64,000 nucleotides of DNA from positions 33,025,710 through 33,089,709 of the forward strand of contig NC_052350.1 of NCBI RefSeq assembly GCF_009727055.1, in the 5' to 3' direction. Below are positions 1 to 64,000 of this stretch, piece by piece. The translations under genes and the position numbers were made by a program. The notes under the pieces are model-generated. The model had not been told where the DNA came from and made no database searches. It saw nothing but the letters and a program-made list of their open reading frames with translations. This DNA comes from Benincasa hispida. Its lineage: Eukaryota; Streptophyta; Magnoliopsida; Cucurbitales; Cucurbitaceae. The stretch's first letter is position 1. Each line of letters starts with the position of its first letter.

Positions 1-931
1 TAATCCCCATTGGGTCACTTCACTAAAGCCCATAGTTGCACTCCCCTCACTGTAGATATATTATGTCCACATGATTTAACCATAATCAACAAGTCGACCC
101 TTCACAGATTGTTCGTAATAACGGTTGGGTCAAATATCTGTTTTACTCCCGAGATTACATTTTATTCCTCAAGTCACTACTGATCCTCTAATGAACAACT
201 GGTTTGTGATCCAATCTCTAAACCAAACTCTCTCAGCCCTGTGAGAGGGTGGGGTCCCTTGTTCAAGACCTGGATTTAGTACTTGAGAGAACAACCTTTC
301 TTCTATCCCTAAATCAAGTAGGTGTGAACTCCGTCTTGCACCCTATGTTCCCAACTATCTATTCGGTCTTATCCTAAAATAGGAGCCTTATTGAGCCGGC
401 ACGTTGAGCCAACCCTTATCTATGCAAATCTAAGGGCAATCCCAAATAAATAGGAGTTCATAGTTAGCTCAGGATTAAGATCGAGTTACCTCATCTAGGT
501 GAAATAGTCAGTCTTATACAGTAAACAACGTTAAAAAGTAAGAGTGACTTATTTCTTGGTCCTGGTCTTATGCAAATTCATTGCATAGGATGCCCCCACT
601 TCTCATGTCATAACATGTACGAATTAGGATCACATTGTATGTAGCACTTTACAACTCTTTGTAACAACTAAAGAGTAGACCGTATCCAATGGTGTTACCA
701 GAATAAGGTACCAAACCTTATTCATGTACCATAGACCATTTTAACTATTTACTCGAACCTAATCCACTCTTATGTCTCCACATAAAGTTTAAGTACTCAT
801 TCAATAGTCATGGGTCTTAGTTTATTGGATTTAGACTTTCATACAATTTATGAAATCAATAACAAGTATATTGATTATAGAAAATATTTATCATTTTACA
901 AACTGCGAGTTTTAGGACATAAAACCCAACA
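1..931 (-). repeat. LTR-like repeat copy R1 (truncated by window edge)
   Basis: Read on the - strand, this segment begins at 931 with TGTTGGGTTTTATGTCC and runs off the left edge. It follows the same order of blocks as the copies at 2639 and 58300: the TGTTGGG start, the ACATAA block, the GATCCT block, the TTAATCCTGA block and the GGAATCA(G/A)TG block. It is clearly diverged from them. The TG start and the repeated copies suggest the LTR of a retrotransposon. No gag-pol coding is seen, so the superfamily is not assigned. Confidence 0.6.
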
Positions 932-2638
932 CCAAATTCCATTTCAAATGAACACAATCAATCACAGTCTTAAAACGGAAACTAACAGGTTATGCATATA
1001 TAGAAATTATAGCACGCTACAATAGATTCAAGGGATAGAGTATGCGTACCTTTAAAGAACCGTTCTTCAAGAATCCCTCGATCAAAATCCAATGCGTCCA
1101 AAACCAGCACACGAACGTAACAAGCAAACTACTACCAACAGCACAACCACGAATACAACGATCATCTGAATGCTCCTCGAACCCAATCGAGTCTAACTCG
1201 ATTCACGAACAGAGTAAGGACACCACCATAATGATTACCTTGGTATTCTCGGTGTGAGAATCCAGAAGTTGTGGGCTCTATATGATTTTGGCTTGAGAAA
1301 GACAGGAGGTATGCGATAGAGTAAACGATCGAGTAAGTGGAAGATGAAACACTGTCTATCACATAAACGATGTACTCGATCATTTAGTAAACACAAGCCT
1401 ATCGCATAGACTTTGCTACTCGATTGTATAGCAACGATCAGTTGAGTAACTATTGTATAGTCATCTTCAAGCGTTCGCTTAGCTGATTGTGTAGTCACTC
1501 AACAGCTATCGCTTAGTAAAACTCTTTTACTTGCTAACCTTTTTTCGTGAGTACTTTTCGAATGAAGCAACTACTACTTTTGGAAAACAATTTTTCTTTT
1601 ATCTCACGGTTACCATAAAACTTCCAATAACCTCCCACTCAAATGATTATTAGAGAAAAAGAATTAATTATCATATAATTAACTTATTATAAATAAATAT
1701 GATAACCAACTTATCATATTATATTTATAACCTATAGTTTTAATATTTCATCATATGAAACATATAAACCATAGTTATTTTTCTATTTTATGGTACTTAA
1801 TGTAAATCATATTTACATTAATTCCTCCAAATAATGTATCTAATACATCACCACAATTATATCTCATATAATTGAATTTCCTCTTGTTAATTTGAACACT
1901 TCAAACTAACCCAAAATCTGATTCTCAACTTGAACCCATTGAGCTACCAAAGAGACCTTATGAACCTGTAGATTGAAACTCCAACGGTACGTGAATAACT
2001 GACTAAACTCTTTAGTCATGAGATCCATCATCCGTTAACTGTCAGACACTCTACTAAAGACCGACAGCTGCACTCTTTTCGCTACAGATATATTTCTGTG
2101 TCCATGTAACCAATCAAAAATGTGATAACCCTTCACAAATCGCTCGTAAGTATAACTGGGCCAATTTACCGTTTTACCCCTATAGTTACATCTAACTCCT
2201 TAAGTGTCATTGATTCCTCTAATGAAAAATAAGTTATAGTCCTACTATGAATGGGTCCTCTCTTCCAAAGAAAGGGTGTGACCACTTTGTTCAAGACTTG
2301 AAATCAGCCCTTAAGGGAGCAATTTATCTACTTACCCCTGCTTCAGAGAAGGAGTGAATTCCATCTTGTGTAACTGAGTTCCTAGCTCCCCAATCAGACA
2401 AATCCCCAAAAAGGTAGGCTTGTTGAGTTGGCAATCTGGCCACTCTCACCCATACTAGGACCGCCCTCATAGGCAGAAGTTTCCAAAACACTCAGGATTA
2501 ATGTCATGTTACCTATGGTCATTTTAGTGAAATGTAAGTCTCAATTATCAACGACGTTATATAAAGAGACTAATCATCTTGTGGTTCGGTCTTATACAAA
2601 CTTTTTGTATAAGAGACACACGCCTGCATATTTCCACT
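932..2638 (-). repeat. LTR-like repeat copy R2 (inverted, 5' part missing)
   Basis: On the - strand this is the middle and 3' part of the same repeat family. The stretch 1563-2625 is the reverse complement of about 2996-4085. The part at about 1320-1510 holds several ACGATCG-like motifs, as do the tails of the copies at 4140-4316 and 5110-5240. Its 3' tail abuts the start of R1 at 931/932 without a visible internal retrotransposon region. Its 5' part is missing at the junction near 2638. Confidence 0.6.
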
Positions 2639-4085
2639 ATTGGGGTTGATGTCCTAAACTCTCGTAGGATCCTATAGTTTGTAAACACCTGTATGAACAA
2701 ATGCTTGTGATGTAATAATATGAGATATTTTCTTCACTATTGTCTATAAAATATGAGATATTTTAGTTGCATCTACCACAAATCAATAAACTAAGATCCC
2801 TGGTTGTCGTTATAACTTAAGCATGTATGTGAAGACATACAAGTGGATCATGCCTTAAGTGATAACCTAAATGGTCTGTAGTATATGGATATAATAGGGA
2901 AACCTTATCTTGGTGACACTACGAATACGACCTGCTTTGTAGATGTTACAAGTGTTGTAAAGTGCTATAGATGGTCTGATCCTGATCATTCATATGAAGA
3001 CATGCGAGCGGGGGTGTCCTATATAAAGAAGTTTGTATAATACCAGACCACAAAGTGTTTAGTCTCGTTATATAACACCGTTCATGACAGAGACTTTCAT
3101 TTCACTAGGATGACCATAGGTAACATGACCTTAATCCTGAGTGAGTAGGAAACTCCTACCTATGAGGGCGGTCCTTTGATTTGCATGGGTGCGAGTGGCC
3201 AAATTGTCGACTCAAACCTACTACTTTGGGGATTCGTCTAATTGGGGAGTTGGGAACTCAGCTACACAAGATGGAATTCACTCATTCTCCGAAGCAAGGG
3301 TAAGTAGATAGATTGCTCCTTTAAGGGCTGATTTCGGGGCTTAAACAATGTGGCGTCACACACCTTCTCATAGCTTGAGAGGTGTCCACTCATAGTAGGA
3401 CTATGATGTATTGTTCATTAGAGGAATCAGTGGTACTTAAGGAGTTAGATGTAACTACAGGGGCAAAATGGTAAATTGGCCCAACTGTACTTACGAGCGA
3501 TCTGTGAAGGGTGATCATACTGTTGATTAGTTATATCCGATGGACATAGAAATATATCTGTAGTGAGAAGAGTGAAGTTGTGGTCTTTAGTGGAGTGCCC
3601 GGCAGTTAACGGATGGTGGATCTCGTGATTAAAGGGTTTAGTCAGCTATTCATATTCCGTTAGAGCTTCAAGCTACAGGTCCATAAGGTCCCCTTGGTAG
3701 CTTAATAGATTAAAGTTGAAAATCAGTTTGTGGGTCAATTTGAAGTGTTCAAATTGACAAGAGAGAGTTTGATTATATATGATATAATTAAATTGGTTCA
3801 ATTATATGTGATATAATTGATGTGATGTATGAGATACATTAATAGGAGGATTTTGATATAAATGTGATTTATTAAGTAAAGGAGAAAAGGATTATGGTTT
3901 AAATGTTACATATGATGTGATATTAAAACTATAGGTTATAAATATAATATGATAAGTTAGTTATTATATCAATTTATAATTAAAATAATTATATAATAAT
4001 TGTGGGTGGTTTCTCCTTTAATCGTGCGTGAAAATGGGAGGTTATGTTCAGTTTTCATAACTGAAGGATAAAATGAAAAATGTTT
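1563..4085. repeat. Large inverted repeat formed by R2 and R3
   Basis: The left arm (about 1563-2625) and right arm (about 2996-4085) are reverse complements over roughly 1 kb each. The spacer of about 370 bp belongs to the 5' end of R3. Matching landmarks include CCTCTAATGAA at about 2216 against TTCATTAGAGG at about 3415, and ATATATTTCTGTGTCCATG at about 2086 against the reverse block at about 3540. Divergence is visible but modest. Confidence 0.7.
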
Positions 4086-4316
4086 TCATTTTGAAAAGAA
4101 TCGCTTCATTAATTGCTTTTACTAATCGTTTTAACTAACTAGAGACTACACGATAGCCTTCTAAGCGAGAGCCTAAACGATCGTGTAAAGCATCTTTTAC
4201 TAAACAATCGTGTAAACAATCCAACATTTACTAAACGATCAAGCCTGTTTTTACTAAACGATCATGTACCTAGCGAGATTTACTAAACGATAAAGCATAC
4301 AAGTCTATACGATCAT
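2639..4316 (+). repeat. LTR-like repeat copy R3
   Basis: The copy begins near 2641 with TGGGGTTGATGTCCTAAAC, equivalent to TGATGGGGTTGATGCCC at 58300. It runs through the ACAAGTGGATCATGCC block, which is the empty-site counterpart of the CACTA insertion at 58501. It ends in a tail (4135-4316) with repeated TAAACGATC-type motifs and then joins R4 abruptly. No coding capacity was seen. Confidence 0.6.
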
Positions 4317-5660
4317 GGTGCCACACCTTCTCTTGGCTCGAGAAAGGTTTACTCATACTAGGACTATGACGTATTGTTCATTAGATGAATCAATGGTACT
4401 TAAGGAGTTAGATGTAATTACAGGGGCAAAAAGGTAAATTGGCCCAACTGTACTTACGAGCGATTTGTGAAGGGTCATCATATTGTTGATTGGTTATATC
4501 CGATGGACACAGAAATATATCTGTAGTGCGAAGAGTGTAACTGTCAGTCTTTAGTGGAGTGCCCGACAGTCAACGGATGTGGATATCATGATTAAAGAGT
4601 TTAGTCAGTTATTCACGTACCGCTAGAGCTTCAACTATAGATCCATAAGGTCCCCTTAGTAGCTCAATGGATTAATGTTGAGAATCAGTTTTTGGGTTAG
4701 TTTGAAGTATTCAAATTAACAAGAGGGAATTTGATTATATATGATATAATTAAATTGATTCAATTATATATGATATAATTGATTTGATATATTAGATACA
4801 TTAATTGGAAGAATTAATATAAATATAATTCATATTAAATGCCCATAAAGGAGAAAAAGAACTATGATTTATATATTGCATGAGATGTGATATTAAAACT
4901 ATATGTTATAAATATAATATGATAAATTAGTTACAATATTTATTTATAATAAAATAATTATGAGATAATTGTTGTTGGTTATCTTTTTCTCTATTAACCG
5001 AATTAGTGGGAAGTTATAATTAGTTTTGATAATTGATGGATAAAATGAAAAATGTTTTCATTTTTTCATAATCGATTGCACATAAAGAAAATGTGTACAA
5101 TAACCTTGAGAGAGTAAACGATCAAGCATCGAGTTTGTTAGACGATAGCTCCTCGCTACTCAACGATCGAGTATCCAAATCTATACGATAGACTTTCTCA
5201 TTCTCACACTTACTTGATCGTTTACTCGATCGTATAGTTCTTCCTTCCCTTTACCAAATCCATACAGAGCCCACACCTCTTGGATTCTCACACTGAGAAT
5301 ACCAAGGTAGCCTGTTGGTAGTGTTGAGTTTTCTATTCGAGGGTGGAGGGTTGAGGATCGAGTGTTACTCGATTGTGTTCGAGGATTTTCCAGAGGCGTG
5401 CTGTGTTTGTCCTGTTGATCGCCTTGCTGGTGTTGCTCGAGGAAATACAAGAAAAAAGGTTCGTCAAAGGTATGATTCACTCGATCCCTTTGTTTTTAGT
5501 CCTTGAAGCATGCTATAACTTACTTGATGCATAATTGTTCTGTGTTAGATTGTAAATGTTATTGTTCATTCACAATGAGATTTGGAACGATCTGCTTCCG
5601 CTCATTGGTTCTTTTGTTTAAGAGTTCTTCAATCACGACCTACGTGTAGCCAGAAATTCT
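4317..5660 (+). repeat. LTR-like repeat copy R4 (5' truncated)
   Basis: From 4317 the sequence repeats R3 from about 3351 onward, in the same orientation, so R4 lacks the first 700 or so bases of the family. Its tail includes another ACGATCG-rich stretch (5110-5240) and ends near GATCTGCTTCCGCTCATTGG at 5589-5608. The open frames here at 5181-5506 run both ways through the repeat and are not credible genes. Confidence 0.55.
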
Positions 5661-5849
5661 CTTTGTGAGTTTAGATTAATAAGTATCCGAGAGCTAAGTT
5701 CCCATACTTAAACATTTCTCTTTTTTGAAACTTATCCTTTACCTCGAAACGCACAATTCCAATCTAACTTAAATATTTTACCTCAAAATTTCTTAACTCA
5801 AACAATAAACATAATTATAAAAAAAAAAAAAAGTAAGGTGTGGGTTTTA

Positions 5850-6735
5850 CACTTAAGGGGGATAATTTGAATTGTTCAAATTAATTTGAGGAAACTATAT
5901 ATTGATGTGATTAATATATAATTAATTATGGATATGATCTATAATTAAATTGGAAAGTAATATTTGAATAAGATTCAAATTAATTAATTCAAGTGAATTA
6001 GATTCACAAATAATTAATTAATAGAGAAGTTTTGCACATATGCATATGATATTTATTATAATTAAATATATACATTAAATCGGGTTTAATATATAAATTT
6101 TTATTTAATTATTGTGGAAAGTAAAATTAAACAAGTGTTATTTAATTGGGCTAATTAATTAAATAAGCGTTATTTAATTAATTATGGAAAAAGAAAATAT
6201 CAAGAAACCCTTCTCTATATAAAGATCTCTCTATGGCCCTTTGGGACACACACTCTCGAAAAAGATTGACAATACAAAACACCCTAGTGCTATTGTGTAG
6301 AATTTTCTCTAAGTCACAAAAGAGAATCCTCTCTACTCTTCAAAATCCTTTTCTCCTCTCTCATTCCCAATAGTTGGATACCACCTATCCCTCTATTGGA
6401 ATCCTAGAGAATGATGAGGTTACTCTCGTGGTAGTGTTTGAGATTGTTCAAGAAGTTGTTAACGATCAAGATCGTTGGAGGGTCCGTTCGTTGGAACTAG
6501 GAAAGGATTGTTCGTGGCACTTGGAAATCTACAAAGGTAAGAATGATTCTAATATTTTCCCTAAAACATGCTAATTTACATGTTTATATTCTATTTTAAT
6601 TTAATGATTATGTTTATGTAAAAATCGAATTGTGGGATGCAATGTGATCTCACGAGACACTTCTACTGCAGGAGATCCAATCCTCCCTTCAGTTTTAACA
6701 TAAAATCACTCATAATGCTATAAAATATGACATTA
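5850..6735 (+). repeat. Related solo-LTR-like remnant
   Basis: The segment starts after an A tract (about 5820-5832) and contains the TTGAATTGTTCAAATT block that parallels the AAGTGTTCAAATTGAC block of R3. It has a TATA-like TATATAAAGATCTCTC at about 6216 and a donor-like AAAG/GTAAGAATG at about 6535. It ends near GAGACACTTCTACTGCAGG. This order (TATA, leader, terminal GATCT-rich block) is typical of an LTR. The open frame at 6374-6574 lies inside and has no recognisable product. Confidence 0.4.
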
Positions 6736-9700
6736 ACGCATACATTTCACTCAATAATTTAAGCTTTTAAGGCTAAATAACTCACCTAAGGAAAAGTTAT
6801 CATATATCTTGACTGCACATTTTTTTGTTAAGATGAATGAGAAACAATATTTTATAACTGCAGCAAGATTTACATCTAAATTTATGGTTGTATAGATGAC
6901 AACATTATCTCATACTTTTAGTTTTTTTGTAAAAATATTATCAACTATATTATTTATGAAAGTCTTTTATGTTTGTGTTTTTTTAAAATGTCAAAATAGG
7001 ATTACTTGATGATGGAAGTCATTTGTGTAAAGATAGGGTTCGAAAAAAAAACTTTCTAACATTAAAAACATTTATTTGACAATTAACAAACTATCATGAG
7101 ATCTATTTAATTGATAATGTGTTGGGGGAATTACAATATCAGAGGATAATTGAGTAATATTGAGAAACGGACACGTAAACAATTAGGTTGAGGCACGAAT
7201 ATTTCACTTTCTTTAAGGAGATTCAAGTCATCTACTATGTGTATTAAATTTATTTTTATCAACTACAGGTGCAGTAGATATTCTCTAGCTTGTCCCTCCA
7301 GAATATAACAACTCAATTGAAACGTTGTGTAACTTAAACCACTCTGTACTAAAAGGTAAAAATCAAAGTTCCACAACTAAAACACCCTTCTTTTGGCCAA
7401 TTACTTTTAAAAGAATTAATAGGAGAAAGTAAGAGAGAAAGATAATTGAGTATTTGTTGGTGTGTTGTGTTGTCATCTAAGAGAAAGAAACATTAGGTAT
7501 TTATATAAACTTAAGATCTAGATATTTAATATATAATTAATGAGATTTATTTATCATTTCTCCATATAACCACAACAACTACGTTTCTCTCCAATTTAAT
7601 AAAGAAAACCTCTTTTAATTTTCTAGCTTTCTTATGTATAAGTTAAAACTCAAAAAAATATTAAAAATGTAACAACACACATAATATGCACTTCTATGAC
7701 CTTAAATAGATGTCGTTGTATTATATTTATTGACTTAAAACATCATCATGATCAAGATATTCTTGATAATGAAGTATCATTATCAACATTTTTGTGACAT
7801 TGCAAAAATGTCAATACATATATTTTATTTACATTTCTCATCGTCGTTAATATCCATATTGGTATAGAAATATCAATATTGAGTCAATTACTGACAATGA
7901 TAATGCATCACAGTATATTTGATGGTAACTATTAATAATTGTCAAGAAAGGTTCATTATAGATAAATATACCGACATTAAAATAAGTTAATTATGACACT
8001 TTCGTTGATACTCTTACTTTGTGTGCGATACAATAATTGAAAATACATTAGGTTTCTCAAACATTCCCCAAATATATAAATATATAGTGTTAAATTCACT
8101 TATTCCAAAAGCACTTGGATTGGGACACCACTACTCATGAGTGGTTTGACCACATAAACGGTAGGTTATTGGAGAAAGGGCATGCAAGTGTGTAGTGTAT
8201 GACCTTAATTTGTTGCCTTGAAAATTAAAGGATGGCTGGGAGGATTTTAGGGACATCAAAGACGTGGCCTTGTGGGCTACCACTCACTTGACCAAGAGAT
8301 TCAATTATTTAAGAGATTATATTACATGGAGATAGTGGTGTGCCCTTTATCAAGAGAAGAAGGGAGAGAGAGAGAATGGAGACAAGAATTTAAACATAGT
8401 GGTATGGCCTTATCTTGGAAATGATTATCATTTTTCCTTGTATCACCTTCCTATAGCGATTGAAATGATAGGTTGTCGAGACACTTGTACTCACCTACTA
8501 TTGTTCTATGTATATGTACTAGGGTTATGTCAAATTCGAGACTCTTCCATTAAGCTCCATATATATCCAAGACTTTAATTGAGAGTTTAGTTTGTTCACG
8601 ATGGTAGATAATGTTTTGAATGTGTGAGGTGATATGGTGGAAGGTGACTTAATCGTGATTTGTTCGAATTTACGATAAGATGGAGTTGTATTAAATGCAT
8701 TCAATTAGTTGAAGCATAAAATTTAGAGAGTTGCCTAGTGTTTTGTAATTTATCATATTTGAAAAGAGTGTAATATGTGTTCATAGGACAACTGATGCTA
8801 ACAAACTTGGTTTACGCAAGTGCACATATCCAGGTTGTAGTATAGTAAAACGTTAAGAGATCGAATATTGTCCTCTGGAGATTAAATGCCTGGATTATGC
8901 TTAGCAATTATATTTTCTAAACTCGTATTGCTTTTAGAATTAGTCTTGTGTTTCAGCTCTCTCACGTCATTACCATGTAACTAGTCAGGTTGTATGGTAT
9001 GATATTTTTTTTGTTGTTCGAAATGGTGTGAGGCTTCTGTTGAGAGGATTCATGGTCGTTTTCCTTCTTGGGACTTTTTTTTACTTAGGTTGTTGTGTGT
9101 TTGGTTTTTGTTGTTCTTATCTTTTGGTTCTTCAGGTTATTGTTTGTTTGTACCTTGACTTCAAATCTTTGAAGTCCAATTCTTTTTAGTGCAATCTTAT
9201 ACCTTTGCAAAAAAAATACAAATGCACTAATCACTTAATCATGCTTCATTAATGCCAAATCAAAATTAAACTCAAGTTACATGAAATGAACTAATGAAGC
9301 CAAGTTGCATTTAATAAACTCAAGTACAAACTTGTGCTTCATTAAAGAAGAATGTAACCAAGCTTCACTTGTAGAACAAAGGCTTCAAGCTACATCAAGT
9401 GAAACGTCATTTATTCTCATATGATTACAAATTATTGAGTGGTTGATTGAAAGCTCCACATTGTTTGTTTATGAATGGTGTTCTTAATGTGTATTTTTAG
9501 TTTTCAGAGACCTTGCATTTATTTTTCATGTTATGCTTTTGTTTATGATTGATTGTGGTCAATGTTACAACTCTTCGAATACATCATGAAAAGTCTAAGA
9601 TTTCATTTTGTGGCAATATAAAGCCATGTAATTTGTCATTACAATTTCGTTTTTGAGATTATAATAAAAATTGCATATTTTTGTTTCTTAAGCATCGAGC

Positions 9701-10820
9701 TTATTCCTTTACATATCTTGTGATTAGATTTGAATGCTAGAATTATTCAAGTAGTCTTGGTCAAACTATTTTGTGGAGTGATTCAAATCATTTTAAAAAC
9801 AACTTTTTAGATGTAATTAGTTAGGAAGTTTTCACATCAGGAGATCTAGACTAATAAAAGAATTATAGTCATTAAAAAAACACTAGAGAAAAATATGAGA
9901 GAACATTAAGAAAAAATTTAAACATGACTTGTGACTTTTTTTTTAACCCACCTCGAAAGTTATCACGTAACTTTGTTTTACTTGTTTAAAGTGAGAAAAA
10001 CATAACTAAATATTAGTATTGTTTAGTTAAAAAAAGATAAATGGATCTTTAAAGAATTATTGCTTTATATATTGTGATATTTTGATTGTCAAAAATTAAG
10101 CCACTACATATATTACTTTATATATCTAAATAATACTCAATAACTCTATAGTAGTTTGTGTAGTTAGAGGTGTACTCATATATGAGGCGCTTGTATTGAT
10201 TCTTGAATAAGGAATATATACTATGAAAGAGACTTCAAAAAATCACACTTGAGAGATGCTCTTACTTTTTGTTTTTCTTTGTTGGCATTAAGTAAAGAAT
10301 AATGAATAGAAATTTGTTCTTAGGAAACATTATGATTTGAAAACTACTTTATAAAGAATATTATTTATATATATTACAAATATATATTATTTAATTATAA
10401 CCTACTACTAGTTAAACATTATAATTATATATACAAATACATGATGATAGTTTTTAAATATATAAAAATAAATCAATTTATTTATAAATATAGTAAAATG
10501 TTATTGTCTATCAATATCATTTTATTATATTTAAAAATATTTCTAACAAGTTTACGATTTATAACCATTACTCTATACATCATTAAATTTGTATTTATGA
10601 TAGATGTCAAAATGGGAAAAAATATATATTTGATAAGTGTTTTTTTTTAGTACTAATACTTTATAGTGTTAATACTCATTCATCCGTTCACATATGTGAA
10701 TTTTCTTTTGTAAATATCTTTTAATATTACTAAATTTTACACGATCCACATTATTCCCAAACATTATTATATTACCTACCATGAATGTGTTTTGAAAATT
10801 AAGGACTCATACATTGTTAT
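6736..10820. other. AT-rich intergenic stretch without recognisable genes
   Basis: No open frame here carries a motif I recognise. The part at 8100-9220 is less AT-rich and ends with a T/G-rich segment followed by a short A tract (about 9209-9216), so it may be an old transposable-element remnant. I could not identify it further. The 69-codon frame at 10441 is Ile/Leu/Lys-rich and looks like a chance ORF in AT-rich DNA. Confidence 0.5.
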
Positions 10821-10821
10821 A

Positions 10822-10824
<3 letters not shown>

Positions 10825-10855
<31 letters not shown>
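10825..10855. repeat. A31 homopolymer tract
   Basis: This is an uninterrupted run of 31 A. It may be the tail of an old retroposed sequence, but no target duplication was identified. Confidence 0.9.
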
Positions 10856-10858
<3 letters not shown>

Positions 10859-11071
10859 CTTAATACATTGCGTTTTGAAAATTAAGGACGTATTTAGTAA
10901 CTATTTCGTTTTTTACTTTTTATTTTTAAAAATTAAGTTTATTTTTTCTTATTTTTTATCATGATTTATATCTTTCTTCACTATAATAGTTGAATTCTGA
11001 ATCAAATTTCAAAAACAAAAAAATCATTGGTAAAAAGTAGATAACAAATGAATAAATTTGGAGGTAGAAGT

Positions 11072-14000
11072 TGTAACATCCCGAATTTCAAGAAAATTTA
11101 AGTTAATTATCTAAAATTATTGAGTTTAAATTTCCCTTTTATTTGGAAAATTGAGGTTAAATTGAAATAATTGAAAAACTTTTATTGGTTAAATTGAATT
11201 TAATTGATTAGATATTCGAACTGATTATCTTGAAAATATTGAATTTTACTTCTTTTTTATTTTGGATTTTAGGGCCAACTTAAAAAAAATTAAAGAGATA
11301 ATTAATTTCATGTAGTTTTGAATTGATTTAAATATTTGGGAAGAATTTAATTTGTATCAAGAATTTGATGGATCTTATGCTTTTAATTTGGTTTTTTGAA
11401 GCCTAAATTAAGATAATTTGAAAAGTTAATTGATTTCTAAATTTAATTAGAATCTTTGGAGATATTGGGTAAAAATATTTTATTTATCTTTTCAAAATTT
11501 GGAAAAAATAAAAGAATTGAGATTTTTTCGAAATTAAAGAAGAGTGACAAGAGGTCAAAAATTGGGGAAGAAAGCAATTCGATTTTTCAGCGACAGCTTC
11601 CACAAATTGTCGATTCCAGATTTTGAACCGTTGGATCGTGCTCAAATTTGGTCAGCCTGTTCGAGACATATAAAGTTTCATTTTGAACGGTTGGATCATT
11701 ATTTGAAGCTCTGGTTTATTCGTAATTGCTGCTGAATAAAATCGGTAAACTAGAAATTCCCTCTTCTCCCACTCTCGCAAACCCTCCTCATGCAAGACCC
11801 TCACTACCAGCTACTAGCCTAAACAATTTATGTCGTCCGACAACAACACATGCTGCCTATCTATGGTAGCCACAAGTCGACGTGCCATCGGCCGCCATTG
11901 CCCCGATCTTTGTCGGAATTTTGAGGAAAACCTTGGTAAGACTTATTTTTCCTTATAATTTGGGAAGGTGAAGTTCACCCCTTTGATTTTATTTTGGGTT
12001 AAATTAGTAACCTCTCTTTGGTTTGAAAACTTAGATTCAAAGTTTGGAAGTTTTGAGGCATTGACCATCAAGTTAGATACCATTTTGTTTTGCAGAAAAC
12101 CAAGCCACAACTTTAGGTTGATTCAAATGTGCTAAAGAAGTTCTAAGGAGATTTTGTTTTGTAGTTTTTTACCAAGTTGATTGAGTAAGTAATCTTACTA
12201 TTGGAACTGCTCTAGTGTCCAACAATGATTATTATGAATTTATTGAGGATTATTAGTTAGCATGATATTTATGTCTGCCTTCATTGACTGAGGTTTGAAA
12301 TGGCTGGAGTCAGGAATTGACAAATATGATTTACTGAGGATATATTGATAGTTTGATGTTTATGTATGCCTTGTTGATATGAGAGTTTAAAAGGCTAGTT
12401 GCACATAGAGATGTTTGAAATACTAGTATGATTTGAGTATATTATTTTTATTGGAGATCCTGCTGAATCAAAGGAGGATGAGATGCATACATATGTTGTA
12501 AAGCTATGATAGAAAATTTTATATGTATATTGTAGAATCATGATGATGAGATGTATATGTATGTTATAAAACCATGTTGAGATTGTGATGTCGAGATTGT
12601 GATAGTGATTTTACTGATTAGTTAGAATGTCCACCAGTTTGTGTTTCCTTCGGGATTCACCAGTTTGTGTTTCCTTCGAGATTCCTCAGATATTGTGTTT
12701 CCTTTAGGATTCACCAGATATTGTGTTTCCTTCGGGATTCACCAGATATTGTGTTTCCTTCGGGATTCAGCAGTTTGTGTTTCCTTCGGGATTAACCAGA
12801 TATTGTGTTTCCTTCGGGATTCACCAGATATTGTGTTTCATTCGGGATTCACCAGTTTGTGTTTCTTTCGGGATTAATCAGATATTGTGTTTCCTTCGAG
12901 ATTAACCAGATATTGTGTTTCCTTCGGGATTCACCAGCTTATGTTTCCTTTAGGATTCACTAATTTATGTTTCCTTTGGGATTCACCAGTTTTTGTTTCC
13001 TTCGGGATTCACCAATTTTTGTTTCCTTCAGGATTCACCAGTTTGTGTTTCCTTTGGGATTAACCAGATATTGTGTTTCCTTCGGGATTCACCAGATATT
13101 GTGTTTTCTTCGAGATTCACCAGTTTGTGTTTCCTTCGCAATTAACCAGATATTGTGTTTCCTTTGGGATTCACCAGTTTTTGTTTCCTTCGGGATTCAC
13201 CAGTTCGTGTTTCCTTCGGGACTCACCAGATATTGTGTTTCATTCGGGATTCACCAATTCGTGTTTCCTTCGGGATTCACCAGATATTGTGTTTCCTTCG
13301 GGATTCACCAGATATTGTGTTTCCTTCGGGATTCACCAGATATTTTGTTTCCTTTGGGATTTACCAGATATTGTGTTTCCTTCGGGATTCACCAGATATT
13401 GTGTTTCCTTCGGGACTCACCAGTTTGTGTTTCCTTCGGGATTCACCAGATATTGTGTTTCCTTCGGGATTCACCAGTTTGTATTTCCTTTAGGATTCAC
13501 CAGTTTGTGTTTCTTTCGGGATTCACCAGAGGTAATGGACATATTTAGCTACAGTAGGATAGAATTCAGTTTTTCATGTATGTATGTGTCCCATGAGGAC
13601 TAGGACCGTTTATATGTTCCACCAGAGGTAGGCATCTAGAGGACATAGATGCATAACCTAACCCCAGAAGTGGGGTTACTTACGGAGTATTTTATACTTA
13701 TTCTTTCTCATGTTATTGTTTCAGGTAAGGGTAGAGATGCACCGGCGATAGACAAGCGAAGTTCGTGATCGAGCCACTAGGACTAGTTTTATGCTTCCAC
13801 TCATGAGATTTAGATTTCTTTTCATGCTTTTCTTAACTTTCAGTTTTGATGTTTGAAACTTACTATTAAGAATCATTTTCAGACTTATTTATTATCATTT
13901 ATGATTTATGGGTACCCTATTATTGTTTTTAATATTTGAATTTAATGAAGGACTTTTGTACTTACCTTATTTATTTAGCATTTATTTCACCATAAAAGAG

Positions 14001-14074
14001 TGTCGTTTTAAGTTCCATGCATACATGTATTTAGTAACAGCCTAACTTAAGTCCTAGGGGATCGGGTCGTTACA
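11072..14074 (+). mobile_element. Solo LTR, 3003 bp, with internal minisatellite
   Basis: It starts TGTAACATCCCGAATTTC and ends GATCGGGTCGTTACA, giving TG...CA ends. It is flanked by a perfect 5-bp duplication GAAGT at 11067-11071 and 14075-14079, direct evidence of a single integration. No gag, protease, RT or integrase sequence is present, so this is a solo LTR left by recombination. The internal tandem array runs from about 12630 to 13535. Two GAACCGTTGGATC-like motifs at about 11627 and 11684 sit in a block conserved with the second copy at 49354-52226. The length suggests a Ty3/gypsy-type element, but that is an inference. Confidence 0.85.
12630..13535 (+). repeat. 26/28-bp minisatellite inside the LTR
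   Basis: Roughly 33 tandem units share the core TGTTTCCTTCGGGATTCACC. Two length forms occur: 28 bp with CAGATATTG and 26 bp with CAGTTTG. They are interspersed in no fixed order. Overlapping open frames here (up to 193 codons at 12967-13548) exist only because the unit lacks stops in several frames. No spacers separate the units. Confidence 0.9.
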
Positions 14075-14425
14075 GAAGTAATATCTATAGTCTTAATTTT
14101 AAAAAACAAAAATTAAAAAACTAAGGCCCTTGGAACCATTTGGTTTTTTATTATTGTTTTTTAAAATTAAACCCATAGACATTACTTCTATCTCCAAATT
14201 TCTTCCTTAATTATTTACTTTTTACCAATAGTTTAAAAATCTAAGTCAAATTTTGAAAATTAAAAAAACAACTTTTAAAAATTTGTTTGTGTTTTTAGAA
14301 TTTGGCTAAAAATTCAATCATTGTACTTGATAAATGTAAATTATCATAAGAAATGGAAAGAAAATAGGCTTAATTTTCAAAAATCAAAACTAACAACAAA
14401 ATGGTTATCAAAGAGATTTAAATAG

Positions 14426-16152
14426 TTATCCATCGAAGTATAAAAAAATAGTTTTTTAAAAATTATTTTATTTTTAAAATTTAGAAAAGAATTTAACTGA
14501 ATTAGAAAAGATATAAATCAATGTAATGAATTAGAAAAGATATAAATCAATGTAAGAAATTGAGAAGAAATAAGTTTAATTTTCAAAAATCACAAATAAA
14601 AAAAAAAATGATTACCGGACGAATTTGGACAATACTTTTGATAAAGAATCAACTGAAAAAACAATTAAAAAAATTCTTAAGTGCATGTAGCGCTCATATG
14701 CACCGTCCTTTTCAAAAGGAAGTTTATTTTTTATTTTTCATTTATTTTTTAAATAAACAACCCTACAGCAAAATTGCAAAAGCCCATAAACTATATGATA
14801 AAGGAAATCTTTTTAACTATACCTTTTTTAATAACTCTTTTTAACCATAGTTGCTATACTATGTATTTGATTCAATCAATTGAGAACAAACTTTATTTTT
14901 ATAAGAATTTTACTATATATTTTATTCTATCAATAAAGAAGAATATTTATTGTTATAAGAAGTTTACTTATTAGAGGTAATTTGTTTTTTAGAAGTTAGA
15001 CCGCCATAATTTTTAGATACCTTAAATTATATATGTCTGAAGTTACAAATGTTTGACATTTTTAGATAACCATGTTTATTTTATAGGAATATTTTTCTAG
15101 ATATTTGAGAATATTTTGATAACTATGTTTGTTTCATAGAATTTATACCCGAAAATATCTTAAATTTACATAATGTTCCAAAAATATCCTTGTGATTATT
15201 CATTAATTTACAATTAATTTAATATAAAAAATTATTTTAAATGATAAAACTGCTAAAAATATTTACAACTAATAGCAAAATATCATATATATATATATAG
15301 TATGTTATCGTTGTCTATCGTGGTCCCTCACAAATAGTATGTGATAGTTTGCTATGATTTGTAAATATTTTGGTTCAGTTTCTTATATTTGGAAACATCC
15401 CCTTTAATATATAATTTGAACTTATATAACATTTTTTTATTAATTTGAATTTCTTTTTAAATTAATATTGTTTACATGTTATTTTTCTCGATAACATAAT
15501 ATATATTAATGTAATATTTTTTATAAATAAATATTAGTTTACATTTAAATTATTTTTTTTTTTCTAAAATACAAAAACTATCATATAACCAAAAAAGAGT
15601 GATATATGGTTGACCATATATATATATAAAAGAAATAATGAAGAGTAAAAAAGTAAAAATGAAACACCTTACGCATGGGAATCTAGAAAATCGATGGATC
15701 TAAAACTCTCTGCTTATAAGAATGCTATAAATATTTAGATGTCAAGACATTACATTATCATAAGATAAACATGATAATAGAGAGTGAGCATCTTAGATGC
15801 TAGCGAAATAGACAATCTTTTATAATCAATGGAGTATAATCCAATTAGTTTAAATATTTATTTTTTCACTTTTCGAGACCTAATTTCATCGTCTAACCTT
15901 TGGAGATGTCATTACAACTACTTGAAATGCACTTGAACGTCCGAGGTTTATTCATACATAAACCTCATACAAATCCAAAACAAACAGGGAGAGAGAAATC
16001 GAGAACTTTCATGAAAAAGAATCTCTCCACCATGAAAGAGACTCTCAAAACACCACCTGAAAAAGTGCTTTTCCCCTTGGTTTTTTCTTTATTGGCCCTC
16101 ACTAAGAGAAACATCACCACAAAAAGCTTTTCCCACCAAAGTAAAAGTAAAA

Positions 16153-16197
<45 letters not shown>

Positions 16198-16899
16198 AAA
16201 AAAACCTTTTTTTCCCCATTAACCTACAATAAAAATGTGCCACGTGATATTTTTTTTTTTGGAAATAGTAAACTCAGGTGCCATTTTTTTCGATAGAGAG
16301 AGCATGAACTAGATGTAATTTGAGTAGGAGTGATATTTGGTTCACTTTTGTCAGTTTTGAGATCAACCAAAAAATCAAATAGGACCAATTCTTTTATGAA
16401 AAAAGAGATCCAAACTGATATCCAATAAAGAACAAAATCAATGGATTGATTTTTATTTGGTTCGGATCTATTATCAGTTTGGTGGTCAGTTTTTTAATTT
16501 TTTTAATCTCAAATTTTAATTTTTACTTTCAAATTTATTTTGAATTAGTTATTTTTGCTAATTTTAAACTAAAATTGGGTCCATTTCTTAATTGAAATTG
16601 GACATTTTTATTTTTTTTCTTGGCACTTTCTAAACAGAAACAAAATATACACTCCATAGTAATAGGTCTTTTTTCTAAACAATAAATATATATGAATCAT
16701 AATAATTAAAATACTATCTAATAATAGAGTTTATTTTTAAGGATATATATATCTTCGATTTAGTTCGACTTTAATTGATTTTTTTGTTTTCTCCAAATAC
16801 AAATCAATGTGTCTAATTTTAAATTAAAAACCAAACTAAACTAATGAATCGATTTGATTTGGTTTTTAGATTTTCTATTTTTGGTTGCACTCCTAAGCC
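14426..16899. other. AT-rich intergenic region upstream of the phosphatase gene
   Basis: The region has no convincing gene. It contains a two-copy tandem duplication of TAGAAAAGATATAAATCAATG at about 14500-14555, a short AT microsatellite at about 15284-15298, and a 37-base T run at 16155-16191. The open frame at 15900-16193 ends by reading through the T run as poly-Phe and is not credible. The frames at 14560-14974 are Lys/Phe-rich chance ORFs. Confidence 0.6.
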
Positions 16900-17171
16900 T
16901 AAATATTGCTAAAAAAAAAAAAAAATCGAGTATTCAAAGTCAAAGCCAGAAAGTTAACCGTCATCCCAATTTTACTCCGCCATTGAAGTCAAAGGTCAAT
17001 CACTAACAAGCTTTTGCTTCTCACCAATGCCTCCTCAAAACGGGTCCACTCTCTCTTTCTCTTTTCATCTTCCAAATTTTGCTGTTTCCGTTCCTTGGTG
17101 CTTAGATTTTCTCTTTTATCCATTTGGGTCTTTTTCTCTGTGCTTCGGTTCAATTTTCTCGCCGGATCCCG
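16900..17171 (+). promoter_or_regulatory. Proximal promoter / 5' leader of the 5-phosphatase gene
   Basis: The 270 bases before the proposed start are distinctly less AT-rich than the DNA upstream and rich in C/T (for example CTCTCTTTCTCTTTTC at about 17050), as expected for a plant 5' leader. An in-frame ATG at 17124 would add 16 residues with a Cys/Leu/Phe-rich start. Another ATG at 17014 is in a different frame and its frame overlaps the coding region. No clear TATA box can be assigned. Confidence 0.45.
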
Positions 17172-37650
<20,479 letters not shown>

Positions 37651-37850
37651 CTGCAGCCAAGATTGTGCAGGAAATCATGCTTTTGGTCTTTGACAGATTT
37701 CAATTCTACCAGCTTCTTTGTACATATCTGAGGGAGATGTCTCTTACCATTTTGTATCAAAACCCGTACTGTTTTGATTTGTGTCGATAGTGTTCATTCA
37801 ATAACAATGTCCATTTTTTGAGATTTTCAACCTAATTTCAAGACAGGTCC
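37651..37850 (+). other. 3' UTR of the 5-phosphatase gene
   Basis: After the TAA at 37648-37650 the sequence stays less AT-rich than the intergenic DNA, then reaches an AATAAC element at about 37799-37804 in a T-rich setting, a plausible plant polyadenylation area. The exact cleavage site cannot be set from sequence alone. Confidence 0.4.
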
Positions 37851-39440
37851 ATCTCCAGGTGGTTGCTGATAAGTGGATTCACATATCTGTAGATGAAAGT
37901 TGTATACAGAAACAGCAGCAGAGTAGGTGAGGCGGTTTTATTTGTTCCTTAAATGTTATTATCCCAATTACAGTGGAACAATTATGTCTGTAGACTTGGT
38001 TTTGATGAGTCTAAGTTTAGATTCCTTGAACAAACTTTGTACGTGCTGAAAATATATGTATGTAGCTTCATAGTTTTGGTGGACTTTTTATATGAATATA
38101 TCCATTTTTTTTTATGTGATACCATTTTGGGATGTTAATAAGCTCTCTTGTGGAATGGAAAATGGAACATTTGAACCTTGAGATCGATAATATAAGTTTT
38201 TTTTTAGTCGAACTATACTCATTTTGGTCAATGTTATTGTTTGTAAAAATTGATTTTTTTTTTTTTATTTTTTGGTCAATGTTATTGTTTGTAATAATTG
38301 GTTTTTTATTTCCTGAGTTTACTGCCAAATTTGTCTTTCCGATTTGTTATTTTTGGTTTATTTCAATTTTATGTGCTACATGTCACAAAAGAGTAGGTAG
38401 GTCAAGTGAACAAAATAATGGGAGTAGGTCAGGTGAACGAAACAGAGGAAGAAAACAAACCAATAGAATTTTATTTAAATCGTGTTTTGCTTGCCTACTC
38501 TTTGAATTTTTTGGTCCACTTCTTATTTTTAATCAAGAAATATCAGGTGTCTATCTAGCTTACGTGTCAAGGCGTATTACATGCGTATTACATAATCATT
38601 TGTTCATTCAATCAATGTACCACAATATTAAAAGGTAAGGATGTAATTAAAATCTACTATTAAAATTTAAACTTATTTGTAAATTAACTTGAGAAATTTA
38701 CAGCATTTTGGTGATTATAATGTCCTATTCACGTTCACAATGCAAGTAAGATTTAAGAATAGGTAACTGATTCCAATTTCGTAAAATATTGTGCAAATAG
38801 TGTTAAAGGAATATGATTTTTCAGCATCCCATCTGTTTAAGCTTTATTCGATAACATTTCATCTCTAATTTTCTATTTAACGTAGGGCGGAATTTTCACT
38901 ATACAATTTTCACCTTTCTTATAAGCATATTTGAATTCCAAAACAAGATGTTAAAAACAATTTTTTCTTTTTTTCTTTTTATTTTAACATTGATTTTGAA
39001 AATGTTTATAAAAGGTAAGCCACAAAATGAACACATAAGTTGTCTTCACAGGTTTAATTTAACAAAACAGAAAACATAAGCAAAATGATATCACACTGGA
39101 CATTAAGTATTCATTCTGGAGTTTCTCATTTTCTTATAAAGTAAATCAAACAAAAAACCAAAAAAAAAAATTAATAATAATAATTAAAGGAAGAAATCAG
39201 ACATTATGAGGAAGAAATTGAATCAAATACATTAAGGAGATGGTCCCGCATCATGACAACATATGACAAAGGCTAAATATGATGGTGGTGGTTAACAGTT
39301 TAGCAGTTTTTCTCATGCACCAAACATGAAACAGAATTAATGGTTACACCCAATGAAATTACTTTTCAGTCCTTGAAACTCTGCAAAGATTCTCACCTGG
39401 CTTTGATGTCTACCACCAATATTCTCCCCCAAGACAACCA
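37851..39440. other. Intergenic region between the phosphatase and the small ORF
   Basis: No gene is recognised. TTGGTCAATGTTATTGTTTG occurs twice at about 38224 and 38273, a tandem duplication of about 50 bp separated by T runs. The 168-codon frame at 38132 is Phe/Leu/Ser-rich, runs through the T tracts and is unlikely to be coding. Confidence 0.5.
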
Positions 39441-39611
39441 AGTTCTATTTTTAACCTTAAACCTTCCTTTCTAATAATGCATATAAAACCATTATTCTCT
39501 CAATAACCAATGCATGCATTTCGATCAATAGTTCTATTACCATTCACATCACCCGAATCTATTTGCTCTCTCTGTGTTAAGAATAAAAGGTTTCTATTCA
39601 AATAGTGGAAT

Positions 39612-39824
39612 ATGAAAGTTTACAGGAAGACTTGGATTGAAGCAGCACCAGCCCGTTTGATTGCCCATCAAAAGCCCTCAATTTCTCCAAAGTTAGAGAC
39701 TATTTTAGAGGAAAATTTTGAGAATTCTCAGGTCATCTTAGCTAAGATCACTTTTCTTCTTCCTGTTTTACTTTCTTTCTTTGTTTACTTTTCCCTGTAT
39801 AAGCAGTTGTGTAACATTCAATAA
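39612..39824 (+). CDS. Possible small protein, 70 residues, function unknown
   Basis: A TATA-like ATATAAAACC at 39481-39490 lies about 130 bases before an ATG in a fair context (GGAATATGAAAG). The frame opens MKVYRKTWIEAAPARL, continues with a polar segment including SPKLETILEENFEN, and ends in a hydrophobic stretch (about residues 41-63) that could span a membrane. The region before it is C/T-rich like a plant leader. I do not recognise the family. A donor-like CAG/GTCATC at about 39730 could mean the hydrophobic tail is intronic. A chance ORF is possible, but the promoter-like order of elements favours a real small gene. Confidence 0.4.
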   Translation: MKVYRKTWIEAAPARLIAHQKPSISPKLETILEENFENSQVILAKITFLLPVLLSFFVYFSLYKQLCNIQ

Positions 39825-39899
39825 TAACTGCTAAATTAGGAATCTCTCTCTCTCTTCCCCACCGGCCCACCGAAAATAAAATAATAATAAAACAAAAAA

Positions 39900-40182
39900 G
39901 GGCAAATTGCAAAACCACCCCTAAAGTATAGTGGTATTTATAATTACACCCTCAAACTTCTTAAGTGTTAAAATTAAACCCTTAAACTTATAATAGTGGT
40001 TGAAATTGGACTCCCAGATAATAAAACTTGAACCCTCAAACTTATACAATTGTTACAATTGTGTAAGTTTGAGAGTCCAATTTTAAAGATGTATAAGTTT
40101 GAGGGTTCACTTTTTGCAACTGAAAGTTTGAAGATATAATTGTAACTACCCCATACTTTAGGGATGGTTTTTGCAATTTGCC
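39900..40182. mobile_element. MITE with about 30-bp terminal inverted repeats
   Basis: The left end GGGCAAATTGCAAAACCACC and the right end GGTTTTTGCAATTTGCC (reverse complement) pair. The interior repeats CTCAAACTTATAC- and GTATAAGTTTGAGGGTTC-type blocks, so the whole 283 bp can fold back. It sits in an A-rich target (AAAAAAG left, AAAAAAA right), so the target duplication is hard to define. No coding capacity. Confidence 0.8.
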
Positions 40183-40602
40183 AAAAAAAAAAAAAAAAAA
40201 AAAAAATCAACAGCATTTCTTAAACAGAAAATAGGATGTGATGGGTTCTGTTCATGCATCAACAACTCATCTCAAATCTGAAATGTATTCTTCTAACCCA
40301 CTTAGTTGTAGATGAAAATGTACGAAAGGAGGCAGCCACATAACCCATCTAATTGTTTTCTGTTTTCCCTCTCTAAATGCCAAACGGTACATGGATTAAT
40401 TACTAAAATTTCTTATTAAAAAGATGGAAATTGCAGAGGATTATTGTACAGAAACAACCTAAAACAGATAACTACAAGATTACACAGTTACAAAAGTAAC
40501 ATAAATGGAATAAAAATCCCTGCCTTGTACAGAAGTTATTTTCCTCTTAAGGTAAAAAGAATTACCTCTTTTTTTCTATTTCAATTGAGGAAGCAACATC
40601 TT

Positions 40603-41676
40603 TCAACTCCCCAATTTGAACGCATCAACAAAGAGGCCTAAGCACACGCCAGCTTTCCAGTAGTTTACCATCGCAATAAATGATTTCAACCTCCTAGTTA
40701 ATAGAGGTGGAGGCTTCCTGTACATGAGTATACCAATCCATTCGATGGCAGCAACCACTACACCAGCAACCAAAACATCCCAGTCACCCGTCTGCCCAAG
40801 AATTGTAGCAAGTGCATTTGCTGTGTAGAAACCCAAAAGAAGCAAAAATATCTTTGTAGGGAAGTTCTTTCTTGCTGAGTTAAGCTTTTCCAGCAACTGT
40901 CTGGCACCTGAGCTAACTAGCCTGCCTAATCTAGTACGACCCAGATTGGAGTCATCACCATCATCGACTTTGTCTCCCCCACCGTTACTAGATACCCCAC
41001 CTGTATCTAATGCAAAGGCTAATTTTTTGAGATGTCTACTCGTCTGGAAACTGTAACAAGTAACATTCCAAATGGAATGTTCATAACAGCATTAATACAT
41101 AATTTTTTCCAGACAAAACCGAATTTTCGTTGAAAAGAATGAAAGTACAAGATCATATAAAATAACAATTTTACAAAAGGAATCAAAGTCCCAACAATAA
41201 CTACAAGAACGGATTCCAATCTAAACGAATGAGACCAAGCTGGTGATTACAAACAAAGAGTGCATACGCCCATAGAGATGCTTTAAACCAGCAACCTCTC
41301 AAACCTCCTCCCAAGATCTCCCAATCTCTTAAAAGGAAATCTACTATTCCTCTCTAATGCTCAATATAATATAAGCATCCGTCTAATTACCCAAGGATTC
41401 AACAGTTAAAATGGAAATATACGCAAGAAGAATAGCCCACGGCTCTTAAGAACACGTGATACAAGTTTATAAATTTCACGTCTACCTTTTTCGAGGAAAA
41501 AGTGCAGACTTCAGGAAAGGGCTCGAATTGTGTCCATTAAAGAAAGCCTCACGGCCCCAGTAATGGAGTAGGCAAGGCATATTAGTAAGACATGATCCTT
41601 TGGAGCTATAATTCGCTATTGTCAATAATCTGGACTGCAAAATCACTGCTTCCATCTGGCATATGCTCATTTGCAT
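40603..41676 (-). CDS. Ycf20-like protein, probably chloroplast-targeted, two exons
   Basis: Proposed exons on the - strand are 41676-41486 and 41038-40603 (191 + 436 bases, 208 residues plus stop). The second exon carries the diagnostic Ycf20 block: RLVSSGARQLLEKLNSARKN, LLLGFYTANALATILGQTGD, AGVVVAAIEWIG and YWKAGVCLGLFVDAFKLGS, with about three hydrophobic helices. The family is found in cyanobacteria and plastids; Arabidopsis nuclear homologues affect thermal dissipation of excess light at the thylakoid. The first 60-65 residues are Ser/Leu/Asn-rich and could be a transit peptide. The first ATG (41676) is followed by another at 41670. The splice uses donor AAAAAG/GTAGAC. Of two acceptors 5 nt apart, only the GAG one (intron end 41039) keeps the frame; the CAG acceptor would shift it. 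Exon 2 is firm, the start less so. Confidence 0.85.
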
Positions 41677-42130
41677 ACTGACATTGCCATTTATTACACA
41701 ATCTTCCAATCAAAAGAGACAGATTCTGTACTGCAAATTAAAATCAACATAAAAAAATTGTTCAATCTACAAATCTTCCCACAAATATAAACATTTGATG
41801 CTCAGAATTCAAATCAATGAGTGGGATTTATTAACATTTGAACACCATTTGCATCCCACTTGTATGAATTTGAGTAACCAAAATGCAAGATGTAAAGGAG
41901 AAATGTCAAAGAATTGCAGTCTAGCTGGCCTACGTCATAGGAACATTCAATCAAGTAATTTAGCAGTAAATTAAAGCATACTACTGCAATTCGTTCTTGC
42001 CGGAGGGGTATGGTGCAGTGGTTAACGGTGGCCGGAAACCTTAGAACCCGCCGGGATTGATGGAGCGGAGATGAAACCCTAGAGGTGAAAGGCGTCAAAC
42101 GAAGGGGGATGTGGGTAACCCTCATCCTCA
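41677..42130 (-). promoter_or_regulatory. Probable 5' leader region of the Ycf20-like gene
   Basis: On the - strand, 42125-42000 is GC-richer and pyrimidine-rich (CCCCCTTCGTTTGACGCC, CCGGCGGGTTC), unlike the flanks, as expected for a 5' untranslated exon. A short upstream frame ATGGGCAACGATTTCTGA occurs at about 42145. The AT-rich part 41710-41990 may be a leader intron. No coding is assigned. Confidence 0.35.
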
Positions 42131-44580
42131 GAAATCGTTGCCCATTAGAGAAAATTATTCAAAATCAGTTTCGTTGCAATGAAGTGCAGTGAAAGTAAAA
42201 AAGGACTCTGTCAAAATAAATAAATAAATAAAAAGGAAAAGGAAAATACATTTTATCTGTGAAATTGAAGTAGTAAAAGGTATATCAATATTGTAACCTT
42301 TTCGTGCAAAGGCGAAGCTTGAAAATCTGTTGCTATTTTCTTCCTAAATTAAAATAGTTTACACCTTAAACATATTATTATAATCCAAAATAAAATAATC
42401 TAGACCCCAATACAAAAATATTATAACCCAACTGTGATAACCTATGACTATAATAGTCTATTCCTTGTCTCAAACGCCCGTTTAGAGTTTTATTTCTTTC
42501 TCTATATATATAAATGTAGGTGTTGCAGCACTCTACTGATTGTGCCACCTCTATCCATGGCATCGTGCACAACATCTTAGGGGGTGTTTCTTTCAAACGC
42601 TCGGATTGGATGGGTTGGCACCCTAAGCCCAATCTTTATTTGGGGTAAGGATCTAGGAAACCTTCCTGCACCATTTTACTATGTGTTTGAATAGTAAACA
42701 CTCTTAAACTCATGGGTTATCCTTTTTTTGTTCTAATTTGATCAAGGAAGTTCATCGACCAACTCTCGGATACCACCTCTGATGACAGCCGTTGGCTAAC
42801 TATGATCGCCGTCAACCAACTTCCAACAATTCCACGACACCAACATTTTTTTCTAAGTCATTCCAAAGAGGCTCTTAGTTTAATTAAATAATATCTTTTA
42901 TAATACAATTTCTCTTCCTTTTAGTTATTTTTTCTTTTGATATTTTTTTATTACTATAATTATTAGATTATCTTTTTTAATTCTCTCTCTTCCCTTCTTT
43001 GTTTAAAATTCACGTTTCCTTCATTTGAGGAGATTTCATTTATTTTCTATTTTTCCTAGTTGAAAATCAATCACCTATCTACTGAGATCTCAAGTATATG
43101 TCGAATATATTAGTAATATAGTGGAAAATGTAAATATACATTGCATATGCTATTATTTATTTTTAGCATGTTTACAAATATACCGAAAAATCTAAATATA
43201 CATATATTGTTTGATATATAAGACAATATATTATACGAATTGTATTGTTCATGCACTTATCAAATATACACTGATTTATTTATAGAAAATTCTAATATAT
43301 AGTACTATATATTTCAAATATACCTTGTTTTCTCTTTCAAAGTTTCCGATTCTTGCTTTCATTTATGAGGGCAACAATTTTCAGATTTTCGAAGATATTT
43401 TCCTTACCTATATAGGTTTTGAAAATAAATTGTTTGGAAAGTTCTTAACACAAGAAACTTTCTTGCATGTTGGGAGCTAAAAAAAGTAAATTAAGACATT
43501 TTTACGTAATTAGACTGCAATTGTATAATTATGTATATTTATTTAGGCTATATATATATATATAGAAAGCTCTAATTTAATTTAACATTTTCATTTTTCT
43601 CCGTTGGTCAATTTAACTAGCTTGAAGATTTAATTTTTTTTTTTTAAATATAAAGGATTAAAATGTTGGTAACAACTCAACGCCAGATAAAAATTAAAAC
43701 TCAATTATGATTTTTTTTATTCCTCAAATGTAATTTGATAAAATATATATATAATTTTTCAATAATTGAATTTAAGGCTAAAATCAATTTGAAATTAGCA
43801 TGTTACGGTAAAAAAATCTATCATTTTCAAATTAGTTAAAGTAACAAAAGTTTATGAAGTCTTATCTCAAAAACTAGTAAAATTAAAATACCAAATTATT
43901 AATTAAAATAAAATAATAAATTTAATCACATCTCTATTTCAATTGTTTTTTTTAAAAAAAAAAAAACAAATATTCTTCTAATTTTTTAGTTTATTTTAAA
44001 CTTAACTATATTAAAATAATTAAGATGATAAATTTAAACTAATCCAAATCTAACCACGGATTAATATAAAAAAAATTTCACAAACTCAAGATTTATAAAT
44101 CTACATTTTATTCCTAGGCTTCCTAAGCCTGCACTCCAAAAACACGGACTTCTTAAACCCAAACTTCTAAAATTTACACTCCAAACACAATTTTCTTAAA
44201 CTACCTAAATCTCACAACCTAACCAATAGGCTTAAGATTCCAAACCTACACACCAAACTCACCCTTAGGGTGCTACGACACCTTCCCTCAAGGGCATTCT
44301 TGTAATGTTGCCTCCATTTGCTTTATTGATGTTTTAAGGTCTCGTTTTGGTCCGTTTTAACTCTATGTACGCCCCAACATTTGGTTTTACTTCATTGGTG
44401 CTCGATGCCTACAAAATCATATAATTAACACATTAAACAACATAACAATCTCGAGTTAAGCTGAGCAAGATATAACATTTCCTATGCTATCAGATGCATC
44501 GATATGATATTCAAATCATATAATATCGCCAAAGCAGGCATAACTTAACTGGTATACAAATGTACCAATCGAGATGTTTG
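42131..44580. other. AT-rich intergenic DNA
   Basis: No gene or element with defined ends was found. An open frame at 42378-42632 (-) includes a TATATA run and is not credible. The block at 44110-44260 is rich in CTAAACC- and CCAAAC-like words without a clear period. Confidence 0.5.
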
Positions 44581-44587
44581 TGGTTTG

Positions 44588-45272
44588 AATCTCCTACCAA
44601 GAGTTGGCAATGCGGCGGGGTAGGGTTAGGGATGCACCCCCATCTCTGTCCCTGTGAAGATTTGTAATCCCTGTCCCCACCCAATTCCCCGTTTTGGAGA
44701 GTTGAGGTCAAGGAGTCCTTGCTCGGGGATGGATTTCCATGGGAAAAAATTTCCGTTTATATTTTCATTTTAAATTATTTGTTTATTTAGAAGTAATTAA
44801 AATTTTGTATTTATATTAAAATTGTACAAATTTTAGATAACAAAATAGTATTGTTATGGTTTTATTTATTTAAATTAATAATTAAAAAAAATATTTTTAT
44901 TATGAATTTAATATAAAGTTAGAAGTTATTTATATTATAAAATGAATTTTAATAGAAAAAAGTTTAAAAAAATAATAGATATAGTAGGTTTCCTACAGTT
45001 AATTATGTTATATATATTTAAAAAAACAATAAAAGTAATATATACATATATTGAAAAAATAATAAAAAAATATTTGGGGAGGGATCAAGGTCGGGAATGG
45101 GGTAGGGATACCCTCTCCTCCCAACCCCATACTCGATTGGAGATCCATTTTGTGTCCCCAGTTTGACCCATATCCCTTATCAAATTGGAGATTCCCCATC
45201 CCAATTGGGGTGGATACCCATAGAGACTTGACCCACGAAATTTTTTGTCAACCTTACCCCCATCCCTAGTGT
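44588..45272. mobile_element. hAT-like non-autonomous repeat with GC-rich termini
   Basis: The left terminus reads GTTGGCAATGCGGCGGGGTAG and the right terminus in reverse reads TAGGGATGGGGGTAAGGTTG. The 150 or so bases at each end are GC-rich (CCCCATCTCTGTCCC, GGGGATGG), while the centre (44750-45080) is strongly AT-rich. This layout is typical of a common plant MITE type with TAGGGATGGCAA-like ends. A target duplication was not found. Confidence 0.45.
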
Positions 45273-46376
45273 ACTGAAAAAATTATATAATGACAATTAT
45301 TAAGATATGTAAACCATTAGAAATGTCGGTCTATTTAATGTTTGTTTAATGTAGAGACAAAAAAGTTACAATTTTAGTTAAAATAAACAAAGTTCAACTG
45401 ATACGGTGCTTGTACTATCAATCTCAAAGTTAGAGATTTAATTTTTCTACATCATATACTGTCAAAAGAAGAAAGAGATACAAGTTTATATATACATAAA
45501 TTTAAATTAAAAAGAGAATATAATTAAATTATCAAATCAAACATGCTAAAATGTAATAAAACTTGAAATAGGTATGAAATTTCTATAATGAATCTTTGTT
45601 ATCTTTTGAAAACATGTTAAGCATGGTGTTTTTTCTTGAATAAAGATAAGAATGATTATTATTATCTATCTAATTCTTAAAAAAAATATATCTTCAAATT
45701 GTAATGAGAAACCAATTCAAAAAATTACCTAAAATGCACCAACTAAATTTAAATTTGTTAAAATATATGGATTAAATAGAATGAATCCAAAAGTAGAAAG
45801 ATTAAAATTATATTTGCCAATTGTGGGATTCAAAACAAGGATAAGGTAGGGCACAATTTTTGTGTAGTGCACAAAACCAACTGAGGCTTTATATATATAT
45901 ACATGTATCTAGAAGGCTAAGATCAAATATAATAAGAATAATGATAATCTTTCTAAGTTGAGGGGGTAGGTGCCCCCTTGCCCCTTATTGTTGGAAGAAA
46001 CTTTACACTACTATCGCAGAAATAAACAGAAAAATAATATAGCAATTAAAGGAAAACAATAAAACTAGAAACACGACAACGTGAAGAAAACTCCAAACTA
46101 AAGAAAAAATCACAAACCAAACAAATCTACTACGTGAACAATCACATTGAAATTTCTCCCTAACTCCAATTACGAAATCACTCTCTCAAAACTTTTGACT
46201 ACTCACACTTTTTTCAACTCTCAAACTAGAAAATACAAAAAAGAATTTAACTATTACACCTAAGTTTAAAGTGTTTTAAATTAGGACAACTTGAAACCAA
46301 AAGCATAGGCTCCTTTTGTAGTGCTTGGAGCCCATTACTTCCTTAAACTTTTCTAATGTAGGACAACTACACTTAT

Positions 46377-46890
46377 AATATTTTGCTCAAGCCCAACAAC
46401 CTGAACAACCCGAACTATCCAACCCACACTATAAGGGTTGGGTTGGGTTGAAGTTTTTCTAATTTTTTTGGGTCTAAAAGGTTGAATAGATTTTTTTTTA
46501 GGTTGACCCAACCCAACTCGAATTATACTAATAAAACATATATATATATTTCTTTTAGAATGGATGATTTTTTTTATTTTTTTATGTTTTTCTTTTAAGA
46601 ATGTTTGTCTTTGTTTAAAATTTGTAATAGATGTCATAGATATTTGGTATTTAAGAATGGAGTTTTATGAGATATTAGTTATCAGATATGTGTTGTAGAT
46701 AAATTTAATTATTTTAAATAAATAAGAAAAAATAATAACCCGACAACCCAACCCAACCCAACTCAAATGGGTTGGGTTAGAAAACATGTTTAGGTCATTT
46801 GGGTTGCCAACTTGATCAACTTTAATTTTCGGATTGACCCAAAAAAATGTCCCAATCCAACCCAACCCAACCCATGTACATCAAGTTTAC
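46377..46890. repeat. GGGTTGGGTT/AACCCAACCC-rich inverted block inside the copia element
   Basis: Clusters of AACCCAACCC and GGGTTGGGTTG occur at about 46420-46460, 46500-46520, 46736-46775 and 46850-46875, in both orientations around an AT-rich core. It looks like a MITE-type insertion or a simple-repeat-rich segment. The unit is GGGTT, not the plant telomere unit TTTAGGG. Confidence 0.5.
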
Positions 46891-46946
46891 TAGTAGCCTC
46901 TGAAAAATCTACAGTTTCTTCACGTACATCAAGATTGGTGTCATGT

Positions 46947-47165
46947 GTTCATATGAAGGGGAAGTGACAAGATAAGTTTGCATACCTTATCTTCATCAAC
47001 TATCTTCATTCCAATCGCCTCTAACTTAGAAACAATGCTATTCAAAATATCTAGATGATATGAGATTTTCGTATCTTCCACCATCTGTAACGTGTGAAAC
47101 TGTTCCTTCAGGTTCAATCGATTTGAGATGCTCTTTGCCTCATACATTGCTTCAAGCTTCTCCAA
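46947..47165 (-). pseudogene. copia gag (UBN2-type) fragment
   Basis: The - strand frame reads LEAMYEAKSISNRLNLKEQF, TLQMVEDTKISYHLDILN, VSKLEAIGMKI and LILSLP. This is the conserved core of the gag polyprotein of plant Ty1/copia elements. It lacks the N-terminal part and the CCHC knuckle. Its orientation agrees with the primer-binding site next to the right LTR. Confidence 0.8.
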
Positions 47166-48070
47166 AGCTCCTTGGATGTCAAAATTTCATGCACATTTGC
47201 AAGGACGTTCTTAGCCAAATTTAGCTTGATTACACTTGTAGCTCTCAGACCAATTCCTCTCAATCTTCATCACTCATGTTGAACTTCTTAGAACATTTAC
47301 TGCCATTGCCACTGGACTCTCTTGGTTCATCATCACCACTTAGCTCTTTAGAAGTAGAAGTACCACCACTTGGTCTTCTCTTCAAAGCCCTGTGTAATCC
47401 AGATTGTAGAAGTTGGAATTGATACTTCCATAAAATTTCTCCACATCAAACTTCATTGGACTCATAAACCTTGACATATCTACTTTAATCCTAGTAAATA
47501 TGCAAATAGTGAACAACCATACTATTCATGATATCTCAACCCATTTCATGAACTCTTTTCTGACGTGGAAGTTTAGACAATGTTGTGACTAGAGAGCATA
47601 CCTAGAAATTCAAGAACCTACGAACCTATAACTCTAATACTATTTGTTGGAAAAAACATTCAACTACTACCATGGGAATAAACAGAAAAATAACAAAGAG
47701 ATTAAAGGAAAACAATAATACTCGAAACACAAGAACTAACATGGAAAAATTCCATACCGAAGAAAAAACCACAAACTAGAAAAAAATCCGCGATGTGAAA
47801 TTATTACAGTCATATAGAAATTTCTCTAACCCTAATTACAAAGTCACTCTCTCAAAACTTTTGACTACTCACACTCTTTTTTCACTCTCAAATTATAGAA
47901 TGCAAAACGGAATTAACTAGAATTAACATATCTAAGCTTAACGTGTTTCTAGTTGGGACAACTTGAAACTAAAGACATATACTCCTTTTATAGTGTTTGG
48001 AGCCATCACGTCCTTAAATTTTTTTTAATGTTGGACAACTACACTTCTAATATTTTACCAAATCTCAACG

Positions 48071-48904
48071 CTTAGGGGTCGTGCTCTCTGTCTATCTTGA
48101 ATGACACAGTAAAATAAGAAAACATATAGAAACCTATCCATGAACTATCATTTATGATAGACTTCAATCCTATAAACAAATAAAAAATATTAGAAGGAAA
48201 ACATGAGCTTACATCGTTTGGCTGAAGGATGTTGCACAAATGGCCTCTATTGAACAGTAATCTTTAGGATCTAAGAAATATCCAGTTTTAAAAGTTGGGT
48301 TCTTTACATAATTAACGTTTTTGGGTAAGTTGTCTTCATTTGGTTGTATATTGTTTCTATAGAATTTGTTTTAGTTTAGGAGTTTCATTACCTTATCGAC
48401 TTTATTTCTTTGGATAAATCTAATTGTGATGAATTTGATTGAAATAAAATGAATAAAACGTTTATTAAAATTATAAGAGGATAATTATATGAATCTTATT
48501 TAGAATTCAATAATTTAAAGTGAACGTTTAATCAGTCCAACTCAATCCATTTATTCATTAAATTAGATATATATCACCATTTTTTAATATTATTATTTTT
48601 AAATATACTTAGATATATCATAGTTTTAGATAATAAAATAAATTTAAATGCTAAAAACTAACAAAACTTTTTAATAAAATTAAATACTAAGTCAAACTTT
48701 ATATTATAAGTCATTTTTATCCAGAAAAATTAAAATACAACTTAAATAAATGTATATTTAATAAAAATAAAAATAATAATTTTTAATAATATTTCTTTAA
48801 GAAAATTAAAATACACATTTATATTTTTAAATAATTAAATAATTACTATTCAACGGCTATTAATAGGTTGACTCAAGCCTTAATCATTCCATTGACCTTG
48901 ACCT
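48071..48904. other. AT-rich spacer without genes
   Basis: There is no open frame of note. Runs of AATAAAATTAAA-type sequence dominate 48560-48850. Confidence 0.5.
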
Positions 48905-49353
48905 TTATTTTTTAGGGTAAGGTGAAATGGACAAAAATGAGTTTTTAAGTTTTCAATTACAATGGGCCATTAAAAAAAAAAGTGTTTAGAACCCCTTCAC
49001 ATGTGAAATGTCACAAATGCCCTCAATTTGGGTTAAACCTTTTTAAACTTTCCCATGATTTCACCAACTTTTTTTAACCAAAAATTTTCATCTACTTCTA
49101 TCAAAATTGAATAATAAAATCAAAGAAAATTTTTTACGTTTTCAATTGATACAATTGTTTGATAATATTTTTGAAATTTTTATATGAATTAGAGAAATTT
49201 TTATAACAATTTAGAAGAAAAACTTTCAAATGTCTTACTTTTTGTTCAATAAACAAATATTATAAATAACTATTAAAAGGAAGATTAAACAAATAAACAT
49301 AGTTTAAAAAACACTTCGAAAACCATGATTTCTACCAAGATTTTGGTTGAAAA

Positions 49354-52226
49354 TGTAACGACCCGACCCCCTAGGACTTAAGTTTGGCCGTTACTAAATA
49401 CATGCATGCATGAAACTTAAAACGACACTCTGTTATGGTGAAATAAATGCTAATTAAATAAGGTAAATTCAAAAGACATTCATTAAATTCAAACATTAAA
49501 ACAACAGTAGGGTACCCATAAATCATAAATGATAATAAATAAGTCTGAAACGATTCTAATAGTAAGTTTAAACATCAAAACTGAAAGTTAAGAAAAACAT
49601 GAAAAGAAATCTAAATCTCATGAGCGGAAGCATAAAACTAGTCCCAGTGACTCGATCACGAATAGGTCCGGCTGTTGTGTCGGTGCGGAGGTGGCGATCT
49701 TGTACGCGTTACTTGAAACAACAACATGAGAAAGAATGAGTATAAAATACTTAGTAAGTAACCCCACTACTAGGGTCAGGTTAGGCATCTATGTCCTCTA
49801 GATACCTAACTCTGGTGAAACATATAAACTGTCCTAGTCCTCATGGGACATATACATACATGAAAAATTGATTTCTATCCTACTGTAGTTAACTATACCC
49901 ACTACCTCTGGTGAATCCCGAAGGAAATACAATAACTGGTGAATCCCAAAGGAAACACAAACTGGTGAATCCTGAAGGAGAAACAATAATTGGTGAATCC
50001 CGAAGGAAACATAAACTGGTGAATCCTGAAGGAGACGCAATATCTAGTGAATCCCGAAGGAAATACAATAACTGGTGAATCCCAAAGGAAACACAAACTG
50101 GTGAATCCCGAAGGAGATACAATAACTGGTGAATCCCGAAGGAAACACAAACTGGTGAATCCCGAAGAAGACATAATATCTGGTGAATCCCGAGGGAGAC
50201 ATAATATCTGGTGAATCCTGAAGAAAACACAAATTAGTGAATCCCGAAGAAAACACAAATTGGTGAATCTCGAAAGAAACACAAATTGATGAATCCCGAA
50301 AGAAACATAAACTGGTGAATCCCGAAGGAAACATAATAACTGGTGAATCCCGAAGGAAACACAAACTGGTGAATCCCGAAAGAGACACAATAACTGTTGA
50401 ATCCCAAAGGAAACATAAACCTAGTGGGCATTCTAACTAATCAGTAAAGTCACTATCATAGACTCGACACCATAATTATCACAATATGGTTCTATGACAT
50501 ACATATATGTCTCAACATCATGACTCTACAACATACATACATGCTTCAATATCCACAGACCACATACAACCTCATGAAATCAAATATCATCTCATGCTAG
50601 CATTAAGTATCCATGTGCACAAATACATCTTTCAGATCCTCAAGCAAGAACATACATCAGTTATACTAAAGTATCAGTTCATCATGCTATCATTCTACTA
50701 TAACATTCATCCATCATGCTAGCATACATCCAATGCCTGGCCCGTGGGCAGTTCTAGTAGTAAGATTACTTACCTCGAAGTCAAATTCAAATATTAATCC
50801 AAGCTAATGATCTCCAACCAAATAAGTCCTGAATTGAGTCCCCTAACACAGACATAATACTAAATTTCAGTCTTTGGAACCAAGACCCAAACATATAAAT
50901 TTAATCAAACGGTCACCAAATAACTTACCTAAACGAAACTTGATCAACAGACACTCGCAGGATTTCGACTCCAAAATCTCCTCTTAGCAGATTTTAAAAC
51001 TCAATGGATGACGACTTAGAATCTTCAAAATACTTAAAATTAAACCATTCTTTTAGTCCAATAATCAATAGGTGGCTGACAACCAACAACAATGATCACA
51101 ACGCTTATCAAACTACTTGCCGAACGAACTCGAATCTGTTGGATAGCACGTTGCGCACTCTGAAGTACTCCAATCTTGGATCTAAATTCCAAATATAATC
51201 GGCATCAACCAAAAAGAAAACCAAAATTTAATGGGCAACCGAGAACATTCTAAACTCAACCGCTCTTACCCAGAACTTACCGATCATTACCAATTTTCTG
51301 CAAAACGAAAAATGGTCTCTAGCTTGATGGCCAATGCCTCAAAACTTCCAAATCTTGAATCCAAGGTTTTTCTCAAGATTTCGGCAAAGATTGGGCAGTG
51401 GCAGCTGATGGCGCGTCGGCTCATAGCTACCATAGATAGGCAGTGGGTGTTGCTGTCGATCGGCATAAATTGTTTGGGTTAGCGGCTGGTAATGAGGGTC
51501 TTGCATGAGGAGGGTTTGCGAGAGTGAGAGAGAAAGGAAATGTCTAATTTTACAGATTTTATTTAGCAGCTATTACGAATAAACCAGAGTTTCAAACAAC
51601 GATCCAACCGTTCAAAATGAAATTCTATATGTCTCGAATAGACTGACCAAAGTTGATTACGATCCAACGGTTCAAACTCCGAAAATCGACAATTTTGTGG
51701 ATGCTGTTGCTGAAAAACCAAACTGCTTTCTCCCAATGTTTGGCCTCTTTTCACTCTCATTTAATTTCGAAAAAAATCTCAATTATTTTATTTTATTTTT
51801 TCAAAATTTGAAAAGATAAATAAAATCTTTTATCACTATATCTCCAAAATCTACAAAGATTCTATTAAATTTATAAATCAATTAACATTTCAAATTATCT
51901 TAATTGAGGCTTCAAAAACTAATATCTATCAATTTGATATAAATTAAATCCTTCCAAATATTTAAATCAATTCAAAACTACATGAAATTAATTATCTCTT
52001 TTAATTTTTTTTTTAAATTGGCCATAAAATCCAAAATCAAATGGAAGCAAAATTCAATATTTTTAAGATAATCAGTTAGAATATTTAATCAATTAAATTC
52101 AATTTAACCAATAAAAATTTTCTAATAATTTTAATTTAATCCTAATTTTTCAAATGAATAAGAAATTTAAACTCAATAATTTTAGATAATTAACTTAAAT
52201 TTTCTTGAAATTGAAGATGTTAGACA
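49354..52226 (-). mobile_element. Second copy of the minisatellite-bearing LTR
   Basis: Relative to 11072-14074 this copy is inverted. It starts TGTAACGACCCGACCCCCTAG (the reverse complement of the other copy's end) and ends CTTGAAATTGAAGATGTTAGACA (against TGTAACATCCCGAATTTCAAG). Shared blocks include GAACGGTTGGATC-type motifs at about 51603 and 51663 and the CGACAATTTTGTGGATGC block near 51688. The tandem array is shorter. Flanking 5-mers (GAAAA, GAATC) do not match, so the target duplication has decayed or one end is altered. Confidence 0.8.
49905..50425 (-). repeat. Minisatellite array in the second LTR copy
   Basis: About 19 units of GGTGAATCCCGAAGGAAACA and variants, the reverse complement of the 12630-13535 unit, again in 26- and 28-bp forms. 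The array is about 390 bp shorter than in the first copy, so unit number has changed since the copies separated. The frames at 49834-50431 are repeat artefacts. Confidence 0.9.
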
Positions 52227-52333
52227 GAATCATAAATTTCGGCCAAATTCTCGTGGTTTCTGGCCAAATTTTAGGGCAAAAATCATGAATTTTTAGCAAC
52301 TTTTTATCAACCTTTTTTTCCTTTGGTTTTTAT

Positions 52334-53332
52334 TAGGGCTGTAGGCGGGTCGATTCGGTTTAGAGGCAAACCGAATCTAACCACTAAAATTAGGAAGGGT
52401 AGATGGAAAACCGAGCCGACCGGTTTCTAATAAAGACCGCGCCGGACGAACCGCCAAACCGGCCGTTTCGTTCGGTTCGGCGCAAACGTGCAGGTCGCGA
52501 GTTGGACAGTACGATCATCCAGTTCGACGGTGCCAACACACATAAACCACGTCATTACGACGTTCTAGTAGTTCTCTAACAACTCTGCACGTCTCCATTG
52601 AACTGGGACACAGGAATTGCAACCAACAGCTACCAACTACAACGCGAGAAACGCACCCTGTCATCAGATTGACCCACGATAAACTCCGGCTGGTTCCCAT
52701 CTGCACGCAACGTAAACGGAAGAAGAGGGAAAAAAATGTGGAGAAGTGGAAGAAGAAGAATTGGTTAAGGAGAAGAAAACGATAGGGTAAATTTTGGTGA
52801 AAATGGTGGGTCCACCAAATTTTAGTTTTATTTTAATTATTTTTATTTCAATCTTTTTCTTTTTACACCTTTAAAACTAAAAGAAAATGATTTATAGGTT
52901 TTTCTTTATATATTATTGATTTTTGGATTATATATATACATATATATAGAAAATGATTAAATAGCAGTGTTCCTAACCACTTCCCTATTTCCTCTCAAAT
53001 CTATAAGTCCTTTCCTTCAGCCCTGAGATGTAAACTTCCATTTCCTCGAAAGAAGAAAAATCTTTTAAATATGAAAGAAGCTCACGCACGCCATCTCCAC
53101 CGGATTCACCACGTGTCACTGTCACGATTATTTAACACAAAACTACGAACCAGAAGATAATTTCTTTATTTTTCAACATAATCGGTCGGCTCGGGTTACT
53201 ACCGGTGCGTCCTCGCTGAACCGAAGCCGGCCAGTTTTCTATCGGGTCCGTCGAGTCAATAATGAACCGGCGGCGATTTGGGCCGGTTTTGGCGGTTCCG
53301 TCGGTTTCGGCGATTGTGACTTTGCAACCCTA
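52334..53332. mobile_element. hAT-type non-autonomous element, 999 bp
   Basis: Ends TAGGGCTGTAGGCGGGTCG and, reversed, TAGGGTTGCAAAGTCACAATC form short terminal inverted repeats. Flanking 8-mers GTTTTTAT (52326-52333) and GGTTTTAT (53333-53340) match 7 of 8, the hAT signature. Both ends are GC-rich and dominated by GGTTCGGTT / CCGAACC / CGGTTTCGG words in inverted order. The centre (52740-52960) is AT-rich. The - strand frame at 52515-52706 has no recognised domain. No transposase. Confidence 0.75.
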
Positions 53333-53725
53333 GGTTTTATATAATAATATAGGTTTTTTATTAAATTAAATAAAGCAAAAAACTATTTTTTAAAAGAAAT
53401 CTTATCATTTTTCTTTTTAGTTGTTGTCATTTAAAAAAATATAATATCAAAGAACTGTATCTACTATCAACCAAAACATGAACAATAATTGTGTTTTAGA
53501 ATCTTTGTTCATTTTGATAGAAGCAGATAAAAAAAAATGTAACTTTTGGTTGAAAAAGTTGGTGAAACATTGAAGAAATGTTGGTGAAAAATTCAAGTAA
53601 AGGTATAAAGGTACTTTCACCCATGCTGACATCATCTTGAGACCAAAAACAAGTTTTAAAAAATTGGTTCATTTTTAGAAATGAAAACTAAAAGAGCCCA
53701 TTTTTATCATTTTCTCGTGAATCTG

Positions 53726-54967
53726 AGTATTGTCATCACTTTTTTGAGAGTGATGAATGAAATGATGAACAACAGAAAGTTCAAGAAATAGCCCAATCAA
53801 TCTTCATCGGAGATTGCCTTCAATGTTGTCGAAACGAGAATTTATAGGTATCACCCCAAGAAGACGACACATTCATTGCATGGGAGGCTCAACCACATAG
53901 GGTGGTGATAAGAATCAATAAGATATTCCGCACATTTCGGTTGGACCAATTACAAGATCTAAGGTAGCAAAAATTTAACAATCACTTATTCTTCACGGGA
54001 TTGGATATTGATCCGTTTATCCTCTATTTCATATGGAAAATGCTGATCCAATAGACGAAGAATCATTTGGAGTTTTGAAAGTCAATATTTGCTCGGTTGA
54101 AGTGGAACATGGAGTAGACATTAAGTTTCCATGAGTTCGAAGAATCTTTGTATTAACTTCACAAACATTTTTTTTTTTTTTTTGTAATTCCAGCTTTAAT
54201 TTTATTTCTATGACTAGTCAAAGATGGAGACTTAATGATGTTACATTAAAGATGGTAGTTGAGAGATGGAGAACTCTTTTGATGTTTTATTTTAACTTTC
54301 TCTACTTTACATTAAATAGGTTTAGAATCTCTACAAGGCTATGTAAAACCTTCTCTCCATCTATTTGTAATCAGATTATGATTCTTGATAAAGTTGATTG
54401 TGAAGTGACTCAATCTAGAACAAGATTTTCCAATCTTGCTTCTAGATCTTCGATAGAGGTAATCTAATTCTAGCATTTTCTCGAGATTGACCTAAATTGT
54501 AGAGAGAGCTGTTAATTTCTTAGATTCAAAAGTTCTTGCTACATAATAGCTTGTATCATCGGGCGGTTGAAGGTGATTTTATAGAACTCATACTTACAAT
54601 GGCAGCAAAATGGACAGTGGAACGACGCCGACAGGGAATGAAGCCACAAAAACACTTGAGAAAACGAGGAAGACAGAGGTGGCGGATGCAACAAATTACC
54701 ATTTCATCTTGATTTGAATTCCATAATAGTTCAATCATTTTGTATGTACAGATAAAAATCGGCGTTCTCAAGTTTTCTTGAGTTTAGAATGACAGTATTC
54801 AATTTGAAATAGACTGATTAACTGTCATGAGATTAGTCCTTTTATCATATTTTACAACATTTCTCTCAATATAATTTAGAATCTTGCTTCCTTCCCCCTT
54901 TTGGTATTTCTTAAATCAACATTGACATACACGAAGGAATTTCTTATATATAATAATATATATATAT

Positions 54968-54998
<31 letters not shown>

Positions 54999-56925
54999 TT
55001 TAAGTACAACGGCACAGGTAGAGACATATATAAGTCCCCTCACTCTCTAGACAAAATTTTGGAGATAGGAAATCTTCCGACAGTCTACAACGGATGTGTT
55101 GGAATCGTGAATCATACATATAGTCGAAAAGTATCGGGTATGTATGTATGGGGCTGTTTAGAGCGTTGAAATGTTATAGAATGTTTGGAGTACATAGTTG
55201 TATTGTCTTGAGTTCTTATATCTGTATTTGAGTGTGCAGAGTTATAGTTTTGTGTACTCTCAAATAATTTGCTTGTATGAACACTATTTTTTTTAAAAAA
55301 ATCTTATAATACAATTATTGTACCAATTCAGTTTTTTGTATTCAATTATTATCTTTTAAATAATTCTTTATTATTGTTGTTTTAAAAAATCCAGTCAAAA
55401 TTTAAGATTAATCGTAAATAGTCAACGAAATACCAACATTTAAAAATACGAAATTTAATTCTAAGGCAGGGATGGACGTACCAACTTTTAATCTAAAACT
55501 TTTTTCCACTTTTTAATACTAAATATATATATACAATTTTCAATCATGACTTAAATTTTGAACAGTATTCAAAAGTAAGACAAATAAAAAATAAAAATAA
55601 ACGAGTGAAAGTAGTATTTATAAATTTAATTTTTAAAAACTATCGAGAACTAAAGGGTTATGAATGATTAGTTAAATATTTTAGTGAGACATTAAAAAAA
55701 AGGTTTTGCTTATGTTTGATTTTAGGGATTTTGTTGAGACTTTTCTCATATATATTCATGGATAGTTTTCTATTAAGGTTTTATAGTGAGTTTTTGAATA
55801 GTAGATTTTGAATATTAATGTTGTATATGAAGATTTTTTTTTTTTTGAGAAATCGTGTACAAAGATTTAATCCAAAATATTGTGATTTTTTAATGGACAT
55901 TATATAGATAAATAATTGATATACTAAGCAAATAAAAATGAAAACTTGAATGACATAATTTATAGATAATAAATTATTAATATATTCAATCACATAACAT
56001 TGGAGGAAAAAACGATGTATGTATTGAAGGTAAAAAATGGGTGCATGGAATTAGATTGAAGTACCCTGGTTTCTTAATAAAATTGATATAATGGAAAAAA
56101 AATTACACTTGAAGTATAATGAAATTAACTCCAAAAAGAATAAAGAAATAAAAATGTAAGTGGGTCATAGGAAGAGAGGAGAGAGTGACGAGAGTGACAA
56201 TCGGGTATGAGAATGGAGGAGACATAGGAAGTGGGGGGTGGAGAAGCAGTTGTTAAATGAGGGTTATTGTGCACATGTTGAAGGAAGTGAAAATGGGAGA
56301 TGGTATATTAGTGGACCAAACAATGATATAGGAGCTATATCATCTCTCCACATAAGATATTGGGCCCCAAACAGGTCTTATGTGTATTATATGTATATAT
56401 ATATATGTATGTACATATGCATATATGTATAACTTTCGATTTTATTTCATGCACTTCAAACATAAAATATATCCCTTGATTTGAGAGGCTAAATATTTAA
56501 ATCTCTCACTCTTCATTTTGTTGAAGTAAAAAAATGTGGCATCAAATTTAAAAAAATGTGAATAATTTTTCTGTAAATGTCAATGTATATGAATATTTCT
56601 AAAAAAAATTATAAAAATAATATAGTATTTAAATTAANAAATAATATAGTATTTAAATTAAGGCTAAATTAAAGAAAATATCCCATAACTTTGTATTATG
56701 TTTAAAAAATATTGCTCCAATGAGCCAAGCCCAACAGGTTGGGCCATACGCTTAGTTATTGAAGATGGGAATGCTCCGACCAAGCCCAAACGTTGTCTTA
56801 GGCCTTGGCCTTGGACATTTACTTTTTAGGGTCGTGACGGGCCAACCCTATGATGACGATGAATTTGAGTATTGTCTACTCAGATTTGTGTCATAAAGCC
56901 TCGTAGTTAATTAATTATTTAATAT
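53726..56925. other. Intergenic region without recognised genes
   Basis: Several short frames (54210-54467, 56238-56432 and others) lack recognisable motifs. A TATATA microsatellite spans about 54946-54998 and another TATG-rich one about 56385-56430. An unresolved N at 56638 lies between two copies of AATAATATAGTATTTAAATT. A T run of about 20 lies at 54164-54183. Confidence 0.5.
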
Positions 56926-56928
56926 ATA

Positions 56929-58299
56929 CTACTACAAAAATTGGATTATGTGACATTTTTCCAATGTCAAGTAAAGGATATATTTGACGCTTATAAAAGC
57001 ATCGAGTATTTGACTTAGTATAATGTGATAATTTGATTATGGAAAAACGTCAAGACAAATATTTCTTGATACAATTTTCGTGTCAAGAAAGATAATACAT
57101 TTGAGACTGATGACATGTCAAGTTGATTAATTCTTGACATTTAATACTTATCATATGTGATTATTCTTGACATTTTTTATTTGTTAAATATATTTTTATC
57201 TTGACACGAAATAATGGACAAGTTATTTAATTCTTGACACATTTTCAATGTAATCTATGCTTTTTTTTTTTGTTTCAAATTAAATATTCAAATTTAATTT
57301 CCATTTCTCATTTTCTGCATTACATGTGTTCCAACAAGACAATTTCATCAACTAAAATAAACAGTTCCATATATTTCAGGTCTATATATCAGCCCAATAA
57401 ATCTAACGTTTCATTCTTCTATTACCATTCATGTATATGAACAATTTCAAAATCTACAATAGTATATAATCTATCAATCCACCCATATATATGATAATTT
57501 CAAAATTACAAGACCAATCCATATGTGCTATATATTCAAAAAATTGCAAGAAAAAATTTATATTCCCCACTACACATTTCTTTGAAGTATATAACATATA
57601 ATGGCTATGAACAAAATATTTACACAAAAAAGTTTTGAGCATTTCCATGTAGTCACAGACACAAAATTTATAGGAATTCCATCAGATATAGTGACCTAAA
57701 TATTCAAGCATTCCACACGTACTTCAACCAATTCAAGTTGCGAGTATGAGCTCATCTTATCAATCCATAAAACATAAAAAGTCAGATATACATTTTACAC
57801 TATTTATACATTTTATGAAAAATAAAATTGGTCATATTTACACAATTTATAATGTTACAATATATATAAGTAGTTTAAAAACCTACCCATGATTATAAGA
57901 GGCAATAACTAATTGATCTTATTCGGAAGCCATTAATCTACTACAAAGGTTTCGAGCTCTAACTTCTCGAGTATTTTGGCCCGTAGATATAAGAGATGGA
58001 TCTACAAAACAACCAAATAATAATTTAATAAGTAACTAATAGTAACTATACTTCATAAATAATATTAAACATGCATGCATGGGACTAGTAGCTATACTTC
58101 ATAAATAATTTCTAAGTTAGATGACTATGAACCCATATGAACAATTTTCAAAGTATAACTAACTATTAACCCCGTATGAACAAATTTCCATACAATCAAC
58201 CCCGCCCCCATATTGAACAATTCCAAAATTATAATATCAATGCTAGATGAAGTAGTCATAGCCAAATCTTGCTCACTATTCTCCCGCCTCCCCAAGAAT
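56929..58299 (+). mobile_element. Possible decayed CACTA-type terminus and subterminal region
   Basis: CTACTACAAAAATTGGATTA at about 56931 resembles a CACTA end with its first bases mutated. It is followed by many copies of TTGACA(T/C)/TGTCAAG words in both orientations up to about 57240 (TTCTTGACATTT, ATGTCAAGTTGATT, GTGTCAAGAAAG), as in CACTA subterminal regions. No matching right end was found before the LTR copy at 58300. The motif differs from the ACCGACATTAAAG motif of the intact element downstream. Confidence 0.4.
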
Positions 58300-58500
58300 T
58301 GATGGGGTTGATGCCCTAAACTCTCATAGGGTCCTGTAGTTTGTAAATACCTGTATTGAACAAACTCTTGTGATGTAATAATATGAGATATTTTCTTCAC
58401 TGTTGTCTATGAACATGAGATATTTTATTTGCATTTACCACAAACCAATAAACTAAGATCCCTGGTTTTCGTTGTAACTTAAGCATTTATGTGGAGACAT

Positions 58501-58700
58501 CACTAGAAGAAATTCGGGCTTTAATGTCAGTTTTAAATCGAAATTAAAGGGCTTCAATAACATAGCCTTCAATGTCGGTTGCAATCGATATTAAAGACCT
58601 TTAGTGAAATTTTCAACCGACATTAAAGACCTTTAGTGAAATTTCCATCCGACATTAAAGCCTCTGTTTTTTTTTAAATTATTAACCGACATTGAAGCCC
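58501..58700. repeat. CACTA left subterminal repeats
   Basis: Within 200 bp there are the terminal CTTTAATGTCAGTT, CTTCAATGTCGGTTG (about 58567), CAACCGACATTAAAG (about 58614), ATCCGACATTAAAGCC (about 58646) and AACCGACATTGAAGCCC (about 58683). GACCTTTAGTGAAATTT also occurs twice (about 58595 and 58627). Confidence 0.85.
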
Positions 58701-59417
58701 GAATCTGTCTGTTTTACATTAAATGTAAATATGTAGAAGGGCAGAGGAGATATTTGAAGACATCTCATTTTACTTTACTTTTTTTTTTCTTTATATTAAA
58801 TTCTGCGACTTCCAAGCAATAGACTAAAAAAATCTTACCAATCTTACCCCTCCCTTCTGTTCTCTACAATCTTAGCCTTTTCCACTTTTACAAAAACTAT
58901 TCTTATTGCAAAAATGAGATCCCATTTTCAATCAGTTTCAACTTAGCTCTTCAACTTTGTCTTCTTCAGCAATCTCCCAACTTATTAACAATCTCATAAT
59001 GCCTAAATCAATCTTTGACTACTCTGTTCTAAATCTAAGACAGCCAAGAATAAGGAACCCACCAATATCACATTGACAAAATTTTGAAATGCTACTACTT
59101 ATACAAATATTCTTCAACTTTTAGGAATCGAAAGACGTCTTAATCACAGATTCATACATCATGTCAAGTTCAAGTATAACAAAACTAGGAAAGGAAAATA
59201 TCAGCCAAATTTAACTATACAACTACTCATAAGAGGTTTTGAACATAACTGAGAAGTAAATAACCAAGGAAGCTGTCATCAGCAAACATTCTATTTCTAG
59301 CCCATTCACATCACATGAATAGTGATTATCGTTTCAGCCAGGGGCTAAACATTTTGTCCAAAAGTACAAGCATGCACTTCATACATTAAACAAAAATAAC
59401 ACAGCAAGCAGAGTAGT

Positions 59418-59602
59418 TTAAACTCGAGAATCCCACAAGCACTCCAACTGCACTTTTCCAGCCTTTAAGAGTATCTCAATGTCTTTTGGAGGGTTCAGAC
59501 CAAGATTACAGGCACTCTCCCACCGAGCCATTCTGTTCATTCCAAGGCTAGGTTCATATCGAATTGCCTCAGCATATTCTCAGATGCGCCATAATCATCT
59601 AA
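59418..59602 (-). pseudogene. Captured C-terminal fragment of DNA polymerase delta subunit 4 (POLD4-like)
   Basis: The - strand reads LDDYGASENMLRQFDMN, then after a break of about 11 missing bases GMNRMARWESACNLGLNPPK, then ILLKAGKVQLECLWDSRV and a stop. This is the conserved C-terminal domain of the small POLD4 subunit, which stabilises replicative polymerase delta. The N-terminal PIP-box part is absent. The missing bases put the two halves in different frames, so no intact product is possible. Identification rests on family motifs from memory (LRQFDMN, RMARWERA, LGLNPP, CLWxGRV). Confidence 0.8.
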
Positions 59603-59624
59603 AACAAAATTCAATGTTCAAAAT

Positions 59625-59780
59625 GAAACAAAATGCAGATTATTAAAATAGATATATAGCAAAACGTAGATTCTTTTTTTTTTTCCCTGAAAACTAAAAG
59701 AAAGCTAACATTGGGCAAAGAAGTATTATTAAAATAGATATATAGCAAAACGTAGAACTTAACTGTAACTGGTATCCCCA
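59625..59780. repeat. Short tandem duplication inside the CACTA element
   Basis: AAATAGATATATAGCAAAACG occurs at about 59645 and about 59730, a direct repeat with a period of about 85 bp. It separates the POLD4 and PLS-PPR fragments. Confidence 0.7.
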
Positions 59781-59959
59781 CAACATTCTCACTCCAACAT
59801 GCATAATCCTTCATAAGCTAAGAAGTAGGGATACAAATATGAAACATAGATACAACACAACAACAGTGACACGTCGTCTTCTAAAGATCTAAGACAAATG
59901 CGGAAAAGACACATGCGGAAAAGACACATTTTTAAACATATATATAAGGAAAAAGACTT

Positions 59960-60480
59960 AGAGTAGAAGGCTCTTATTGCAAATTCCAAGCTCCCAGACT
60001 TAGAATAGAAGTTCGGAAGAGAGTTGCCAATACTAGTGTCGAAATCTATATGATATTTGATGATATATGCATGAACCTGCTTCCTAAATTCGATAGATTG
60101 CAAGGAACAACAAGCATTCAACACGATTCCGAGCGTATAGTTTGTAGGATAAGCTTCAGTTTCCAACATTTCTATGAACACTCGGAAAGCAACCAAAGGC
60201 TGTGAATTCTGAACATAACCAGTCACTAGAGTTGTCCATGCAATGGCATTTCTTCTAGGTAAATTATCAAACACTTTGCAAGCAATTTCCATGACTCCAC
60301 ATTTCGCATAAACATTAACAAGAAAAGTCATTACAAATAAGTCTTCATGAGTCCCAGTTTTTATGATATGTCCATGGATAATTTCCGCTTCTGCAGCTAA
60401 ATTCCTATCTATACATTCTTGCAATAGCGGAATATAGTAAGAAGTTTCAATTCTCGTCCATGAGTCATAAACGGGTGTTA
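59960..60480 (-). pseudogene. Captured fragment of a PLS-class pentatricopeptide repeat gene
   Basis: The - strand frame contains YYIPLLQECIDRNLAAEAEI, HGHIIKTGTHEDLFVMTFLV, VYAKCGVMEIACKVFDNLPR, AWTTLVTGYVQNSQP, FIEMLETEAYPTNYTLGIVL, ACCSLQSIEFRKQVHAYIIK and NFYSKSGSLEFAIRAF. These are about four P, L and S repeats of an organelle RNA-editing/processing type PPR protein. The open frame (59789-60424 and slightly upstream) keeps going past the homology into unrelated sequence after AIRAF. The upstream limit lies near a TAG at about 60490. The C-terminal repeats and any E/DYW domain are missing, so it is a fragment. The frame lacks stops over this part, consistent with fairly recent capture. 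Confidence 0.85.
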
Positions 60481-60699
60481 CATTCTAATCCAATATGGTC
60501 CAAAGAGAAATAAACACACTATAACTTCTCAAACATGAATTTTCATATCATTAAAGTCATTTGGAGAAACTTACTAACTGTTCTTAAAACTGCAAGCATT
60601 CAAAAATGCAATTACCAGGAATAATTTTTACGTGAATCCCTTGCTGTTGCAATAAATCCATCTCCTCCCCACCCCTTCCAAACACCTAAAAAATACACA

Positions 60700-60830
60700 A
60701 ACAACATCATTAAAAGTATAGGGTAGAACGAACCTGGCAGCGCGTGTGGCGGAGACATGCGAACGACGACAATGCCTTCCATGTCTCTTCCAAAGGTATC
60801 TTAAATATTGAAGAAGAAACAACAAAAGAT
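60700..60830 (-). other. GC-rich patch resembling the right-end repeat
   Basis: GGCAGCGCGTGTGGCGGAGACA...CGAACGACG at about 60736-60775 resembles GGTGCGCACGGCAGAGACACACGAACGACGG at about 63158-63190 near the right end of the element. This suggests an internal duplication of element sequence. Confidence 0.45.
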
Positions 60831-61831
60831 GACATTATTTTAGTAATCTTTCTTTCTTAGCTCATACACAAGAAGGAAAAAAAATAGGAAATAGCCAATT
60901 TAAACATATTCTTCCAAGAAAAACAGATAGATCTCAAGAGTTGATATCAATAGATGAGAGAATCTTCTTTTTTAAGATCTTGAAGAAGAGAAGCTTGGTT
61001 ACCTAGATATGAGCTACGAAGACGATGGAAAATTTTCGGCAACATAACAATTCTACCACAACAAAAACAAAAATTTACCTTGAACCTGATCAAAGAAACA
61101 CACTCCCAATAATATTCCACAACCACTTGTTCTAAATAAAACTATTAGAATTCCCAAAAAATGAATATTCAAGAACACATACATCAATAAGCAAATTTAT
61201 CTCACAATGTACTTCAAATCTCAAAATTTGTCACAAAAAGTATAACAATGATTTACAAAAACTCTCCTTGTAGGTTTCTTCAGACATTCAAACATAAACA
61301 ACAATGTTTTACAAAAACTCAAATCGACTTACTCACTCACTTCAAATATCCAAAAGTTGTCACATGGGCAATTCGATCTTTTACCTCTAGATTCATGGAC
61401 TCAGTTCCTATCAATGAAAAGAAAGCCAAAAAAACAAAAAACTCAGCAAAGTCTGAATTCCGTCGATCTAAACAAAATATTCAATAAACCACAAATTCTA
61501 TAAGAAATAAGTGATTTCAAACCAAAACAAACACAGTAGTTAGCATAAGAAAGGAGAAACTTCTTCCTTAGAGTTAGACTCTTTCTATAAATACTTGAAG
61601 AAAAGTTAACAATGAAATTTAAAAATACCTAACAAATGAAAACATATCACAAATCCAACATGTAGTTCTATGGAGCAATAACAAAATCTAAACATCCAAC
61701 AATAAATTAGTAGACGAGATCCAACTATTAATTAAAGACTAAATGCCCTAATTAAACTAAATGTCATCTCCACTAGGCACGATAGCGTTTCATATAGTTC
61801 TAAACATTTGCATTATGTTGAAGGATTCTAT

Positions 61832-62122
61832 CTAGACATTTGCATTAAATCTTCCCTCTAGCTCTCTAGCATCATCAATCTTACCTACTTTACACAGTGA
61901 AGACACCATAGTCGTATAGCTAACCACGTCAGGTGGGCAACCTTTACTTGACATTTTGACAAACAGCTTGTGTGCAGCATCAACACGATCATTCTTGCAC
62001 AGCGCCTTCAAAAGTATATTATATGTAAAGACATTAGGAACTAAACCATCTTTCTTCATATTAGTATACAACGGATTAATTATTTGAAACCTGTTTTCAC
62101 TCAGTAATGAATCCAAAAGATC
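61832..62122 (-). pseudogene. Captured fragment of a P-class PPR gene
   Basis: The - strand frame reads LLDSLLSENRFQIINPLYTN, MKKDGLVPNVFTYNILLKAL, CKNDRVDAAHKLFVKMSSKG, CPPDVVSYTTMVSSLCKVGK and IDDAREL. These are three tandem 35-residue P motifs of an organelle RNA-binding PPR protein. The homology ends near ELEGRF, after which the frame stops. At its N-terminal side it is joined directly to an MTP exon at about 62119-62122 (see next entry). A second, shorter copy of the LLDALLSENRF segment occurs at about 62970-63005. Confidence 0.85.
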
Positions 62123-62277
62123 ATTTCTTGAGTTTTTGCAGTATAACCAGAGGGCGAGTTTTACTACTGTGGCAAAGGTCATAATTGCACACAACTAGAT
62201 GAATTGTTCTGACGATAGACTTTCAAATGGTTTATCTTGAATTAGTTGTTCTACTGGTTGAAGCAATACCTGAAAGC
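62119..62277 (-). pseudogene. Captured MTP exon Y, fused to the PPR exon
   Basis: Following an acceptor TTGTTTAG at 62278-62285, the - strand reads in phase with exon X: (G)FQVLLQPVEQLIQDKP, FESLSSEQFI, stop (TAG where Trp is expected), LCAIMTFATVVKLALWLYC, KNSRND. This is the region between transmembrane helices 3 and 4 of plant Mn-type CDF transporters (MTP8-11 group). The frame passes straight into the PPR sequence LLDSLLSENRF. The host gene would continue IVRAYAKDH-like at this point, so the junction is a recombination point. The GAT at the junction could be microhomology. Confidence 0.8.
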
Positions 62278-62663
62278 CTAAACAAGAAATCCAAATGGTT
62301 TAGCTACTCCGCATTGTTAAAGGAACCAAAATCATATATAATCATGCTTTGCTACCAATAAAAGTGATATGAAATTTTGACGTAACCAAGTTGATCCAAT
62401 AATTAAAGATCCTAGAATACAAATATGAATAGAAAATTGCAGACATGGTCTTTGCTAGTTACAAGACATTGATGTAATAACCACCAATAGTGGATGTCAA
62501 TCTTTTCACTTGTTATAATTGAGAAAGGGGCCTTCATTTCTAGCAGGAATATGAGGTAGATAGGCAATAGAATTACTAGAATTTCCTACTCCTCGATCAT
62601 GATTCAAATGACTGAATGAGAAAATCAATGCACTTTCAAACTGGTTTACAAAACAAGAGATAC
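62278..62663 (-). other. Captured MTP intron (GT-AG), 386 bp
   Basis: Donor ACACTAG/GTATCTC at 62663 and acceptor TTGTTTAG/GCTTTC at 62278 on the - strand join exon X (phase 1) and exon Y in the correct frame for the MTP family. Retention of the intron shows the gene was copied from genomic DNA, not from mRNA. Confidence 0.75.
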
Positions 62664-62862
62664 CTAGTGTAGCCATGACAACAGCAAATACAATAATGCC
62701 TACTGGTTGTACCCTCAGCTTTCCAATCGGGTATTTATAAATATTTCCTCGCTTCATATACAAGTGAGTAAACCAAAGTATTCTGCCAGCCATGAGATCA
62801 AGTAAGGAATCCAATGTTGATGCAACAATGGCTATGGATCCACTCCAAATGGTAGCATAAAT
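62664..62862 (-). pseudogene. Captured MTP (Mn-CDF metal tolerance protein) exon X
   Basis: After acceptor GTTTGCAG the 199-bp exon reads IYATIWSGSIAIVASTLDSL, LDLMAGRILWFTHLYMKRGN, IYKYPIGKLRVQPVGIIVFA, VVMATLG. It carries the DSLLD (DxxxD) metal-site motif in helix 2, typical of the Mn-type cation diffusion facilitators MTP8-11, and the YPIGKxRxQP loop. The exon starts in phase 0 and ends in phase 1 like a host exon. It has no stops itself; the defect is in exon Y. The full protein would be around 400 residues, so this is about one quarter of it with exon Y. Confidence 0.88.
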
Positions 62863-62964
62863 CTGCAAACTGTCACTAGAGAGTGAGTTCAAGGTTTGGA
62901 ATAAGGGACCAGAACAGAGCCTTTAATAAACCACGAAACAAACTTGACATTTATCGATTTACTA

Positions 62965-63005
62965 ATCATTCGAAACCTGTTTTCACTCAGCAATGCATCC
63001 AAAAG
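62965..63005 (-). pseudogene. Second short copy of the PPR LLDALLSENRF segment
   Basis: GAAACCTGTTTTCACTCAGC and the following AATGCATCCAAAAGAT at 62976-63011 repeat, with few differences, the segment at 62091-62121 (GAAACCTGTTTTCACTCAGT). The - strand encodes LLDALLSENRFRMI. It lies upstream of the MTP exons, so the MTP piece sits between two copies of the same PPR segment. Confidence 0.75.
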
Positions 63006-63059
63006 ATGAATGTATATCTTCATCGTCGGCTTGCACCCGTTTTTCTTTCTTTTTTTTTT

Positions 63060-63450
63060 TATGCAACAGACGAGATCCACCCATGAATGATGGTAGCATG
63101 ACACGGATGGAGATCCACGACAGACATGGGTTGGTGGTAACTAGCCAAGAACGGACCTGGTGGTGCGCACGGCAGAGACACACGAACGACGGATGAGACG
63201 TGGGTGACTGGGTACGGCGACGCACAGTAAATCCGGGCGATTGATGAGACGCCGAGTAGATGAGATCCATCCACGAACGATGGTAGCATGACACGGATGG
63301 AGATCCACGATAGACATGGGTTGGCGGCAGCTGCCAAGAACGGACCTGGTGGCACGCAGCAGATCTGGGCGATTGATGGGACGTGGGCGACTGGGTGCGG
63401 CGGCGCGGGTTGCACGACGAATAGACCTGCACAGAGGTCAGATCTGCACC
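63060..63450. repeat. GC-rich 190-bp tandem duplication near the CACTA right end
   Basis: TGGTAGCATGACACGGATGG occurs at 63091 and again at 63281. The following GAGATCCACGA(C/T)AGACATGGG and CCAAGAACGGACCTGGTGG also repeat, giving a period of 190 bp. The block is CpG-rich (GCGGCGCGGG at about 63399). The open frames on the - strand at 62983-63556 run through it without recognised motifs. It may be the leader/promoter region of an element transcript running leftward. Confidence 0.7.
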
Positions 63451-63619
63451 ACGATAACCTCTTCACCCACAATCGACGGACGAATGGCAAAGGTTTGTAA
63501 GAGAGAAGTGAGAAAGAAGAGGGTTTGAAAAGGGAAGTGTGAGAATGAGAGGACAAAGAAAATAGGGGGAGAGTGAAGAGGAAAACGAAAAAAATGGGGG
63601 GAAAATAGAGGGTGAGTTA

Positions 63620-63787
63620 AATAAGCGGGTCTTTAATGTCGGTTTAAAACCGAAATTAAAGGTACCCCTACAATGTCGGTTTAAAACCGACATTAAAGAT
63701 CTGCTTTTTTTAAAAAAAACAAAATCGACATTATACATCCGATTTCACTTTTTCCAACCGACATTAAAGTCCAAAATTCTTGTAGTG
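63620..63787. repeat. CACTA right subterminal repeats
   Basis: TTAATGTCGGTTTAAAACCG-type inverted pairs occur at about 63636-63662 and 63671-63698, followed by ATCGACATTATACATCCGAT (about 63722) and AACCGACATTAAAGTCC (about 63758). The terminal TTCTTGTAGTG ends at 63787. Confidence 0.85.
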
Positions 63788-64000
63788 CATACAAATGGAT
63801 CATGCCTTAAATGATAACCAACATGGTCTGTAGTATATGAATATAAGAGGGAAACCTTATCCTGATGACGCTACGGATGCAGTCCGCTTTGTAGATAGTT
63901 ACAAGTGTTGTGACGTACTACAGATGGTCTGATCCTGATCATTCATTCAAGTAAAGGAGAAAATGAATATGGTTTAAATTTGCATATGATGTGATATTAA

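Follow-up and report, generated by a model that had tools for sequence, protein, structure and literature searches.

How DNA transposons take up pieces of host genes is debated, with fusion of neighbouring insertions set against repair with template switching. Soybean Tgm-Express1 is a non-autonomous CACTA element of 5,722 bp that contains intron and exon pieces of five unrelated host genes. It lies within a host-gene intron, and its reported transcripts start from the promoter of that gene (PMC1947982). Pack-CACTA and Pack-TYPE elements of Arabidopsis, rice and maize are described as carrying multiple host loci per element and having modular relatives, and fusion of neighbouring insertions has been proposed as their route of capture (PMC8903248, PMC13317346). 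Gap-filled Pack-TIRs of animals show breakpoint microhomology of the filler within a DNA transposon, and the multicopy cases were multiplied by transposition (PMC8277862).

The element analysed here lies in a 64,000-bp stretch of the Benincasa hispida genome (the window). It very probably belongs to a large CACTA family of this species as a non-autonomous Pack-CACTA, in which one gene piece, MTP4, would have been acquired by gap filling, with a proposed element fusion and later decay. It resembles Tgm-Express1 as a non-autonomous CACTA element of similar size with pieces of several unrelated host genes, but belongs to another family and another host, and the Background and Discussion of the soybean paper present no relatives that reveal the order of capture (PMC1947982). 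A sequence-only reading of the locus had regarded fragments of four unrelated genes as a striking cargo, a view that does not stand beside the five genes in 5.7 kb of Tgm-Express1 (PMC1947982) and the several loci reported as frequent in maize Pack-CACTAs (PMC8903248). With the Arabidopsis, rice and maize elements it shares several host loci, modular relatives and fusion as a candidate route. Unlike what neighbour fusion predicts, however, one cargo gene lies within another, and both microhomology and a 45-bp duplication accompany it. Filler with breakpoint microhomology inside a DNA transposon, followed by multiplication by transposition, is shared with the animal Pack-TIRs, whereas here the element is a plant CACTA and the break would have fallen within an already captured host gene. 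This kind of element is already known, and the useful part is the stepwise record of capture: relatives reveal in what sequence some of the pieces were acquired, and how one of them was probably patched in.

The element occupies positions 58501-63787 (5,287 bp), beginning with CACTAGAAGAAATTCGGGCTTTAATGTC and finishing with CACTACAAGAATTTTGGACTTTAATGTC. It starts with CACTA and stops with TAGTG, and its termini are inverted repeats, a trait of the CACTA superfamily. The flanks read CAT on both sides (58498..58500 and 63788..63790), a 3-bp target site duplication that is a single CAT at the empty site. When fused through one CAT, the flanks match window positions 2641-2993 on the plus strand (89% over 355 columns), with the single CAT at about 2836-2838. 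Because the joined flanks align there without a break, this match (R3, at about 2840) is a real empty paralogous site, and the ends, duplication and uninterrupted relative given in the sequence-only reading all held. The left terminal and subterminal repeats (58501..58715, plus strand), with the CACTA end and an array of CTTTAATGTC/GACATTAAAG motifs, have a foldback z of -6.8 and are kept in relatives. The right block (63335..63787, plus strand), with subterminal repeats and the TAGTG end, has a foldback z of -7.8 and is common to several relatives. Allowing up to two mismatches, the subterminal motif ACCGACATTAAAG has 13 matches in the window, 12 of them within the two ends, against 1.83 expected window-wide. 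A fifth captured gene, considered for the GC-rich part at 63068-63480, was rejected; much of that part is the right block common to relatives, and none of its tested ORFs matched a Pfam family above the cut-off.

Genome-wide, the right-end pattern occurs 1,166 times (594 + 572, the window's own included), against none in a reversed control. Six relatives have both ends flanked by an exact 3-bp duplication (L009, L011, L053, C12:32.9, C4:30.1 and L039), so the termini are not confined to this locus. In C12:32.9 the left end reads CAGTA and the duplication is TGT. The duplication is inexact in L016, L018, C5:22.0 and C9:53.9. Another six (L010, L012, L013, L017, L019 and L020) have both end regions by blastn but failed the strict end pattern, leaving their duplications unread; among L039-L050, L039 alone passed. 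No viral contig matched the right-end pattern exactly. Among the search records listed, literature searches on cucurbits showed no description of the family in Benincasa or Cucumis, and text searches with short sequences returned, beyond a paper on melon small RNAs, nothing apparently relevant except a radish CACTA paper.

Fragments of four genes make up the cargo, all on the minus strand as the sequence-only reading had it: POLD4 (DNA_pol_delta_4, 1.5e-9), a PLS-PPR gene (PPR_2, 2.9e-14), a P-PPR gene (PPR_2, 4.2e-37) and MTP4 (Cation_efflux, 1.1e-11). That reading missed the placement of the MTP piece, which is nested within the P-PPR piece; its statement that the cargo stands in place of a transposase agrees with the absence of any transposase family match among the 20 of 53 listed ORFs scanned with Pfam. 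Parent loci of all four fragments were located elsewhere in the B. hispida genome, and the captured pieces are about 94-97% identical to them in aligned letters. With sister copies present, parents elsewhere and fragments that are not collinear with complete genes at the locus, collinearity being the finding that would speak against capture, the proposed gene-capturing Pack-CACTA is supported. The insertion is precise, with a 3-bp target duplication and four captured genomic segments, and the cargo is common to relatives, in which it occurs in modular combinations. Capture of processed RNA is unlikely for MTP4 and POLD4, since both retain introns.

CACTA transposases are abundant in the genome: a search with PF02992 (Transposase_21) gave 2,020 candidates, and all 150 that were scored lay above the cut-off. 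None of these 150 places could be tied to the element's ends. Pairing them by eye with 100 of the 1,166 right ends gave a single pair less than 15 kb apart; it is on C4, and its transposase lies beyond the end. Two relatives without a right end in the DNA examined were considered as autonomous partners and rejected, their ORFs reading as an apparent Copia-type polyprotein (L014) and apparent Harbinger-type pieces (L015), with no CACTA transposase in either. The autonomous partner with the same subterminal motif, suggested in the sequence-only reading, was thus not identified among L014, L015 and the 150 PF02992 places. Mobilisation would presumably occur in trans through a TNP2-type transposase.

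The POLD4 (DNA polymerase delta subunit 4) segment, of about 1.2 kb (58720..59947), comprises downstream DNA, the last exon at 59418-59598, which is frameshifted, and an intron (exon limits by eye). Its parent (L032, C12:17762722-17763951) has an intact C-terminal exon. An 18-bp filler that by eye is found at the junction in neither parent (59948..59965) separates it from the PLS-PPR fragment (DYW-type, 59966..60461, about 164 codons, 93% to P0001), whose parent is on C4 (L052, C4:22984218, 95% DNA identity). A longer stretch of this PLS-PPR gene is present in L053, and a test for a single capture shared by the window and L053 gave site patterns of 11/16/14. The PLS-PPR fragment overlaps the next block by 4 bp, CCAT (by eye). 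This block, the body (60458..61242, plus strand), has the same left edge at 18 of the scored places and stands behind the left end in four of the five relatives compared; its tested ORFs matched no Pfam family.

The nesting of MTP4 inside the P-PPR piece is the most informative feature of the element. On the minus strand, an 841-bp genomic insert of MTP4 (metal tolerance protein 4; 62122..62962) separates an upstream P-PPR part (piece A, 62963..63039) from a downstream part (piece B, 61845..62121). Piece A closes with a 45-bp sequence (copy A, 62963-63007) with which piece B begins again (copy B, 62077-62121), placing MTP4 between the duplicated PPR copies rather than beside the P-PPR piece. 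The insert contains an intron end, an exon (62862-62664), an intron (62663-62278) and a second exon (62277-62122), with limits set by eye. The MTP4 parent (L037, C2:44914221-44915057) has intact exons; the P-PPR parent is at C12:61965461-61966513. Microhomology at the MTP4 junctions is 6 bp and 2 bp; among 100,000 random joins, 6 bp was reached in 0.2% and 2 bp in 18%. The 2-bp microhomology alone is unremarkable.

With 115 of 997 candidates scored, the P-PPR piece is present in at least eight elements. MTP4, whole or in part, is joined to it at the identical place in seven of them and absent from one, C1250; both 45-bp copies are readable in three (the window element, C12:32.9 and C5:18.3). 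With filler flanked by microhomology and one uninterrupted relative, the insert has the features by which gap filling is recognised. We infer that repair of a break inside the P-PPR piece proceeded through microhomology-primed gap filling or through template switching. Repair synthesis would have quit the PPR strand at TGATTA, continued on MTP4 for about 840 bp and rejoined the PPR strand 45 bp upstream, at AT, which would account for the 45-bp duplication. An insert accompanied by a duplication also resembles, judging by the title, the rice insertions with tandem duplications that Vaughn and Bennetzen (2014) reportedly attributed to patch-mediated break repair.

The remaining cargo suggests that separate elements, of a POLD4 type and a body/P-PPR type, may have been joined, because the body exists without POLD4 and PLS-PPR (C12:32.9) and POLD4 is followed in other relatives (L011, L029, L030, L031 and L034) by different DNA that is shared. 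An element with the left end and POLD4 would have been joined to one with the body, P-PPR/MTP4 and the right end, and the PLS-PPR segment would have been trapped in between, a course that the neighbour-fusion model for Pack-CACTAs describes. No such original pair of neighbouring insertions was found among the relatives, which counts against the fusion, as does the longer PLS-PPR piece of L053. We hold as a tentative view, with nearly even chances, that one lineage records two capture mechanisms, template-switch filling of MTP4 into P-PPR and an element fusion that trapped PLS-PPR. If so, Pack-CACTA cargo grows both by nested repair and by trapping between neighbours, and the family is usable as a series of intermediates. 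Alternatively, a single process could have brought in all four pieces with no element fusion, namely abortive gap repair that followed excision and involved template switching. The microhomology at the MTP4 junctions, the CCAT overlap and the 18-bp filler would all fit it, but POLD4-type and body/P-PPR-type elements occur separately, and the window element reads as the former placed before the latter, which makes this explanation rather doubtful.

The composite element would then have spread as a unit, the P-PPR piece being present in at least eight elements and the POLD4 piece in the ten measured for distance. Five of 36 'novel miRNAs' published for melon match its ends; a better reading of them is as 24-nt RNAs derived from transposons, and they suggest that the ends probably supply 24-nt siRNA silencing. 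It is unlikely that the element also acts in trans by producing small RNAs directed at POLD4, MTP4 and both PPR genes: its pieces are about 94-97% identical to their parents, and 24-nt RNAs in melon match related ends, but those matches concern the ends.

One genome preserves the state before MTP4 (C1250), the state after it and both separate element types, so that both the order and the junctions are readable at single-base resolution. In C1250, the one element from which an uninterrupted PPR is known and whose left end was not seen, the outer ends of the piece are identical to those of MTP4-bearing elements. C1250 and the P-PPR parent both have AATC and CAGAT at two diagnostic sites, where the three A copies have ATTC and all nine aligned MTP4-adjacent copies (three A and six B, C9 left out) carry A where CAGAT has G. 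Because C1250 is uninterrupted, with the same outer ends and the parental letters, the P-PPR piece was in the family before MTP4. Recombination between the 45-bp direct repeats could give back a single copy, and the order of capture could then no longer be read; such a secondary loss from C1250 is very unlikely, as the parental letters lie at sites that are derived in MTP4-adjacent copies, and of the pieces in the window copy MTP4 has diverged least. Jukes-Cantor (JC) distances of the window pieces to their parents fall from POLD4 (0.060 +/- 0.007) through PLS-PPR (0.050 +/- 0.010) to MTP4 (0.034 +/- 0.0065), a series that is not clearly stepwise, since the error ranges of POLD4 and PLS-PPR overlap, exonic and intronic sequence is pooled and the MTP4 copy of C5:18.3 has a distance of 0.057.

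Copies appear to decay as pseudogene mosaics, with truncations that vary between them. With the reading frames of both MTP4 and POLD4 disrupted in the captured pieces, the element reads as a mosaic transposon rather than a gene. That its minus strand is a functional chimaeric gene built from captured exons is extremely unlikely, for although all four pieces share one strand, an ORF at 61832-62194 is an in-frame MTP4/PPR fusion of 120 aa, the PLS-PPR piece is open and chimaeric transcripts are documented for Tgm-Express1 (PMC1947982), the second MTP4 exon has a W-to-stop change, the POLD4 exon is frameshifted, truncations differ from copy to copy and each of the eight P-PPR matches has at least one stop, those of the window match falling in MTP4 and just beyond the PPR piece. 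The P-PPR parent has one TAA within the query match, and 801 bp of sequence from the parent are open.

The CACTA element spans positions 58501-63787 (5,287 bp), with CACTAGAAGAAATT as its left terminus and AATTCTTGTAGTG as its right. CAT borders it left and right, and its flanks, fused over a single CAT, align without a break to window positions 2641-2993 (89%). With up to two mismatches allowed, 12 of the 13 matches to the subterminal motif fall within the element ends (1.83 expected in the window), and both ends show strong single-strand foldback (z -7.8 and -6.8). Pfam identified no transposase family in the 20 ORFs scanned, out of 53 listed.

All Pfam matches in the cargo lie on the minus strand: DNA_pol_delta_4, PPR (in two places) and Cation_efflux. 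We searched the 912,946,352-bp genome assembly for parents and relatives. The POLD4 parent (L032, contig C12, ~17.76 Mb) has a C-terminal exon that was intact on reading and showed no exact copy of the 10-base end motif. The PLS-PPR parent lies on contig C4 (L052, ~22.98 Mb), and the MTP4 parent, with readable exons, on contig C2 (L037, ~44.91 Mb). The P-PPR parent (C12:61965461-61966513) carries one TAA inside the query match. P0001, a PPR protein of B. hispida, is identical to the PLS-PPR fragment at 153 of 164 residues. The MTP4 and POLD4 pieces still contain introns, and both were therefore taken up as genomic DNA.

The element belongs to a large family. The left end has at least 90 genome matches (40 of 900 candidates scored), and the right-end pattern, at up to two mismatches, has 594 + 572, with none for the reversed control. 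Around the window element, and likewise around six of its relatives (L009, L011, L053, L039, C4:30.1 and C12:32.9, the last two named by contig and approximate position in Mb), the 3-bp duplication is exact; C12:32.9 begins with CAGTA instead of CACTA. Four others (L016, L018, C5:22.0 and C9:53.9) have both ends but no exact duplication, and the pair of ends was not seen at C8, C5:18.3 or C1250. Six loci at which blastn showed both end regions failed the strict end pattern and stand outside the duplication count (L010, L012, L013, L017, L019 and L020). A family block, the body (60458-61242), has an identical starting edge in at least 18 places among those scored, and stands behind the left end in four of five intercompared relatives (L009, L016, L018 and L053; not L011). 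Beyond the body, the cargo varies among relatives. Pfam detected a gelsolin-repeat fragment in L016 (6098-6358; 2.4e-7), a POLD4 fragment in L011 (1.1e-10) and PPR-family matches under curated cut-offs in two L053 ORFs; six of the 10 relative ORFs gave no match. An importin-like piece in L018 (3156-3341) and an eIF3b-like piece in L009 (5372-5554) were seen by eye, neither with a Pfam match. A Transposase_21 match (C4:10586456-10587901) sits ~0.8 kb from one of the family's right ends, on its outer side.

Within the window element, MTP4 is nested in P-PPR. In the ORF at 61832-62194, residues 1-25 are MTP4 and the remainder P-PPR, and a second P-PPR portion lies beyond MTP4 (62963-63039). The insert is bordered on each side by the same 45 bp of PPR, the B copy at 62077-62121 and the A copy at 62963-63007. 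The P-PPR piece occurs in at least eight elements (115 of 997 candidates scored), in seven of which MTP4, whole or partial, is attached at one common place. MTP4 is whole in the window, C12:32.9, C5:18.3 and C9:53.9, shortened at one shared parent position in C4:30.1 and C5:22.0, and 36 bp long in C8:41.0. Both 45-bp duplicates can be read in three elements (the window, C12:32.9 and C5:18.3); in C9 MTP4 is present, but the far-side PPR is unmatched. The eighth element, C1250, has no MTP4, and its P-PPR piece has the same outer ends as those of MTP4-bearing elements (parent positions 205 and 513). C1250 and the P-PPR parent share the diagnostic letters AATC and CAGAT, whereas beside MTP4 all three A copies read ATTC instead of AATC, and the G of CAGAT is A in all nine aligned copies (three A, six B; C9 not aligned). 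Parental letters in C1250 against derived letters beside MTP4 place the separation of the C1250 lineage ahead of the MTP4 insertion. One genome preserves the states before and after a nested capture, which is the useful point of this family. The MTP4 junctions show microhomologies of 6 bp (TGATTA) and 2 bp (AT), assignable to either partner; among 100,000 random joins, at least 6 bp occurred in 0.2% and at least 2 bp in 18%.

In the window element, JC distances to the parents are 0.060 +/- 0.007 (POLD4), 0.050 +/- 0.010 (PLS-PPR) and 0.034 +/- 0.0065 (MTP4). Because the first two overlap and MTP4 of C5:18.3 stands at 0.057, the series supports an order of capture without proving it. Five POLD4-bearing relatives (L011, L029, L030, L031 and L034) share ~1 kb or more past 59845 that is missing from the window, which there continues along the POLD4 parent for 100 bp more. 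C12:32.9 comprises the body, P-PPR with MTP4 and the right end, without POLD4 or PLS-PPR. Both module sets occur together in the window element, C8, C9, C4 and C5:22.0, with internal losses in the last three and none noted in the window or C8. This distribution fits a joining in which two elements would have fused with PLS-PPR trapped in the middle, in line with a model published for Pack-CACTAs (PMC8903248, PMC13317346). By eye, the POLD4/PLS-PPR junction has an 18-bp filler and the PLS-PPR/body junction a 4-bp overlap. In L053 (C5:2517500-2523500), a 3,955-bp relative whose TSD is ACG, the piece taken from this PLS-PPR gene is longer (841 bp, 96%); site patterns between the two pieces fit one capture and two captures alike.

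The multi-fragment Pack-CACTA is an already known kind. Patch-mediated repair has reportedly been the subject of a rice study. The cargo described here has a close precedent in soybean Tgm-Express1, which packs five gene fragments into 5,722 bp (PMC1947982). In maize, several loci are often found in a single Pack-CACTA (PMC8903248), a study of CACTA elements in Chenopodium describes captured pieces of genes, for example 80 bp of AP2 (PMC8978399), and microhomology gap filling has been reported for animal Pack-TIRs (PMC8277862).

In melon fruit, 36 'novel miRNAs' have been published (PMC7327070). Five of these, all 24 nt long and listed in Table 1 of that study (cme-m1690-3p, m4933-5p, m5360-3p, m5563-5p and m5892-5p), match the subterminal repeats and fit the element ends better than every one of 200 shuffles each. 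At up to five mismatches, the ends match five melon RNAs, against a mean of 0.08 and a maximum of 1 for 100 control-region pairs. The five are best interpreted as stemming from a related CACTA family in melon. By eye, six further RNAs of the published set share a CGATCG core in a AACGATCGTTTAG-like context and may derive from a different repeat family.

Elsewhere in the window, a gene of the inositol-polyphosphate 5-phosphatase type (beta-propeller, Ig-like domains) is present in pieces at 17106-19703 and 36768-37650, ~17 kb apart. A reverse-transcriptase zinc-binding ORF (34860-35315) lies between them; a large intron containing a LINE-type insertion may therefore separate these parts of the gene. 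Two long, oppositely oriented minisatellite arrays (12632-13530 and 49908-50420), separated by ~36 kb, have a similar 26-28-bp unit, CACCAGATATTGTGTTTCCTTCGGGATT in one array and near its reverse complement in the other.
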